From positions 4,786,001 to 4,850,000 of the forward strand of contig NZ_CP035088.1 of the NCBI RefSeq assembly GCF_004786035.1: a stretch of 64,000 nucleotides of DNA. The letters are read 5' to 3'. This DNA is from Pseudomonas viciae. GTDB taxonomy: Bacteria > Pseudomonadota > Gammaproteobacteria > Pseudomonadales > Pseudomonadaceae. Positions 1 through 64,000 of the stretch are shown piece by piece (within the stretch, counting starts at the first letter, position 1; the number at the start of each line of letters is the position of its first letter). The notes under the pieces were generated by a model. The model was not told where the DNA came from and ran no database searches. It worked only from the letters and a program-made list of their open reading frames with translations. The translations under genes and the position numbers were made by a program.

Positions 1-1265
1 AGACCCACAACTTGCTCGCCATCGTCACCCTGGGTCGACGCAAAGCGCAGCAGGCCGGCGATTTTCTCTTTGTTGGCGAAGTCCTCGGCCGGACCTTCTT
101 TCATTACCTGGCCGAAATTCTTCCAGAAGCTCTTGTACTGATCCGGCTCGTTCTTCGCCAGTTTTTCCAGCATGTCCAATACACGCTTGGTCAGCGCCGA
201 CTTCATGGAGTCGATGATCGGGTCTTTCTGCAGGATTTCCCGCGAAACGTTCAGGGACAGGTCGTTGGAGTCGACCACACCCTTGATGAAGCGCAGATAC
301 AGCGGCAGGAACGACTCAGCCTGGTCCATCACGAACACGCGCTGCACGTACAGTTTCAGGCCGCGTGGCGCTTCGCGCTGGTACAGGTCGAACGGTGCAC
401 GGGCCGGCACGTACAACAGCGAGTTGTATTCCAGCTTGCCTTCGACCTTGTTATGGCTCCAGCTCAGCGGGTTCTCGTAGTCGTGGGCGATGTGCTTGTA
501 GAACTCCTGGTATTCCTCGTCCTTTACTTCGGTGCGTGGACGGGTCCACAAGGCACTGGCGCGGTTGACGGTTTCCCATTCCACTTCCGGCTTTTCTTCG
601 CCTTCGGCAGCGCTGACTTCCTTCGGCAGCTCGATCGGCAGCGCGATGTGGTCGGAGTACTTCTTGATGATGTTGCGCAGGCGCCAGCCATCGGCGAACT
701 CGTCTTCACCGGACTTGAGGTGCAGCACGATGCGGGTACCGCGATCAGCCTTGTCGACGGTAGCGACTTCAAACTCGCCCTCGCCCTTGGACGACCAATG
801 CACGCCTTCGCTCGCAGCGAGGCCGGCACGGCGGCTGAACACTTCGACCTGATCGGCAGCAATGAACGCGGAATAGAAACCAACGCCGAACTGACCGATC
901 AGGTGGGAATCTTTCTTCTGGTCGCCGGAGAGGTTTTTCATGAAATCGGCGGTGCCGGACTTGGCGATGGTGCCCAAGTGCGTGATCACCTCTTCGCGGC
1001 TCATGCCGATGCCGTTGTCTTCGAGGGTGACGGTTTTCGCATCCTTGTCGAAGCTCACACGGATTTTCAGCTCAGCGCCGCCTTCCAGCAATTCTGGCTT
1101 GGACAGGGCTTCGAAACGTAATTTGTCGACAGCGTCAGAGGCGTTCGAGATCAGCTCGCGAAGGAAAATTTCCTTATTCGAATACAGCGAGTGAATCATC
1201 AGGTGCAGCAGTTGCTTCACCTCGGTCTGGAAGCCCAGGGTTTCCTTTTGAGTTTCCACGCTCAT
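1..1265 (-). CDS. htpG: Chaperone HtpG (Hsp90 family), C-terminal part cut by window edge
   Basis: Cytosolic ATP-dependent Hsp90 chaperone. The visible part is the N-terminal GHKL ATPase domain and most of the middle domain. The nucleotide-pocket motifs NASDA, DNGIGM and GQFGVGF are readable in order on the minus strand. The protein starts [16 protein letters not shown], the usual Pseudomonas N-terminus, and a GGAG lies 10 bases upstream of this ATG. A second in-frame ATG two codons earlier (1271) is possible but too close to the GGAG. The reading frame runs off position 1, so about a third of the protein, including the dimerisation domain, is missing. It is an intact gene as far as visible. 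Confidence 0.97.
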
Positions 1266-1352
1266 GGTCATCAAACTCCAAGTGGATGGTGGTGTCCGCC
1301 TCGCTGAGATTGGCGGCGGGATGTCCTCAAGGTGGGGGCAGCGATGATGATT

Positions 1353-1814
1353 TCAAGGGCCAGCGGTTTTTGCGGGCTCCTGGATCTTGAAATGCGCCCG
1401 GGCGGTGGCAATGGGTTCGGCTTCGACGTCCTGCCAGGCGGTGATCGCAACGTTGGCCACCCGCCGGCCCTGGCGCCAGACCTGGCACTTGGCATAGGTG
1501 TCGCGAAACTGCCCGGCGCGCAGGTAATCCAGGGAGAAGTCGATGATTTTTGGCACGCCCGGCGCGCCCGTGGTGATCAGCAGATAAACGGCAGCCGACA
1601 GCTCCATGAAACCGGCAATGACCCCGCCATGGATCGCCGGCAATAAAGGATTACCAATGTTGTCCTTGTTGGCCGGCAGGCGAAACAGCAGCCCATCGCC
1701 CTGGCGTGAGCATTCCACGCCAATGAGTTGCGCATAGGGGATCGAGGCCAGCAGCAGCGCGTAGTCGCCTTGCTCGCAAGCTTGGCGCAGTTGTTCCTGG
1801 GTGATATCGCTCAT
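1353..1814 (-). CDS. PaaI-family hotdog thioesterase (second of a pair)
   Basis: Predicted acyl-CoA thioesterase of 153 residues with a single hotdog fold. The family signature around IHGGVIAGFMELSA is visible near residue 65, where the family's HGG loop precedes the catalytic helix. The start ATG at 1814 overlaps the stop of the upstream thioesterase gene by four bases (ATGA), so the two are translationally coupled. The longer open frame upstream is antisense or out-of-frame noise from the neighbour. The substrate is unknown. A paired arrangement of paralogous hotdog proteins suggests either a heteromer or two chain-length specificities (inference). Confidence 0.85.
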   Translation of the reverse strand: MSDITQEQLRQACEQGDYALLLASIPYAQLIGVECSRQGDGLLFRLPANKDNIGNPLLPAIHGGVIAGFMELSAAVYLLITTGAPGVPKIIDFSLDYLRAGQFRDTYAKCQVWRQGRRVANVAITAWQDVEAEPIATARAHFKIQEPAKTAGP

Positions 1815-2287
1815 GGCTTGTCCACCGCAGCCTGCGGGCCGCCTGTTTTGATGCCCCTGGCGTGCTGGCCCAGGCGCATGAAGGTGCCCACTACATGAGC
1901 AATGGGGTGCTCCGGGTCGTCCTGATAGGCGAAACCACGGCTGAAGATCACGTCCGGGGTGACTCGGTAGCATTGGGCGAAGCCGTAGACATCCTTGTGG
2001 GGTTCGGCAGCGTGCATGTAGTCGATGCGCAGGTCCAGGGTCGGACAAACCTCGAACTGCGGCAGCACACACAGGGTCGACATCCCGCAGGCGGTGTCCA
2101 TCAGTGAGGTCAACGCGCCACCGTGAATAATGCCTGAGAGCGGGTTCCCGACGATCCGGGGGCTGTAAGGCAGGATCACGGTCAGCCCATCGCGACTGGC
2201 GCTGTGCAGTTTCAAGCCCAGTACCTGGCAATGCCTAAGTGCGGATAAAAAGCGTGTCGCACGCTCAAAAACGGGGTCTTCGGCCAT
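1811..2287 (-). CDS. PaaI-family hotdog thioesterase (first of a pair)
   Basis: Second predicted acyl-CoA thioesterase, 158 residues, with a hotdog core and the motif SGIIHGGALTSLMDTACG, whose HGG and following Asp are the usual active-site elements of the PaaI/YdiI group. I chose the ATG at 2287 (MAEDPVFERA) because a GGAG lies 10 bases upstream and the family alignment begins there. An upstream in-frame ATG at 2347 has no ribosome site. It forms a two-gene operon with the thioesterase gene that follows. Its physiological substrate cannot be told from sequence. Confidence 0.85.
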   Translation of the reverse strand: MAEDPVFERATRFLSALRHCQVLGLKLHSASRDGLTVILPYSPRIVGNPLSGIIHGGALTSLMDTACGMSTLCVLPQFEVCPTLDLRIDYMHAAEPHKDVYGFAQCYRVTPDVIFSRGFAYQDDPEHPIAHVVGTFMRLGQHARGIKTGGPQAAVDKP

Positions 2288-2444
2288 TCGGTTAACGCTC
2301 CAGTGAGTGACGAGACCTGACAACAGGCGCGATCCACAAAGTTCCATCGCAGTGCAAAGTTATATATCTGTTACGTAACAGGAACTTAATCCGCGGGCCG
2401 GCGTTCAAAAGGCCAGTAGTTATTTCCATAAGGAGAAACACCCC

Positions 2445-2696
2445 ATGCGTAAGACTTTTGCTATTGCCTTGATGTTGGCCGCCTCCCTCGGTCTCGCTGC
2501 CTGCGATAAAAAATCCGAGGACAAAGCTCAAGATGCCAACCAACACGCTGAGCAAGCTCAGCAAGACATGAACAAAGCACAGGATAAAGTGAACGACGCG
2601 GCGAAAGAAAACGCCGAAGCCGCCAAAGCTCAGGCTGAATCGAACGAAGCCGCTGCGAAGGAAGAAGCACCTGCTACCGCGCCTAAAACCAACTGA
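2445..2696 (+). CDS. Small Ala/Lys/Glu-rich lipoprotein
   Basis: An 83-residue protein with a type II signal peptide: MRK, a hydrophobic stretch, and the lipobox LAAC with Cys20 as the lipidation site. The mature part is almost entirely Ala, Lys, Glu, Gln, Asp and Asn in a heptad-like order, predicting one long helix or coiled coil, with a short Pro/Thr tail. The layout recalls Lpp-like or OprI-like envelope lipoproteins, but it ends in PKTN rather than the C-terminal Lys that links Lpp to peptidoglycan. Upstream, AAGGAG lies at good spacing, and a terminator follows. The role is unknown, probably envelope structure or stress. Confidence 0.85.
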   Translation: MRKTFAIALMLAASLGLAACDKKSEDKAQDANQHAEQAQQDMNKAQDKVNDAAKENAEAAKAQAESNEAAAKEEAPATAPKTN

Positions 2697-2713
2697 TACG
2701 GTTTTAGTGACAA

Positions 2714-2744
2714 AAAGAAACCCGCCTGGTGCGGGTTTTCTTTT
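2714..2744 (+). terminator. Bidirectional rho-independent terminator
   Basis: Stem AAACCCGC / GCGGGTTT with a six-base loop is followed by TCTTTT on the plus strand and by TTTCTTTTTG on the minus strand. It can therefore stop both the lipoprotein gene and the convergent DUF599 gene. Confidence 0.85.
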
Positions 2745-2765
2745 GCCTGGGATTTAGCTGATCGA

Positions 2766-3503
2766 TCAGGCGGCCTCTTTACCAACCTCAGTCGCTGGCG
2801 CTTCCGTCGGGGTATAGACCATGACGTCGAGCACGTCGGAGTGAAACTCGCGCTGATACAACACAAACACCACACCCGCACTCATCAGCATGAATAACCA
2901 GGGGCTGACGAACCACGCCAACATGGTCATGCCGAAATAATAAGAACGCAGGCCGAAGTTGAACTGGTTGGCCGCCATGGAAATCACCCGCGCCGCCCTG
3001 AGTGCAAAGGCCTTGCGCTCCTGCTCCGAGACATGACGCTCGCCGATCATCGGCGCCGAACCGATCAGGACCGCCGCGAAGTTGTATTGGCGCATACACC
3101 AACTGAAGGTGAAAAACGCGTAGACAAACACCAGCGCCAGGCACAGCAACTTGACCTCCGCCATCCCCTGGGAAGCCTGCTGCACCATCGGCAGGTCCGC
3201 CAGCAACGACACCGCCCGATCAGACGCCCCGAGTACCGTCAGGATACCGGCCAGGATAATCAGCGTACTGGAGGCGAAAAATGACGCGTTGCGCTCCAGG
3301 TTACCGATCACGCTGGCATCGGCGATGCGGTTCTCGCGCAGCAGCATGCGCCGCATCCAGTCTTCGCGGTACAGGTGCATCACGCTGGCCAGGCAGGCGG
3401 TGTCGCGAGCCTTCCAGGTGGCATAACGGGTGTAGCCGCCCCAGCAGATGATGAACCAGGCGGCGGCAAGCAGATGGATCAGGTTGGCTTGGATGAATGA
3501 CAT
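2766..3503 (-). CDS. DUF599 family inner-membrane protein
   Basis: A 245-residue membrane protein with about four hydrophobic segments: residues around 5-20, 75-100, 118-140 and 195-220. Family features are the N-terminal W-x-x-Y tract, the RENRIADASVIGNLERNASFFAS motif region near residue 55, and the ANQFNFGLRSYYFGMTMLAWF region near 185. DUF599 has no established function that I can cite. Start ATG at 3503 is preceded by AGGAAA. It is monocistronic and convergent with the lipoprotein gene. Confidence 0.8.
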   Translation of the reverse strand: MSFIQANLIHLLAAAWFIICWGGYTRYATWKARDTACLASVMHLYREDWMRRMLLRENRIADASVIGNLERNASFFASSTLIILAGILTVLGASDRAVSLLADLPMVQQASQGMAEVKLLCLALVFVYAFFTFSWCMRQYNFAAVLIGSAPMIGERHVSEQERKAFALRAARVISMAANQFNFGLRSYYFGMTMLAWFVSPWLFMLMSAGVVFVLYQREFHSDVLDVMVYTPTEAPATEVGKEAA

Positions 3504-3553
3504 TCGATTTCCTGTGTGACGAAAACAAAGCTGTGGCAACTTGCAATGGACCC

Positions 3554-3642
3554 TGTGGGAGCGGGCTTGCTCGCGAATGCGGTGTATCAGCTACAAATAT
3601 GCCGTTTGACACACTGTATTCGCGAGCAAGCCCGCTCCCACA
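3554..3642. repeat. Paired inverted REP element (REPIN)
   Basis: The unit TGTGGGAGCGGGCTTGCTCG plus CGA is followed about 40 bases later by its reverse complement ending at 3642. This is the P. fluorescens-type REP doublet and can fold into a long hairpin. It is non-coding. Confidence 0.9.
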
Positions 3643-3712
3643 AGGTTTTGTGTAAGCTTTTCAAGACACTGCTTCGACGTTAGCCCACGGAAAAAGACAC
3701 CGCACTCAAAAA

Positions 3713-3744
3713 AAATGCCCCGTATCGATTGATACGGGGCATTT
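3713..3744 (-). terminator. Strong rho-independent terminator behind brnQ
   Basis: A perfect 14-bp stem (AAATGCCCCGTATC with its complement) encloses a four-base loop and is flanked by an A-run on the plus strand, giving a U-tract for the minus-strand brnQ transcript that ends at 3777. Confidence 0.9.
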
Positions 3745-3776
3745 CGGTTGTAACCGGTGGACCTGCCTGTAGCGGC

Positions 3777-5090
3777 TTAAGCCAAGGCTTCGCTGCGTTT
3801 GCCCAGCAGACGATCACACACCACGGCCACGGCCAGGGTCATCACCGAAGGCACCAGCCAGGCCAGGCCCTGCTCGCTCAGCGGCAAGTGGGCCAGTTGC
3901 GTCGGCATCCAATCCGCGAAACCGGCACCCTTGAGCGCATCGATCAGGCCAAACAGGAACGACACCAGCATCACCGGACCGACAATGCGCCCCTGTTCAT
4001 GCCAGAAGTCCTTGCAGAAGCTCAAGGCCACCAGAGCGATGCATGGCGGGTAGATCGCGGTCAGGACCGGAATAGAGAAGGCAATCAGCTTGGTCAGGCC
4101 CAGATTGGACACCAGCAGCGAAAACGCCGCCAGGATCACCACCAGAGTCTTGTAGGACAGTGGCAGGACACGGCTGAAGTATTCGGCGCAGGCGCAAGTC
4201 AAGCCGACCGCGGTCACCAGGCATGCCAGGGAGATCAACACCGCGAGGAAACCACTGCCCAGGCTACCGAAGGTGTGTTGCACGTAAGCGTGCAGCACAG
4301 CGGCGCCGTTGGTCGCGCCCGTCGCTACTTCATGGCTGCCCGCCCCCAGGCGGAACAGGCTGATGTAGACCAAGGCCAAACCAACCCCGGCAATCAGCCC
4401 GGCAATGATGGCGTAGCGAGTGATCAAGGCTGGCGACTCGACGCCCCGGGAACGGATCGCGTTGACGATGACGATACCGAACACCAAAGCGCCCAGAGTA
4501 TCCATGGTCAGGTAACCGTTGATGAAGCCTTGGGAGAACGGCGCCGCCACGTATTCAGGTGTCGCCACGCCGATATCGCCGGCGGGCAAGGCAAACGCGG
4601 CGATGCCCAGCACGGCCAGGGCGATGATCTTCAGCGGCGCTAGGAAGCGCCCGACGGTGTCCAGCAGGCGGCCCGGATAGAGCGAGATGAAGAACACCAG
4701 CAGGAAATACACCGCACTGTAGAGCAACAGCGCCAGCGGGCTTTCGCCGGTCAGTGGCGCCAGGCCGACTTCAAACGAAACGGTGGCGGTACGCGGCGTG
4801 GCAAACAACGGGCCGACCGCCAGGTAGCACACCGCTGCCAGCAAACCACCGGCGACCTTGCCGATGGGGCTGCTCAGGGCATCCATCGCGCCACCGACCT
4901 TGGCCAACGCAACGACGGTGATGACCGGCAGGCCGACTGCGGTGATCAGAAAGCCCAGCGCCGCCATCCAGACATGAGGCCCGGACTGCAAACCGACGAT
5001 AGGCGGGAAAATGATATTGCCAGCCCCGACGAACAGGGCAAATGTCATGAAACCAAGCGCCAGGATGTCCTGGCCTTTCAACACTTTCAT
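3777..5090 (-). CDS. brnQ: Branched-chain amino acid:cation symporter BrnQ
   Basis: Inner-membrane LIVCS-family carrier that takes up leucine, isoleucine and valine with Na+ or H+. The 437-residue protein has about 12 hydrophobic helices. The N-terminus [14 protein letters not shown] and the segment [14 protein letters not shown] are the family signature; the GGAPR-like loop is represented by [14 protein letters not shown] chose the ATG at 5090. A GTG four codons upstream (5102) is also in frame, and neither has a convincing Shine-Dalgarno. The gene stands alone with its own terminator. No regulator is adjacent; Lrp control would be the usual expectation but is not shown here. Confidence 0.93.
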
Positions 5091-5348
5091 TAAGGAAACC
5101 ACACTACTGAATCGGAATTTAGAGAGGGATTTCCCCGAGGGTAGAGGGAAATGCTGCCGATCCGTATGAGATCGACCCGTTTAGCGCGTCGCTTCCTTGT
5201 GGGCAGCGGTCGCAAAAATGGCTGCTAGCCTAACGAATTTAAGCGACAAACGCACTGTTAAGGGGCGAAGTATCCGATACGCGACATTTCCGTGTCGCGT
5301 TTACATATCTATTTTTCCGAGTGGAGTCCTGTGGCAAGGGGATTTATC
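5091..5348. other. Non-coding region upstream of brnQ
   Basis: No gene is seen. A hairpin with an 8-bp stem (ACGCGACA / TGTCGCGT) lies at 5279-5300. On the minus strand a weak TTGTCG with a TAGCAG-like -10 could serve brnQ, but I do not trust it. Confidence 0.4.
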
Positions 5349-5435
5349 TGTGGGAGCAAGGCTTGCCCGTGATGCAGGCGCCTTGTTTACCCGGGAACCG
5401 CGTCGTCTTCATCACGGGCAAGCCTTGCTCCCACA
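5349..5435. repeat. Paired inverted REP element, variant arm
   Basis: TGTGGGAGCAAGGCTTGCCC followed by GTGATG, with an inverted copy ending CCTTGCTCCCACA at 5435. The arm (AAGGCTTGCCCG) differs from the GCGGGCTTGCTCG type found elsewhere in the window, so it belongs to a different REP subgroup. Confidence 0.85.
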
Positions 5436-5448
5436 GTGCCAGAAATGA

Positions 5449-5475
5449 CAAAGGCCACCCGAAGGTGGCCTTTGT
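5449..5475 (-). terminator. Terminator of the suc operon
   Basis: Stem AAAGGCCACC / GGTGGCCTTT with a CGAA tetraloop lies 28 bases beyond the sucD stop, with an A-rich flank on the plus strand. Confidence 0.85.
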
Positions 5476-5502
5476 TGCTGGAACAAAAAAGTCAGCCGAA
5501 GC

Positions 5503-6387
5503 TTACTTCTTCATTTCCCAGCCAGTCAGCTCGGCCAGGGCCTTGCCGATGTCTGCCAGCGAACGCACGGTTTTCACGCCTGCGTCTTGCAGTGCAGCGA
5601 ATTTCTCGTCTGCAGTGCCTTTGCCGCCAGAGATGATTGCGCCCGCATGGCCCATGCGCTTGCCCGGAGGAGCAGTCACACCAGCGATGTAGGAAACAAC
5701 CGGCTTGGTCACGTTGGCCTTGATGTAGGCAGCGGCTTCTTCTTCAGCCGAACCGCCGATCTCACCGATCATCACGATCGCTTCGGTCTTCGGGTCTTCC
5801 TGGAACAGCTTCAGGATGTCGATGAAGTTCGAACCTGGGATCGGGTCACCGCCGATGCCGACGCAAGTCGACTGACCGAAACCGGCGTCAGTGGTCTGCT
5901 TCACAGCTTCGTAAGTCAGGGTGCCGGAACGGGAAACGATACCGACCTTGCCTGGCAAGTGAATGTGACCTGGCATGATGCCGATCTTGCATTCGCCTGG
6001 AGTGATCACGCCTGGGCAGTTAGGGCCGATCAGGGTGATACCCAGCTCGTCGCACTTGACCTTGGCTTCCAGCATGTCGATGGTCGGGATGCCTTCGGTG
6101 ATGCAGACGATCAGCTTGATGCCGCCGAACGCTGCTTCAAGGATGGAATCCTTGCAGAAAGGAGCTGGAACGTAGATCACGCTGGCGGTGGCGCCAGTGG
6201 CAGCTACAGCGTCTTTCACAGTGTTGAAGACAGGCAGGCCCAGGTGCTCGGTGCCGCCTTTGCCCGGAGTTACGCCGCCAACCATCTTGGTGCCGTATTC
6301 GATGGCTTGCTGGGTGTGGAAACTACCTTGCGAACCGGTAATACCCTGGCAGATAACCTTGGTGTCTTTATTGATCAGGACGCTCAT
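5503..6387 (-). CDS. sucD: Succinyl-CoA synthetase alpha subunit SucD
   Basis: Alpha subunit of the TCA-cycle enzyme that converts succinyl-CoA, ADP and phosphate to succinate, CoA and ATP in the cytosol. It has 294 residues. The CoA-binding Rossmann domain begins with [12 protein letters not shown]. The phosphohistidine loop is seen as GHAGAI near residue 247, and the region [11 protein letters not shown] is conserved. The start ATG overlaps the sucC stop by one base (TAATG), so translation is coupled for the heteromeric enzyme. It is the last gene of the suc cluster and is followed by a terminator. Confidence 0.98.
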
Positions 6388-7553
6388 TATTTGCCCTCCG
6401 CAGCTTTAACGACTTGTTGAGCAGCGTCGGTCAGGCTGGTAGCAGCGATGATGTTCAAACCGCTTTCTGCCAGTACTTTAGCGCCCAGCTCAGCGTTGTT
6501 GCCTTCGAGGCGAACAACAACCGGGATTTTCACGCCGACTTCTTTCACGGCGCCGATGATGCCTTCGGCAATCATGTCGCAACGAACGATGCCGCCGAAG
6601 ATGTTGACCAGTACTGCGGCGACGTTGGTGTCGGACAGGATGATCTTGAACGCTTCGGTTACGCGTTCCTTGGTAGCACCGCCGCCCACGTCGAGGAAGT
6701 TGGCTGGCTTGCCGCCATGCAGGTTGACGATGTCCATGGTACCCATGGCCAGGCCAGCACCGTTGACCATGCAGCCGATGTTGCCTTCCAGGGCTACGTA
6801 GTTCAGTTCGAACTTGGCAGCGTGCGCTTCGCGCGGATCGTCTTGCGACGGATCGTGGAAAGTCTTCAGCTTAGGCTGACGGTACATGGCGTTGGCGTCG
6901 ATGTTGATCTTGGCATCGAGGCAGTGCAGATCGCCGTCGGCCTTGATCACCAGCGGGTTCACTTCCAGCAGCGCCAGGTCGTGATCCTTGAACAGCTTGG
7001 CCAGACCTACGAAGATCTTGGCGAACTGAGCAACTTGCTTGCCTTCCAGGCCCAGCTGGAATGCCAGCTCGCGACCCTGGAATGGCTGGGCGCCAACCAG
7101 TGGATCGATAGTGGCCTTGAGGATTTTCTCAGGGGTGTCGTGAGCGATTTTCTCGATGTCCACGCCACCTTCGGTGGAAGCCATGAACACGATGCGGCGG
7201 CTCGAACGGTCAACGACCGCGCCCAGGTACAGCTCTTTAGCGATATCAGTGCACGATTCAACCAGGATCTTGGTGACTGGCTGACCGTTGGCGTCAGTCT
7301 GGTAAGTCACCAGACGCTTGCCCAGCCACTGCTGTGCGAAGGCTTTGGCGTCTTCTTTGCTGCGAACCAGCTTTACGCCGCCCGCTTTACCGCGACCACC
7401 GGCGTGAACCTGGGCTTTGACAACCCATTCGCTGCCGCCGATTTTGTCGCAAGCTTCTGCTGCCGCTTCCGGGGTGTCTACCGCGTAGCCGGTGGATACT
7501 GGCAGGCCGTACTCAGCGAACAGCTGCTTACCCTGATACTCGTGAAGATTCAT
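6387..7553 (-). CDS. sucC: Succinyl-CoA synthetase beta subunit SucC
   Basis: Beta subunit carrying the ATP-grasp nucleotide-binding domain (N-terminal, starting [16 protein letters not shown]) and a C-terminal flavodoxin-like ligase domain with [14 protein letters not shown] near residue 320. At 388 residues it is full family length. The start at 7553 is the conserved MNLHEYQ; the longer open frame upstream has no support. It is separated from lpdG by 196 bases, so sucCD may have its own promoter or be read from sucA; the sequence does not settle this. Confidence 0.98.
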
Positions 7554-7749
7554 GCTTATTACCGTCTTCGTTAGGTACTGCGCATTCGGTGCTGCACCGT
7601 TCTGGTGCCGCACCACCTGTGACTGCTGCTTGCGTAGCGTTCCAGTTAACCGGTTCGGCTACGCAAGGCTGCGTCCAGCGGATATTCCGCGGTGAGTCTT
7701 GCTCGCAAGGCTCACGACGGGCCATACCGCCGTGGTTTCTTATTGTCTA

Positions 7750-9189
<1,440 letters not shown>

Positions 9190-9297
9190 TCATTCCTTTT
9201 CGAATCAAACCGGACGGTCACTTGTGGCGACCGTCGTGGGGACGAAACCGGTTGTTTCAGCAAGAGGCCGGTCAACCGACCGGCCCTCGCGGCGAAA

Positions 9298-10518
9298 TCA
9301 GATATCCAGCAGCAGACGCGCCGGATCCTCAAGCAGGTTCTTGATGGTGACCAGGAACGTCACGGCTTCTTTACCATCGATCAGGCGGTGATCGTAGGAC
9401 AGTGCCAGGTACATCATCGGACGAATCACGACTTGACCGTTGATTGCCATCGGACGCTGGATGATGTTGTGCATCCCCAGGATCGCCGCTTGCGGTGGGT
9501 TGACGATCGGGGTCGACATCATCGAACCGAATGTACCACCGTTGGTGATGGTGAACGTACCGCCGGTCATCTCTTCGATGGACAGCTTGCCGTCACGGGC
9601 CTTCTTGCCGAAGGTGGCGATGCCGCCTTCGATTTCGGCCAGGCTCATCAGTTCGGCGTTACGCAGTACCGGAACCACCAGGCCACGGTCGCTGGAGACC
9701 GCAACACCGATGTCGGCGTAGCCGTGGTAGACGATGTCGGAACCGTCGATCGACGCGTTGACGGCCGGGAAGCGTTTCAGCGCTTCGGTGGCAGCCTTGA
9801 CGAAGAACGACATGAAGCCCAGGCGTACGCCGTTGTGGGACTTCTCGAACAGGTCCTTGTACTTCGAACGCAGGGCCATGACTTCAGTCATGTCGACTTC
9901 GTTGAAAGTGGTCAGCATCGCCATGTTCGACTGGGCTTCTACCAGACGCTTGGCCACGGTAGCGCGAACGCGGGTCATCGGAACGCGTTTTTCAACGCGA
10001 TCGCCGGCAGCGAACACCGGAGCGGCAGCCGCTGGCGCGGCTGGCTTGGACGGGGCAGCGGCTGGAGCGGCTTTCTTGGCGGCAACGGCTGCAACCACGT
10101 CTTCCTTGGTCACACGACCACCCTTGCCAGTACCGGCAACGGAAGCGATGTTGATGCCGTTCTCTTCAGCGATCTTGCGCGCAGCAGGTGCTGCGACTGG
10201 ATCGTCTTCGCCATCGGCAGCTGGAGCAGCGGCTTGAGCGGCAGCCGGTGCAGCGGCGGCTGGAGCGGCGGCAGCGGCGCCACCCTCTTCGATCGAGCCC
10301 AGGACCTGGTTCGACAGAACGGTAGCGCCCTCCTCGGCAACGATTGCGCCCAGCACGCCGTCAGCTTCGGCCAGTACTTCCAGCACGACCTTGTCGGTCT
10401 CGATGTCGACGATCAGGTCGTCACGCTTGACGGCCTCGCCTGGTTTCTTGTGCCAGGTGGCAACGGTGCCATCGGCAACCGATTCCGGGAATGACGGGGC
10501 TTTGATTTCGATAGCCAT
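9298..10518 (-). CDS. sucB: Dihydrolipoyl succinyltransferase (E2) SucB
   Basis: Core E2 of the 2-oxoglutarate dehydrogenase complex, 406 residues. One lipoyl domain carries the lipoylated Lys43 in ETDKVVLEV. It is followed by an Ala/Pro-rich flexible linker (about 80-110), an E3-binding domain with [10 protein letters not shown], a second Ala/Pro linker, and the catalytic domain ending with YDHRLIDG, whose His and Asp are catalytic. It lies 44 bases downstream of sucA and 111 bases upstream of lpdG on the same strand. Confidence 0.98.
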
Positions 10519-10562
10519 TATCTGTGGGTCCTTAAAATTCGGTTTCAGTCAGCGCGAAGGCG

Positions 10563-13394
10563 TTAAACAGTGAAGGCATCTTGCAGCAGTTTTTCCTGCT
10601 GCTCGGCGTGCATCGACGCATAACCACACGCAGGTGCAGCGGAAGCATCACGGCCGGCATATTCCAGGCCCAGGGCCTTGTTATGGTTGCCAATGCTGCG
10701 ACGCAGGTGATGCTGGCTGCTGTACCACGCGCCCTGGTTCATCGGTTCTTCCTGACACCACACCACGTGGGTGAGGTTGGTGTAAGCCGCGATGGCTTCC
10801 ATCAGGTCCTCTTCCGGGAACGGATAAAGCTGCTCGATACGCACGATGGCGATGTCTTCGCGGCCTTCGGCACGACGTTTTTCCAGCAGGTCATAGTAGA
10901 CCTTGCCGCTGCACAGGATCAGGCGAGTCACTTTCGCCGCGTCCAGGGTATCGATTTCCGAAATAACGGTCTGGAAGGAGCCTTCGGCCAGATCCTCGAG
11001 CGTAGAGATCGCCAGTTTGTGACGCAGCAGCGATTTCGGTGTCAGCACGATCAGCGGCTTACGCAGCGGACGGATGACCTGACGACGCAGCAAGTGGTAG
11101 ATCTGAGCCGGGGTCGTCGGTACGCAAACCTGGACGTTGTGCTCGGCGCACAGTTGCAGGTAACGCTCCAGACGTGCCGAAGAGTGCTCCGGCCCCTGCC
11201 CTTCATAACCGTGTGGCAACAGCATGGTCAGACCGCAGAGACGGCCCCACTTGTGCTCGCCGCTGGTGATGAACTGGTCGACAACCACCTGGGCACCGTT
11301 GGCGAAGTCGCCGAACTGGGCTTCCCAGATCACCAGCGCATTCGGCTCGGTGGTGGAATAGCCATATTCGAACGCCAGGACAGCTTCTTCGGACAGCAGC
11401 GAATCGTACAGGTCGAAACGTGGCTGGCCTTTGTACAGGTGTTGCAGCGGGATGTAGGTGCCGGCGTCTTTCTGGTTGTGCAGCGCCGCGTGGCGGTGCG
11501 AGAAAGTACCGCGGCCTACGTCCTGGCCGGTGATGCGAATCGGGTGACCTTCGAACGCCAGGGTCGCGTACGCCATGGTTTCAGCGTAACCCCAGTTGAT
11601 CGGCAGGCCGCCGGCTTGCATCTTCTGCCGGTCTTCGTAGATTTTCGCGACCTGGCGCTGGACCACGAAGCCTTCCGGGATCTCCAGCAGCTTGGCGGAC
11701 AGTTCTTGCAAGGTCTTGAGATCGAAACGGGTGTCGTGACGCGCAGTCCAGGCATGGCCCAGGTACGGGCGCCAGTCCACGAACAGCTCTTTGTTCGGCT
11801 CTTTGACCAGGCTTTTTACAACGTGCAGGCCGTTGTCCAGGGCATTGCGATATTCATCGACTTTTTCCTGGACGCGCGCTGCATCCAGCACGCCACCTTG
11901 GGTCAGGCGCTCGGCATACAGCTCACGAGTGGTGCGCTGCTTGGCGATCTGCTGGTACATCAGAGGCTGGGTGCCGCTAGGTTCGTCGGCCTCGTTGTGG
12001 CCGCGACGACGGTAGCAGACCAGGTCGATCACCACGTCACGCTTGTACTGCATGCGGTAATCAATGGCCAACTGGGTCACGAACAGCACGGCTTCCGGGT
12101 CATCGCCATTCACATGGAGAATCGGCGCCTGGATCATTTTCGCGACGTCGGTTGCGTACTCGGTGGAACGCGAGTCCAGCGGGTTGCTGATGGTGAAACC
12201 GACCTGGTTGTTGATCACGATGTGCACGGTACCGCCGGTCTTGAAACCGCGGGTCTGCGACATCTGGAAGGTTTCCATGACCACGCCTTGACCGGCGAAT
12301 GCCGCGTCACCGTGGATGGAGATCGGCAGCACCTTCTCGCCGGTCGGGTCGTTGCGACGATCCTGACGGGCACGGACCGAACCCTCGACCACCGGGGAAA
12401 CGATTTCCAGGTGGGATGGGTTGAAGGCCATGGCCAAGTGGACTTCGCCACCTGTGGTCATCACGTTGGACGAGAAACCCTGGTGGTATTTCACGTCACC
12501 GGAGCCCAGCTCGACCTTCTTCTTGCCTTCGAACTCGTCGAACAGCTCGCGCGGGTTCTTGCCGAAGGTGTTGACCAGCACGTTCAGACGGCCACGGTGG
12601 GCCATGCCGATGACAACTTCCTTGGTGCCGTAGGAACCGGAACGCTGGATCAGCTCGTCGAGCATCGGAATCAGGCTTTCGCCGCCTTCCAGGCCGAAAC
12701 GCTTGGTGCCCGGGTATTTGGTACCCAGGTATTTCTCCAGGCCTTCACCGGCGGTAACGCGCTCGAGCAAGTGGCTCTTGATGTCGGTGGAGTACGTCGG
12801 ACGGCCACGAACGCTTTCCAGACGCTGCTGGAACCACTGGCGCTGCTCGGAATCGGTGATGTGCGTGAATTCAGCGCCGATGGTGCGGCAATATGTCTGC
12901 TGCAACGCTTCGTGAATTTCGCGTAGGCTCGCTTCCTCTTTGCCGATGAACAGGTCGCCGGCACGGAAGGTCGTATCAAGATCGGCATTGGTCAAGCCGT
13001 AATGAGTGATCGACAGGTCTGCAGGTGCAGGACGCTGCCACAGTCCCAGCGGGTCCAGCTGGGCTGCTTGGTGGCCACGCATCCGGTAGGCCTGGATCAG
13101 TCGCAGCACTTCAACTTGCTTCTTCTCATGCTCGCTGCTCACACTGCCGGCAGACACCGGTTGAGCGCGGCGCTGGTTCTTTGCCAGCAGCACGAAATGA
13201 TCGCGAATTGTCGAGTGCGAAACATCAGTGGCAGAGTTACCGTCAGCCGGCAACTTCTGAAAGTAGGTGCGCCATTCTTCTGGCACAGCGTTAGGGTCGT
13301 GCAGGTAGAGCTCGTAGAGCTCTTCCACATAGGCAGCGTTACCACCGGAGAGGTGGGCACTGTTCCACATGCGCTGCATCACGCTTTCTTGCAT
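10563..13394 (-). CDS. sucA: 2-oxoglutarate dehydrogenase E1 component SucA
   Basis: Thiamine diphosphate-dependent E1 that decarboxylates 2-oxoglutarate and succinylates the lipoyl arm of SucB. Its 943 residues match the family length. The N-terminal segment contains YVEELYELYLHDPNAVPEEW, and the ThDP region includes GDAAFAGQGVV and NNQVGFT. The transketolase-like C-terminal half contains HEQ-type substrate and cofactor residues around EYGYSTTEPNALVIWEAQFGDF. The start ATG has GAGGGTG nine bases upstream. It is the first gene of the suc cluster, beginning after the sdh terminator region. Confidence 0.98.
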   Translation of the reverse strand: MQESVMQRMWNSAHLSGGNAAYVEELYELYLHDPNAVPEEWRTYFQKLPADGNSATDVSHSTIRDHFVLLAKNQRRAQPVSAGSVSSEHEKKQVEVLRLIQAYRMRGHQAAQLDPLGLWQRPAPADLSITHYGLTNADLDTTFRAGDLFIGKEEASLREIHEALQQTYCRTIGAEFTHITDSEQRQWFQQRLESVRGRPTYSTDIKSHLLERVTAGEGLEKYLGTKYPGTKRFGLEGGESLIPMLDELIQRSGSYGTKEVVIGMAHRGRLNVLVNTFGKNPRELFDEFEGKKKVELGSGDVKYHQGFSSNVMTTGGEVHLAMAFNPSHLEIVSPVVEGSVRARQDRRNDPTGEKVLPISIHGDAAFAGQGVVMETFQMSQTRGFKTGGTVHIVINNQVGFTISNPLDSRSTEYATDVAKMIQAPILHVNGDDPEAVLFVTQLAIDYRMQYKRDVVIDLVCYRRRGHNEADEPSGTQPLMYQQIAKQRTTRELYAERLTQGGVLDAARVQEKVDEYRNALDNGLHVVKSLVKEPNKELFVDWRPYLGHAWTARHDTRFDLKTLQELSAKLLEIPEGFVVQRQVAKIYEDRQKMQAGGLPINWGYAETMAYATLAFEGHPIRITGQDVGRGTFSHRHAALHNQKDAGTYIPLQHLYKGQPRFDLYDSLLSEEAVLAFEYGYSTTEPNALVIWEAQFGDFANGAQVVVDQFITSGEHKWGRLCGLTMLLPHGYEGQGPEHSSARLERYLQLCAEHNVQVCVPTTPAQIYHLLRRQVIRPLRKPLIVLTPKSLLRHKLAISTLEDLAEGSFQTVISEIDTLDAAKVTRLILCSGKVYYDLLEKRRAEGREDIAIVRIEQLYPFPEEDLMEAIAAYTNLTHVVWCQEEPMNQGAWYSSQHHLRRSIGNHNKALGLEYAGRDASAAPACGYASMHAEQQEKLLQDAFTV

Positions 13395-13548
13395 GCTTGG
13401 TCACCCTCGATTAGGGGAACACCACCGGCGAAAACACCGAGCAAACTTGCAGAAGTCCGAGTGCAGCGACTAAAACAAGCCACTTAGGATCACGCTGATA
13501 GTCCGGGTACCAGCCCGGATGCCCCTGCTTGTCTCATTTCTTCAAAAT

Positions 13549-13612
13549 AAGAACTGCCGCTTTGTGAGCGGCCGTTCTGGTTATAGCCTGAGCGCGGGTT
13601 GAAGCCCGCGCC
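13549..13612 (-). terminator. Two hairpins between sdhB and sucA, probable sdh terminator
   Basis: On the minus strand, an AGAACGGCCGCT stem with its near-complement is followed by TTATTTT (13549-13578). A second GC-rich hairpin, GCGCGGG / CCCGCGC, lies at 13592-13612. Together they probably end or attenuate the sdh transcript before sucA. Just beside them, 13618-13649 holds a direct repeat TTCTACGGGTACAGC, twice with a GG spacer. Confidence 0.65.
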
Positions 13613-13656
13613 TGGCCTTCTACGGGTACAGCGGTTCTACGGGTACAGCAGCTGAA

Positions 13657-14361
13657 TCACACGCCGCTTTGCAGCAGCATGTTACGTACGTGACCGATGG
13701 CCTTAGTCGGGTTCAGGCCTTTCGGGCAGACGTTGACGCAGTTCATGATCCCGCGGCAGCGGAATACGCTGAACGGGTCATCCAGTGCAGCCAGACGCTC
13801 GGACGTCTTGGTGTCACGGCTGTCTGCCAGGAAGCGGTACGCTTGCAGCAGGGCGGCCGGGCCCAGGAACTTGTCCGGGTTCCACCAGAAGGATGGGCAC
13901 GAGGTCGAGCAGCAAGCGCACAGGATGCACTCGTACAGACCGTCAAGCTTCTCACGCTCTTCCGGGGACTGCAGACGCTCGATGGCCGGAGCCGGCGTGT
14001 CGTTCTGCAGGAATGGCTTCACCTTCTCGTATTGCTTGTAGAAGATGCTCATATCGACGACCAGGTCACGAATAACCGGCAAACCTGGCAGCGGACGAAC
14101 GATCAGCTTGTTGCCCTTGACCACCGCGGACAGCGGCGTGATGCAGGCCAGGCCGTTCTTGCCGTTGATGTTCATGCCGTCGGAGCCGCAAACGCCCTCA
14201 CGGCAAGAGCGACGATAGGAGAAACCCTCGTCCTGCTCTTTGATCAGGGCCAGCACGTCCAGCACCATCAGGTCTTTACCACCGGTATCGACCTGGAAAT
14301 CCTGCATGAACGGCGCAGCGTCCTGATCAGGGTTGTAGCGATAAACACTGACTTGCAACAT
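13657..14361 (-). CDS. sdhB: Succinate dehydrogenase iron-sulfur subunit SdhB
   Basis: Electron-transfer subunit of complex II on the cytoplasmic face of the inner membrane, 234 residues. The [2Fe-2S] ligands lie in SCREGVCGSDGMNINGK and the following Cys near residue 75. The [4Fe-4S]/[3Fe-4S] ligands are in CILCACCSTSCP and CRGIMNCVNVCPKG. I chose ATG 14361 (MLQVSVYRYNP), with AAGGG eight bases upstream; a GTG three codons earlier is in frame but unlikely. It begins 12 bases after the sdhA stop. Confidence 0.97.
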   Translation of the reverse strand: MLQVSVYRYNPDQDAAPFMQDFQVDTGGKDLMVLDVLALIKEQDEGFSYRRSCREGVCGSDGMNINGKNGLACITPLSAVVKGNKLIVRPLPGLPVIRDLVVDMSIFYKQYEKVKPFLQNDTPAPAIERLQSPEEREKLDGLYECILCACCSTSCPSFWWNPDKFLGPAALLQAYRFLADSRDTKTSERLAALDDPFSVFRCRGIMNCVNVCPKGLNPTKAIGHVRNMLLQSGV

Positions 14362-14372
14362 GGCGGCCACCC

Positions 14373-16145
14373 TTAATAAGTCCGAATCTTAGGTTCAAAA
14401 GTCGGAACAGTCTTCGGCGAGAAGTTCACAGCACGCTTGGTCACGCGCTTGTCACCCGGGAAGTACAGGGTGTGGCACAGCCAGTTTTCGTCGTCACGAT
14501 CTTCAAAGTCTTCACGGGCGTGAGCGCCGCGGGACTCTTTACGTACTTCGGCAGCAATGGCGGTAGCTTCAGCCACTTCCAGCAGGTTCTGCAATTCCAG
14601 CGCTTCGATACGGGCAGTGTTGAACGCCTGCGACTTATCGTTGATCTTCACGTTGGCAATTCGTTCACGCAATTGCGCCAACTGGGCAATACCCTTCTGC
14701 ATGTATTCGCCGGTACGGAATACACCGAAGTAGTTCTGCATGCAGTTTTGCAACTCGCGACGCAGGGTCGCCACGTCTTCGCCTTCGGTACGCTCGTTCA
14801 GGGCGGACAGACGCGCCAGGGCGGCTTCGATGTTGGCGTCGGTGGCATCGTCGTATTCGATACCTTCGGACAGCGCTTTCTCCAGGTGCAGGCCAGCAGC
14901 GCGACCGAAGACCACCAGGTCGAGCAACGAGTTACCGCCCAGGCGGTTGGCGCCGTGGACCGATACACACGCCACTTCACCCACTGCGAACAGGCCAGGG
15001 ATGATTTCGTCGACGCCTTCGGCGTTCTGGGTGATTGCCTGGCCATGAATGTTGGTGGCAACGCCGCCCATCATATAGTGGCAGGTTGGAACCACTGGAA
15101 CCGGCGCGACGACCGGATCGACGTGAGCGAAGGTCTTGGACAGTTCGCAGATGCCTGGCAGGCGGCTGTGCAGCACTTCCTCGCCCAGGTGGTCGAGCTT
15201 GAGCATCACGTGGTCGCCATTCGGACCGCAACCGTTGCCGGCGATGATCTCTTTAACCATCGAACGGGCAACCACGTCACGACCGGCAAGGTCCTTGGCG
15301 TTCGGAGCATAACGCTCCATGAAACGCTCGCCGTGCTTGTTGATCAGGTAACCACCTTCACCACGGCAACCTTCGGTGACCAGTACACCGGCGCCGGCGA
15401 TGCCGGTTGGGTGGAACTGCCACATTTCGATGTCTTGCACCGGCACGCCAGCACGCAGGGCCATGCCGACGCCGTCACCGGTGTTGATCAGGGCATTGGT
15501 GGTGGAGGCATAGATACGACCTGCACCACCAGTCGCCAGTACAGTGGCCTTGGCGCGGATGTAGGTGGTTTCGCCGGTTTCGATGCAGATCGCGATCACG
15601 CCGACAAAAGCGCCATCCTGGTTTTTCACCAGGTCGACAGCGTAGTACTCGTTCAGGAACACGGTACCGGCTTTCAGGTTGCCCTGATAAAGGGTGTGCA
15701 GTAGCGCGTGACCGGTACGGTCGGACGCCGCGCAAGTACGCGCAGCCTGGCCGCCCTTGCCGTAGTCCTTGGACTGACCGCCGAACGGACGCTGGTAGAT
15801 ACGACCTTGCTCGGTACGCGAGAATGGCATGCCCATGTGGTCCAGCTCGTAAACGGCAGCCGGGCCTTCCTGACACATGTATTCGATAGCGTCCTGGTCA
15901 CCGATGTAGTCGGAACCCTTGACGGTATCGTACATGTGCCAGCGCCAGTCATCGTTCGGGTCGGCCGAAGCGATGGCGCAGGTGATGCCGCCCTGGGCGG
16001 AAACAGTATGCGAACGGGTCGGGAAAACCTTGGTGATCACGGCAGTCTTGTGACCGCCCTGCGCCAGTTGCAGCGCTGCGCGCATGCCGGCACCGCCACC
16101 ACCAATGATGATGGCGTCGAAAGAAATCGTTGGAATGTTAGCCAT
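14373..16145 (-). CDS. sdhA: Succinate dehydrogenase flavoprotein subunit SdhA
   Basis: Catalytic subunit oxidising succinate to fumarate, 590 residues. The FAD-binding motif [14 protein letters not shown] is near the N-terminus. The covalent flavin-linking His lies in [11 protein letters not shown] near residue 45. The substrate-site signature HYMMGGV is near 357, and the capping domain and C-terminal helical domain are complete. It sits in the order sdhC-D-A-B, three bases after sdhD. Confidence 0.98.
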
Positions 16146-16148
16146 GGA

Positions 16149-16517
16149 TCAGATACCCCAGAGAATCTGCACACCCCAGACGAAGTAAGCGAACATCGCA
16201 ACGCCGCATACTGCCTGGAAGAGGAAACGTACGGCAGTCGCCGACTTGCCGAACGCCATTGGCGTCAGGTAGTCGGTTGCAATGGTCCACATGCCGACCC
16301 AGGCGTGAGCGCCCAGTGCGACAAGCGCCAGCAGACTGAAAATGCGCATCCAGTTGTTTGCGAACAGTTCATGCCATTGGGCGTAGCCAATGCCAGGGTT
16401 TGCCACGACATATCCGATCAGGAAAATGAAGTAAGCCGCGAGAACGACCGCAGACACACGCTGTGCCATCCAGTCATAGAGGCCCGAACGCGAGAGGTTC
16501 GTGACGTTGGTTACCAT
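16149..16517 (-). CDS. sdhD: Succinate dehydrogenase membrane anchor SdhD
   Basis: A 122-residue hydrophobic anchor with three transmembrane helices (about 22-42, 58-80, 95-118). With SdhC it binds heme b and ubiquinone. The region YDWMAQRVSAVVLAAYF holds the expected quinone-side Tyr/Arg and heme-side residues. Its start overlaps the sdhC stop by seven bases, consistent with translational coupling. Confidence 0.95.
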   Translation of the reverse strand: MVTNVTNLSRSGLYDWMAQRVSAVVLAAYFIFLIGYVVANPGIGYAQWHELFANNWMRIFSLLALVALGAHAWVGMWTIATDYLTPMAFGKSATAVRFLFQAVCGVAMFAYFVWGVQILWGI

Positions 16518-16885
16518 ATCCAGACTCCTGCCAGAACGATCAACACCGCAGACACGGCGATAATGATTTTCGAGCCCAGCTTGCCGCCTTCCAGCGTCTC
16601 ACCGATGCCCATGTCCATGATCAAGTGGCGCACACCGGCGACCAAGTGATACAGCAAGGCGGACAGGATGCCCCAAATCACTAGCTTGGCTAGCGGACTG
16701 GTCAGACACGCTTTCACCTGACCGAAGCCTTCTTCCGAGTCGAGCGACTTGTCCAATGCATAAAGCATGATGGCCAGGCTGACGAAGAGAATGACACCGG
16801 AAATTCGGTGAAGAATGGACGTGTAAGCAGTGACTGGGAGTTTGATGGTCCTTAGGTCTAGGTTTACAGGTCGTTGGCTTTTCAC
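16511..16885 (-). CDS. sdhC: Succinate dehydrogenase cytochrome b556 subunit SdhC
   Basis: A 124-residue membrane subunit with three helices. The motif ILHRISG (near residue 25) contributes the quinone-site Ser/Arg and the LLYHLVAGVRHL segment (near 80) contains the axial heme His. Translation is placed at a GTG (16885), since the conserved MKSQRPVNLDL follows it directly. A seven-base A-run lies just upstream, and another GTG at its far end is out of frame. The ribosome site is weak. It is the first gene of the sdhCDAB operon. Confidence 0.93.
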   Translation of the reverse strand: MKSQRPVNLDLRTIKLPVTAYTSILHRISGVILFVSLAIMLYALDKSLDSEEGFGQVKACLTSPLAKLVIWGILSALLYHLVAGVRHLIMDMGIGETLEGGKLGSKIIIAVSAVLIVLAGVWIW

Positions 16886-17020
16886 GGCTTTTTTTCACAC
16901 TGAAGAGCCCCTAACAATCAGGGCAAAGTTGTTGGGGCGCGCACTGGTCAGGTACTCACCACCCAGGGAGTGACGACCCCCAAGAAAGCAGGCCCAAAAG
17001 CCCCTGGCGGTCGGTGGCCG

Positions 17021-17049
17021 AGTATAGACAGTTAGGCTACTAATGACAA
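17021..17049 (-). promoter_or_regulatory. Sigma-70 promoter of sdhCDAB
   Basis: On the minus strand TTGTCA (17044-17049) and TATACT (17021-17026) are separated by exactly 17 bases. This predicts a start near 17014 and a leader of about 130 nt before the sdhC GTG. This long leader is where post-transcriptional control could act, but I see no specific element in it. Confidence 0.8.
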
Positions 17050-17163
17050 CGCGTTCACCTTCCCCTAATAGCGCATTGCACATATGAGGCAAAAGGCGTA
17101 AACGGCAGGTAATTTCGCGGAAAAAGTCCGGTTAAAGCCTTCTGGAGCAAGACTTTAGGCAAA

Positions 17164-17191
17164 TTGACATTCGGATTTATCTCACTATAGT
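17164..17191 (+). promoter_or_regulatory. Sigma-70 promoter of gltA
   Basis: TTGACA (17164-17169) and TATAGT (17186-17191) are separated by 16 bases, 58 bases upstream of the gltA ATG. This is the best promoter match in the window. Confidence 0.85.
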
Positions 17192-17249
17192 GGTGCGGGC
17201 CCTGCGTGGGGGGTCTGTCTGATGATTCCAAGCATTAATAGGAGGCCAC

Positions 17250-18539
17250 ATGGCTGACAAAAAAGCGCAGTTGATCATCGAGGGCGCAGCCCCCGTCGAG
17301 CTGCCCATTTTAACCGGCACCGTTGGTCCCGATGTAATCGACGTACGGGGCCTGACGGCCACGGGCCGTTTCACCTTTGACCCAGGTTTCATGTCGACCG
17401 CTTCGTGCGAGTCGAAAATCACCTATATCGACGGCGACAACGGCATCCTGCTGCACCGCGGCTACCCGATCGAGCAACTGGCTGAAAAATCGGACTACCT
17501 GGAAACCTGCTACCTGCTGCTCAACGGCGAGCTGCCAACCGCAGAGCAAAAGGCCCAGTTCGTCAGCACCGTGAAGAACCACACCATGGTTCACGAGCAG
17601 CTGAAGACCTTCTTCAACGGCTTCCGTCGCGATGCCCACCCGATGGCTGTCATGTGCGGCGTTGTCGGCGCCCTCTCGGCCTTCTACCACGACTCCCTGG
17701 ACATCAATAACCCCCAGCATCGCGAAATCTCCGCGATCCGCCTGGTGGCGAAGATGCCAACCCTGGCAGCCATGGTCTACAAGTACTCCATGGGCCAGCC
17801 CATGATGTACCCGCGCAACGACCTGACCTATGCAGAGAACTTCCTGCATATGATGTTCAACACCCCGTGCGAGATCAAACCGATCAGCCCGGTACTCGCC
17901 AAGGCCATGGACCGGATCTTCATCCTCCATGCCGACCACGAGCAGAACGCCTCCACCTCCACCGTGCGCCTGGCGGGCTCCTCGGGTGCCAACCCGTTCG
18001 CCTGTATCGCCGCCGGTATCGCTGCACTCTGGGGCCCGGCCCACGGCGGTGCCAACGAAGCGGTACTGACCATGCTCGATGAAATTGGCGATGTCTCGAA
18101 CATCGACAAGTTCATCGCCAAGGCCAAGGACAAGAACGATCCGTTCAAGCTGATGGGCTTCGGTCACCGGGTCTACAAGAACCGCGACCCGCGCGCCACC
18201 GTCATGAAGCAGACCTGCGACGAAGTGCTCAAGGAACTGGGGATCAAGAACGATCCGCAACTCGAACTGGCCATGCGCCTGGAAGAGATCGCCCTGACCG
18301 ACCCGTACTTCATCGAGCGCTCGCTGTACCCGAACGTCGACTTCTACTCGGGGATCATCCTCAAGGCGATCGGCATTCCAACCAGCATGTTCACCGTGAT
18401 CTTCGCCCTGGCGCGGACCGTGGGCTGGATCTCCCACTGGAAAGAAATGCTCTCCAGCCCGTACAAGATCGGCCGCCCGCGCCAGCTGTACACCGGCTAC
18501 GAGTCGCGTGATATCACCAAGCTGGAAGACCGCAAGTAA
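17250..18539 (+). CDS. gltA: Type II citrate synthase GltA
   Basis: Condenses oxaloacetate and acetyl-CoA to citrate; first step of the TCA cycle, cytosolic. At 429 residues it has the length of the hexameric, NADH-regulated type II enzymes, with the N-terminal beta-rich domain present ([18 protein letters not shown]). The catalytic His lies in [13 protein letters not shown] near residue 305, and the catalytic Asp in PNVDFYSGI near 362. AGGAGG precedes the ATG at ideal spacing. It is transcribed divergently from sdhCDAB and closed by its own terminator. Confidence 0.98.
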
Positions 18540-18573
18540 GGCCTGCCTTGCAATAAGGTCTTAAGCTGCACCG

Positions 18574-18615
18574 AAACAGCCCCTGCTTCTTATATAAGAG
18601 CAGGGGCTGTTTTGT
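18574..18615 (+). terminator. gltA terminator
   Basis: Stem ACAGCCCCTGCT / AGCAGGGGCTGT with a ten-base AT-rich loop is followed by TTTTGTTTG, 38 bases after the gltA stop. Confidence 0.9.
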
Positions 18616-18650
18616 TTGTGCCCTCTTTGATATCCGCGGTGACTGGTCCG

Positions 18651-18734
18651 GCGCCTTCGCGAGCAAGCCCGCCCCCACACTGGATCTGTGTACGACGCCA
18701 ATTCCCTGTGGGAGCGGGCTTGCTCGCGAAGGCG
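18651..18734. repeat. Paired inverted REP element (REPIN)
   Basis: GCGCCTTCGCGAGCAAGCCC on the left and its inverted copy ending in GGGCTTGCTCGCGAAGGCG on the right. One base differs in the left core (GCCCCCA instead of GCTCCCA). It lies in the convergent gap between gltA and actP. Confidence 0.9.
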
Positions 18735-18763
18735 TCATCACTCACACCACAGTTATCACACGC

Positions 18764-18797
18764 AAAAAAATACCCCAGCCTCTCGACTGGGGTATTT
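18764..18797 (-). terminator. actP terminator
   Basis: Stem AAATACCCCAG / CTGGGGTATTT, with a run of A on the plus strand, gives a U-tract for the minus-strand actP transcript. Confidence 0.88.
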
Positions 18798-18818
18798 CTT
18801 CAAACACTTACCGCTACA

Positions 18819-20477
18819 TCAATGGTTAACCGCCCCACTCGCCCCCAAACCAGTCTGCGAACGCACGAACTGCGGGAAGAACAGCGCCCGCTCGTTTGCG
18901 CCTTCAGCCGATTTGTCGGTGATGGAGAAGAACCAGATGCCGACGAAAGCAATGGCCATGGAGAACAGCGCTGGGTATTCATACGGGAAGATCGCCTTCT
19001 CGTGACCCATGATCTGCACCCAGATGGTCGGACCGAGCACCATCAGGCCCACGGCACTGACCAGGCCCAACCAGCCGCCAATCATGGCGCCACGGGTGGT
19101 CAGCTTCTTCCAGTACATCGAAAGCAGCAGTACCGGGAAGTTGCAGCTCGCCGCGATGGAGAACGCCAGGCCCACCATGAACGCGATGTTCTGCTTCTCG
19201 AACAGGATACCCAGGCCGATCGCCAGCACCGCCAGGGCGATGGTGGTGACTTTCGACACGCGAATCTCATCCTTCTCGTTGGCCTTGCCTTTCTTGATCA
19301 CGCTGGCATACAGGTCATGGGACACCGCCGAGGCACCGGCCAGGGTCAGACCTGCTACCACCGCCAGGATGGTGGCGAAGGCTACGGCCGAGATAAAGCC
19401 CAGGAAGATGCTGCCGCCCACGGCGTTGGCCAGATGCACCGCTGCCATGTTGTTGCCACCGAGCAAGGCACCTGCCGCGTCCTTGAAGGCCGGGTTGGTG
19501 CTGACCAGCAGGATCGCGCCGAAGCCGATGATGAAGGTCAGGATGTAGAAGTAGCCGATGAAACCAGTGGCATACAGCACGCTCTTGCGCGCTTCCTTGG
19601 CGTCGCTCACGGTGAAGAAGCGCATCAGGATGTGTGGCAGGCCAGCGGTACCGAACATCAGCGCCAGGCCCAGGGAGAAGGCCGAGATCGGGTCCTTCAC
19701 CAAGCCGCCAGGGCTCATGATCGCCTCGCCTTTAGGGTGCACCTTGACCGCTTCGGCAAACAGCATGTTGAAGTCGAAGTTGACGTGTTTCATGACCATC
19801 AACGCCATGAACGAAGCACCCGACAGCAACAGCACCGCCTTGATGATCTGTACCCAGGTGGTCGCCAACATACCGCCGAACAGCACGTAGAGGCACATCA
19901 GGACACCCACCAGGATCACCGCGACGTGGTAATCCAGGCCGAACAGCAGTTGGATCAGCTTGCCGGCACCAACCATTTGCGCGATCAGGTAGAACGCCAC
20001 CACGACCAGCGAGCCGCAGGCGGACAGACTACGGATCTGGGTTTGCCCCAGGCGATAGGACGCCACGTCGGCAAAGGTGTATTTACCCAGGTTACGCAGG
20101 CGCTCGGCGATCAGGAACAGAATGATCGGCCAACCCACCAAAAAGCCGATGGAGTAGATCAGACCATCGTAGCCAGAGGTAAACACCAGGGCGGAAATAC
20201 CCAGGAAGGACGCCGCCGACATGTAGTCGCCCGCGATGGCCAGGCCGTTCTGGAAGCCGGTGATCTTGCCGCCGGCCGCATAGTAGTCGGCCGCCGAGTT
20301 GTTTTTCTTGGACGCCCAGTAGGTGATGTATAAAGTCGCGCCGACGAAGGCCACGAACATCAGGATAGCCGCGACGTTGAGGGGTTGTTTCTGCACGGCA
20401 CCGGTCAAGGCTTCAGCCGCCCAGGCGCCCGGTGCGAACGCTGCGATGCTCAATAGAGCCAGTAGACGCCGGATCAT
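18819..20477 (-). CDS. actP: Cation/acetate symporter ActP
   Basis: Inner-membrane sodium:solute symporter for acetate and short carboxylates, 552 residues. There is an N-terminal signal-like segment ([20 protein letters not shown]) followed by about 13 helices. Family motifs visible are the [14 protein letters not shown] stretch near residue 85 and [15 protein letters not shown] near 200. The start overlaps the stop of the upstream DUF485 gene by four bases, the usual yjcH-actP pairing. The closest P. aeruginosa locus (recalled) is PA3234-PA3236, which has the same gene order including the betaine-binding protein. Confidence 0.94.
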
Positions 20478-20785
20478 TGCTGAGCCTCCTTGAGAATCGC
20501 ATTGTTCAGGTCGTCGAACTCACCGTTTGCGCGCCGCACGTAGATACCGGTCAGGACGAAGGCCGAGAGAATCAGGCCGACTCCGATGGGAATACCCCAG
20601 GTGATGGTGGACTCAGGCGTGATCTTGGCCCCGAGAATGTGTGGCCCATAGGCGATCAGAAGAATGAAGCCGGAATACAGCCCAAGCATGATCGCCGAGA
20701 GAATCCAGGCGAACTTTTCCCTTTTTCTCACCAGCTCCTTGAAGCGCGGGCTGTTTTGAATCGAGAGGTAAATGCTGTCGTTCAT
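20474..20785 (-). CDS. yjcH: DUF485 membrane protein, partner of ActP
   Basis: A 103-residue protein with two transmembrane helices (about 27-48 and 62-84) and short charged ends. The segment [20 protein letters not shown] is the DUF485 signature. It is co-transcribed with actP across a four-base overlap in many proteobacteria. Its biochemical role is not established; an accessory or stability function for the symporter is an inference. Confidence 0.9.
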
Positions 20786-20920
20786 TGTTTTTATCCTCGC
20801 AGCACAGATTTAAGTTGGAACAACCCTACTCTATGCGGCTCAAGGCCAGGTTCCAGACGACCTTAGTATTAGAACGACATGACGGACTCGCCAGTTTCCC
20901 GCAAAACTTTCGCAATCCCC

Positions 20921-21009
20921 TGTGGGAGCGGGCTTGCTCGCGCATGCGACCTGCCTGTGAATCCGCTGCTGGCTGACCCACCGCTTTCGCGAGCAAGCCC
21001 GCTCCCACA
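20921..21009. repeat. Paired inverted REP element (REPIN)
   Basis: TGTGGGAGCGGGCTTGCTCG at the left and its complement ending GCTCCCACA at 21009. It fills the gap between the DUF485 gene and the betX terminator. Confidence 0.9.
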
Positions 21010-21042
21010 GGGGTTTGCGCAAGCTGAAAAACTGCAGGCACA

Positions 21043-21077
21043 AAAAAACCGCATGACGCAAAGTCATGCGGTTTTTC
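21043..21077 (-). terminator. Terminator of the betaine-binding protein gene
   Basis: Stem AAAAACCGCATGAC / GTCATGCGGTTTTT with a short GCAAA loop, 22 bases beyond the stop codon on the minus strand. The flanking A-run gives a U-tract. Confidence 0.9.
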
Positions 21078-21098
21078 CGAACAGCTAAACCAGGCCGA

Positions 21099-21953
21099 TT
21101 ACTTGCCGGTCCACTCCTTCACGCGGTCCGGGTGCTTGGCAACCCAATCCTTGGCTGCGGCTTCAGGCTTGGCACCCTCCTGGATCGCCAGCATGACTTC
21201 GCCGATTTCGTCTTTCGAGGACCATTGGAATTTCTTCAGGAAGGCGACCACTTCAGGCGCCTTGGCCTCCAGTTCCTTGCTGCCGATGCTATTCACGGTT
21301 TCAGCCGCGCCATAGACGCCTTTCGGGTCTTCCAGGAAGCGCAGTTTCCACTTGGCGAACATCCAGTGCGGCACCCAACCGGTGACAGCGATGGATTCGT
21401 TTTTCTTCTCGGCACGGGTCAGCTCGGCAATCATGCCGGCGCCGGAACTGGCCTTGAGTTGATAACCGGTCAGGTCGTAATCCTTGATAGCCTGTTCGGT
21501 CTTGAGCATCACACCTGAACCGGCGTCGATGCCGACAATGCGATTTTTGAAGCTTTCATCGGTCTTGAGGTCAGCCACGGACTGGGCCTTGACGTACTCC
21601 GGCACGATCAGGCCGATTTTTGCGTCCTTGAAGTTGGGGCCATAATCGACCACTTGATCCTTGTTCTTGGTCCAGTAGTCGCCGTGGGTGACGGGCAACC
21701 AGGCCGAGAGCATTGCATCGAGCTTACCGGTGGCTACGCCCTGCCACATGATCCCGGTCGCGACGGCTTGCAGTTTCACGTCATAGCCGAGTTTCTGCTT
21801 GATGACTTCGGCCGCCACGTGGGTGGTCGCGACGCTGTCGGACCAGCCGTCAACGTAACCGATGCTCAGGGTTTTGGTTTCGGCGCTGGCCAGGGTGGAG
21901 CTGATCGCCAGTACCAGTGCGGCACCTGCGCCCAAGAGTCGTCGCATCTTCAT
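21099..21953 (-). CDS. betX: Periplasmic glycine betaine/choline-type ABC substrate-binding protein
   Basis: OpuAC/ProX-family binding protein, 284 residues, with a cleaved signal peptide (cleavage after LASA near residue 24). The mature part opens with TLSIGYVDGWSDSVATTHVA, and aromatic-cage residues are likely among WSDS, MWQG, WLPVTH and GWVPHWMF. No permease or ATPase gene adjoins, so this is an orphan binding protein. In P. aeruginosa the gene next to actP-like PA3234/PA3235 is the betaine-binding PA3236 (BetX), so I transfer that name by synteny. Ligand preference between betaine, choline and carnitine cannot be fixed from sequence. Confidence 0.82.
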   Translation of the reverse strand: MKMRRLLGAGAALVLAISSTLASAETKTLSIGYVDGWSDSVATTHVAAEVIKQKLGYDVKLQAVATGIMWQGVATGKLDAMLSAWLPVTHGDYWTKNKDQVVDYGPNFKDAKIGLIVPEYVKAQSVADLKTDESFKNRIVGIDAGSGVMLKTEQAIKDYDLTGYQLKASSGAGMIAELTRAEKKNESIAVTGWVPHWMFAKWKLRFLEDPKGVYGAAETVNSIGSKELEAKAPEVVAFLKKFQWSSKDEIGEVMLAIQEGAKPEAAAKDWVAKHPDRVKEWTGK

Positions 21954-22382
21954 CGTTACTTCCCCGAAAGTGCTGCGCCCGGCGGATGCCGAGCAGCGTC
22001 AACGTATTGTTATGGTGCACAGCGCCCCCATCACGCCCGCCTGCAAACCGGCCCGAACGCCAGTGGAGTACTGACCTGTCGATCATCAACCTGCGCCGAT
22101 ATGGAACCTGCTCTGCCTGCGACGTCCAGGCAACGAGAAACGACATCAGAAAGCCAGTAGACGATTTCGGCTGTCTTCGCCACTTATCCCGTCCGAATCT
22201 TGCGCAGCCCAATTCCCCGAGTCATCAGATAACTATCCGCTACTGCGCGCGAACGTGTATCGTCCCGCTACTATTATCGCGCCCCGTCCGCGCCTGTTTT
22301 GTGTCCGTCATGGCACTTGGCTCTGCTTCGGTGGTCATAGGCTGCGAACCTCATTCGGCACCTTCCTCTTAGGGATCTCGTC
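21954..22382. other. Intergenic region between betX and the hydrolase gene
   Basis: 429 bases between divergent genes. I see no convincing gene, promoter or hairpin. Open frames here show no homology I recognise. A TGGCAC..CTGCT at about 22314 resembles a sigma-54 site, but its GG-GC spacing is one base too long. Confidence 0.4.
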
Positions 22383-23681
22383 ATGCTCCGTTCCTTGCGC
22401 TTCGCTGCCTTCGCCGGCGGCCTTATTCTGAGTGCGTCCGCGCTGGCGGTGGATATCGATGCCGCCAGCTACGGCTACCCCCTGACCAACCCGTTCGAGG
22501 CGACCATCGCCACCACGCCGCCGGACCTGCGCCCGGAGCTGCCAGCGATCGAGGACATCAATCAGGCGGATCACAGCCTGACCCTGCGCCCGGAGCGCGA
22601 GTTCATCCTGCCGGACAACTTCTGGCCGGTGAAAAGCCTCACCTACCGCATGGCCACCCAGGATAAACCCGCGCCGCTGATCTTCCTGATCGCCGGCACC
22701 GGTGCACGCTACGACAGCACCCTCAACGAATACCTCAAGCAGCTTTACTACAAGGCCGGCTACCACGTGGTGCAGCTGTCATCGCCCACCAGCTTCGACT
22801 TCATGAGTGCCGCTTCGCGCTTCGCCACGCCGGGTATTTCCAAGGAAGATGCCGAGGACATGTACCGGGTGATGCAGGCCGTGCGCGCGCAGAACCCGAA
22901 ACTGCCGGTGACCGAGTATTACCTCACCGGCTACAGCCTCGGCGCCCTGGACGCAGCCTTCGTCGCGCACCTGGACGAAACCCGACGCAGTTTCAACTTC
23001 AAGAAAGTGTTGCTGCTGAACCCACCGGTGAACCTCTACACCTCGATCACCAACCTGGACAAACTGGTCCAGACCGAGGTCAAGGGCATCAACAACACCA
23101 CCACCTTCTATGAACTGGTGCTGAATAAGCTGACCCGCTACTTCCAGCAAAAAGGCTACATCGACCTCAACGATGCCCTGCTCTACGACTTCCAGCAGTC
23201 CAAGCAACACCTGAGCAACGAGCAGATGGCGATGCTGATCGGCACCTCATTCCGTTTCTCGGCAGCCGACATCGCCTTCACCTCGGACCTGATCAACCGT
23301 CGCGGCCTGATCATCCCGCCGAAATTCCCGATCACCGAAAGCACCAGCCTGACACCGTTTCTCAAGCGCGCGCTGCAATGCGACTTCGACTGCTACCTGA
23401 CCGAGCAGGTGATCCCGATGTGGCGTGCGCGCACTGACGGCGGCAGCCTGTTGCAACTGGTCGACCAGGTCAGTCTGTACGCGCTGAAGGATTACCTGCA
23501 GGCCAGCCCGAAGATTGCCGTCATGCACAATGCCGATGACGTGATCCTTGGCCCAGGCGACCTGGGCTTCCTGCGCAAGACCTTTGGTGACCGCTTGACG
23601 GTTTACCCACTGGGCGGTCACTGCGGCAACCTTAACTACCGCGTCAACAGCGACGCCATGCTGGAGTTCTTCCGTGGCTAA
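22383..23681 (+). CDS. Secreted alpha/beta-hydrolase-fold protein coupled to an MlaA-like gene
   Basis: A 432-residue protein with a cleavable signal peptide (cleavage after ALA near residue 22), so it should be periplasmic. A nucleophile elbow LTGYSLGALD (Ser185), an acid candidate in HNADDVI (Asp385/386) and a C-terminal GGHCGN (His413) form the order of a serine-hydrolase triad. Relatives in Pseudomonas are sometimes labelled serine/threonine kinase, but I see no kinase motif. The stop overlaps the next gene by eight bases. Lipase or phospholipase activity is an inference from the fold and the MlaA neighbour. Confidence 0.75.
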   Translation: MLRSLRFAAFAGGLILSASALAVDIDAASYGYPLTNPFEATIATTPPDLRPELPAIEDINQADHSLTLRPEREFILPDNFWPVKSLTYRMATQDKPAPLIFLIAGTGARYDSTLNEYLKQLYYKAGYHVVQLSSPTSFDFMSAASRFATPGISKEDAEDMYRVMQAVRAQNPKLPVTEYYLTGYSLGALDAAFVAHLDETRRSFNFKKVLLLNPPVNLYTSITNLDKLVQTEVKGINNTTTFYELVLNKLTRYFQQKGYIDLNDALLYDFQQSKQHLSNEQMAMLIGTSFRFSAADIAFTSDLINRRGLIIPPKFPITESTSLTPFLKRALQCDFDCYLTEQVIPMWRARTDGGSLLQLVDQVSLYALKDYLQASPKIAVMHNADDVILGPGDLGFLRKTFGDRLTVYPLGGHCGNLNYRVNSDAMLEFFRG

Positions 23682-24462
23682 ATATCTCCTGCTTATCGCT
23701 GCGTTAATGAGTGCCGGCATGGTCCACGCCGATAACAGCAAGGCCAACGCGCCTGTGGTGGTGGATTCCGACGGTTTCAAGGAGCCGCTGAGCAAGCTCA
23801 AGTTCAACCCGGGGTTGGACCAGCGCGAGTTCGAACGCTCGACCCTCAACGCCCTGAACGTCTATGACCCGCTGGAATCCTGGAACCGTCGGGTCTACCA
23901 CTTCAACTACCGCTTCGACCAATGGGTATTCCTGCCCGTCGTTGATGGCTACCAATACATCACCCCAAGCTTCGTGCGCACCGGAGTGAGCAACTTCTTC
24001 AATAACCTTGGGGACGTGCCGAACCTGATGAACAGCCTGCTGCAATTCAAGGGCAAGCGTTCGATGGAAACCACGGCGCGACTGCTGCTCAACACCACCG
24101 TTGGCATCGCCGGCCTGTGGGACCCGGCCACCGCCATGGGCCTGCCGCGCCAGAGCGAAGACTTCGGCCAGACCCTGGGTTTCTACGGTGTACCCGGTGG
24201 CGCGTACTTCGTACTGCCGATCTTCGGTCCGTCGAACCTGCGCGATACCTCGGGCTTGCTGGTGGACTACACGGCCGAATCGGCGATCAACTTCCTGAAC
24301 GTCTCCGAAGTCAGCGGCAACCACCCGGAGCTGCTGCTCCTGCGCGCCGTGGACAAGCGCTACCAGACCAGCTTCCGCTATGGCCAGCTGAACACGCCGT
24401 TCGAGTATGAGAAGGTGCGTTACGTGTACACCGAGTCGCGTAAGTTGCAGATTGCCGAGTAA
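23674..24462 (+). CDS. MlaA/VacJ-family protein without a lipobox
   Basis: A 262-residue relative of the outer-membrane phospholipid-extracting protein MlaA. Family features are clear: YDPLESWNRRVYHFNYRFD near residue 65, FFNNLGDVPNLMNSLLQ near 108, and LPRQSEDFGQTLGFYGVPGG near 150. The signal peptide (MAKYLLLIAALMSAGMVHA) has no Cys, so unlike canonical MlaA it should be soluble or held by partners rather than lipidated. It overlaps the upstream hydrolase gene by eight bases. P. aeruginosa PA3239 appears to be the counterpart; a separate canonical MlaA is expected elsewhere. Confidence 0.85.
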   Translation: MAKYLLLIAALMSAGMVHADNSKANAPVVVDSDGFKEPLSKLKFNPGLDQREFERSTLNALNVYDPLESWNRRVYHFNYRFDQWVFLPVVDGYQYITPSFVRTGVSNFFNNLGDVPNLMNSLLQFKGKRSMETTARLLLNTTVGIAGLWDPATAMGLPRQSEDFGQTLGFYGVPGGAYFVLPIFGPSNLRDTSGLLVDYTAESAINFLNVSEVSGNHPELLLLRAVDKRYQTSFRYGQLNTPFEYEKVRYVYTESRKLQIAE

Positions 24463-24478
24463 GCCAACACAAAACCAA

Positions 24479-24510
24479 TGTGGGAGCGGGCTTGCCCGCT
24501 CCCACAGTTT
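24479..24510 (+). terminator. Single REP palindrome acting as terminator
   Basis: TGTGGGAGCGGG / CCCGCTCCCACA with a CTTG loop is followed by GTTTTAA, 17 bases after the MlaA-like stop. It serves as hairpin for the plus strand and possibly for the convergent DUF808 gene. Confidence 0.8.
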
Positions 24511-24526
24511 TAATGCGTTGTCTGGG

Positions 24527-25441
24527 TTAGCCTTTCAGCGCCTTCCAGACTTTGCCGACCGCCAGCACACCCACCAACACCGCTGCCCCCGCGACGATCC
24601 CCGCCACCGCATTGAGCAACATCGGCACGATAAACCCAGCGCCGCCGGCACTGGCTGCCACGCCTTCGATCCAGTGATGCACCACCGGCACACCATGGGT
24701 GAGGATGCCGCCGCCCACCAGGAACATCGCCGCCGTGCCGATCACCGACAGGCTTTTCATCATGTAGGGCGCGGCACGCAGGATGGCGCCGCCGATGCTT
24801 TTGGCGGCTTGTCCTGGCTTCTGTGTCAGCCAGAGGCCCAGGTCATCGAGCTTGACGATGCCGGCCACCAGGCCGTAGACACCAACGGTCATGACGATGG
24901 CGATGCCCGACAACACGATTACCTGCTGGGTCAGCGGCGCATCGGCGACGGTGCCGAGGGTAATGGCGATGATTTCCGCTGAAAGAATAAAGTCAGTGCG
25001 TACCGCGCCTTTGATCTTGTCCTTTTCAAAGGCCACCAGATCGACCGCCGGATCAGCCACGGCCTCGACCAGTTGCGCATGTTCAGCCTGGTCTTCGGCC
25101 GGGCTGTGGAGGAACTTGTGGGCCAGTTTTTCGAACCCTTCGAAACACAAGTAGGCGCCACCCACCATCAACAACGGCGTCACCAGCCATGGCACGAAAG
25201 CGCTGATCGCCAGCGCCGACGGCACCAGGATCAACTTGTTGATAAACGACCCCTTGGCCACTGCCCAGACCACCGGCAGCTCCCGCTCGGCACGCACACC
25301 AGAGACTTGCTGGGCATTGAGCGCCAGGTCATCGCCGAGTACCCCGGCGGTTTTCTTGGCGGCCATCTTGGTCATCAACGCAACGTCGTCGAGCACGGTG
25401 GCGATATCGTCGATCAATACCAGCAAACTGCTTCCGGCCAT
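24527..25441 (-). CDS. DUF808 (YedI-like) inner-membrane protein
   Basis: A 304-residue protein starting [25 protein letters not shown], the DUF808 signature, with [19 protein letters not shown] and [17 protein letters not shown] segments and five to six hydrophobic helices in the second half. Function is not established. An upstream open extension to 26023 is antisense to the TetR gene and is not real. It is transcribed divergently from the TetR regulator, 132 bases away, which makes it a candidate target of that regulator. Confidence 0.88.
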
Positions 25442-25573
25442 GGAGGGGCTCCTTGAATAATAATGCTGCGCAGCATACCGCGAGCGGCGGTGCCATGGGG
25501 GCATTCTTGAGCGCCGCGCGAGGCCGGTGCTACCATGCGCCACCGCCAGAACAGGCAAGGAACCCCTGGGTTT

Positions 25574-26179
25574 ATGAGCACTATCCGCGAGCGCAACAAA
25601 GCATTGATCCTGCGTGCCGCCAGCGAGGAATTTGCCGACAAGGGCTTCGCCGCGACCAAGACCAGCGACATCGCGGCCAAGGCCGGCCTGCCCAAACCCA
25701 ACGTCTATTACTACTTCAAATCCAAGGAAAACCTCTACCGCGAGGTCCTGGAAAGCATCATCGAACCGATCCTCCAGGCCTCGACACCGTTCAATGCCGA
25801 CGGCGTGCCGGGTGAAGTGCTGAGCAACTACATCCGCTCCAAAATCCGCATCTCCCGCGACCTGCCCTTCGCCTCGAAAGTCTTCGCCAGCGAAATCATG
25901 CATGGCGCCCCCCACCTGAGCCCCGACCTGGTGGAGCAACTCAACGCCCAGGCCCGGCACAACATCGACTGCATCCAGACCTGGATCGACCGCGGCCAAA
26001 TCGCCCCGATCGACCCCAACCACCTGATGTTCAGCATCTGGGCCGCGACCCAGACCTATGCCGATTTCGACTGGCAGATCAGCGCGGTGACCGGCAAAGC
26101 GAAGCTCGATGAAGCGGATTATGAAGCGGCGGCACAGACGATTATTCGGTTGGTGTTGAAGGGGTGTGAGGTGAGCTGA
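25574..26179 (+). CDS. TetR/AcrR-family transcriptional regulator (RutR/YcdC-like)
   Basis: A 201-residue repressor. The N-terminal helix-turn-helix is [29 protein letters not shown] (about 25-53), and the C-terminal ligand domain resembles the YcdC/RutR type ([19 protein letters not shown] near 155). I chose ATG 25574 (MSTIRERNK); AAGGAA lies about 12 bases upstream, and an earlier in-frame ATG adds an unconserved extension. RutR-type regulators respond to pyrimidines or related metabolites; here the ligand is unknown. Likely targets are itself, the DUF808 gene or the glcG/gcl region. Confidence 0.88.
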
Positions 26180-26197
26180 AAGACTGTGGTGAGCCCA

Positions 26198-26290
26198 TTC
26201 GCGAGCAAGCCCGCTCCCACAGGGGATTTGCTGCGTTCAGACATTTTGTGTCCATCACCGAACCTGTGGGAGCGGGCTTGCTCGCGAAGG
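26198..26290. repeat. Paired inverted REP element (REPIN)
   Basis: TTCGCGAGCAAGCCCGCTCC at 26198 and the inverted TGTGGGAGCGGGCTTGCTCG ending at about 26286, in the convergent gap between the TetR gene and glcG. Confidence 0.9.
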
Positions 26291-26312
26291 CGCCAATCCA
26301 CTCACCGCAAAT

Positions 26313-26753
26313 TCAAGCAGTAGCCCCCGCATCTGCCAGCAACCCCACCCCCTCCACAGCCCTGACCGCCACCTGCTCATCAAGGTCCGAAACATCCCCA
26401 CTGACACCAATCGCCCCAAGCACTTTCCCATCCTGGTCCCTGATCAACACCCCACCCGGTGCCGGCACGACGCTGCCCTGACCCACCCCATTCAAAGCCG
26501 CAAAGAACGCTGGGCGTTGCTGGGCGTCCTGGGCCAACAGGCGTGAGCCTTTGCCCAAGGCGATGGCGCCCCAGGCTTTGCCGATGGCGATTGGTGGGCG
26601 AAGCAGGCTGGCGCCGTCTTCGCGCTGCAAGGTGATCAGGTGTCCGCCGCTGTCGAGGACCGCGACGGTCAGCGGTGCAGCGCTGACTTCACGACCTGCG
26701 GCTAGGGCCTGCCCCGCCAGGCCAAGGGCGACTTTCAAGGTTAGAGCGCTCAT
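26313..26753 (-). CDS. glcG: GlcG/HbpS-family protein
   Basis: A 146-residue single-domain protein of the GlcG/HbpS (DUF336) family. VAVLDSGGHLITLQREDGA near residue 30 and APGGVLIRDQDGKVLGAIGVSGD near 98 are the family core. It is a small cytosolic protein often found with glycolate, propanediol or glyoxylate genes; related proteins bind heme or cobalamin, but the GlcG role is unclear. Start ATG 26753 has AAGGA ten bases upstream. It is divergent from gcl across a 257-base gap with two operator-like palindromes. Confidence 0.88.
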   Translation of the reverse strand: MSALTLKVALGLAGQALAAGREVSAAPLTVAVLDSGGHLITLQREDGASLLRPPIAIGKAWGAIALGKGSRLLAQDAQQRPAFFAALNGVGQGSVVPAPGGVLIRDQDGKVLGAIGVSGDVSDLDEQVAVRAVEGVGLLADAGATA

Positions 26754-26842
26754 GGGTGCTGTCCTTCTTTTGTTATGGGAGAGCCTTATGGGTTTCGCTT
26801 TCGGCAAAACCGGATGCAACAAATAGAACACAACAAACTACA

Positions 26843-26858
26843 TTTTTGTATACAAAAA
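26843..26858. promoter_or_regulatory. Operator-like palindrome 1 in the glcG-gcl gap
   Basis: Perfect 16-bp palindrome TTTTTGTATACAAAAA. Its TTGTATACAA core recurs 129 bases away. The core fits the TnGTnnnACnA-like pattern of GntR/FadR-type repressors (established pattern); which protein binds it is inference. Confidence 0.55.
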
Positions 26859-26974
26859 TCGCCGTTACCGACATAAATCATAGGATCTTAGGCCTTCCGA
26901 CGAATGAAGCAGGCACTTGAGGAAAGGGATTGACCTGTCCAGCCAGCCGTGAATACACTCGACACACCAGCCAC

Positions 26975-26984
26975 TTGTATACAA
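26975..26984. promoter_or_regulatory. Operator-like palindrome 2, just upstream of gcl
   Basis: A second exact TTGTATACAA, 27 bases before the gcl ATG, where a bound repressor would block transcription or early elongation of the gcl operon. Confidence 0.55.
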
Positions 26985-27010
26985 TTACAAAACGTAAGAG
27001 GCACAAAACA

Positions 27011-28786
27011 ATGAGCAAAATGAGAGCAATCGAAGCCGCCGTCCTGGTGATGCGCCGTGAAGGCGTGGACACCGCCTTCGGCATCCCGGGTGCTGCTATC
27101 AACCCGCTGTACTCTGCCCTGCAAAAGGTCGGCGGCATCGATCATGTCCTCGCTCGCCACGTTGAAGGCGCCTCGCACATGGCCGAGGGCTACACCCGCA
27201 CCAAGGCCGGCAACATCGGCGTGTGCATCGGCACCTCGGGGCCGGCCGGCACCGACATGGTCACCGGGCTCTACAGCGCATCGGCCGACTCGATCCCGAT
27301 CCTGTGCATCACCGGGCAAGCGCCCCGCGCCCGACTGCACAAAGAAGATTTCCAGGCTGTGGATATCACCAGCATCGTCAAACCGGTGACCAAGTGGGCA
27401 ACCACCGTGCTGGAACCAGGCCAGGTGCCGTACGCATTCCAGAAAGCCTTCTATGAGATGCGCTCTGGCCGTCCAGGTCCGGTGCTGATCGACCTGCCCT
27501 TCGATGTGCAGATGGCCGAGATCGAATTCGACATCGACACCTACCAGCCATTGCCGCTGGCCAAACCCGCCGCCAACCGCGCGCAGGTCGAAAAGGCCCT
27601 GGCGATGCTCAATCAGGCGGAGCGCCCGCTGCTGGTGGCCGGTGGCGGCATCATCAACGCCGACGCGAGCGAACTGCTGGTGGAGTTCGCCGAGCTGACC
27701 GGCATTCCAGTCATTCCTACATTGATGGGCTGGGGCACTATCCCCGACGATCACCCGCTGATGGTCGGCATGGTCGGCCTGCAAACCTCCCACCGCTACG
27801 GCAACGCCACGCTGCTCAAGTCGGACGTGGTGTTGGGCATCGGCAATCGGTGGGCCAACCGTCATACCGGTTCGGTGGAGGTCTACACCGAGGGTCGCAG
27901 GTTCATTCATGTGGACATCGAGCCGACCCAGATCGGCCGGGTGTTCACCCCCGACCTGGGTATCGTTTCCGACGCGGCTTCGGCGCTGGCGGTGTTCATC
28001 GAAGTGGCCCGCGAATGGCAAGTCGCCGGCAAGTTGAAAGACCGCAGCGCCTGGTTGCAAGACTGCCAACAGCGCAAGGCCAGCCTGCAGCGCAAGACTC
28101 ACTTCGACAACGTGCCGGTCAAGCCACAGCGGGTGTACGAAGAAATGAACCAGGTGTTCGGCAAGGACACCTGCTACGTCAGCACGATCGGCCTGTCGCA
28201 GATCGCCGGGGCGCAGTTCCTCCACGTGTATAAGCCGCGCCACTGGATCAACTGCGGCCAGGCAGGCCCATTGGGCTGGACCATTCCCGCCGCGCTGGGG
28301 GTGGTCAAGGCCGATCCGAGTCGCAAGGTCGTGGCGCTGTCGGGTGACTATGATTTCCAGTTCATGATCGAAGAGCTGGCGGTGGGTGCGCAGTTCAAGC
28401 TGCCGTATATTCACGTCGTGGTGAACAACTCCTACCTGGGGCTGATTCGCCAGGCCCAGCGCGGGTTTGACATGGACTACTGCGTGCAACTGTCCTTCGA
28501 CAACCTCAATGCACCGGAGCTCAACGGTTATGGCGTGGACCACATCGCCGTGGCCGAAGGCCTGGGATGCAAGGCGCTGCGGGTGTTCGAGCCGTCCGGC
28601 ATCCAACCGGCGCTGCGCCAGGCCCAGGCGATGATCGAGGAATTCAAGGTGCCGGTGATTGTCGAGATCATCCTGGAGCGGGTCACCAATATCTCCATGG
28701 GCACCGAGATCAACGCCGTCAACGAGTTCGAAGACCTGGCGCTGGTGGGCAACGATGCACCGACAGCCATTTCGCTACTTGACTGA
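27011..28786 (+). CDS. gcl: Glyoxylate carboligase (tartronate-semialdehyde synthase)
   Basis: ThDP- and FAD-dependent enzyme joining two glyoxylates to tartronate semialdehyde with loss of CO2; cytosolic, first step of the glyoxylate-to-glycerate route. The 591 residues are full length. The catalytic Glu of other ThDP enzymes is replaced by Val51 in ARHVEGASH, the hallmark of Gcl. The ThDP motif runs from SGDYDFQF to VVNNSYLGL near 445-478. Start ATG 27011 ([11 protein letters not shown]) is the conserved one; AGAGG lies about ten bases upstream. It heads the gcl-hyi-glxR-ttuD series. Confidence 0.97.
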
Positions 28787-28794
28787 CATCCCAA

Positions 28795-28884
28795 TGTGGG
28801 AGCGGGCTTGCTCGCGAAGACGGCTTCAGATCCAACAAAGATGTCGGCTGACACACCGCTTTCGCGAGCAAGCCCGCTCCCACA
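28795..28884. repeat. REPIN between gcl and hyi
   Basis: TGTGGGAGCGGGCTTGCTCG at 28795 and its complement ending at 28884. It lies inside the presumed operon, eight bases after the gcl stop. Confidence 0.9.
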
Positions 28885-28915
28885 GGGGCCTGCCAACTAT
28901 CTACAGGAGACCACC

Positions 28916-29698
28916 ATGCCACGCTTTGCAGCCAACCTGTCCATGCTGTTCACCGAGCTGGATTTCCTCGCCCGTTTCGAAGCCGCCGCCAAGGCCGGTT
29001 TCACAGGCGTCGAATACCTGTTCCCTTACGACTACAGCTCCGCCGAGCTCAAGGCGCTGCTCCAGGCCCATGGCCTGACCCAAGTGTTGTTCAACCTGCC
29101 GGCCGGCGACTGGGCCAAGGGCGAGCGCGGCATTGCCTGTCTGCCGGACCGGGTTGAAGAGTTCCGCTCGGGCGTTGACCTGGCGATCGCTTATGCCCAG
29201 GTGCTGGGCAACACCCAGGTCAACTGCCTGGCCGGGATTTGTCCGCAGAACTGCGATACGGCCCTGGTGGAGAAAACCTTCGTCGCCAACCTGAAATACG
29301 CCGCCGAGAAGTTGCAAGCCAAAGGCATCAAGCTGGTGATGGAGGCCATCAACACCCGCGACATCCCCGGCTTCTACCTGAACAACACCGCCCAGGCCCT
29401 GTCGATCCGCGAGCAGGTGGGCAGCGCCAACCTGTTCCTGCAATACGACATCTACCACATGCAAATCATGGAAGGTGACCTGGCCCGAACGCTGTCGGCG
29501 CACTTGGGCGAGATCAACCACGTGCAACTGGCCGACAACCCGGGGCGCAACGAGCCGGGCACGGGCGAGATCAACTATCACTTCCTGTTCGAACACCTGG
29601 ACCGCATCGGCTACCAGGGCTGGGTCGGCTGCGAATACAAGCCACTGACCAGCACCGAAGCGGGATTGGGCTGGTTGAAAACCCATAACGCGATCTGA
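28916..29698 (+). CDS. hyi: Hydroxypyruvate isomerase
   Basis: TIM-barrel isomerase interconverting hydroxypyruvate and tartronate semialdehyde, 260 residues. Conserved segments include MPRFAANLSMLFTELDF at the N-terminus, LVMEAINTRDIPGFYL near 137 (metal or catalytic Glu) and YQGWVGCEYKP near 235 (second catalytic Glu). AGGAG lies just upstream of ATG 28916; the longer open frame to 28796 crosses the REP element and is rejected. It acts with gcl and glxR. Confidence 0.95.
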   Translation: MPRFAANLSMLFTELDFLARFEAAAKAGFTGVEYLFPYDYSSAELKALLQAHGLTQVLFNLPAGDWAKGERGIACLPDRVEEFRSGVDLAIAYAQVLGNTQVNCLAGICPQNCDTALVEKTFVANLKYAAEKLQAKGIKLVMEAINTRDIPGFYLNNTAQALSIREQVGSANLFLQYDIYHMQIMEGDLARTLSAHLGEINHVQLADNPGRNEPGTGEINYHFLFEHLDRIGYQGWVGCEYKPLTSTEAGLGWLKTHNAI

Positions 29699-29714
29699 CC
29701 CAACTCTTTCCTAA

Positions 29715-29804
29715 TGTGGGAGCGGGCTTGCTCGCGAAGGCGGTGTACCAAACCGCATCTTCGTGAGCTGACACACCGCCTTCGCGAGCAAGCCCGCTCC
29801 CACA
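29715..29804. repeat. REPIN between hyi and glxR
   Basis: TGTGGGAGCGGGCTTGCTCG at 29715 with an inverted copy ending at 29804, within the operon. Confidence 0.9.
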
Positions 29805-29858
29805 GGAAAGCAGTTCCCCATTTGCTTGAAACAGCGATAAAAACAAGAGGATTTTCCC

Positions 29859-30749
29859 ATGGCTAAAATCGGATTCATCGGCACCGGCATCATGGGCCAC
29901 CCCATGGCATTGAACCTGCAAAAGGCCGGTCACAGCCTGTTCCTGTCCCAGCACCACGACGCGGCCCCGGCCGACCTGCTGGCCGGTGGCGCGGTGGCGT
30001 TGGCCAACCCGAAGGAAGTGGCCCAGGAAGCCGAGTTCATCATCGTCATGGTTCCGGACACCCCGCAGGTCGATGATGTGCTGTTCCGCGCCGATGGCGT
30101 GGCAGCCGGTGTGAGTGCGGGCAAGGTGGTGATCGACATGAGTTCGATCTCCCCCACCGCCACCAAGGCGTTCGCGGCGAAGATCAATGCAAAAGGCGCG
30201 CAGTACCTCGACGCCCCGGTGTCCGGCGGTGAAGTCGGCGCCAAGGCCGCGACGCTGAGCATCATGGTCGGTGGCGACAGCGCCGCCTTCGAGCGTGCCC
30301 TGCCGCTGTTCCAGGCCATGGGCAAGAACATCACCCTGGTGGGCGGCAACGGCGACGGTCAGACGGCGAAAGTGGCGAATCAGATCATCGTCGCCCTGAA
30401 CATCCAGGCCGTGGCCGAAGCCCTGTTGTTCGCCGCGAAAAACGGCGCCGACCCGGCCAAGGTCCGCGAAGCGCTCATGGGCGGCTTCGCTTCATCGAAG
30501 ATCCTGGAAGTGCACGGCGAGCGCATGATCAAGGGCACCTTCGACCCGGGTTTCCGCATCAGCCTGCACCAGAAAGACCTGAACCTGGCCCTGCAAGGCG
30601 CCAAGGAACTGAACATCAACCTGCCCAATACCGCCAACGCCCAGCAAGTGTTCAGCACCTGCGCGGCCATTGGCGGCAGCAATTGGGACCACTCGGCGCT
30701 GATCAAGGGGTTGGAGCATATGGCCAATTTCTCCATCCGCGACAAATAA
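29859..30749 (+). CDS. glxR: 2-hydroxy-3-oxopropionate (tartronate semialdehyde) reductase
   Basis: NAD(P)H-dependent reductase of the 3-hydroxyisobutyrate dehydrogenase family turning tartronate semialdehyde into glycerate. It has 296 residues. The Rossmann motif GFIGTGIMGHPMALNL starts at residue 5, the substrate motif DAPVSGGEVGA is near 120, and catalytic Lys is expected in GDGQTAKVANQIIVALN near 171. AGAGG precedes the ATG. It is third in the gcl series. Confidence 0.95.
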   Translation: MAKIGFIGTGIMGHPMALNLQKAGHSLFLSQHHDAAPADLLAGGAVALANPKEVAQEAEFIIVMVPDTPQVDDVLFRADGVAAGVSAGKVVIDMSSISPTATKAFAAKINAKGAQYLDAPVSGGEVGAKAATLSIMVGGDSAAFERALPLFQAMGKNITLVGGNGDGQTAKVANQIIVALNIQAVAEALLFAAKNGADPAKVREALMGGFASSKILEVHGERMIKGTFDPGFRISLHQKDLNLALQGAKELNINLPNTANAQQVFSTCAAIGGSNWDHSALIKGLEHMANFSIRDK

Positions 30750-30765
30750 GCCCTGCACTACCCCC

Positions 30766-30793
30766 TGTGGGAGCGAGCTTGCTCGCTCCCACA
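30766..30793. repeat. Single REP-type palindrome between glxR and ttuD
   Basis: TGTGGGAGCGAG / CTCGCTCCCACA with a CTTG loop. It is a 28-base hairpin inside the operon that could cause partial termination or protect the upstream mRNA end. Confidence 0.85.
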
Positions 30794-30834
30794 GGGTCCG
30801 CATCAACGCTAAGAATAAAAATCGGGAGCCCGCC

Positions 30835-32118
30835 ATGTCGGTCGATCCGCAACAACTGCTCCGCGAGCTGTTTGCCACAGCCATCGACGCGGCCCATCCG
30901 CAGCACGTCCTTGAACCCTATCTGCCCAGCGATCGCAGTGGCCGGGTGATCGTCATCGGGGCCGGCAAGGCCGCCGCCGCCATGGCGCAAGTGGTCGAGC
31001 GTTGCTGGCAGGGCGAAGTCTCTGGCCTGGTGGTGACCCGCTACGGCCATGGGGCGCCCTGCCAGAAAATCGAAGTGGTCGAAGCCGCCCATCCGGTGCC
31101 CGACGCCGCTGGCCTGGCCGTGGCCCAGCGGGTGCTGGAAATGGTCAGCCATCTCAGCGAAGACGACCGCGTCATCTTCCTGTTGTCTGGCGGCGGTTCT
31201 GCCCTGCTCGCCTTGCCCGCCAAAGGCCTGACCCTGGCCGACAAACAATCGATCAACAAGGCCTTGCTCAAGTCCGGCGCCACCATCGGCGAGATGAACT
31301 GCGTGCGCAAGCATCTCTCGGCGATCAAGGGCGGGCGCCTGGGCAAAGCCTGCTGGCCGGCGACGGTCTATACCTATGCGATTTCCGACGTACCGGGCGA
31401 CCTCGCCACGGTCATCGCCTCCGGCCCCACCGTGGCCGACCCGAGCACGTCGGCCGAAGCCCTGGCGATCCTCAAGCGCTACCAGATCGAGGTGCCGGCC
31501 TCGGTGCACCGCTGGTTGCAAAGCCCGGAATCGGAAACCATCAAACCCGGCGACCCGAGCCTGGCCCGCAGTCACTTCCAGCTGATCGCCCGCCCGCAGC
31601 AATCACTGGAAGCGGCCGCGGTGAAAGCCCGTCAGGCCGGTTTCAGCCCGTTGATCCTCGGCGACCTGGAAGGTGAATCCCGGGAAGTGGCGAAAGTCCA
31701 CGCCGGCATCGCCCGGCAAATCGCCCTGTACGGCCAGCCACTGGCGGCACCGTGCGTGATCCTGTCCGGCGGCGAAACCACAGTCACCGTGCGCGGTGAT
31801 GGCCGTGGCGGACGCAACGCCGAGTTCCTGCTGAGCCTGACCGACAGCCTCAAGGGCCACCCCGGCATCTACGCACTGGCCGGTGACACGGACGGCATCG
31901 ACGGTTGCGAAGACAACGCCGGCGCCCTCATGACCCCGGACAGCTATCGCCGCGCCGCCGAGCTGGGCCTGAGTGCCAGCGATGAGCTGGATAACAACAA
32001 TGGCTACGGCTACTTCGCCGCGCTGGATGGGTTGATTGTCACTGAACCGACCCGCACCAACGTCAACGACTTTCGCGCCATCCTGATTCTCGAGAGCCCC
32101 AGGCATGACGCCTGTTGA
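30835..32118 (+). CDS. ttuD: Glycerate 2-kinase (MOFRL family; often labelled hydroxypyruvate reductase)
   Basis: Phosphorylates glycerate to 2-phosphoglycerate, completing glyoxylate entry into central metabolism. The 427 residues comprise an N-terminal DUF4147 domain (VIGAGKAAAAMAQ near 42, LLSGGGSALL near 118) and a C-terminal MOFRL domain (ILSGGETTVTVRGDGRGGRNAEFLL near 310). The historical name TtuD comes from the tartrate pathway, where it was called hydroxypyruvate reductase. GGGAG precedes the ATG. It is last of the four pathway genes. Confidence 0.92.
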   Translation: MSVDPQQLLRELFATAIDAAHPQHVLEPYLPSDRSGRVIVIGAGKAAAAMAQVVERCWQGEVSGLVVTRYGHGAPCQKIEVVEAAHPVPDAAGLAVAQRVLEMVSHLSEDDRVIFLLSGGGSALLALPAKGLTLADKQSINKALLKSGATIGEMNCVRKHLSAIKGGRLGKACWPATVYTYAISDVPGDLATVIASGPTVADPSTSAEALAILKRYQIEVPASVHRWLQSPESETIKPGDPSLARSHFQLIARPQQSLEAAAVKARQAGFSPLILGDLEGESREVAKVHAGIARQIALYGQPLAAPCVILSGGETTVTVRGDGRGGRNAEFLLSLTDSLKGHPGIYALAGDTDGIDGCEDNAGALMTPDSYRRAAELGLSASDELDNNNGYGYFAALDGLIVTEPTRTNVNDFRAILILESPRHDAC

Positions 32119-32162
32119 CCCATTCGTGGTGCATCGGAAGGTTGATCTAGCGCCTGTTCTGT

Positions 32163-32245
32163 CCTCATCGCGAGCAAGCCCGCTCCCACAGGTTATTTGT
32201 TTACACCGCAAATCCAGTGTGGGAGCGAGCCTGCTCGCGATGAGG
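32163..32245. repeat. REPIN between ttuD and the urea transporter gene
   Basis: CCTCATCGCGAGCAAGCCCG and a near-perfect inverted copy ending GCTCGCGATGAGG. The arms extend further than in the other copies; the right copy has GAGCCTGC instead of GGGCTTGC. Confidence 0.88.
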
Positions 32246-32277
32246 GCACCCCGGTCCATCAGATACACAGCCTAACC

Positions 32278-33180
32278 ATGCCCAACACCCATTGCCCCGA
32301 CTGGGCCACCGCCCTGCTCAACGGTTTCAGCCAGATTTTCCTCCAGCGCCATCCCCTGTGCGGCCTGTTGTGCCTGCTGGCGACTCTGCTCACAGCGCCC
32401 GGCCTGTTTGGCGGCGCACTGCTCGGCGGCGTCGCCGGATTGCTCACGGCCCAGAGACGCGGTTACGCCAAGGTGGATCGGCAGGCCGGCCTGTTCAGTT
32501 ACAACGGCATCCTGCTGGGGTTGCTGCTGAGCCTGGCATTGCCTTGGTCAGCGTTACTGCCACCGTTGATCATCGCCAGCGCTGGTCTCAGCGCGATGCT
32601 GACCCAGCAATGGCTCAAGCGTACTCGCGACCCACAATGTCTCTCGGCCTACACCGCGCCCTTCGTGGGCCTGGGTTGGTTGCTGCTCAGTTTCGCCCCT
32701 GCACAACCCGCGCCTCTGCCGGTCGAACTGACGATGCCCAGCCTGCTGGCCGCCCTTTTGAACGGACTCGGCCAGGTGATGTTTCTCGACCACCCGTTGG
32801 CCGGAGGGCTGATCGCCGCAGGCCTGCTGATCAGCAACCGTCGCGCCGCCGGCTGGGCACTGTTCGGTTCGGCCGCCGGCCTTGCATTCGCCGTGCTGCA
32901 TCATGAAAACGCAGCCGCCCTTTCAGGACTTGCTGGATATAACCCGGCGCTGGTGGCTCTGGCTCTCGGCCAACAGCACCGCCAGCCATGGCTGCCACTG
33001 GCCGGTGTGCTCCTGGCAATGCTGCTGACACCTGGCTTTGCCGCCCTCGGTTTGGTGCCGCTGACCGCACCGTTCGTCCTGGCCTGCTGGCTGATCCAGG
33101 CCACTGGCCGAGCGTGGCACCAGGCCAGCCTTGATGCCGCGCCTTGCGCTCTGCGGGACAATCGCCCTAGGCTTCGCTGA
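32278..33180 (+). CDS. Urea transporter (UT family)
   Basis: A 300-residue channel-type urea transporter of the inner membrane. It has the twofold internal repeat typical of the family: LLNGFSQIFLQ near residue 14 and LLNGLGQVMFLDHPLAGG near 160, each leading into a pore half, with about ten helices. I start at ATG 32278 (MPNTHCPDW); the upstream open frame crosses a REPIN. No urease genes are in view. It lies downstream of the glyoxylate pathway, where P. putida has pykF (recalled), which suggests a purine/allantoin link because ureidoglycolate breakdown yields glyoxylate and urea (inference). Confidence 0.88.
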   Translation: MPNTHCPDWATALLNGFSQIFLQRHPLCGLLCLLATLLTAPGLFGGALLGGVAGLLTAQRRGYAKVDRQAGLFSYNGILLGLLLSLALPWSALLPPLIIASAGLSAMLTQQWLKRTRDPQCLSAYTAPFVGLGWLLLSFAPAQPAPLPVELTMPSLLAALLNGLGQVMFLDHPLAGGLIAAGLLISNRRAAGWALFGSAAGLAFAVLHHENAAALSGLAGYNPALVALALGQQHRQPWLPLAGVLLAMLLTPGFAALGLVPLTAPFVLACWLIQATGRAWHQASLDAAPCALRDNRPRLR

Positions 33181-33200
33181 TTCTGATTCAGGCGAAGCTT

Positions 33201-34025
33201 ATGGACAGCAGCAACAATTGGCGTGAACGGCTCTACGTCATGATTTTCCAGAGCGACACCGTGGCCGGCCGGCGCTTCGACAGCACGCTGCTGTTGATCA
33301 TCCTCGCCAGCCTGGTCATCGTGATGCTCGACAGCATCGACAGCGTGCACAAAAACTACGCGACGCTTTTGGCCGCTATCGAGTGGGGTTTCACCTTTAT
33401 CTTCATCGTCGAGTACGGCCTGCGCCTGTACTGCTCGCCCAAGCCCCTGCGCTATGCCTTCAGTTTCTACGGCCTGGTGGATCTGCTGGCGATCGTGCCG
33501 GGAATCCTGGCGTTGTATTACAGCGATGCCCAGTACCTGCTGATCATTCGAATCATCCGTATGCTGCGGATTTTCCGGGTGCTCAAGCTCAGCCCTTACC
33601 TCAAGCAGGCCAACTACCTGATGGCGGCGCTGCGGGGCAGCAAGCAGAAAATCATCGTGTTCCTGGTCAGCGTCTCGACCCTGGTGACCGTGTTCGGCAC
33701 GCTGATGTATGTCATCGAAGGCCCAGGGAATGGCTTCACCAGCATTCCCAAGGGCATCTATTGGGCTATCGTGACACTGACCACGGTGGGTTTTGGCGAC
33801 ATCGTGCCCAAGACGCCACTGGGCCAGGTGGTGTCATCCCTGGTGATGATCACCGGTTACTCGATCATCGCCGTGCCAACGGGGATCTTTACCGCCGAAC
33901 TGGCCACGGCCATGCGCGCTGATCAGCTCAAGCACGATTGCCCGGTGTGCAGTAAAAACAACCACGAACATGGCGCCGCTTTTTGCTCACGTTGCGGCAA
34001 TGCGTTGTTTAAGAAACTGGAATAA
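33201..34025 (+). CDS. Voltage-gated potassium channel with C-terminal zinc ribbon
   Basis: A 274-residue six-helix channel. S4 carries Arg at every third position (117, 120, 123, 126 in RIIRMLRIFRVLK). The pore loop has the K+ filter TTVGFGD at 194-200, followed by S6. The tail bears two Cys pairs (247/250 and 262/265; CPVC and CSRCGNALF), a rubredoxin-like zinc-ribbon pattern. It resembles KvAP-type prokaryotic Kv channels. It starts 20 bases after the urea transporter stop, so the two may be co-transcribed. Cytosolic gating by metal or redox through the ribbon is inference. Confidence 0.92.
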   Translation: MDSSNNWRERLYVMIFQSDTVAGRRFDSTLLLIILASLVIVMLDSIDSVHKNYATLLAAIEWGFTFIFIVEYGLRLYCSPKPLRYAFSFYGLVDLLAIVPGILALYYSDAQYLLIIRIIRMLRIFRVLKLSPYLKQANYLMAALRGSKQKIIVFLVSVSTLVTVFGTLMYVIEGPGNGFTSIPKGIYWAIVTLTTVGFGDIVPKTPLGQVVSSLVMITGYSIIAVPTGIFTAELATAMRADQLKHDCPVCSKNNHEHGAAFCSRCGNALFKKLE

Positions 34026-34120
34026 GCAAAGCACTTTTTGATGCTTGAAGGTCTATAGGCTTGCAGCTAGTGTGCTGGCTAATTGCCTAGCCCCCCCGTT
34101 CAAATAAAAGGAATTGGTAA

Positions 34121-35119
34121 GTGAAGAACTTCTTTGGCGCTTCCCTTCTCGCCGCCGGCCTGACCTTCGGCAGCCTGGCCCACGCCGCCCCGACCCTGCT
34201 CAACGTGTCCTACGACGTGATGCGCGATTTCTACAAAGACTACAACGCCGCCTTCCAGAAACACTGGCAGGCCGAGCACAACGAAAACATCACCGTGCAG
34301 ATGTCCTTCGGCGGTTCCAGCAAGCAGGCGCGCTCGGTGATCGACGGGTTGCCGGCGGATGTCATCACCATGAACATGGCCACCGACATCAATGCCCTGG
34401 CGGATAACGGCAAACTGGTGCCTGAGAACTGGGTCACCCGTCTGCCGAACAACAGCGCTCCGTTCACCTCGGCCACGGTGTTCATCGTACGCAAAGGCAA
34501 CCCAAAAGCGCTGAAAGATTGGCCCGACCTGCTCAAGGACGGCGTGCAGGTGATCGTGCCCAACCCGAAAACCTCCGGTAACGGCCGCTACACCTACCTG
34601 TCGGCCTGGGGTTATGTGCTGAAGAACGGTGGCGATGAAAGCAAAGCCAAGGACTTCGTCGGCAAGTTGTTCAAACAGGCGCCAGTGCTAGACACCGGTG
34701 GCCGCGCCGCGACGACGACCTTCATGACCAACCAGATCGGCGATGTGCTGGTGACCTTTGAAAACGAAGCCGAGATGATCGCCCGCGAGTTCGGTCGCGA
34801 CCAGTTTGAAGTGATCTACCCGAGCGTCTCCGCTGAAGCCGAGCCACCAGTGAGCGTGGTCGACAAAGTGGTCGAGAAAAAAGGCTCCCGCGAAGCCGCC
34901 GAGGCGTACCTCAAATACCTGTGGTCGCCTGAAGGCCAGGAAATTGCCGCCGCCAACTACCTGCGTCCACGGGACCCGGCCGTATTAGCCAAATACACCG
35001 ACCGCTTCCCGAAAGTGGACTTCCTGTCGGTGGAAAAAACCTTTGGCGACTGGCGCACGGTGCAGAAGACGCACTTCAATGATGGTGGGGTTTTCGACCA
35101 GATCTACAGCGGGCAGTGA
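34121..35119 (+). CDS. sbp: Periplasmic sulfate-binding protein
   Basis: Sulfate/thiosulfate ABC substrate-binding protein, 332 residues, with a signal peptide cleaved after AHA near residue 23. Family signatures are LLNVSYDVMRDFYKDYN at the mature N-terminus, SFGGSSKQARSVIDGLPADVITMN (sulfate loop Ser-Ser) near 65, and NPKTSGNGRYTYLSAWGY near 150. Translation starts at GTG 34121 with AAAGGA ten bases upstream. No cysTWA genes follow, so it must use permease genes located elsewhere. Confidence 0.93.
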   Translation: MKNFFGASLLAAGLTFGSLAHAAPTLLNVSYDVMRDFYKDYNAAFQKHWQAEHNENITVQMSFGGSSKQARSVIDGLPADVITMNMATDINALADNGKLVPENWVTRLPNNSAPFTSATVFIVRKGNPKALKDWPDLLKDGVQVIVPNPKTSGNGRYTYLSAWGYVLKNGGDESKAKDFVGKLFKQAPVLDTGGRAATTTFMTNQIGDVLVTFENEAEMIAREFGRDQFEVIYPSVSAEAEPPVSVVDKVVEKKGSREAAEAYLKYLWSPEGQEIAAANYLRPRDPAVLAKYTDRFPKVDFLSVEKTFGDWRTVQKTHFNDGGVFDQIYSGQ

Positions 35120-35146
35120 ATCGCGGGGAGCGGCCCCACCCGCCTC

Positions 35147-35250
35147 TGTAGGAGCTGCCGAAGGCTGCGATCTTCTGATCTTGATCTTTCGCTTGAGACT
35201 CAATTGTCAGGGACAAGATCGCAGCCTCGTTGCACTCGACAGCTCCTACG
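35147..35250. repeat. Inverted repeat of a second intergenic family
   Basis: TGTAGGAGCTGCCGAAGGCTGCGATCTT at 35147 pairs with an inverted AAGATCGCAGCCTC...AGCTCCTAC ending near 35250. Its sequence is unlike the TGTGGGAGCGGG family, and it is seen once here. Confidence 0.8.
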
Positions 35251-35361
35251 GGGCTGTTCATCATCAATAGCAAGCATGTCTGATATCAGCCACAAAGCCT
35301 GTTCCAGAGCAGCGCAACTCTTTAGCCTCACGCCATCTTCCTAGTTACTGACGAGAATGCC

Positions 35362-36549
35362 ATGAGTGCCCACCCCGCCACCCTGACCCGAGGCATGGTC
35401 CTGCTGTTCGCTTTTTGCTGCGGAGCCATCGTCGCCAACATCTACTATGCCCAACCGATCATCGAACTGATCGCGCCGGATGTCGGCCTGAGCAGCACCA
35501 TGGCCAGCCTGATCGTCTCGTTGACCCAGATCGGTTATGCCCTGGGCCTGTTTTTCCTGGTGCCGCTGGGCGACTTGCTGGAAAACCGTCGCCTGATGAT
35601 CCTCACCACCGTAGTGGCGATTGCCAGCCTGTTGGCAGCTGCGTTCACCGATCAACCGAACGTGTTCCTGCTGGTCTCGCTGCTGGTGGGTTTCAGCTCG
35701 GTGTCGGTGCAAGTCCTGATTCCCCTGGCTGCGCACCTGGCGCCGGAGGAGTCCCGAGGGCGGGTCGTGGGAGGGATCATGGGCGGTCTGCTCTTGGGGA
35801 TCCTGCTGGCGCGGCCGATCTCAAGCCTGGTAGCCGATCACTTCGGCTGGCGGGCGATGTTCATGATCGCCGCCGCATTGATGGCCGCGATCAGCATCGT
35901 CCTGGCACTGACCGTGCCCAAGCGCCAGCCCGACCACAGCGCCTCCTATGGTCAACTGCTGGGCTCGCTCGGCACCCTGCTGCGCCAGCAACCGCTGTTG
36001 CGGCAACGGGCGTTTTACCAAGCCTGCCTGTTCGCCACGTTCAGCCTGTTCTGGACCGCCGTGCCGCTGGAGCTGTCACGCAACCATGGCCTGTCCCAGA
36101 CTGAAATCGCCCTGTTCGCCCTGGTCGGTGCCATCGGCGCCATCGCCGCGCCCATCGCTGGTCGCCTGGCGGATGCCGGCCATACCCGCAACGCCTCGCT
36201 GCTGGCGATGCTGTTCGCCAGCTTGAGCTTTCTACCGGCGTTCATTCATCCGCTGTACAGCGTCATCGGCCTGGCCGTGACCGGCGTGGTCCTGGATTTC
36301 TGTGTGCAGATGAACATGGTCCTGGGCCAGCGCACCATCTATGCCTTGGATGCGAAAAGCCGCAGCCGGCTGAATGCGCTGTACATGACCAGCATCTTCG
36401 TCGGTGGTGCCTTCGGCTCATCGATCGCCAGCGCGGTGTACGAACACGGCGGCTGGTTGTGGGTGGTGATCGTCGGCAGTGCCTTCCCGCTGTTGGCCTT
36501 GCTGCGCTTCTTGAGTGCCGCGCAGAAACCAACCCTGGCAACGGCCTGA
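35362..36549 (+). CDS. MFS transporter (drug/arabinose-efflux type)
   Basis: A 395-residue major facilitator with 12 predicted helices. The loop 2-3 motif GDLLENRRLMI (near residue 75) is a recognisable G-D-x-x-E-x-R variant of the MFS signature, and ESRGRVVGGIMGGLLLGILLARPISSLVADHFGWR (130-165) is typical of the YgaY/AraJ-type efflux branch. Substrate is unknown. It is monocistronic, with a strong terminator after it. Confidence 0.87.
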   Translation: MSAHPATLTRGMVLLFAFCCGAIVANIYYAQPIIELIAPDVGLSSTMASLIVSLTQIGYALGLFFLVPLGDLLENRRLMILTTVVAIASLLAAAFTDQPNVFLLVSLLVGFSSVSVQVLIPLAAHLAPEESRGRVVGGIMGGLLLGILLARPISSLVADHFGWRAMFMIAAALMAAISIVLALTVPKRQPDHSASYGQLLGSLGTLLRQQPLLRQRAFYQACLFATFSLFWTAVPLELSRNHGLSQTEIALFALVGAIGAIAAPIAGRLADAGHTRNASLLAMLFASLSFLPAFIHPLYSVIGLAVTGVVLDFCVQMNMVLGQRTIYALDAKSRSRLNALYMTSIFVGGAFGSSIASAVYEHGGWLWVVIVGSAFPLLALLRFLSAAQKPTLATA

Positions 36550-36557
36550 TATCCACC

Positions 36558-36602
36558 CATGAAAAATGCCCGGTCGCTCGAGGCGCCCGGGCATTTTTCA
36601 TG
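36558..36602. terminator. Bidirectional terminator
   Basis: ATGAAAAATGCCCGG and its complement enclose a 13-base loop, with A- and T-runs at both ends. It serves the MFS gene on plus and the PLDc_N gene on minus. Confidence 0.9.
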
Positions 36603-36608
36603 GAGCAG

Positions 36609-36800
36609 TCAAATCCGCACGTTGCCTCGCGGCCCGGCGATCGCCCAGATGATCAGGCCCAGCACCGGCAACAGAATAATCAGCAGCACCCAGAGGATTT
36701 TCATCCCGGTTTCCGCGCCGCTCTTGAGCACATTGATGATCGCCCAGATATCGAGCGCCAGGATGATCAGGCCGATCAGGCCGTTGAAGGTGGAACCCAT
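36609..36800 (-). CDS. Small PLDc_N-domain membrane protein
   Basis: A 63-residue protein with two transmembrane helices (about 6-24 and 35-54) matching the phospholipase-D N-terminal (PLDc_N) membrane domain: ILALDIWAIINVLKSG, then LWVLLIILLPVLGLIIWAIAGPR. No catalytic domain is attached. Such stand-alone modules are common in Pseudomonas and their function is unknown. Confidence 0.85.
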   Translation of the reverse strand: MGSTFNGLIGLIILALDIWAIINVLKSGAETGMKILWVLLIILLPVLGLIIWAIAGPRGNVRI

Positions 36801-36871
36801 GGTGTCGCTCCCAAATGGTGATAGGCACCCTTAGGATAGCGGGCCCCCGGCGAGGGTTCCGTTTTATTGCT

Positions 36872-37402
36872 TCAGACGTGGACAGCAACCTTGAGGGCTT
36901 CCAGGGACGGCGCGGCAGCGATGCCAACTTCGCCACACAGCTCCAGCACCCGCGGCACGTCGTTGCCGTACACCAGCACCATTTGCAACTCATCATCGAG
37001 CAACTGGCTGAAGTTCATCAGCACATAACCGCCATTGTCCTTGTTCAGGCTGCTCATCTGGATCTGGATGCGGTTGAGCGCGGTCAGGGCTTCGGTTTTT
37101 GCCAGTTGCTTGGGCTTGAGATTGAACGCCACGCCGGGGCCGAACGAGGCGATGATCTGTTCGAACAGGTCCACGTAGGTGTCGGCCTGGAACAACACGG
37201 TGTCCGGCAGGCTGCCCACCACCACCCATTCACCCAGGGGGATCGGGAACGTGTCGTCGTAGTTGATATCGGGGTTGGCCGCCAGGAAAGCCGCCGGATC
37301 GGCGTAGGCCTGAGCCGCTTCGTCAGCGATTTTCGCAATGTCCGCATCGCCCAGGCAGCCGGAGCTGATTTTGCTGATGAGTTCGATGAGGGCGGCTTTC
37401 AT
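36872..37402 (-). CDS. Conserved hypothetical protein, 176 residues
   Basis: A soluble acidic protein without a signal peptide or membrane segment. It has a helical N-terminus ([36 protein letters not shown]), then a mixed alpha/beta part with [16 protein letters not shown] and [23 protein letters not shown] do not recognise the family. ATG 37402 is chosen over an upstream extension that shows no conservation-like composition. It is close to the PLDc_N gene on the same strand (71 bases), so they may be one unit. Confidence 0.7.
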
Positions 37403-37492
37403 GGGGTGGATCCTGTGGCGAATGGTTTTTTGAGGGCGGGCAGGATAGCGCATGCGGATTAGGATTGGAGAAGAACCTGCGAACGAGCGTTT

Positions 37493-37579
37493 TGTGGGAG
37501 CAAGGCTTGCCCGCGATGAAAACAACGCGGTCTCTCTGGAACCGAGGTGCCTGTATCGCGAGCAAGCTTTGCTCCCACA
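37493..37579. repeat. Paired inverted REP element, variant arm
   Basis: TGTGGGAGCAAGGCTTGCCC at 37493 and an inverted GCGAGCAAGCTTTGCTCCCACA ending at 37579. The arms resemble the copy at 5349 rather than the main type. Confidence 0.85.
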
Positions 37580-37584
37580 GCCTT

Positions 37585-38103
37585 TCAGCCCAACAACTTT
37601 TCCAACTGCGCCGTGGTATCCACCGCGCCCATGGTCTTGGCCGCATCCAGGGCCGAGACGCCGTTGGCATCCTTGGCTTTGGGGTCGGCGCCTTTACTGA
37701 TCAGGTAGTCGACGATTTCCACCCGGTTGAACATCGCGGCCATCATCAGCGCGGTACGACCATCGAAGGAGGAACCTTCCACCTGCGCACCGCCCTCCAC
37801 CAGCGCCGTGACCACTGCCAGGTCGCCCTTGAACGCCGCGCCGGCAATCGGGCTCTGGCCGTTGTCGTTGCGCACTTCCGGATCAGCCTTGTGCTCCAGC
37901 AGCACCCTCACCGTCTCCACATGCCCGTGGTACGCGGCCAGCATCAGCAAGGTGTCGCCCTTGTGATTACGCAAGTTCGGCGGCAGGCCCTTGCTCAGCA
38001 GGGCGGCCATCATCGCGGCGTCACCCTGGCGTGCGACGTTGAACACCTGCTCGGCAAACTCCGCTGCTTCTTCCGGGGTCATCTGGCGGCTTGTATCGGA
38101 CAT
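37585..38103 (-). CDS. Ankyrin-repeat protein
   Basis: A 172-residue protein with four ankyrin repeats: about 24-52, 53-85 ([26 protein letters not shown]), 86-118 ([26 protein letters not shown]) and 119-151 ([26 protein letters not shown]), plus a C-terminal half repeat. There is no signal peptide, so it is predicted cytosolic. In Pseudomonas a periplasmic ankyrin (AnkB) supports catalase KatB; this one lacks an export signal and a catalase neighbour. GGAG precedes ATG 38103. A binding-partner role is assumed from the fold. Confidence 0.9.
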
Positions 38104-38197
38104 GGGAAACTCCACTCAAGTCTTTGCAAAGCCGCTAGTTTCCTGAGGGACTCGATAGCTGTCATCCCTTTTTTCTCTGCAGTGCTCATAGCCAGAA

Positions 38198-40024
38198 TCA
38201 ATAGCGGTATTGCCCGTCGTGGATCTGCATCGCCAGTTGCCGGTCTACCCGCACGTAAGTCAGGCTGCCGGGCAGCCAGGCGTAGACCGGCTCATCATCG
38301 GTGACGCAAGGGTCGAAGGCTTCGGCCCTGAGGCGGGTCTTCTGGTATTTGAACGTGCCGGTAGTGTCCATTTTCACCTTGATGCGCAGGAACAACGGCA
38401 CCGCATAGGCCGGCAGTTTGCACTGCAGAAACTGCAACAGTTCACTGAAATCCAGCACCGCCAGGGATTCCGACGGGGTGATCGCCGCCATGCCGGCGCG
38501 GCCATTGGTGCCATTGATTTCCACGCCATAGGCCACCGCCTCGGCCACCTGAGGGTGTTGCAGCAAAACGTTTTCGACTTCCGTGGTAGAGACGTTCTCG
38601 CCTTTCCAGCGGTAGGTATCGCCGAGGCGATCAACGAACTGCCCATGACCAAAGCCAATGTTGCGCAGCAGGTCACCGGTGTTGAAATAGCGGTCACCGG
38701 GGACGAAGACGTCTCGATAGATGGTTTTTTCGGTCAAAGCCTGATCGGTGTAGCCGTCCAGCGGCGCCTTGTCGTCGATCCGCGCCAAGAGCAGGCCAGG
38801 TTCGCCCCGGGGCACTTTCTGCATGCGCCCCTGCAGGTTGCGTAACGGTGCCGCGCTGTCATGGTCGTACTGCACCAATTCCCAACCCATCAGGGAAAAC
38901 CCGACGGTGTTGTCGAAATTCAGCACGTTGGTAAAACCGATATTGCCGTCGCTGGCCGCGTACAGCTCGCAGATGTGGTCGATGCCAAAGCGCGTCTTGA
39001 AGGCAGACCAAGCCCCTGGGCGCAGGCCATTGCCGATCATCTTCTTCACGTCATGGCGGAGGTCTTCGGTACTGGCCGGCTGGTCGATCAGATAACGGCA
39101 CAACTCACCGACATAACCCAGCGTGGTCGCCCGGTAGCGGCGCACATCGCTCCAGAACTGACTGGCGCTAAACTTGCGCCGGATCGCAAATCCCGATGCG
39201 CCACAGATCGCCGCCCCCCAACACACGCACAGGCCCGTGGCGTGGTACAGCGGCAAGGTGCAATACACGACGTCATCGGGCTGCATGTCCAGGGCGATCA
39301 AGCCGAAGCTGGTGGAAGTACGCATCCAGCGCCCATGGCGAAAGACCCCGGCCTTGGGCAGCCCGGTGGTGCCCGAGGTGTAGAGGTACAAACACGGATC
39401 GTTGAAAAAGACTTGTTGGCTGCTGGCCGGGTTGTCACCTGGGTAGTCGTCGCTGCTACTGAACAGGTCGACGAAACCGGACGGGACATCGGCGTACGCC
39501 TGATCCGCCACCCACCAGGTTCGAGCGCTCGGCAATGCGGTCCGGCTACGTACGTCATTGAAGACCGCGACACGTTCGTCCCCGACCACCACGGCAACCG
39601 GCGCCACCAGCGCCAGGCTGTGCACCAGTGCATCGCCCGTCTGTGAGGTGTTGATCATGGCGCTGACCGCACCGACCTTCGCCACCGCCAGTACCGCGAT
39701 CAACAACTGTGGCCGGTTCTCGACGAAAATCGCCACGCAGTCGCCCTTAGCAATGCCCTGCGCCAGTAAGTAATGGGCGATGCGATTGGCCTGCTCGTTG
39801 ACCTGTGCATAACTCCACACCGTGTCGCCGCACAGCAACGCCGGGCCCTCTGGATTACGTTGCGTCGCCTGCTCGAAACACCAGCCCAGGCCGCAGGGCT
39901 GGGTCGGGTCCTGGACGTTGGCGAGCTTCATGCCTCTGACGATCCGGGGAACAGCTCTGGCAATGGTGGGCAGCTTGCGCAACATCATGCCCCAGGTGAT
40001 CGCGTCGCTGGGTGTACGACTCAT
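38198..40024 (-). CDS. Long-chain acyl-CoA synthetase (FATP/FadD6-like)
   Basis: AMP-forming acyl-CoA synthetase of 608 residues. The AMP/ATP-binding loop YTSGTTGLPKAG is near residue 215, YAASDGN near 350 (A5-like), the GDRYFNTGDLL motif near 440, and WKGENVSTTEVE near 470. The N-terminus and overall pattern fit very-long-chain acyl-CoA synthetase / fatty-acid transport proteins. It lies alone, divergent from the DUF3509 gene, with repeated TGCA motifs in the shared upstream region. Chain-length preference is unknown. Confidence 0.9.
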   Translation of the reverse strand: MSRTPSDAITWGMMLRKLPTIARAVPRIVRGMKLANVQDPTQPCGLGWCFEQATQRNPEGPALLCGDTVWSYAQVNEQANRIAHYLLAQGIAKGDCVAIFVENRPQLLIAVLAVAKVGAVSAMINTSQTGDALVHSLALVAPVAVVVGDERVAVFNDVRSRTALPSARTWWVADQAYADVPSGFVDLFSSSDDYPGDNPASSQQVFFNDPCLYLYTSGTTGLPKAGVFRHGRWMRTSTSFGLIALDMQPDDVVYCTLPLYHATGLCVCWGAAICGASGFAIRRKFSASQFWSDVRRYRATTLGYVGELCRYLIDQPASTEDLRHDVKKMIGNGLRPGAWSAFKTRFGIDHICELYAASDGNIGFTNVLNFDNTVGFSLMGWELVQYDHDSAAPLRNLQGRMQKVPRGEPGLLLARIDDKAPLDGYTDQALTEKTIYRDVFVPGDRYFNTGDLLRNIGFGHGQFVDRLGDTYRWKGENVSTTEVENVLLQHPQVAEAVAYGVEINGTNGRAGMAAITPSESLAVLDFSELLQFLQCKLPAYAVPLFLRIKVKMDTTGTFKYQKTRLRAEAFDPCVTDDEPVYAWLPGSLTYVRVDRQLAMQIHDGQYRY

Positions 40025-40215
40025 GGTGATCTTCCCCGTTCGACCTCGTGGGTCTGATTATCGGGTGGGAGGTGATTTTGGATCGAAAGTACGCCAGGGA
40101 TTCCGGCGCTGTACATGCGGTTTTTGCAATGTTTTGTATCCGCTGCCCCAGACAGCTGGAGCGATGAGCCTGGGGAGGCGAATTGGTTCCATAAATTAAC
40201 GCCGGACCACGCAAA

Positions 40216-40254
40216 ATGCAGGATGCACGATGGGCATTCATGCAAGATGCACGA
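40216..40254. repeat. Tandem ATGCArGATGCACGA repeats upstream of the DUF3509 gene
   Basis: ATGCAGGATGCACGA (40216-40230) and ATGCAAGATGCACGA (40240-40254) differ at one base and are phased 24 bases apart. A partial third copy, AATGCAACGA, follows at 40263. Spacing and position about 100 bases above a sigma-54-like promoter suggest an activator-binding region. Confidence 0.6.
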
Positions 40255-40317
40255 AAGCAAAAATGCAACGAATCATTAACTAACTGTTTTTAAAGGATTT
40301 TTTAGAAGCGCCAAGGC

Positions 40318-40333
40318 TGGCACAGACACTGCA
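40318..40333 (+). promoter_or_regulatory. Sigma-54-like promoter of the DUF3509 gene
   Basis: TGGCACAGACACTGCA matches the -24/-12 consensus TGGCACGnnnnTTGCa at all but two positions, with correct GG-GC spacing. The predicted start is near 40344, 35 bases before the ATG. Confidence 0.6.
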
Positions 40334-40378
40334 ACTACCCCTCCACGGTTTGCCATCAAAACCATGGAGCAGTCAAAT

Positions 40379-40657
40379 ATGAACATGATTCAAGAAAAGT
40401 TTTCGTCCCTGTTTTCCAACTACGAAGTGACGACGCAGGCTCGCCCGGATGGCGGCATTCTGCTGACATTGCGCAATAGCGAAGGCAAACAGTTGAAGCG
40501 CTCGATTTCCTACGCGCAGTTGCACGCCGGAGACCAATTGTCCTGGGTGATCAGTGCAATCCGTCGCGACCTGGCTGAGCAGGCCAGCGAATTGCCACAG
40601 ATTACCCTGCTGCAAAGCCAGCATCGCTTCGCTCTGCCGACTTATCACAGCGCTTGA
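40379..40657 (+). CDS. DUF3509 protein
   Basis: A 92-residue cytosolic protein of the DUF3509 family, which I know from Pseudomonas only. It has alternating beta strands (YEVTTQARPDGGILLTLRN) and a helix (AGDQLSWVISAIRRDLAEQ). No catalytic motif is visible and function is unknown. ATG 40379 has GGAG nine bases upstream, itself part of an in-frame earlier ATG that lacks its own site. A REP hairpin just downstream may terminate it. Confidence 0.82.
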   Translation: MNMIQEKFSSLFSNYEVTTQARPDGGILLTLRNSEGKQLKRSISYAQLHAGDQLSWVISAIRRDLAEQASELPQITLLQSQHRFALPTYHSA

Positions 40658-40663
40658 TCCTTC

Positions 40664-40691
40664 TGTGGGAGCGGGCTTGCTCGCTCCCACA
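40664..40691. repeat. Single REP palindrome, likely terminator
   Basis: TGTGGGAGCG and CGCTCCCACA around a GGCTTGCT loop region, seven bases after the DUF3509 stop and 37 before the mtnC stop on the other strand. Confidence 0.8.
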
Positions 40692-40727
40692 ATCCATCAC
40701 CTGACTTCGTGTGGTAGCTTGCGGACT

Positions 40728-41411
40728 TCAAAAGTCTGCCGGCTCGATCCGCGCAAAACTGTCCACCGTGACATGCCCCGCCAGCTCACCGCCCTCCCGG
40801 GCCAACCCGCAGGTCGCCATACCCGCATCGCGAGCCGCATCCAGTTCCTGGACGATGTCAGACAGAAACAGAATCTCCCCCGGCGCAACGCCCACCGCCG
40901 CGCTGATGCGCTGGTAGGACTGCACGTCCCGCTTGGGTCCCGACGTGGTGTCAAAATACCCGCTGAACAACGGCGACAGATCACCGGCCTCGGAACAACC
41001 GAAAATCAGCTTCTGCGCCTGGATCGAGCCCGAGGAATAAACAAACAGCTGGAAACCTTGCTGGTGCCAGCGCTGAAGTGCCTGCACGGCGTCCGGGTAC
41101 ACGTGACCTTTCAATTGCCCGGCGTGATACCCCTGCTCCCAGACCATGCCCTGCAACGCCTTGAGCGGCGTGGCTTTGCGGTCTTCGGCGATCCAGCCCA
41201 ACAGAATTGCGATGATTCGCTCGACGTCAGCCTCCGGCTCAGCGCTGTCCTGACGCACGGCAGCCAGTTGTTCGGCCACGTCAGCGCGGTCGGCGTTCTG
41301 CCGGACGAAATCCGGCAAATGCCTGGCGGCATAGGGAAACAGCACGTCGAACACGAAACTCACCGCGCTGGTGGTGCCTTCGATGTCGGTAAGGATGGCT
41401 TTGATTGGCAC
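40728..41411 (-). CDS. mtnC: Enolase-phosphatase E1 (2,3-diketo-5-methylthiopentyl-1-phosphate enolase/phosphatase)
   Basis: HAD-superfamily enzyme of methionine salvage acting on diketo-methylthiopentyl phosphate to give acireductone. It has 227 residues. HAD motif I is [10 protein letters not shown] (the nucleophile position, Asp8), motif II YSSGS near 125, motif III Lys in [10 protein letters not shown] near 165, and motif [14 protein letters not shown] near 185. Translation starts at GTG 41411 with GGAGG nine bases upstream, four bases after the mtnD stop; the longer frame upstream overlaps mtnD and is rejected. Confidence 0.95.
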
Positions 41412-41415
41412 GGGC

Positions 41416-41961
41416 TCAGTCCTCCAGGCGCGGGAAGCGGCTGGCGATGTCATCACCGGTAAACTTCGCGACCCAGCCTTCCGGGTTATTGAACAGGCGA
41501 ATGGCCACAAAATGCGGATGCTCGCCCATGTCGAACCAGTGCGGCGTACCGGCAGGTACCGAGATCAGATCGTTCTTTTCGCAGAGCACGGCGTAGACAT
41601 AATCGTCGATGTGCAGGGTAAACAAGCCACGACCTGCGACGAAAAATCGTACTTCGTCTTCACCATGGCGGTGCTCATCAAGGAACTTGGCCCGCAGCTC
41701 GGCTTTTTGCGGGTGATCGCTGTTGAGGCTGATGACATCGACGGTGACGTAGCCCCGCTCAGTCATCAAGCGGTCGATCTGGGCCTGGTAGGCGGCGATG
41801 ACTTCGTCCTGGCTGGCGCCGGGCTGGATTTTTGTCGCAGCTTCCCAGCGGTCGAAACGCACGCCCTTTTCGGCCAAGGTCGAGGCGATGTCTTCGAAAT
41901 GGGTCAGCACCTTGTTCGGGATGTCAGGGCTTGAGACGTGGTAGACGGACAGGCTGCTCAT
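41416..41961 (-). CDS. mtnD: Acireductone dioxygenase
   Basis: Cupin dioxygenase of 181 residues converting acireductone and O2 to the keto acid of methionine and formate (Fe form), or off-pathway products (Ni form). Metal ligands are His97, His99 and Glu103 in [13 protein letters not shown], and His141 in [11 protein letters not shown], exactly the family pattern. It sits between mtnB and mtnC, 18 bases after mtnB. Confidence 0.97.
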
Positions 41962-41979
41962 GGCTATGGCTCCAGCAAA

Positions 41980-42600
41980 TTAACGGTTCAGGAGTGCGCG
42001 GGTCTTGAGTTCGCACTCGAACAGGAACTCGAACGCTTCGATCTGGCGCAGTGCATCGTTCATGTACGGCCCCCAGGTATACAGGCCGTGGCCGCGAATA
42101 AGGTAGCCGACACAATCGGGATGCGCCTCCAGCCAGGGCTGCACTTGGGCGGCCAGGCGCGCGATGTCCTGGTCATTGTCGAAAATCGGCACACGGACCC
42201 GGGATTCGTGGGTCGAAACGCCGCTGAAGGCTTTTTGCAATTCATAGTCTTCAAAGTCGATGAAGGCTGCGTTTGTCAGGCGTGACAACACCGTGGCATT
42301 CACCGAGTGGGTGTGCAGCACCGCCCCGATCTCCGGCCGCCAGCGATACAGCTGGGTGTGCAGCAGGGTTTCGGCGGACGGTTGCTTGCCCCGCTCCAGA
42401 CTGTTGCCGTCCAGGTCAGTGGCCAGCACATCGTCGAGCCCCAGTTGCCCCTTGTGCTTGCCGGACACGGTCAGCAAGGCCTGGTCAGGGGCAAGTCGGG
42501 TCGAATAGTTGCTGCTGGTGGCCGGGGACCAGCCGCGGCCATACAAAAAACGCCCGGCGTCGATGATTTCCCGGGCGAGCTGTTCACGGGTAAGGCTCAT
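41980..42600 (-). CDS. mtnB: Methylthioribulose-1-phosphate dehydratase
   Basis: Class II aldolase-fold zinc enzyme of 206 residues that dehydrates methylthioribulose 1-phosphate. Zinc ligands lie in VLHTHSVNAT near residue 93 and IRGHGLYTWG near 165; the N-terminal GRGWSPATSSNYS motif is conserved. ATG 42600 overlaps the stop of the upstream MFS gene by four bases. First pathway gene of the mtnBDC series; mtnA and mtnP are not in this window. Confidence 0.96.
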   Translation of the reverse strand: MSLTREQLAREIIDAGRFLYGRGWSPATSSNYSTRLAPDQALLTVSGKHKGQLGLDDVLATDLDGNSLERGKQPSAETLLHTQLYRWRPEIGAVLHTHSVNATVLSRLTNAAFIDFEDYELQKAFSGVSTHESRVRVPIFDNDQDIARLAAQVQPWLEAHPDCVGYLIRGHGLYTWGPYMNDALRQIEAFEFLFECELKTRALLNR

Positions 42601-43742
42601 GGCCTGTCCTCTTGCATACGTGTGGCAATGATAACGGCTGCAGCGAAGGCTGCGACGCTGGCGATGCTGAAAGTCCAAGTGGCGCCCAGGGCATTCCAGC
42701 TGTAGCCGGAATACAACGCACCCAACGCCCCGCCCGTGCCAGCCAGCGCCGCGTACAGCGCCTGGCCCTGGCCTTGCTGGCGTGGTCCGAAGCTACGTTG
42801 CACGAAATGAATGGCAGCCGCGTGAAAGCTGCCAAAGGTCGCCGCGTGCAACACCTGGGCAAACAGCAGCACCCAGAGAAACTCAGCCAGTGAACCCAGC
42901 AGCAGCCAGCGCAGCGCCGCCAGCAGGAAACTCGCCAGCAGGACCCGGCGCACGGAAAACCGTGCCAGGATCCGGCTCATCAACAGGAATATCAGCACTT
43001 CCGCCACCACCCCGACGGCCCAGAGCAGGCCGATCAACCCGCGGCTGTAGCCCAGGTGCTCAAGGTGCAGCGTCAGAAACGTATAATACGGCCCATGGCT
43101 GACCTGCATCAGGCCCACGCACGCGTAGAACGCCAGCACACCGGGGTTGCGCAGTTGCCGCAAAAAGCCGTCCCCCGCCACTCGCGGTCCCTGCACCGGC
43201 TGGGCGTTGGGCACCCAGAAACTGGCGAACACGATGCCGGCCATGATCAGCACCAAGGCTTGCGGATAAATGTCCAGGCTCAGCCATTCGAACAATCGCC
43301 CCAGCAGCACCACAGTGATGATGAAGCCAATGGAACCCCACAGGCGCACCTGGCTGTAGCGCGAGGCCTGCCCACTCAAGTGGGCCAGGGTGATGACTTC
43401 GAATTGCGGCAGCACCGCGTGCCAGAAGAACGCGTGCAGCGCCATGACCATCGCCAGCCAGGCATAGCTTTTATCGATGAAGATCAGCGAGAAGGTCAAC
43501 AGCGTGCAGATCGCGCCAAAGCGCACGATCGCCAGGCGTCGGCCGGTGTAATCCCCCAGCCAGCCCCAGACGTTCGGCGCCACGCAGCGCATCAGCATGG
43601 GAATCGCCACCAGCTCGCCGATGCGCGCCGCGCTAAACCCCAGATGATCGAAATACAGCGCCAGGAACGGCGCCGTCGAACCGAGCAGCGCGAAATAGAA
43701 CAGATAAAAACTGGAGAGCCGCCAGTACGGCAGTGCCGCCAT
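42597..43742 (-). CDS. MFS transporter (HcaT/phenylpropionate permease-like)
   Basis: A 381-residue major facilitator of the MFS_1-like (HcaT/LacY-type) branch with 12 helices. The N-terminus LSSFYLFYFALLGSTAPFLALYF and the segment SQVRLWGSIGFIITV near 128 are characteristic. It is conserved between aroC and mtnB in Pseudomonas and overlaps mtnB by four bases, so a methylthio-sugar or related substrate is conceivable, but this is inference. Confidence 0.87.
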   Translation of the reverse strand: MAALPYWRLSSFYLFYFALLGSTAPFLALYFDHLGFSAARIGELVAIPMLMRCVAPNVWGWLGDYTGRRLAIVRFGAICTLLTFSLIFIDKSYAWLAMVMALHAFFWHAVLPQFEVITLAHLSGQASRYSQVRLWGSIGFIITVVLLGRLFEWLSLDIYPQALVLIMAGIVFASFWVPNAQPVQGPRVAGDGFLRQLRNPGVLAFYACVGLMQVSHGPYYTFLTLHLEHLGYSRGLIGLLWAVGVVAEVLIFLLMSRILARFSVRRVLLASFLLAALRWLLLGSLAEFLWVLLFAQVLHAATFGSFHAAAIHFVQRSFGPRQQGQGQALYAALAGTGGALGALYSGYSWNALGATWTFSIASVAAFAAAVIIATRMQEDRP

Positions 43743-43776
43743 GGTCGTCAGGCCACGGCGGTCGGCAGGTCAGCCA

Positions 43777-44868
43777 TCAAAGCTGACCCAGCACCGGAGT
43801 GCCGACCTGCACATCGGCGTTCTGGCCGCGATGACGCAACAGATGATCCATCAACACGATCGCCATCATCGCCTCGGCGATTGGCGTGGCGCGGATACCA
43901 ACACACGGATCGTGACGCCCCTTGGTGATGACCTCCACCGGGTTGCCATGGATGTCGATGGAGCGGCCCGGCGTGGTGATGCTGGACGTCGGCTTCAAGG
44001 CCAGGTGCGCCACGATCGGCTGGCCCGAGGAAATGCCACCGAGGATGCCGCCAGCATTGTTGCTGAGGAAACCTTGCGGGGTCAGTTCGTCGCGGTGTTC
44101 AGTACCGCGTTGGGCGACACAGGCGAAGCCGGCACCGATTTCCACACCCTTCACCGCATTGATGCTCATCAGCGCGTGGGCCAGTTCGGCGTCGAGGCGA
44201 TCGAAGATCGGCTCGCCAAGGCCGGGCATCACGCCTTCGGCCACCACGGTGATCTTCGCGCCGACCGAATCCTGGTCCCGGCGCAGTTGGTCCATATAGG
44301 CCTCAAGCTCCGGCACCTTGTCCGCGTCGGGGCAGAAGAAAGCGTTCTGTTCCACCGAGTCCCAGGTCTTGAAGGGAATTTCGATAGGGCCCAGCTGGCT
44401 CATGTAGCCACGAATCACGATGCCCTGGCTGGCCAGGTATTTCTTGGCTATCGCTCCGGCCGCCACGCGCATGGCGGTTTCCCGGGCCGAACTGCGCCCG
44501 CCGCCACGGTAGTCGCGCTCGCCGTATTTGTGGTGGTAGGTGTAGTCGGCGTGGGCCGGGCGAAACAGATCCTTGATAGCCGAGTAGTCCTTGGACTTCT
44601 GGTCGGTGTTGCGGATCAGCAGGCCGATGGCGCAGCCGGTGGTGCGCCCTTCGAACACGCCGGAGAGAATTTCGACTTCATCGGCTTCCTGGCGCTGGGT
44701 GGTGTGGCGGCTGGTACCGGGCTTGCGGCGGTCCAGGTCACGCTGCAGATCGTCCAGGGAAATCTCCAGGCCCGGCGGGCAGCCGTCGACAATGGCGACC
44801 AACGCCGGACCATGGCTTTCGCCCGCGGTGGTGACAGTGAACAGCTTGCCGTAGGTATTGCCGGACAT
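43777..44868 (-). CDS. aroC: Chorismate synthase
   Basis: FMN-dependent last enzyme of the shikimate pathway, EPSP to chorismate, 363 residues. Family signatures are [27 protein letters not shown] at the N-terminus, [20 protein letters not shown] near 120, and [17 protein letters not shown] near 325. It is complete, on the minus strand 35 bases upstream of the MFS gene, so it may head the transcript that includes mtnBDC. Confidence 0.98.
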
Positions 44869-45010
44869 GCAGGGTGCTCCGTGAAATCGCTGAGAGACTC
44901 AACCTTGGATTCGTAATGGCCGCCAGTATACGCAGGCTCCCCAAGTAGTTCATCCTCGAACCTTATCGGTGCCCGCCAGTCCAACCGGCACCTTCGTAAC
45001 TAATGGCGTG

Positions 45011-45964
45011 ATGATGTTAAAGCTGCTTGCCTTGTGCCTTACCCTCTTTACCGGCCTGGCCCAGGCCACGGTTTTGCAACGTCCCATCAGCCTCGATACC
45101 GGCAGCGGTGAGCTTTTCGGCTCGCTGTTGCTGCCCAAATCCGACACGCCGGTGCCGGTTGTCCTGATCATTTCCGGTTCCGGTCCTACGGATCGCGACG
45201 GAAACAACCCCGAAGGTGGGCGCAACGACAGCCTCAAGCGCCTGGCCTGGGTGCTGGCCAAACACAACATCGCCAGCGTGCGCTATGACAAACGCGGCGT
45301 GGCCGCCAGCCTCGCGGCGACACCGGACGAACGCAACCTGAGCGTCGACGCCTATGTGGCCGATGCCGTGGCCTGGAGCCGCAAACTCGCCGCCGACCCA
45401 CGGCTGGGTCCATTGATTATCCTGGGTCACAGCGAAGGCGCACTGATCGCCAGCCTCGCCGCGCCCCAGGCCAACGCGGCGGCGGTGATTTCGCTGTCCG
45501 GCAGCGCCCGGCCGATCGACCAGGTGCTGCGTCAACAATTAAGCAACCGCCTGCCACCGCCGCTGATGTTGCGCAGCAACGAACTGCTCGACAGCCTAAA
45601 GACCGGTCGGCTCGACGACAACGTACCGGCACAGCTGCAGGTCATTTTCCGCCCCAGCGTACAGCCCTACCTGATCTCGTTGTTCCGCCAGGACCCGGCC
45701 CGCGCCTTTGCGGCATTGAAGATGCCGGCCTTGATCATCCAGGGCAGCAACGATATCCAGGTCAGCGTCGATGACGCCAGACAATTGAAAGCCGCCAAGC
45801 CCGACGCTGAATTGGCGCTGATCGAGGGTATGAATCACGTGATGCGTATCGTGCCCAACGACATGAAACGGCAACTGGCCTCCTACAAGGATCCCAACCT
45901 GCCCCTGGCGGCCGAGCTTGGTGCGCGAATTCTGCGTTTTATTGACTCGTTAGCCGCCCGTTGA
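45011..45964 (+). CDS. Exported alpha/beta hydrolase
   Basis: A 317-residue alpha/beta hydrolase with an N-terminal signal peptide (cleavage near AQA at residue 20). The nucleophile elbow GHSEGALIA, an oxyanion segment ISGSGPTDRDGN near residue 60, an acid candidate in IQGSNDIQV and a C-terminal GMNHVM His form a complete triad order. The GSGPxDRDGN tract is typical of DLH-like peptidases/esterases of the COG1073 type. The start is uncertain between ATG codons 45011 and 45014; no good ribosome site is visible for either. Substrate is unknown. Confidence 0.85.
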   Translation: MMLKLLALCLTLFTGLAQATVLQRPISLDTGSGELFGSLLLPKSDTPVPVVLIISGSGPTDRDGNNPEGGRNDSLKRLAWVLAKHNIASVRYDKRGVAASLAATPDERNLSVDAYVADAVAWSRKLAADPRLGPLIILGHSEGALIASLAAPQANAAAVISLSGSARPIDQVLRQQLSNRLPPPLMLRSNELLDSLKTGRLDDNVPAQLQVIFRPSVQPYLISLFRQDPARAFAALKMPALIIQGSNDIQVSVDDARQLKAAKPDAELALIEGMNHVMRIVPNDMKRQLASYKDPNLPLAAELGARILRFIDSLAAR

Positions 45965-46074
45965 GCGGTTTTAGTGGCAACTGGCCCTCCAGTCCTGGAA
46001 AAAACGGCCGATAGCCCGGTGTCGGGCAGCGCTATGGCTGCCGACCAGCCGGCCTGGACAGGATTTTTGCCGTT

Positions 46075-46863
46075 ATGACTGAAACTGAAACTTCCCCCAA
46101 CACCGCTGCCGAAGCCCCCGCCTCGTCTGCGGTGGAACTGCCTTGGGCCGACGTGCATACCGAACATCACAAGATGCTCCGGCTGGCGCCGCTCAAGACT
46201 GACCGCGCCACCGGTGCGCGGCCGTTGCGGTTTGTCGAGTTCAGCTATGCCGAGCGCCACAGCAAGGAACGCAGCCTGCTGCGCATGAGCATCCAGTTGC
46301 CGAACCAGCGCGTGCGCAAGGAACAGAATCACCTGGACGTCTGGGCCGACCACGTCGAGAAACGCCTGTTTTTTTCTCCGGACAATCTGCAAGTCGAGCC
46401 GTCCAACCGTGGCATCGGCCGTTTCCTGGCGGCCCAGGGCATTACCTGGGCCAAGAAACGCTGGTCGGCCTACCAGGTGCACGGCACCGACCTGGATAAC
46501 AAGGACGCCCTGAACGAAGACACTCGCCTGCGCCGCGATCGCTTTCTCAAGGCCCAGGGTTTCGAGGTGGTCTACGCCGACGCCCAGCACCTCAAGGGCA
46601 GCGTCAAGCCAACCCACGTTGGCGATCTGCTCGGGGACTGGAATACCGAGAAGCTGCAGTTCGTGGAAATCCTTGAAGCGGCGCAGATGCTGCAACAGGC
46701 CGAGCAGAACCTGGCGGAACAGGAAGTCAAACTCAAGCAGCAGGAAGAGAAGGTCACCAAGTTCAAGCGCGAAGACGCCGGCCTGCGCTTCACCATCACC
46801 TGCCTGGTGGCCTTTGCCATGTTCCAGGCGGGGTTGCTGATCTGGATTGCGACGCGGCATTGA
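46075..46863 (+). CDS. Conserved hypothetical protein with coiled coil and C-terminal membrane anchor
   Basis: A 262-residue protein. The N-terminal 20 residues are low-complexity Thr/Ala/Glu/Pro. The middle has a basic alpha/beta part. A strong coiled coil spans about 200-235 (LEAAQMLQQAEQNLAEQEVK and following Lys/Gln heptads), and a single transmembrane helix at 239-258 (FTITCLVAFAMFQAGLLIWI) ends the protein, a tail-anchored layout facing the cytosol. I recognise no domain. It is conserved in this position in Pseudomonas next to prmB and aroC (recalled). Confidence 0.75.
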   Translation: MTETETSPNTAAEAPASSAVELPWADVHTEHHKMLRLAPLKTDRATGARPLRFVEFSYAERHSKERSLLRMSIQLPNQRVRKEQNHLDVWADHVEKRLFFSPDNLQVEPSNRGIGRFLAAQGITWAKKRWSAYQVHGTDLDNKDALNEDTRLRRDRFLKAQGFEVVYADAQHLKGSVKPTHVGDLLGDWNTEKLQFVEILEAAQMLQQAEQNLAEQEVKLKQQEEKVTKFKREDAGLRFTITCLVAFAMFQAGLLIWIATRH

Positions 46864-46890
46864 TTGCTGCTGCAAGTTGCCTGACACACA

Positions 46891-46924
46891 CTTGTGGCGA
46901 GGGGATTTATCCCCTCGCCACAAG
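46891..46924. terminator. GC-rich palindrome between convergent genes
   Basis: CTTGTGGCGAGGGGAT / ATCCCCTCGCCACAAG around a TT centre, a perfect stem. It belongs to the TGTGGCGAGGGG repeat type common in P. fluorescens genomes and lies between two convergent genes, so it probably stops both. Confidence 0.75.
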
Positions 46925-46948
46925 GACAGTTCCGTCAGGTCACTCGGC

Positions 46949-47857
46949 TCAAACCCGCGAAGCAAACAACCCCTGATGCTGGCGGCACTGCTCGGCACTG
47001 AGCATGAACACCCCATGCCCGCCGCGTTCGAAGTCCAGCCAGGCGAAATCGACTTCCGGGTACAACGCCTCGACGTGAACCTGGCTGTTGCCCACCTCGA
47101 CAATCAACAACCCCTTCTCGGTCAGATGATCGGCCGCTTCGGCGAGCATCCGGCGAACCAGGTTCAAGCCGTCATCGCCGCAAGCCAGGCCCAGCTCCGG
47201 CTCGTGTTGGTATTCCTGCGGCATGTCGGCGAAATCTTCCGCATCGACATAAGGCGGGTTCGACACGATCAGGTCGAAACGTTGTCCCGGCAACCCCTCG
47301 AAGCCGTCGCCCTGGACGGTGAATACGCGCTCATCGACGCCGTGGCGCTCGATGTTCTGGTTGGCCACTTCCAGCGCTTCGAACGACAGGTCGGCCAGCA
47401 CCACTTCGGCCTCGGGAAACTCAAACGCACAGGCGATACCGATGCAGCCGGAACCGGTGCAGAGGTCGAGAATCCGCGCAGGTTCCTGGCCCAACCACGG
47501 CTCGAAACGCTTTTCGATCAACTCACCAATGGGCGAACGCGGAATGAGCACACGCTCGTCGACGATGAACGACATCCCGCAGAACCACGCCTCACCTAAC
47601 AGATACGCCGCCGGGATACGTTCTGCGATACGCCGGCGCAGCAAACGCTGCACATGGACCAGCTCTTCGTCTTCAAGACGGCAGTCCAAATAGCTATCGG
47701 CAATTTCCCACGGCAGGTGCAACGCGCCCAACACCAGTTGCCGGGCTTCGTCCCAGGCATTGTCGGTGCCATGACCAAAAAACAGATCCTCCCCATGGAA
47801 ACGGCTGACGGCCCAACGGATATGGTCGCGCAGGGTACGAAGGCGGGAAGTGATCAC
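46949..47857 (-). CDS. prmB: 50S ribosomal protein L3 N5-glutamine methyltransferase
   Basis: SAM-dependent class I methyltransferase of 302 residues that methylates a Gln of ribosomal protein L3. The SAM site [14 protein letters not shown] is near residue 137, and the glutamine-site motif [13 protein letters not shown] near 205 is the PrmB/PrmC hallmark. The N-terminal helical substrate domain is present. Context (aroC nearby) supports PrmB over PrmC. Confidence 0.94.
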
Positions 47858-48111
47858 GGCGGCAAACTCCAGAAAAATCGACGGGAGAGTCTACCAGCCA
47901 AACACGCCCCCACCAAAACGCACCCCAAAGACGAAAGAAAAGCTCCGGAACAAACGTAGGATTTATCCGTTTTTTGCCCTACCCATTGAACAAGAGGAGC
48001 ATCTTGACAAGGCTGTAGGCCAGCAACGGCGGCCCTTGCGATGGAAGCGATTCACAGAACCGCTCAGCCAGAGGACAATGTCGCAAAAGCCCCACTCGAA
48101 GGAGCCCCAGA

Positions 48112-48702
48112 ATGTCCGTTCCAAAAACGATGTTTCAACTCAGTGGCCGTGGTTATGCGGCGGCCAATCTGAGTCAAGCGACCTTGATCATCATCGATGC
48201 CCAGAAAGAATACCTCGCCGGTCCCCTGGCCCTGAGTGGCATGGATGCAGCAGTCGCGAACATCAAGCAATTGCTCGGCGCGGCCCGTGCAGCCGGTCGG
48301 CCGATCGTGCATGTGCGCCACCTGGGCACCCATGGCGGGCTGTTCGATCCACAGGGCGAACGCGGGGAGTTCATTGCAGGCCTTGAGCCCTTGGGTGACG
48401 AAACCGTGATCGAAAAACTGCTGCCCAGCGCGTTCCACGGCACCGAGTTGAAAAAACGCCTGGAAGACCTCGGCCCCCTGGACCTGATCGTCTGTGGGTT
48501 CATGAGCCACTCCAGCGTCAGCACCACCGTGCGCGCCGCCAAGAACCTGGGCTTTCGCTGCACCCTGGTGGAAGACGCCTGCGCCACCCGGGATCTGCCG
48601 CACAAGGGCGGCGTACTCAGTGCCGAACATGTGCACCAGACCGAAATGGCAATCATGGCGGACAACTTCGCCACCCTGGCCCTGACCCGCGACTTCACCT
48701 GA
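48112..48702 (+). CDS. Isochorismatase-fold hydrolase lacking the catalytic Cys
   Basis: A 196-residue isochorismatase-superfamily protein. The family Asp (Asp29 in LIIIDAQKEY) and Lys (Lys102 in EKLLPSAFHGT) are present. At the position of the nucleophilic Cys the motif reads GFMSHSSVSTT, with Ser135 instead of Cys in the usual GxMTHxCV. It therefore cannot work as an ordinary cysteine amidohydrolase of this fold; a Ser-dependent or isochorismatase-like (Cys-free) mechanism is possible. GAAGGAG precedes the ATG. The gene stands alone. Confidence 0.85.
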   Translation: MSVPKTMFQLSGRGYAAANLSQATLIIIDAQKEYLAGPLALSGMDAAVANIKQLLGAARAAGRPIVHVRHLGTHGGLFDPQGERGEFIAGLEPLGDETVIEKLLPSAFHGTELKKRLEDLGPLDLIVCGFMSHSSVSTTVRAAKNLGFRCTLVEDACATRDLPHKGGVLSAEHVHQTEMAIMADNFATLALTRDFT

Positions 48703-48824
48703 TCGCGTCTCGATGAGCGGCCCGTTCCGCCGCTCATCCGCAAAAGCCTCTCATTTGCCATACTGTCAGGAACAACCCGAACATCTTCCGGTCGAAGGGC
48801 CGATACCCATTGAGGAAGGTCGGA

Positions 48825-49145
48825 ATGAAGTTATCCGATGGTTTTGACGCACGTCGCTTGCGGCCCAAAGGTCCAAGCAACTGGCGCTTGCGTTTCGGCG
48901 CGGCGCTCGCGGCGCTCCTGGCAACGTTCGGTGTTCTGCTGGCCATGGCCGGTGCCGCCAGCCTGCTGGGCCGCCCGCCGGCATTGGGCGAGTTGAACGC
49001 CACCCCACTCGGCTCGGCGATTATTCTGGCAGTAGGGCTTCTCGTATTGTGGCTGGGTGTCTGGCTCTGGCGCCGCTGCCGCCGTCGCGCCCGCCAATCC
49101 CTGGAGCTGGCCATGGCTCCACATCTGATGAAAAAGCACGACTGA
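48825..49145 (+). CDS. Small membrane protein, conserved hypothetical
   Basis: A 106-residue protein with a basic N-terminus, two transmembrane helices (about 25-48 and 64-83) and an Arg-rich cytosolic segment (RRCRRRARQSLE) after the second helix. AGGAAGG precedes ATG 48825. I do not recognise a family. It lies 74 bases upstream of the Smr gene on the same strand and may be co-transcribed. Confidence 0.7.
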   Translation: MKLSDGFDARRLRPKGPSNWRLRFGAALAALLATFGVLLAMAGAASLLGRPPALGELNATPLGSAIILAVGLLVLWLGVWLWRRCRRRARQSLELAMAPHLMKKHD

Positions 49146-49219
49146 CCCCCTATCCGACGTTTTGTCGCGCCCGATCTCCCCGGAGTTGGGTAAACTGGCC
49201 GGCCTTCGCGGAGGCTGAC

Positions 49220-49777
49220 ATGCAAGACGACGACTTTTCCCTGTTCAAAAGTGCGATCCAGGGCGTAAAACCGATCAAGCACGATCGCGCCGAGACCGGC
49301 AAACCCAAGGCCGATCGCGCACAGATCGCCAAGCTGCGCCAGGCCGCCACCGTGCGCACCGACGCCACCACCGTGGATGGCCTGTCCGATCAGTTCGTGA
49401 TCGACGTAGGCCCTGAAGACGAGTTGATGTGGGCGCGCGACGGCGTCCAGGAAAGCCAGATGCGCAAGCTGAAGGTTGGCCAGATCCCCTTCGAAGGCAG
49501 CCTCGACCTGCACGGCATGACCGTCGAAAAGGCCCGGGAAACCCTCTGGGCCTTCCTGGCCGAAGCCACCAAATTCGAAATCCGCTGCGTGCGCGTCACC
49601 CACGGCAAAGCCGTGCGCCTGGATGGCAAGCGGCCGATGATCAAGAGCCACGTCAACACCTGGCTGCGCCAGCACCCGCAAGTGCTGGGCTTCACCTCCT
49701 GCCAGGCGAAACACGGTGGAGCCGGCGCGGTGTACGTGATGCTCAAGCGCACCATGATGGAAGGTCGCGACGAGTAG
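49220..49777 (+). CDS. Smr-domain (MutS2 C-terminal-like) protein
   Basis: A 185-residue protein with a basic linker (1-85) and a C-terminal Smr domain. SLDLHGMTVEKARETLWAFL near 95, RVTHGKAVRLDGK near 127 and CQAKHGGAGAVYVML near 165 are the LDxHG, THGxG-like and GG-x-G-V-V core motifs. Smr domains are nicking endonucleases in MutS2 and in stand-alone SmrA/SmrB; SmrB cleaves mRNA at collided ribosomes. GGAGG lies just before the ATG. In Pseudomonas this gene directly precedes folE; here folE is cut. Confidence 0.9.
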   Translation: MQDDDFSLFKSAIQGVKPIKHDRAETGKPKADRAQIAKLRQAATVRTDATTVDGLSDQFVIDVGPEDELMWARDGVQESQMRKLKVGQIPFEGSLDLHGMTVEKARETLWAFLAEATKFEIRCVRVTHGKAVRLDGKRPMIKSHVNTWLRQHPQVLGFTSCQAKHGGAGAVYVMLKRTMMEGRDE

Positions 49778-49854
49778 CGCCCGATTGCCGAGCTTGCAGC
49801 GCCGTGTCCGCCACCGTACCCTTGCCCTTTGCGTAAAATCCCACAGGTAGTTTC

Positions 49855-49887
49855 ATGTCTCTGGAACAGAATTACACCGCTATGTAG
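49855..49887 (+). pseudogene. folE: 5' remnant of folE (GTP cyclohydrolase I)
   Basis: ATG TCT CTG GAA CAG AAT TAC ACC GCT encodes MSLEQNYTA, the first nine residues of Pseudomonas FolE, preceded by an AGGTAG ribosome site. The next codons read ATG TAG, and no FolE sequence follows. The gene is broken after the first bases of codon 10, and foreign sequence begins. FolE makes dihydroneopterin triphosphate for folate; another folE copy, or a 5' end rebuilt at the other island border, is expected. Confidence 0.8.
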
Positions 49888-49972
49888 GGCGGGTTCAGCT
49901 TGGTGTTCAGAGGTAATGAAATCGGGGGGTTTGTGCTTAGCGCTACCTGATTTCTCTCGCCACAACGCAACC

Positions 49973-49992
49973 ATTGGTACGGAAATTGGTAC
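49973..49992. repeat. Tandem ATTGGTAC repeat near the island border
   Basis: ATTGGTACGGAA and ATTGGTACGAGAA start 12 bases apart, about 90 bases inside the junction. Short direct repeats at this distance resemble the arm-type sites of tyrosine integrases (inference). Confidence 0.4.
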
Positions 49993-50011
49993 GAGAACTC
50001 ATGCATCCCAG

Positions 50012-50047
50012 AGCCCCGCGTCGGTAGAAACGACACGGGGCTTTTCT
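50012..50047 (+). terminator. Hairpin with U-tract near the island border
   Basis: AGCCCCGCGTCG / CGACACGGGGCT, one mismatch, loop GTAGAAA, followed by TTTTC on the plus strand. Confidence 0.7.
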
Positions 50048-50370
50048 TAGCTGGAGCCCCCCTTTTTGCTCGCTCAGTGTTGGCTTTCGGCCAGAAGCGG
50101 ACATTCATAGATCGGAGCGCGTGTACACACCCGACCATAGACACGCTATCCACAGATTATGTAGCCTCAGGGAAGGTCTTGTCCCTTCTGCTCAATTGCT
50201 AGTTGGCTTTTTTCAAGCGTTTAGTTCAAGGGAATCAAGGGGTTACGAATATAGGGAAGGTTTTGCGACAGATGTGGCGCAACTACTCAATAAATGTCGC
50301 CTACCTGTAGCTATGTGCACCTAGCTAGATTAAGTCACTTCAATGTTATTATCGGCACTAATTAAAGGTA

Positions 50371-51030
50371 ATGCTAATAGTGAAAGAAACCCTTGGCAGG
50401 TTATATTTATGGCAAATAGCCCTCAATAAAATCATTGATCTTCTGGCACTCAGGCAACGAGTTGATCGCTTCTGCAACACTGGAAGGCCTCTGCATATCA
50501 CCGAATTATATGATGATGAGCGCAGAAGATTGAAAACTGGCCTGCACCTTGATGGGGAGGCACTGGACAGCTTCGAAAAAGAACATGGCTCTTTATTTCC
50601 TGATGTTCATGACATCCATCTTATTCACGAGCTAATAACTGAAGAAATAATAATTAAATTCTGCACTATATTTAACGATGCCTATGGGAAAGCAGGGGTT
50701 ATTGCCACCAATAAGAAAGCGTTTCGGGAGCCGATTCTCGACGAGATAATTTCAGAGGCTTTTTCCGGTGATATTAAAATAAAAGTTAATAAATTTATAG
50801 AAACCGCCAAATCATACCGAAACAAGCACGGCGCTCACTTTGACCAAGAAAGCTTTACAATGACGCATGGCGATAAAAATCCCGATGAAGATGGGGTTAT
50901 TTATAGCGTAGGCTGGAGTAGCGCTTTATTGACTTTTAATTGGGAGTTTGTAAGTGACATCATCCCCGCTTTAAATAAATCCTTAAATAATTATATTAAA
51001 AAACTACAAAAAGAAGCCGGCATAATTTAG
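50371..51030 (+). CDS. Unknown protein with HEPN-like RN-x4-H motif (first cassette)
   Basis: A 219-residue, AT-rich gene unlike its core-genome neighbours. The protein is mostly helical, with long helices around 5-35, 65-105 and 120-148, then SYRNKHGAHF (Arg150, His156), similar to the R-x(4-6)-H motif of HEPN RNases and toxins. The C-terminus is a Lys/Asn-rich helix. The start may instead be GTG 50380, which is better spaced from AAAGG. An attC-like site begins just after the stop, making this a probable integron cassette. HEPN assignment is tentative. Confidence 0.65.
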   Translation: MLIVKETLGRLYLWQIALNKIIDLLALRQRVDRFCNTGRPLHITELYDDERRRLKTGLHLDGEALDSFEKEHGSLFPDVHDIHLIHELITEEIIIKFCTIFNDAYGKAGVIATNKKAFREPILDEIISEAFSGDIKIKVNKFIETAKSYRNKHGAHFDQESFTMTHGDKNPDEDGVIYSVGWSSALLTFNWEFVSDIIPALNKSLNNYIKKLQKEAGII

Positions 51031-51041
51031 AAAGTGGCTTT

Positions 51042-51127
51042 GGCACATAATAATTGGTTCAAATCGGTTGCTCCGCTCACTGGGACGGGCTAAATCCCGT
51101 CCCCTGCCCCTTACCTAATCGTTAGAG
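51042..51127. repeat. attC-like recombination site 1 (integron cassette end)
   Basis: It starts with CATAATAATTGG, contains a hairpin GGGACGGG-CTAAAT-CCCGTCCC and ends CCTAATCGTTAGAG. The 3' core GTTAGAG (51121-51127) is close to GTTRRRY, and the 5' core is degenerate. It is clearly related to the site at 51868-51944, sharing AATTGG, the CGCT-ACTGGGAC stretch and TAATCGTTAG. Confidence 0.65.
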
Positions 51128-51138
51128 TGACCAAATCC

Positions 51139-51873
51139 ATGGACACGGAAATAATTTTAGACTGTTCCGACCAAAACACAGCATGGTCAACTGTCTGTAA
51201 AATATTGAACACAGATAAATCGACTCTTGCCTTACTGCTCAAGCCACTCGATCCTTATCAGGATCACACATATAAACCGGAAGAATACATTTACAAGGAA
51301 GTTTACAATGCGCTTGGAAGCTCTAGATCAGAGATTAAGGCGATGTGGTTTCATGGTACTAGAACTAATGACATAGCCTCTTTCCACACAAGAGGAATTC
51401 TCCCTAAGAGCGCAATAAAGAAAGATATAGAACATGCTCTAATTTCTCTATCTTCTGGAATAGAAAGGAAAGGAAATAATCGATTCAGCATGTCAATCCA
51501 GGCAAAACAAACCCCTGCTGATGAAGGGCCCTTTGCTGTCCTTTTTAAAGAGGTAGCGATTCATGCTCCAGGAGCCAATCATAGCTACTTAGACACTCCA
51601 GAAATGATTGAAGATATCGCAGGAACCTTACTTGGTGAAAATTATGACAAGCTTGTCATGCGATACAGGTCAATAACAAAGCCATATGTGATAACTTTCG
51701 TAGGAGAGGCCGGCCAACATGAGTTGTCGCTGGCGCTTTGGTATCTTCATTCAATTGTCGATGGTGATCCACCCGTAGATGCTGCGGAAAGGGCTAATAC
51801 TTGTTTCAATTCTAATGGCATAACGATAGACCCCATGAGGATTATTAGGTATGAACTAATAGATAATGTATAA
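51139..51873 (+). CDS. Unknown protein with ART/PARP-like H-G-T motif (second cassette)
   Basis: A 244-residue protein from an AT-rich gene. MWFHGTRTNDIASFHTRGILP (residues 69-89; His72, Gly73, Thr74, Gly86) looks like the first NAD-binding element of ADP-ribosyltransferase folds, where HGT is followed by a helix and a G-I/L-x-P turn. A later AIHAPGANHSYLDTPE is near 145, and the C-terminus ends DNV with the stop inside the attC core. I chose ATG 51139; GTG 51127 in frame is an alternative. The gene lies between two attC-like sites, so it is one complete cassette. ART function is inference. Confidence 0.65.
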   Translation: MDTEIILDCSDQNTAWSTVCKILNTDKSTLALLLKPLDPYQDHTYKPEEYIYKEVYNALGSSRSEIKAMWFHGTRTNDIASFHTRGILPKSAIKKDIEHALISLSSGIERKGNNRFSMSIQAKQTPADEGPFAVLFKEVAIHAPGANHSYLDTPEMIEDIAGTLLGENYDKLVMRYRSITKPYVITFVGEAGQHELSLALWYLHSIVDGDPPVDAAERANTCFNSNGITIDPMRIIRYELIDNV

Positions 51874-51944
51874 CAATTGGTGAAAATCGCTAACTTCGTT
51901 CGCTGGGACTGGCTAAAGCCCGCCCCTTAGCTTAATCGTTAGGT
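51868..51944. repeat. attC-like recombination site 2 (integron cassette end)
   Basis: A 77-bp element from GTATAAC (51868-51874, fits RYYYAAC) to GTTAGGT (51938-51944, fits GTTRRRY). The outer arms pair (TAACAATT with AATCGTTA) and the centre folds (GGGACTGGCT-AA-AGCCCGCCCC). The stop codon TAA of the upstream gene lies in the left core, which is typical of cassettes. Confidence 0.75.
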
Positions 51945-52444
51945 GCTTATGCACATTTTTCTCGGACTGGTTTCCGCTGCACTCCAATCCAGCCAAGGAT
52001 GCGGGCATTAGAGTCTGCTATTGGCCGAAAGCAGCCTTTACCACCAATGATGGATTGGACGGGTTAACCGCCGGACCTGCTGCTCCGCTTGCTTATGAAC
52101 GTTTTCCTTGTCCATCCCGTAGCAAATACTTAGCAATCGCGGCTTGGCCTCCTCCAATCGGTGCGGCGCTTCAAGTCAACCTGTCTCGCCGTACCTCCAC
52201 CTCCCCGCTCCATGCTGGCAGCAACAATCACAATCGCAGCGAGTGCTATCCTTTAACCCTTGGGCAACCGAGTCGATCCCCTTAGCTAGCTGCTAGCGAG
52301 AGGGGGAAAATTGAGTGGATAAAATCAGCTAAAGCATGTCACGACCACTGCTCAACGATGTGCTCACCGTACCGAAAATAGCGCCTTTTTTGGGCATGCT
52401 CGTCCGTACGCCCTAATCCTTTCACTACATCGAGGTTTTTTGCT
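51945..52444. other. 500 bases without a recognisable gene
   Basis: Follows the second attC-like site. Only short open frames occur: a 20-codon frame from 51949 and a 76-codon frame without ribosome site at 52055. GCTAGCTGCTAGC at about 52285 is a short palindrome. It could be a decayed cassette; I see no third attC site with confidence. Confidence 0.45.
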
Positions 52445-54490
52445 TTGATACCAATTCCTGAGGCGACGGATATTCCCGAGGCGACCATACACAAGGCTTT
52501 AACAAAGCTCTCCTGGAAACTACTTAAGAAAGAAATTGATAAGCTCTCCTTGCACAAACGTCCATTAGAATTGCTCCAAGTAGTCATGCGGTCCGACTCG
52601 CTAATAAACAAACGAAAAAATTTAGACAAATCAAAAAAACGTGACGTATTACTTAACGAACTAATTAATTACATAGAAATCAAAACCAAAGGTAAACACC
52701 TCGAAGCCTTCAAGAAAAAACTAGGTTTTTTTACCATCGCAGATGAATGCTTCAGCGAAATTTTAGAATTTGAAGGGAAGCTTTCGGCATTAAAGGATCT
52801 CACGCCTGCAACTAGAATCTGGGCCACACTAAATTGGTTCATCGGCGACGCAAACACCTTACAAAAAAAAATTGCAGATGAATTTCTTGGACCTGAGCCT
52901 GTTTTATTTAACACTCTCTCCGTACCTGGAGAGTCCGGCGAGCCAATCGATCCTTCTTCCTATCATGCTCAGCAAGTCGGAGCACTTGGCTCCGCGATTT
53001 TAATGGAGGCTTACCGTAACAACTGGTTCGATCCGGATGGGACTGTTGTAATCCCTGACAAAGTCGAAACTTCGGAAGAGGAGATTTTCAAGTCTGGCTC
53101 TATATTTTACAACGCAAATATTTGGGCGCTTATCGATGATTTACAAGAGCAAGTCCGCTTCCTTGGGCGTGATTTTTTTATTCATTCAAAAGACAAATAC
53201 ACTAACCCGCCGGGAGACTTTAAATTTGGAATTGAGTTTGGAGAGAACACTGACGCCGAAATTTTCGACCACGTCGCGGGAGTGAGAAACAACACAAGAG
53301 AATCATCAAATTTTTTTTCATTCAAAAGAGATAAACAACTAAACTCATTCCTCGATGCGACGGCAGCCATTACCGGCTCACACTCTGTCAAGGAACACTA
53401 TCTCGCATCCTCGTCTCTTTCAGTACTCTTGAATTACAACATACTAGAAGATGAAACCATTTACGAAGGATTAACTCTCACTGAATGGATCGAAGGATTT
53501 TGCGGTTTACGAGAATACTGCTCGAAACTACATTCCTCCTCCGCAGCAGCAGATGAAAAACCTCTCGGCTCTGAGCTGATCAGTTTCACTCGGGAGTCAA
53601 TCTTAGAACACCTCATGTCTCGTGGTGCATCACAAGAAAGCGCGGCGAATTTTATCGACAACATAACTTTTCACCGAAAAGCTAGAGACCTATTCGACAG
53701 CCCACTGATAAAAACCTCAAGCGGCTACGCTGTCGTTTCAGATATACTTTTAGACAGCGTAGCCAGTAGAGTTATAGCTTCAAATATATTAAGTCGAAAA
53801 GGCGAATTCAAATTAAAAGGCGGGGGACTAGAAAGCACACTTAAAGACATCTTCAACACAAATGGCATTGACGCGGTAAGTTACAAAAGAAAATTCCCTG
53901 AACCCGAAGGAGAATTTGAATATGACACGCTAGCACTATGGGATAACAAATTATTTGTCATGGAGTGTAAGAACAGGTGGCTTTGCGAAGGGCGGCCTGT
54001 TGCGATCTATAATTACCTTAAGCAAACTCGCAGTGATATAGCTCAAGTTAATAGGCTAATCACTGGCATAAAATCTCACCCAGAGATGGTAAGCGCCGCG
54101 TTTGGTCGCAACGTATCTTACGACGAAATAATTCCCTGCGTGGTTGGAGGCCTCCCTCACGCAATGCTAGACAGTATTTCCGGTATATACTTTACAGATA
54201 TTTCTATTATATCTAGATTCTTTTCCAAACGTTATTTTGATGTCGAATTCGGAGATGAAAACGACGGCGACTCGATACTGCTCTATGATCAGTGGAACGC
54301 AGATAAGCCTTCGGTTTCAGAATTTCTAAAAGCTATCTCCCGCCCTGTCCAAATTATTCTTGCACTGGGGGGTACGGACTTCAAAATTGTAGAAACTGCC
54401 GTGGGGTCTTCTATTCACTTAAAATCCAAGCTGATATCAAGCAAACACCTCGATCTCTCAGCCTACAAAGAACTGGTAAGTCAATTGTAG
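52445..54490 (+). CDS. 681-residue protein with PD-(D/E)XK nuclease-like C-terminal domain
   Basis: Large AT-rich gene beginning with TTG (52445); GAGG lies eight bases upstream, and the next ATG is 47 codons in. Residues 1-450 are a helical region with no domain I recognise. Around 455-545 lies a nuclease-like core: Glu463 in GLESTLKDIF, Asp494 in FEYDTLALWD, Glu507-x-Lys509 in FVMECKNRW and Gln534 in SDIAQVNRL, the order of PD-(D/E)XK folds (restriction, Mrr, NERD-like). A last segment of about 120 residues follows. No methylase is paired with it. A stand-alone defence effector is a reasonable inference. Confidence 0.7.
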   Translation: MIPIPEATDIPEATIHKALTKLSWKLLKKEIDKLSLHKRPLELLQVVMRSDSLINKRKNLDKSKKRDVLLNELINYIEIKTKGKHLEAFKKKLGFFTIADECFSEILEFEGKLSALKDLTPATRIWATLNWFIGDANTLQKKIADEFLGPEPVLFNTLSVPGESGEPIDPSSYHAQQVGALGSAILMEAYRNNWFDPDGTVVIPDKVETSEEEIFKSGSIFYNANIWALIDDLQEQVRFLGRDFFIHSKDKYTNPPGDFKFGIEFGENTDAEIFDHVAGVRNNTRESSNFFSFKRDKQLNSFLDATAAITGSHSVKEHYLASSSLSVLLNYNILEDETIYEGLTLTEWIEGFCGLREYCSKLHSSSAAADEKPLGSELISFTRESILEHLMSRGASQESAANFIDNITFHRKARDLFDSPLIKTSSGYAVVSDILLDSVASRVIASNILSRKGEFKLKGGGLESTLKDIFNTNGIDAVSYKRKFPEPEGEFEYDTLALWDNKLFVMECKNRWLCEGRPVAIYNYLKQTRSDIAQVNRLITGIKSHPEMVSAAFGRNVSYDEIIPCVVGGLPHAMLDSISGIYFTDISIISRFFSKRYFDVEFGDENDGDSILLYDQWNADKPSVSEFLKAISRPVQIILALGGTDFKIVETAVGSSIHLKSKLISSKHLDLSAYKELVSQL

Positions 54491-54655
54491 TTTTTGGGGC
54501 GGGCATCAACGCCCATCTCCTTAGTAGCATCCGCTGTCCGCTGCGGGTCAAAATTGTGCTTTTGATCGGCGGCTTACGGCCACGTCAGTCCTTTCTGCTA
54601 CCCTTGATGGTGCTTATGAATGGCACGCAAAACCGATATGCGCCGTAGTTGATAC

Positions 54656-55420
54656 CTAGCTAGGGACAAGCGTTATGTCCATCTTAAATTCGAGCGGATT
54701 GTGGCTCATTCTGAATAGCTTGATTTTCTTTTCGATAGCTATCGCAGTTATTTCCTCTTCAATTTTCGGACAACATTTTGACCCGAGATAAAGTGCTTTA
54801 GGACTAGGCATTGAAAGGCTTTCTTCACCATTCCCAGGCACTATCAAACGCCATTCTTTTTCATATTTCCAATCAATCGCCTTGTGAAGAGCAGGCAAAA
54901 GCGGTATTAAACTGGAGCTGACCCGAGAAAAATATCTACTAAGATCGAACAACTTGTCACGATAGAAAACTGGCCAAAGCTGCAACGCAATCGAACTCTT
55001 CTCGTTCGGCCCATACTCTATGGCAAACCCTTTATGCTCATTGGCATAGTGAGTCCACATTAGCATTGACTCAATCGACTCGCTAAAGCAGCAGATTCTC
55101 ATCGACTTCCTTATTGGAGCAAAGATCATATGATCAAGGATTTTTCTTTCCAGCTCATTTCCCCTTATTGCTACGCTGAAAAGCGAATCGTAAGGATCAT
55201 TAAACGATTCGGGCAATGTCATCCGAACTTGATTGTTCCGAAGATTACTTACGTCCCAGCAATTGCCACTCTCGTCATACCTTCCCAGACGATATTTGAA
55301 TATCGATTTAGGCATAACACTCTGCTTTAGAAGCTGTGCCGCCTTGATATCAGCCGCCATAAAATCATCTACTGTAGCAATTAGCTCCACAAGCTCGTCA
55401 TAAATCTTTTCCGCATCCAT
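54656..55420 (-). CDS. DUF2971 protein
   Basis: A 254-residue protein with DUF2971 signatures: LPESFNDPYDSLFSV near residue 75, MLMWTHYANEHKGFAIEYG near 120 and WKYEKEWRLIVPG near 182. DUF2971 proteins are common in mobile and defence islands, and their activity is unknown to me. ATG 55420 is chosen, with a weak GGAT upstream; an in-frame ATG at 55477 has no ribosome site. It is convergent with the nuclease-like gene and 62 bases downstream of umuC on the same strand. Confidence 0.82.
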   Translation of the reverse strand: MDAEKIYDELVELIATVDDFMAADIKAAQLLKQSVMPKSIFKYRLGRYDESGNCWDVSNLRNNQVRMTLPESFNDPYDSLFSVAIRGNELERKILDHMIFAPIRKSMRICCFSESIESMLMWTHYANEHKGFAIEYGPNEKSSIALQLWPVFYRDKLFDLSRYFSRVSSSLIPLLPALHKAIDWKYEKEWRLIVPGNGEESLSMPSPKALYLGSKCCPKIEEEITAIAIEKKIKLFRMSHNPLEFKMDITLVPS

Positions 55421-55482
55421 GGCTTTATCCGTACGCAGGCTCAGAGGTGAATGCAAGTGTAGTTGACTTATTTGCATTAAAA

Positions 55483-56760
55483 TTATTTACAGGCGACCAC
55501 CCACAATTGATCTAGCTTCGTAGTGAAACTTCGACTCATCATGCCTCGTCGCATCCCCCAATCTGGACTGACTGGTACGCTCGCTGATCGAAGCGTCCCG
55601 CTGCCCCATCGCCCGTTGACCTGGTCCAACACCGCCATCAGTTTCGTGGCGTCGATAGGCTGAGAGGTGGCAAACAGGTCCTCGGTGTACTCCCCTTGCT
55701 GACAAAGGTTCATCAACAGCACCTCAGCCTTGCTGTATTTGAAGCCCGGCCGGAATACCCGGTCGAGCGCGTCAACCGCAGCCTTGGTGAGCAACCGGAC
55801 ATCGTCGGTGGGGTACGGCAGGTCAATCAACACGCCGTCGGCGTACTTCGCCTCCTCGGGGTTAAACATACCGGTGCGGATGCTGACGCGGACCTTCTTG
55901 CACAGCGACTTCTGAGCCCTGAGCTTTTCCGAGGCGCGCATCATGTAGGTGGCCACCGCTTCCTTGATTGGTGCCAGCTCCGTGAGGCGCTTACCGAACA
56001 TCCGGCTACAGCAGATCTCCTGCTTCGGCGGGTTCGGCTCGTCCAGCTCCAGGCATGGCGTGCCGCCCAGCTCGCGGGCGGTCTTCTCGATCACCACGCT
56101 GAACTTCTTGCGCAGTGTCCATGGGTCAGCCTTCGCCAGGTCCATCGCTGTCTTGATGCCCATGGCGTCTAGGTGCAGTTTCATCTTGCGACCGACGCCC
56201 CAGACCTCGGCCACGTCCGTATTGCGCAGCACCCAGTCACGCTTGAACGGGTCGCAGATATCAACCACGCCGCCCGTTTGCACCTGGAGTCGCTTGGCCG
56301 TGTGATTCGCCAGCTTCGCCAGGGTTTTCGTGTGAGCGATCCCTACCCCAACCGGGATGCCGGTGCAGCGCAGCACCTGGCTGCGGATCTTCCGGCCGAG
56401 GGCATCCCGGCCGTCAATGCCGGTCAGATCCGCGAAGGCTTCATCGATGCTATAGACTTCGACGGCCGGCACCATCGATTCAATTAGAGTCATCACGCGC
56501 TCGCTCATGTCTCCATAGAGCGCGTAATTAGACGAGAACGGGACGATGCCGTGCTTCTGCAGCTTGTGCTTGATTTGGAAATACGGCTCGCCCATTTTCA
56601 CGTAGGGCTTGGCGTCGTAGCTTCGAGCGATCACACAGCCATCGTTGTTGCTTAGCACCACAATGGGCACACGGGCAAGATCCGGGCGGAACACTCTTTC
56701 GCAACTGGCGTAGAAGCTATTGCAATCGACCAGGGCGAAAACCGACTGGACTTTAGACAT
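55483..56760 (-). CDS. umuC: Y-family DNA polymerase V catalytic subunit UmuC (RulB-like)
   Basis: Error-prone translesion polymerase of 425 residues. The palm motifs FALVDCNSFYASCERVF at the N-terminus (metal Asp) and YSIDEAFADL near 103 (catalytic Asp-Glu) are intact; VGIAHTKTLAKLAN near 140 and VWGVGRKM (helix-hairpin-helix) near 190 follow. The C-terminal little-finger and UmuC-specific tail are complete. It overlaps umuD by eight bases. Plasmid- and phage-borne rulAB/umuDC copies are common in Pseudomonas; this one is island-borne. Confidence 0.96.
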   Translation of the reverse strand: MSKVQSVFALVDCNSFYASCERVFRPDLARVPIVVLSNNDGCVIARSYDAKPYVKMGEPYFQIKHKLQKHGIVPFSSNYALYGDMSERVMTLIESMVPAVEVYSIDEAFADLTGIDGRDALGRKIRSQVLRCTGIPVGVGIAHTKTLAKLANHTAKRLQVQTGGVVDICDPFKRDWVLRNTDVAEVWGVGRKMKLHLDAMGIKTAMDLAKADPWTLRKKFSVVIEKTARELGGTPCLELDEPNPPKQEICCSRMFGKRLTELAPIKEAVATYMMRASEKLRAQKSLCKKVRVSIRTGMFNPEEAKYADGVLIDLPYPTDDVRLLTKAAVDALDRVFRPGFKYSKAEVLLMNLCQQGEYTEDLFATSQPIDATKLMAVLDQVNGRWGSGTLRSASVPVSPDWGMRRGMMSRSFTTKLDQLWVVACK

Positions 56761-57178
56761 GGCTGCGCACGCTGCAGGTGATGACGCCCCAGATGACCAG
56801 TTCGTCGCCCTCGAGCACGTACCTCGGTGGGTACTTGGGGTTCTCCGATAGGAGAATCACCTCCTTCCCACGAATGCAGAGGCGCTTGCACACGGGTTCG
56901 TTGTTCAGCAGCGCCACGACGATGTGACCGTGCGCAGGTTCCATCGCACGGTCGACGACGGCTAGGTCCCCTTCAAAGATCCCAGCGCCTTGCATGCTCT
57001 CACCGGCGATGGAAACCAGGTAGACATGCGGGGCGCGAATGTTCAGAACCTCATCCAATGAGATGTGCGCTTCGATGTGGTCCGCCGCCGGGGACGGAAA
57101 CCCGGCGGGCACTCGAAACGAACACAGGGGCAGCTTCAAGCCACCCTCGGCAATAGGGCCTAGAATTGAATAGCTCAT
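56753..57178 (-). CDS. umuD: UmuD-like self-cleaving polymerase V accessory protein (RulA-like)
   Basis: S24-family protein of 141 residues. The self-cleavage site Ala25-Gly26 (RVPAGFPSP) and the catalytic dyad Ser61 (GESMQGAG) and Lys98 (NEPVCKRL) sit one residue beyond the E. coli numbering. RecA* triggers cleavage to UmuD', which assembles with UmuC. ATG 57178 is chosen; upstream in-frame ATG codons overlap the LexA box. The operon is under LexA control by the box at 57197-57212. Confidence 0.95.
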   Translation of the reverse strand: MSYSILGPIAEGGLKLPLCSFRVPAGFPSPAADHIEAHISLDEVLNIRAPHVYLVSIAGESMQGAGIFEGDLAVVDRAMEPAHGHIVVALLNNEPVCKRLCIRGKEVILLSENPKYPPRYVLEGDELVIWGVITCSVRSHV

Positions 57179-57196
57179 GACGCATGATCCAAAATA

Positions 57197-57212
57197 CTGT
57201 ACGAACATACAG
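57197..57212. promoter_or_regulatory. LexA (SOS) box between umuD and the SRAP gene
   Basis: CTGTACGAACATACAG fits CTGT-N8-ACAG exactly, flanked by ATA and TTA as in strong boxes. It is 19 bases before the umuD ATG and 64 before the SRAP ATG, so it may control both. Confidence 0.9.
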
Positions 57213-57275
57213 TTAACTTTGTACAAGGTTCGCGGTCAATTTTGTATAGGAAAAATCTGACAGGCGGGACAGCTC

Positions 57276-57977
57276 ATGTGCGGGAGATTCGTGCAGTACG
57301 AGGGGATGGCAGTGTTTATGGAGGAGCTAGGCCCTCAGCTGCCATTGTTCGGCGGATACGACGCAGAGCCGATCAGCCGGTACAACGTGGCTCCGACGAC
57401 CCGCGTGCAGATCCTGCACAGCACAGAGGCAGGCGTTCATATCACGCCAGTGAGGTGGGGATGGGCGCCCTTTTGGGCGAAGGGGAAACGTCCGGTTCCG
57501 ATTAATGCCAGAATAGAGACCGTTACGACGGGAAAGTTTTTCAAACAGCTTTGGCCGGCCGGGCGCGCACTGGTGCCCAGCGAGGGCTGGTATGAGTGGG
57601 TTAAAGACCCAAATGATCCAAAGAAAAAACAACCCTATTTCATCCGGCTGAAGGATCAGAAACCGATGTTTTTCGGGGCGCTCGCACAGGCCCGTCCAGG
57701 TCTGGACGAGCAAGACGGTGACGGTTTCGTAATCATTACCGCGTCATGCGACCAGGGCATGGTAGATATCCATGATCGCCGGCCGTTGGTGTTATCACCT
57801 GAGCAAGCGCGGGAGTGGCTTGACCCGGATCTCAGCCCAGGGCAAGCAGAGGAAATTGCCAGAGACCGTTCCCGACCGGAAGCCGATTTCGAATGGTATG
57901 CCGTGGGCAAAGAGGTGGGGAATGTCAGAAACCAGGGAGCACAGTTGTTGCTCCCCTGGTATCCGGAAGAAAACTAA
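57276..57977 (+). CDS. yedK: SRAP-family abasic-site shield protein (YedK/HMCES)
   Basis: A 233-residue SRAP protein that forms a stable DNA-protein crosslink with abasic sites in single-stranded DNA through Cys2. The family residues are all visible: Cys2 (MCGRF), Asn77 (INARIE), Glu103 (PSEGWYEW) and His166 (DIHDRRPLVL). It diverges from umuDC around a LexA box, giving a compact damage-response module. Its stop overlaps the end of the opposite small gene by four bases. Confidence 0.95.
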   Translation: MCGRFVQYEGMAVFMEELGPQLPLFGGYDAEPISRYNVAPTTRVQILHSTEAGVHITPVRWGWAPFWAKGKRPVPINARIETVTTGKFFKQLWPAGRALVPSEGWYEWVKDPNDPKKKQPYFIRLKDQKPMFFGALAQARPGLDEQDGDGFVIITASCDQGMVDIHDRRPLVLSPEQAREWLDPDLSPGQAEEIARDRSRPEADFEWYAVGKEVGNVRNQGAQLLLPWYPEEN

Positions 57978-58165
57978 GCCTGACTGCGTTGATCCAGAAG
58001 GCGGGCCGCCTCTGGGAATCCCACCCAGCGGCCATTCTGGTCCAACCCCCGCCCAGCCAGCACCACGCCGGCCCAGTGATTCAGATCCACCTCCCCGCGT
58101 GCCACCGCCGCCAGCAGCTCGGAGGGGAAGATGTTCAAGTATTTATCAGCGGTTTCGGTTTCCAT
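57974..58165 (-). CDS. Small phage-type hypothetical protein
   Basis: A 63-residue acidic protein (METETADKYLNIFPSELLAA and on) with AAGGAG at good spacing before ATG 58165. It has no membrane segment. I recognise no domain. It lies 83 bases downstream of the adenine methylase on the same strand and probably shares its transcript. Confidence 0.65.
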   Translation of the reverse strand: METETADKYLNIFPSELLAAVARGEVDLNHWAGVVLAGRGLDQNGRWVGFPEAARLLDQRSQA

Positions 58166-58248
58166 GGTCTTGCTCCTTCGTTTGCGTGACCACAGTAACG
58201 CTCCAGCGTAATCACATAGCAAGCGGATCAGATCGAGCGCGACAACCA

Positions 58249-59043
58249 TTAGAACAGCCCTCCCAACGCCGCCGGCTCCCAGTTCATGATCACCAGTTCA
58301 CCGCTGACCTCTGCCTTGCCCTGACGCTGGTTCGTGTTGCTGTAGCGAATGTCCAACGTCTCGAAGTGAAAACCCTGGAAAACACGCCGGATGTCCGGGT
58401 GATCGTTGAGGCTGACCATAACCTTGCCCTTGCAGCGGCGCATGAAGTCAGCCATCCGCTCGTAATTCTCAAACGGGAAATCCACGCCATATCCAGCGGT
58501 CTGCCAGTACGGCGGGTCCATGTAGTGGAACGTATGAGCGCGGTCGTAGCGCTCAGCACAATCAAGCCAGGGGAGGTTTTCGACGTAGGTGCCGGACAGT
58601 CGCTGCCATGCGGCCGAGAGGTTTTCCTCGATCCGGAGCAGGTTGATGGCCGGGCCAGTGGTCGCGGTGCCGAACGTCTGCCCGGTGACCTTGCCGGCGA
58701 AGGCATGGTGCTGCAGGTAGAAGAACCGGGCGGCGCGCTGGATGTCTGTGAGGGTTTCAGGACGGGTCATTTTCTGCCACTCGAACACCTGGCGGGAGCT
58801 GAGCGCCCATTTGAACTGGCGCACGAATTCTTCCAGGTGGTTCTGCACGACGCGATAGAGCGTCACCAGATCGCCGTTGATATCGTTCAGGACTTCAACG
58901 GGAGCGGCCTGGGGTCGCATGAAGTAAAGCGCGGCACCGCCGGCAAAGACTTCGACATAGCATTCGTGAGGCGGAAAAAGCGGAATGAGGCGGTCGGCTA
59001 GGCGGCGCTTGCCGCCCATCCAAGGGATGATGGGTGAACTCAT
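58249..59043 (-). CDS. D12-class DNA adenine methyltransferase, prophage-borne
   Basis: N6-adenine methyltransferase of 264 residues, alpha (D12/Dam-like) class. N-terminal PWMGGKRRLA (7-16), SAM motif EVFAGGAALYF (31-41), Asp54 in VLNDING, catalytic motif IV DPPYW (176-180). Recognition sequence cannot be told; GATC as in Dam is possible. ATG 59043 has an unremarkable GGT upstream, and a perfect LexA box 18 bases before it. No restriction enzyme is paired. Typical phage roles are protection from host restriction or control of packaging. Confidence 0.92.
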   Translation of the reverse strand: MSSPIIPWMGGKRRLADRLIPLFPPHECYVEVFAGGAALYFMRPQAAPVEVLNDINGDLVTLYRVVQNHLEEFVRQFKWALSSRQVFEWQKMTRPETLTDIQRAARFFYLQHHAFAGKVTGQTFGTATTGPAINLLRIEENLSAAWQRLSGTYVENLPWLDCAERYDRAHTFHYMDPPYWQTAGYGVDFPFENYERMADFMRRCKGKVMVSLNDHPDIRRVFQGFHFETLDIRYSNTNQRQGKAEVSGELVIMNWEPAALGGLF

Positions 59044-59060
59044 TGAAAGCAAGACCTTTA

Positions 59061-59076
59061 CTGTATGGATAAACAG
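59061..59076 (-). promoter_or_regulatory. LexA (SOS) box upstream of the adenine methylase
   Basis: CTGTATGGATAAACAG fits CTGT-N8-ACAG, preceded by TTA. It lies 18 bases upstream of the methylase ATG on the minus strand and would overlap the start of transcription or the ribosome site. Confidence 0.75.
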
Positions 59077-59148
59077 GTGCTAGGCTCGCCGCGCTTTGTG
59101 CACGGAGCAGGAGCCTTGGCTGGACTTGCAGGGACATCTGCAGGGACG

Positions 59149-59186
59149 GCGACCGGATCGGATGTTGGCGCATCCGGCCCGGTCGC
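59149..59186 (-). terminator. Strong hairpin after the Rz gene
   Basis: GCGACCGGATCGGATG pairs with CATCCGGCCCGGTCGC around a six-base loop (one bulge and mismatch). The U-rich flank is on the plus strand (TCCTTTTC), so for the minus-strand lysis transcript it is at best a partial stop. Confidence 0.5.
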
Positions 59187-59192
59187 TCCTTT

Positions 59193-59735
59193 TCACTTCG
59201 GTGTTGAAACTTCTTTGGCGTAGGCCTGGCAGGCCGCCAGGGCTATTAGCCCCCGGTCGCCGGCATCGGTGATGCCGATAATTCGTTGAGCATGCGCCGG
59301 GTCAAGTCGGGCGCGAGTGGCTCCATGAACCACGCCGCCGGCGCTGGTGGTGGCTGGCACTGCACCGCAGCAGGTGGTATCGGTGGCGTCGAGTAAGACT
59401 GACAGCCGGACGTCAGCAGTAGCGAGGCGATCACGCAGGCGATCTTGATCACGTTGGGCATCGGTTAGGGCTCGATAGTGGGTTTGGTCATTGGCGGCCA
59501 GCTGCTGTTCCAGGGCCAGGCGCTTGTCCCGCTCGGTACGCTGCAGCGCGGCCGAGGCCAGGGTCATTTGGTTGAGGGTTTCGGTGTGGAGCCGGGCTTG
59601 TTTTTCCAGCTGCTGACCGTATCGCCAGCCTTGGACCGTCCAGGCGATGGCCGCCGAAGCGGCGACCAAAGCGCCCAGTAGAAGCCCGGCGACCAGCACG
59701 CGGTATTGCAGCGGGATCAGGTCGACGAGACGCAT
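59193..59735 (-). CDS. Rz-type spanin, inner-membrane subunit
   Basis: A 180-residue lysis protein. One N-terminal signal-anchor helix (about 10-35, YRVLVAGLLLGALVAASAAIAW) leads into a periplasmic coiled coil (QQLEKQARLHTETLNQMTLA and on, 45-110). With Rz1 it bridges inner and outer membranes and fuses them at lysis. ATG 59735 (MRLVDLIPLQYR) overlaps the endolysin gene by 19 bases. The Rz1 gene is nested inside in another frame. Confidence 0.9.
   Translation of the reverse strand: MRLVDLIPLQYRVLVAGLLLGALVAASAAIAWTVQGWRYGQQLEKQARLHTETLNQMTLASAALQRTERDKRLALEQQLAANDQTHYRALTDAQRDQDRLRDRLATADVRLSVLLDATDTTCCGAVPATTSAGGVVHGATRARLDPAHAQRIIGITDAGDRGLIALAACQAYAKEVSTPK
59246..59461 (-). CDS. Rz1-type spanin, outer-membrane lipoprotein nested in Rz
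   Basis: A 71-residue lipoprotein wholly inside the Rz gene in a different frame. Signal peptide and lipobox LTSGC (Cys20), then a Pro-rich mature part (TPPIPPAAVQCQPPPAPAA), both hallmarks of Rz1. The nested architecture itself is strong evidence. It ends 53 bases before the Rz stop. Confidence 0.9.
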   Translation of the reverse strand: MPNVIKIACVIASLLLTSGCQSYSTPPIPPAAVQCQPPPAPAAWFMEPLAPDLTRRMLNELSASPMPATGG

Positions 59736-60280
59736 AGCACCGCCCTCGCCCGCTCCCACAGCTGCAGGCGATCCTGCAGACCATTGAGCCCGCCGTTGAT
59801 TTTCCGGGTGATCATTTCGAACTCATCACGATCAGCCAGCACGTTCAGCTCCCTGACCCACCAGAACCATGCAGCCGACTCGGCCGCCCATTGGGGCAGC
59901 TCCAGCAGTTCGGGCGTGCGCAACAGACGCTCGTCGCCGAACAGCGCCAAGCTGCAGCGCAGGTAGTTGTTGCGCCCCGTCACCTGGATCAAGCCGCGAC
60001 CGCGATAGCGCTGGCCATCTCCGTCGGGCTCGGGGGTATTGCCGAGTTTCGAAGCCAGCGAACCGGTGTCGTATTTGCTGAGGTATTGATCGCCGCCCAG
60101 CTCCCGCACGTACTGCAGTTGGCCGGACTCATGCCCAACCTGGGCCAGGAATGCCGCCTGCCGCTTGGGCGTATTGATCTGTCGGTGTGCCATGGCGGCG
60201 TTCAGGGCCGATACAAAAACACCCGCTTGGCGGCGGGCGTTGGGCATGATGCGCTGTAGTTGCTGCTCAGTGAGTGGCAT
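59717..60280 (-). CDS. GH19 (chitinase-like) phage endolysin
   Basis: A 187-residue lysozyme of glycoside hydrolase family 19. FLAQVGHESGQLQYVRE near residue 47 carries the catalytic Glu, YRGRGLIQVTGRNNY near 93 is the family signature, and WAAESAAWFWW follows. No signal peptide, so a holin is needed for release; I see none in view. ATG 60280 (MPLTEQQLQ) is chosen; a longer open frame upstream is rejected as it crosses a terminator. Confidence 0.93.
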   Translation of the reverse strand: MPLTEQQLQRIMPNARRQAGVFVSALNAAMAHRQINTPKRQAAFLAQVGHESGQLQYVRELGGDQYLSKYDTGSLASKLGNTPEPDGDGQRYRGRGLIQVTGRNNYLRCSLALFGDERLLRTPELLELPQWAAESAAWFWWVRELNVLADRDEFEMITRKINGGLNGLQDRLQLWERARAVLCVSST

Positions 60281-60288
60281 GGGGGCTC

Positions 60289-60316
60289 CAAAAAAAGCCC
60301 GCTCGATGGCGGGTTG
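60289..60316 (-). terminator. Terminator between gpD and endolysin genes
   Basis: On the minus strand, AACCCGCCATCGAGCGGGCT is followed by a run of seven T. The stem is CCCGC/GCGGG. Confidence 0.75.
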
Positions 60317-60347
60317 CGGTGGTGTTTGAGGGTGGTGCTTGACGCGT

Positions 60348-61394
60348 CTAAAGCTGGACGACCTTGACCGGCTTGGCTTCCTTCTTCTTTTTCTTACCTT
60401 TGGCATTGGCCTTGCCCTTCTTGCCGCCGTTGCACTCGACGGTGGTGGTCCAGCCACTGGAGGTGAACAGTTGCTCCACCGCCTCAGCCAGGTATTCACC
60501 ATCAAGCCCGGGCTTGATTCCCTGGACGATGATGGACCGTTCGGCAAATACATCGGTACGCCCGGCCATTTCCAGGCGAACCCCGGCACTGCTGCGATTG
60601 AACGCGGCCAGGCGCGCCTTGGCGGCCTGCTCGGCGGCTGACTTGTTGGGGTAGATATGCCGGTCGGTATGGACCGCTGGCAGGCCGTTCGGCAGGTCGT
60701 CGTTGTCCAGCTCGACCACCTTCAGGGCTCCGGATTTTTTGTCCTGGTGCTTGGTGCGTACCGCCTTTTGCGTATTGCGGTCGCCGAGACGGAACTGATA
60801 GCGGCTCAGATCCGCACGCCTCAACACCACAGGACTCAGGTTCTTGCCACTGGCGGTCTGGCCGCCTTGCCGTGGCATGACCAACAGCTTGCCGTCGGCC
60901 AGCTTGGCCGTGCAGTCATACTGTTTGGCAAGGCGCGTGATGAAGTTGTAATCCGACTCGTTGAGTTGGTCGACTCGAGGCACCTTGGTTTGCACCGGAC
61001 ACACCGGTTGCCAACCATTGCGGGCTGCCACGTCGCGGACAATTTGCTGCAGGGGCACGTTTTCCCAGGACCCGCTGCGCACGGTCTTGCCGCTGCCGCG
61101 CATGTCACTGGCTTTACCCCGAATGATCAGTGTATCCGGAGGCCCGGACACCTGGATTTCATCCACGGTGTACCGACCCAGGCGGGTAAGGGCCTTGTCG
61201 GTGTAGCCCAGGTAGACCTCAATACTTGCGCCCCGCGTGGGTAACGCGACCGCTTGATCTCGGTCATCAATGCGCAGCTCGAAGTCGTCCGACTCCATGC
61301 CGGGCTTGTCCGAGACACGCAGCTCTAACAGGCGATCATTGATCAGCGTGGTGATGTCCTTGCCGTCCGCAACGATGCGAAAGGTCGGCTTCAT
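60348..61394 (-). CDS. Phage late control gene D-family (tail hub) protein
   Basis: A 348-residue P2 gpD-like protein, the tail hub between tube and baseplate. MKPTFRIVADGKDITTLIND at the start, YTVDEIQVSGPPDTLIIRGKASDM near 75, and LNESDYNFITRLAKQYDCTAKLADGKLLV near 145-173 are the usual gpD segments. The C-terminus is a Lys-rich tail (GKKKKKEAKPVKV). It follows gpU and gpX in P2-like order. Confidence 0.93.
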   Translation of the reverse strand: MKPTFRIVADGKDITTLINDRLLELRVSDKPGMESDDFELRIDDRDQAVALPTRGASIEVYLGYTDKALTRLGRYTVDEIQVSGPPDTLIIRGKASDMRGSGKTVRSGSWENVPLQQIVRDVAARNGWQPVCPVQTKVPRVDQLNESDYNFITRLAKQYDCTAKLADGKLLVMPRQGGQTASGKNLSPVVLRRADLSRYQFRLGDRNTQKAVRTKHQDKKSGALKVVELDNDDLPNGLPAVHTDRHIYPNKSAAEQAAKARLAAFNRSSAGVRLEMAGRTDVFAERSIIVQGIKPGLDGEYLAEAVEQLFTSSGWTTTVECNGGKKGKANAKGKKKKKEAKPVKVVQL

Positions 61395-61415
61395 GGTGAT
61401 ACTCCAGAAACAAGA

Positions 61416-61443
61416 AACCCCGCACAGGGGCGGGGTTTATGAG
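61416..61443 (-). terminator. Hairpin between gpX and gpD genes
   Basis: AAACCCCGC and its complement around CCCTGT on the minus strand, followed by TTTCTTG. It is within the tail operon and likely partial. Confidence 0.7.
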
Positions 61444-61458
61444 GTGTAACGGTGTTGT

Positions 61459-61665
61459 TTAATCCCACAGCTGGATATCCTCCAGCGTCTGCGCCGGCAG
61501 ATCCGGCAGCACGATGATCACCCCAGCGCGAAACGGTTGAGGCTCATCGGCCAGGCCTTGATTGGCGGCAAGCACGGCCTCCACCGTGCCATTCAAATGG
61601 CCGTAGTAGTGATGACAGACGGTGTCCAACAGATCCCCGTCAGACGTTCTGCAGGTCGTCGCCAT
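61459..61665 (-). CDS. Phage tail protein X (gpX, LysM-like)
   Basis: A 68-residue gpX-like tail-completion protein with the LysM-like pattern GDLLDTVCHHYYGHLNGTVEAVLAANQGLA and GVIIVLPDLP. It overlaps the gpU-like gene by 26 bases. Confidence 0.92.
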   Translation of the reverse strand: MATTCRTSDGDLLDTVCHHYYGHLNGTVEAVLAANQGLADEPQPFRAGVIIVLPDLPAQTLEDIQLWD

Positions 61666-62485
61666 AGCTCACAAACTCCAGTGAAAAGGATTGCTTACGC
61701 GGAATGCCCCCCGCGAGCAGGTTGCTTTGATCTTCCTCGATGTTGAGCAGGCACCAGGTGCCGAGCACTTCGCCGTAGCCGGTGGTCAGGTTCACCGGCT
61801 GCAGACGTCGCCCGATGGTGCGCAGGGTGTCCAGCTGTTTGAGCCCACCTTTGAAGCCCGGAAAAATCGCACCCTTTAGGCTGATCTTGTCCTCTCCTTG
61901 GCCGACCGCCTGCTGGGCGATGCTGCGTGTCAGCCGTTCCTGGCCTGCCCAACGAAACGACGTCTGCCGACGTAGTTCCTCGAAAGCCGCCGTATCCAGG
62001 TTGAAGTAGTACGGCTGCGCGTTCGGCTCCAGGGGCTGCATGATCAGCAGGTGCGGGAACGGCTTCACCGCCTCGGCCGCAGGTGTCAGCTGTGGCGCAA
62101 ATGACCCCGTGGGCATGATGTTGCTCAGTGATGGGTTCACCTGGCCGGCAATGCGATTAATCGCGGCCCCCGCCTTGCCTGCCTGTTCCTTGAGCGAACC
62201 CAGCCGCTCTTGGACTTGGCCGGCGGCGGTGACGGCTTGGTTGTACTTCGCCGCCACCTGGCCCACGGTGGACTGCGCCGCGTTGATTGCCCGCATGGTC
62301 CGTTGCACCTTGGCGCCGATGGCAGGCCCAATGAAGGGCACCCCCTCCAGCTCCGAGGCGGCGCCCGTCATGTCGCTGATTGCACCATTGAGCGGGCCCA
62401 GCATGCCATCGAGACTGGTACGGCCAGCCTCCCCCGCTGCAAGCAGTGATTTGAACACCGATTGCAGTTGCTCCATGTAGGCCAT
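61640..62485 (-). CDS. Phage tail gpU-like protein with long N-terminal extension
   Basis: A 281-residue protein, longer than P2 gpU (about 160). The C-terminal part (about 140-281) has gpU features: PHLLIMQPLEPNAQPYYFNLDTAAF, TSFRWAGQERLTRSIAQQAVGQGEDKISLKGAIFPGFKGG, and SFSLEFVSYGDDLQNV. The first 130 residues are helical, Ala/Gly/Gln-rich (AAKYNQAVTAAGQVQERLGSLKEQAGKAG) and look like a coiled region. It lies between tape measure and gpX. Confidence 0.87.
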   Translation of the reverse strand: MAYMEQLQSVFKSLLAAGEAGRTSLDGMLGPLNGAISDMTGAASELEGVPFIGPAIGAKVQRTMRAINAAQSTVGQVAAKYNQAVTAAGQVQERLGSLKEQAGKAGAAINRIAGQVNPSLSNIMPTGSFAPQLTPAAEAVKPFPHLLIMQPLEPNAQPYYFNLDTAAFEELRRQTSFRWAGQERLTRSIAQQAVGQGEDKISLKGAIFPGFKGGLKQLDTLRTIGRRLQPVNLTTGYGEVLGTWCLLNIEEDQSNLLAGGIPRKQSFSLEFVSYGDDLQNV

Positions 62486-62494
62486 GGCACCTCC

Positions 62495-64000
62495 TTATAC
62501 GTGAGGGGAATCGAACAACTGACTCGACGCTTGGCGGGCGGCCACGTCCCGGGAGAAGGACTCCATTAACTGGCGCAGATGCGGCTCCAGATCCCGAGCC
62601 AACTGCGCCGGATCTTTTACATCGCCTTGCACGGTGATGGACACTTGCGGCGAAAAGCTGAAAGCCTGCTCAACCTTGGGTGGCACCGACGGAGTTGGCT
62701 CAGCTGGTTTGGCAACTTCGGGAGGCTTGGCCTCCTCGGTCTTACCATCACTGCCGAACCAGGACTTACCCAAGAAGCCGCCGATACTTTCGCCACCCAG
62801 GCCACCCAAAGCGGCACCAATTAAGCCCCCGATTGCAGTACCGATGACCGGCACCACCGAACCAATAGCGGCACCTGCTGCGCCGCCGGCCAGTGCGCCC
62901 GCCAAACCACCAGCGGCACCGCCATAACCCTCGGCTTTTTCGTCTTGGGTCGTGGCGTTGAGCGCGGTATCCAAGACCCCCACCCCTGCATCAAGTACGT
63001 TACCGCCGGGGATACGTTTGGTGGCTCGGGTGACGCCCCTGATCGACTGAACCGCACGGCCGAGCGAGCCACCGGACGCTGCCTCCGCCGCAGCAGCCAT
63101 AGGCGCAGCAGCCAACAGCCCCACCTTTGGCATGACAGACATAGCGGCAGGGGGTGACACGGCCGGAGGACTGGGCACCCGGGCGGTTAATCGCCGACGC
63201 GGGGTGGTCCCAATACCGGTACGCCGACCTCGTCGGCCACGCTGACGCCTGCCGGAACCACCGCCAGGATCTGCACCTGGACCAGAACCAGCCCGGCCTA
63301 TTGCATCAGCGTTGACGACAAACACACGTTGCGGCTCATTGCTGCTCCCTGCTGCAGGATCGTTGCCGGCCCCCATCAACTTACCGAGGACTCCCAGCCC
63401 CTTATCCACCGTCTTGATACCGGTTTTAGGAGCCTTGGCGACGGCGTCACCCAGGGCGCCCGCGCCTCGTTCCATCGCCCGGCCGCGACTGATGTTGTAC
63501 AGACCCTTGCCGATCTTGACCGCGCTGGCGGCGGTCTTGAGTGCCAGCAGGCCGGCGGTGATGCCAGCGATCCCAAGCACCACCGGTTGCGAGCCATCCG
63601 AAAGCTTGGTCAGCCCACGCACAATTGAAGTCAGGCCCTGGGCGACCGCGTCGGTCGCCGGGCGGATGGCGTCCCCCACGCTGCGCATGCCATCGCTAAC
63701 CGCCTGGCCCAGCTCGTCCCACATCTGTTTCGACGTTTCGCGCCGCTCGGCCAGGTTCTTATCGAGGATCCCGCCAGAGGACTGCGAATCCTTTTTCAAC
63801 TGCTCGTACAGCGACTTGTTTTGCGAGTAGGCCGTGAGCGCCGCCTTGACCTGCATGTCTGCGAACAAGTCACCGGTACGCAGGGATTTCTCCAGCGCAT
63901 CGAGCGCCGCCTTGGCCTTCTCCGGATCCGTCTCCTTGCTGATCTTGGCCTGGGCCTCGGCCATCTTCGCGGCTTTCGCCGGGTCGGTGGCCTGGATGTA
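62495..64000 (-). CDS. Phage tail tape measure protein, C-terminal part
   Basis: At least 501 residues; the frame is open to the window edge, so the N-terminus is missing. Helical, charged start (KAKAALDALEKSLRTG), then glycine-zipper-like stretches (GGLAGALAGGAAGAAIGSVV) and an Arg/Pro-rich linker. Composition, size and position before gpU are those of tape measure proteins that set tail length. Confidence 0.88.
   Translation of the reverse strand, partial: YIQATDPAKAAKMAEAQAKISKETDPEKAKAALDALEKSLRTGDLFADMQVKAALTAYSQNKSLYEQLKKDSQSSGGILDKNLAERRETSKQMWDELGQAVSDGMRSVGDAIRPATDAVAQGLTSIVRGLTKLSDGSQPVVLGIAGITAGLLALKTAASAVKIGKGLYNISRGRAMERGAGALGDAVAKAPKTGIKTVDKGLGVLGKLMGAGNDPAAGSSNEPQRVFVVNADAIGRAGSGPGADPGGGSGRRQRGRRGRRTGIGTTPRRRLTARVPSPPAVSPPAAMSVMPKVGLLAAAPMAAAAEAASGGSLGRAVQSIRGVTRATKRIPGGNVLDAGVGVLDTALNATTQDEKAEGYGGAAGGLAGALAGGAAGAAIGSVVPVIGTAIGGLIGAALGGLGGESIGGFLGKSWFGSDGKTEEAKPPEVAKPAEPTPSVPPKVEQAFSFSPQVSITVQGDVKDPAQLARDLEPHLRQLMESFSRDVAARQASSQLFDSPHV

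Follow-up and report, generated by a model that had tools for sequence, protein, structure and literature searches.

A probable integrase-less fragment of a Pseudomonas-type chromosomal integron in a Pseudomonas viciae prophage

The 64,000-nucleotide stretch of Pseudomonas viciae DNA analysed here (the window; all coordinates are its own unless marked otherwise) very probably carries an integrase-less fragment of a Pseudomonas-type chromosomal integron, which lies inside a 42-kb prophage and is nowadays likely to travel as phage cargo rather than be shuffled by the integron integrase, IntI. An attI-like site precedes cassette 1, and the unit therefore reads attI-like site, cassette 1, attC1, cassette 2, attC2. 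Its features and borders are the following.

49861 to 49883, no strand assigned: left att core of the prophage, lying in the disrupted 5' end of folE
50083 to 50102, plus strand: left arm of an imperfect inverted repeat, 20 nt, 85% complementary to 52013 to 52032
50255 to 50316, plus strand: attI-like site found with an attI profile, with a worn core GCTATGT at 50310 to 50316
50371 to 51030, plus strand: cassette 1 gene, 219 aa, product predicted to be helical
51045 to 51127, plus strand: attC1, 54.1 bits with covariance model R2
51127 to 51873, plus strand: cassette 2 gene, 248 aa from GTG, or 244 aa from ATG at 51139
51868 to 51944, plus strand: attC2, 70.1 bits with R2, holding the stop codon of cassette 2
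51945 to 52028, no strand assigned: right end of the shared unit, present in P. viciae, P. batumici (G079) and G247
52013 to 52032, minus strand: right arm of the inverted repeat, pairing with 50083 to 50102

The attC sites and their decay

The attC calls rest on R2, a covariance model built for this analysis from 57 attC sites in five integrase-linked Pseudomonas arrays (G014, G118, G180, G248 and G266), and not on the models of IntegronFinder or HattCI. Training started from 69 merged attC matches, which gave 62 distinct full sites and, after five aberrant ones were dropped by eye, 57 aligned sites. In these, pairing between the hand-drawn R and L boxes holds in 94.4% of cells versus 90.4% in column shuffles, and it falls to 47% or less once the boxes are slid. 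In the window search R2 matched the bottom strand at both attC1 (E 3e-13) and attC2 (E 5e-18), these E-values being rough owing to a short calibration. Both scores are far above chance, and R2 found no further attC in the window. Elsewhere in the P. viciae genome a single match up to E 5 was found (21.9 bits, E 0.15) among the 150 of 2317 first-look candidates that were scored. A search of Rfam over 49700 to 55500 reported no attC family and gave only two matches, each under its gathering score.

An earlier note, made from the letters alone, had described two related elements with the layout of integron attC sites, and the full R2 matches support this. The elements are where it placed them, attC1 starting at 51045 by R2, and they end in GTTAGAG (51121 to 51127) and GTTAGGT (51938 to 51944), as it had said. 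Its GTATAAC with an embedded stop codon is equally real: the motif occupies 51868 to 51874 and contains the TAA (51871 to 51873) that ends the cassette 2 gene. It also proposed pairing outer arms. R2 matches both sites over their full length; at attC1 the left outer box is ACATAAT instead of the expected nnnnAAC, and pairing of its arms is imperfect. When each site is folded on its own as DNA, attC1 is more stable than its shuffles (z of -2.3 and -2.4 for the two strands), while attC2 is no more stable than its own (z of -0.4 and +0.9).

Similar sites were sought in the genus, no more than three candidates being scored in each genome. DNA like attC2 was found in at least 67 of 298 same-genus genomes, that of P. 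viciae included, and 32 of the other 66 encode an IntI over the TIGR02249 cut-off. Among the matches listed, attC and intI are no more than 10 kb apart in 22 of these 32 genomes, and five such genomes hold tandem arrays of 7 to 18 copies within the stretch fetched. The earlier note had pointed to the Pseudomonas chromosomal integrons as the place to look for such sites; this is where they were found, as tandem arrays adjoining intI and not as a widespread non-integron repeat. Pseudomonas chromosomal integrons were reportedly the subject of work by Vaisvila and colleagues in 2001. In the types of its attC and attI sequences the window array agrees with the chromosomal integrons that supplied the R2 sites, but unlike them it has no intI and only two cassettes. 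Overall, the covariance model supports both sites as attC of the Pseudomonas chromosomal-integron type.

Both sites also look worn. Of the 29 columns that are invariant in the training sites, which by construction show no changes there, four are changed in attC1 and three in attC2; the counts elsewhere are three and five in P. batumici, seven in G247 and eight in G043. The unpaired G in the L box of an attC matters for the choice of strand; attC2 is without it, and attC1 is without the G of its left box. Judged by these changes, both window attCs are probably weak or dead. With no integrase present, they have probably drifted.

The attI-like site, the cassettes and the missing integrase

The attI profile was built from 17 attI sites directly beside intI, taken from 20 intI loci (L045 to L064); loci L065 to L074, with other attI types or a truncated intI, were left out. 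Searched with nhmmer, it matched the window at 50255 to 50313 (E 2.5e-5), the P. batumici copy of the unit (E 3.3e-9) and G372 (E 2.7e-4), with no further match at E < 1 in 371 kb. When the four closest training sites were removed, the window and P. batumici matches weakened to 5.3e-4 and 1.1e-6 and G372 dropped off the list. The reversed window gave a best match of only E 2, and the profile found no site in G043, G227, G045 or G247, nor in any of the five viral contigs that carry cassette 1. What the profile detects in the window resembles the Pseudomonas attI sequence that ends in GTTRRRY at the first cassette, here with a worn core, and the match is a modest one.

The first bases of a true cassette complement the left box of its attC. 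In 51 neighbouring pairs of array cassettes 5.39 of 7 positions match the complement of the left box, versus a mean of 3.31 and a maximum of 3.80 in 2000 shuffles. For cassette 1, whose start was picked by eye and later proved to fall where the attI match ends, the ends agree at 6 of 7 positions in the window (TATGTGC against GCACATA), likewise at 6 of 7 in G247 though with letters that differ from those of the window, at 3 of 7 in L093 and at 4 of 7 in P. batumici, the last being no better than the crossed pairing there (4 of 7). For cassette 2 the score is 5 of 7 in P. batumici but drops to 2 of 7 in the window, and crossed pairings gave 2, 3, 1 and 4 of 7. The proposal that both genes upstream of an attC are cassettes gains from the attI-like site, the attCs and the ends of cassette 1 in the window and G247, and loses on the ends of cassette 2 in the window and of cassette 1 in P. 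batumici.

The product of cassette 1 is predicted to be helical and, on weak evidence, may be HEPN-like, HEPN proteins being marked by an R-x4-6-H motif within a helical bundle; it had no Foldseek match at E <= 0.001. For cassette 2 an ADP-ribosyltransferase-like fold is predicted. Apart from weak matches of the chance kind, PADLOC, PHROGs and NCBIfam assigned neither protein to a family. Enterobacterial plasmids carry distant relatives of cassette 2, which in all four records examined (L111, L112, L113 and L114) directly follow a gene annotated as a HEPN nuclease, and the two genes possibly form a module.

A complete integron has intI beside attI, whereas the P. viciae genome encodes no protein over the TIGR02249 cut-off of 265 (best 84.5 bits); the earlier note had seen no intI nearby. 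Its seven sub-cut-off matches are of the ordinary tyrosine-recombinase type, and the search gives matches below the cut-off in all 14 control genomes as well. A remnant of IntI to the left of the attI-like site was sought by protein and by DNA, and nothing above chance was found; the region 5' of the attI match has only a weak visual similarity to an intI leader. By the part of the IntegronFinder 2.0 paper drawn on here (PMC9024848), the default threshold for a CALIN is two attC sites without an integrase. With two attCs called by R2 and no intI, the array counts as a CALIN by this published rule. The array resembles such a CALIN in both respects and differs from it in that it adds an attI-like site and sits in a prophage. 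A cluster of attC sites lacking an integrase, as the earlier note had it, is right for the two attCs and the missing IntI, and incomplete in that an attI-like site is also kept.

The prophage and the relatives of the unit

The folE gene is broken at 49857, and an intact folE starts 42 kb to the right. A 23-base repeat with 21 identical positions links the two places, at 49861 to 49883 and at 92080 to 92102 of the extended window (G000:C1:4878080-4878102), the latter at the start of the intact folE. Between these att cores lie genes of phage integrase, terminase, portal, head protease, tail sheath, tape measure, tail fibre and endolysin families. With its integrase, structural genes and flanking att repeats, the 42-kb region is a prophage. 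The array had been assigned to a prophage flank; it lies instead within the prophage, just right of the left att core.

The stretch between attC2 and umuC looks like a cargo locus of the prophage. It encodes a 681-aa protein with weak NERD/PDDEXK-like matches (52445 to 54490) and a DUF2971 protein (54656 to 55477) that matches the PADLOC candidate defence family PDC-S31 (6e-42). At the other end of the prophage, to the left of folE (G000:C1, about 4877800 to 4878030), a stretch reads by eye as if the end of the prophage integrase gene were repeated there, and it may be an older prophage remnant.

A related prophage occupies the same smrA/folE site in G372 (L107, G372:C22:336000-353000), with 91% identity in the smrA flank and 71 to 77% in the backbone, and there the attI-cassette 1 unit is in the opposite orientation to that of the window. 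This prophage carries other cargo, including an apparent protein kinase gene. P. batumici (G079:C52) holds a copy of 50087 to 52027 that is 89% alike, and the DNA around it there is unrelated to that of the window. In G247 cassette 1 is broken and the right end is shared, but a single attC (29.3 bits) stands where the window has attC1, cassette 2 and attC2; it is a state without cassette 2, as gain or loss of that cassette by IntI would leave. The right-end segment, 51945 to 52028, occurs in three of 298 same-genus genomes (P. viciae, P. batumici and G247), which are those with the attC-bearing unit. G247 also holds a further attC-like site of 50 bits about 7.4 kb from its cassette 1 unit (L110:818-893, on G247:C39).

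Cassette 1 was found in seven of 398 same-genus genomes and in five viral contigs. L093, L115, L116 and L117 share a phage backbone with the window, and L094 shares only short pieces. R2 found an attC at five of the 12 cassette 1 loci (the window, P. batumici, G043, G247 and, in part, L115); L093 has a broken attC that is seen by alignment only. Adjoining the cassette 1 gene of L093 is a gene for 474 aa (L093:807-2231) that looks by eye like a caspase-type peptidase. Cassette 2 is rarer: it was found in three of 398 same-genus genomes, in one of which the match is weak and partial, and it had no match in viral contigs. Neither cassette had a protein match in phage records, nor cassette 1 in plasmids. 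The only phage record to match the DNA of 49790 to 55500 is Shewanella phage M16-3 (two accessions).

Origin, movement and meaning

The DNA shared by the unit's relatives starts about 170 bases left of attI and stops 84 bases right of attC2. These edges lie outside the att sites, and the last move of the piece was therefore made by something other than IntI. We suggest that IntI would have built the array in a host integron, and that a piece without intI, with attI still attached, would then have been cut out, entered a phage lineage and settled in its cargo locus, with its edges at the inverted repeat. Lacking an integrase, its att sites would drift and its cassettes would stay fixed unless an IntI were to work in trans. 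At present the cassettes are likely carried by the phage, and both cassette genes may serve the lysogen.

The strongest alternative, possible although we consider it doubtful, makes the unit a non-autonomous transposable element, bounded by terminal inverted repeats and with integron DNA as its chance passenger. A 20-nt inverted repeat lies at the edges and the homology to P. batumici, which starts at 50087, ends there; in G372 the unit is inverted, although the prophage that holds it belongs to the same family and occupies the same site. However, the motif TCGGCCAnnAGCrGAC occurs elsewhere too (five exact copies in the P. viciae genome, two of them here) and also beside apparent IS ends, inspection by eye showed no duplicated target site, and the unit has no transposase gene. 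This alternative bears on how the piece moved and not on what it is. As an observation in its own right, TCGGCCAnnAGCrGAC (50083 to 50102 and 52013 to 52032; L107, L110 and L038) is a dispersed Pseudomonas repeat, several copies of which abut GACTTTTTCAACAGAAT, which looks like an IS element end.

One could also regard cassette 1 as an ordinary phage cargo gene and the attC pair as a late graft rather than the remains of an integron platform. Relatives of cassette 1 adjoin the same phage genes in L093, L115, L116, L117 and G372, and R2 found no attC at seven of the 12 cassette 1 loci, so the gene also lives without an attC. We nevertheless hold a late graft to be unlikely: an attI-like site lies 5' of cassette 1 in the window, P. 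batumici and G372, the left end of cassette 1 matches the attC left box at 6 of 7 positions in two genomes, and attC remnants persist in L093 and L115 among the same phage genes, a pattern that agrees better with loss than with gain.

Insertion of cassettes at secondary, attG-like sites has been published for integrons in general, and a host IntI could have put free cassettes straight into the phage in this way. This is very improbable here, since both edges of the unit lie outside att sites and are common to P. batumici, an attI-like site is present, and the two cassettes arrived together. To read the two elements as an intergenic repeat unrelated to integrons deserves hardly any credence: like sequences are scattered in Pseudomonas, often away from the arrays seen adjoining intI, but tandem arrays do adjoin intI, the bottom-strand pairing shows compensatory changes, and the cassette ends are complementary.

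Beyond the reading of the unit as an integron fragment moved as phage cargo, a bolder view would have a temperate phage lineage carry an integrase-less platform of attI and attC as a docking site, to be loaded in trans by the integron integrases of its hosts; phages would in this way acquire bacterial gene cassettes, transport them and pass them on. We rate this as improbable.

Phage-borne attC clusters without an integrase are already published, and the window array is a new, well-resolved case of that kind. The part of Qi et al. 2023 drawn on here (PMC9892861) gives 17 CALINs and several integrons in phages; the Shewanella prophage M16-3, listed there as integron-bearing, has a CALIN with its own attI. 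Like those CALINs, the window array combines at least two attCs and cassette genes, without an integrase, in a phage or prophage. It differs in that it is from Pseudomonas, of which that part of the paper names no case, that its attI-like site and attCs are decayed, that the unit is also seen outside phages, and that relatives without cassette 2 or without an attC are compared here.

Overall, the unit offers a worked example of cassettes leaving a chromosomal integron, with attI, cassettes and attCs but no integrase in a temperate phage, and its relatives display steps of its decay. If the phage is active, it would allow a direct test of the transfer of integron cassettes by phage.
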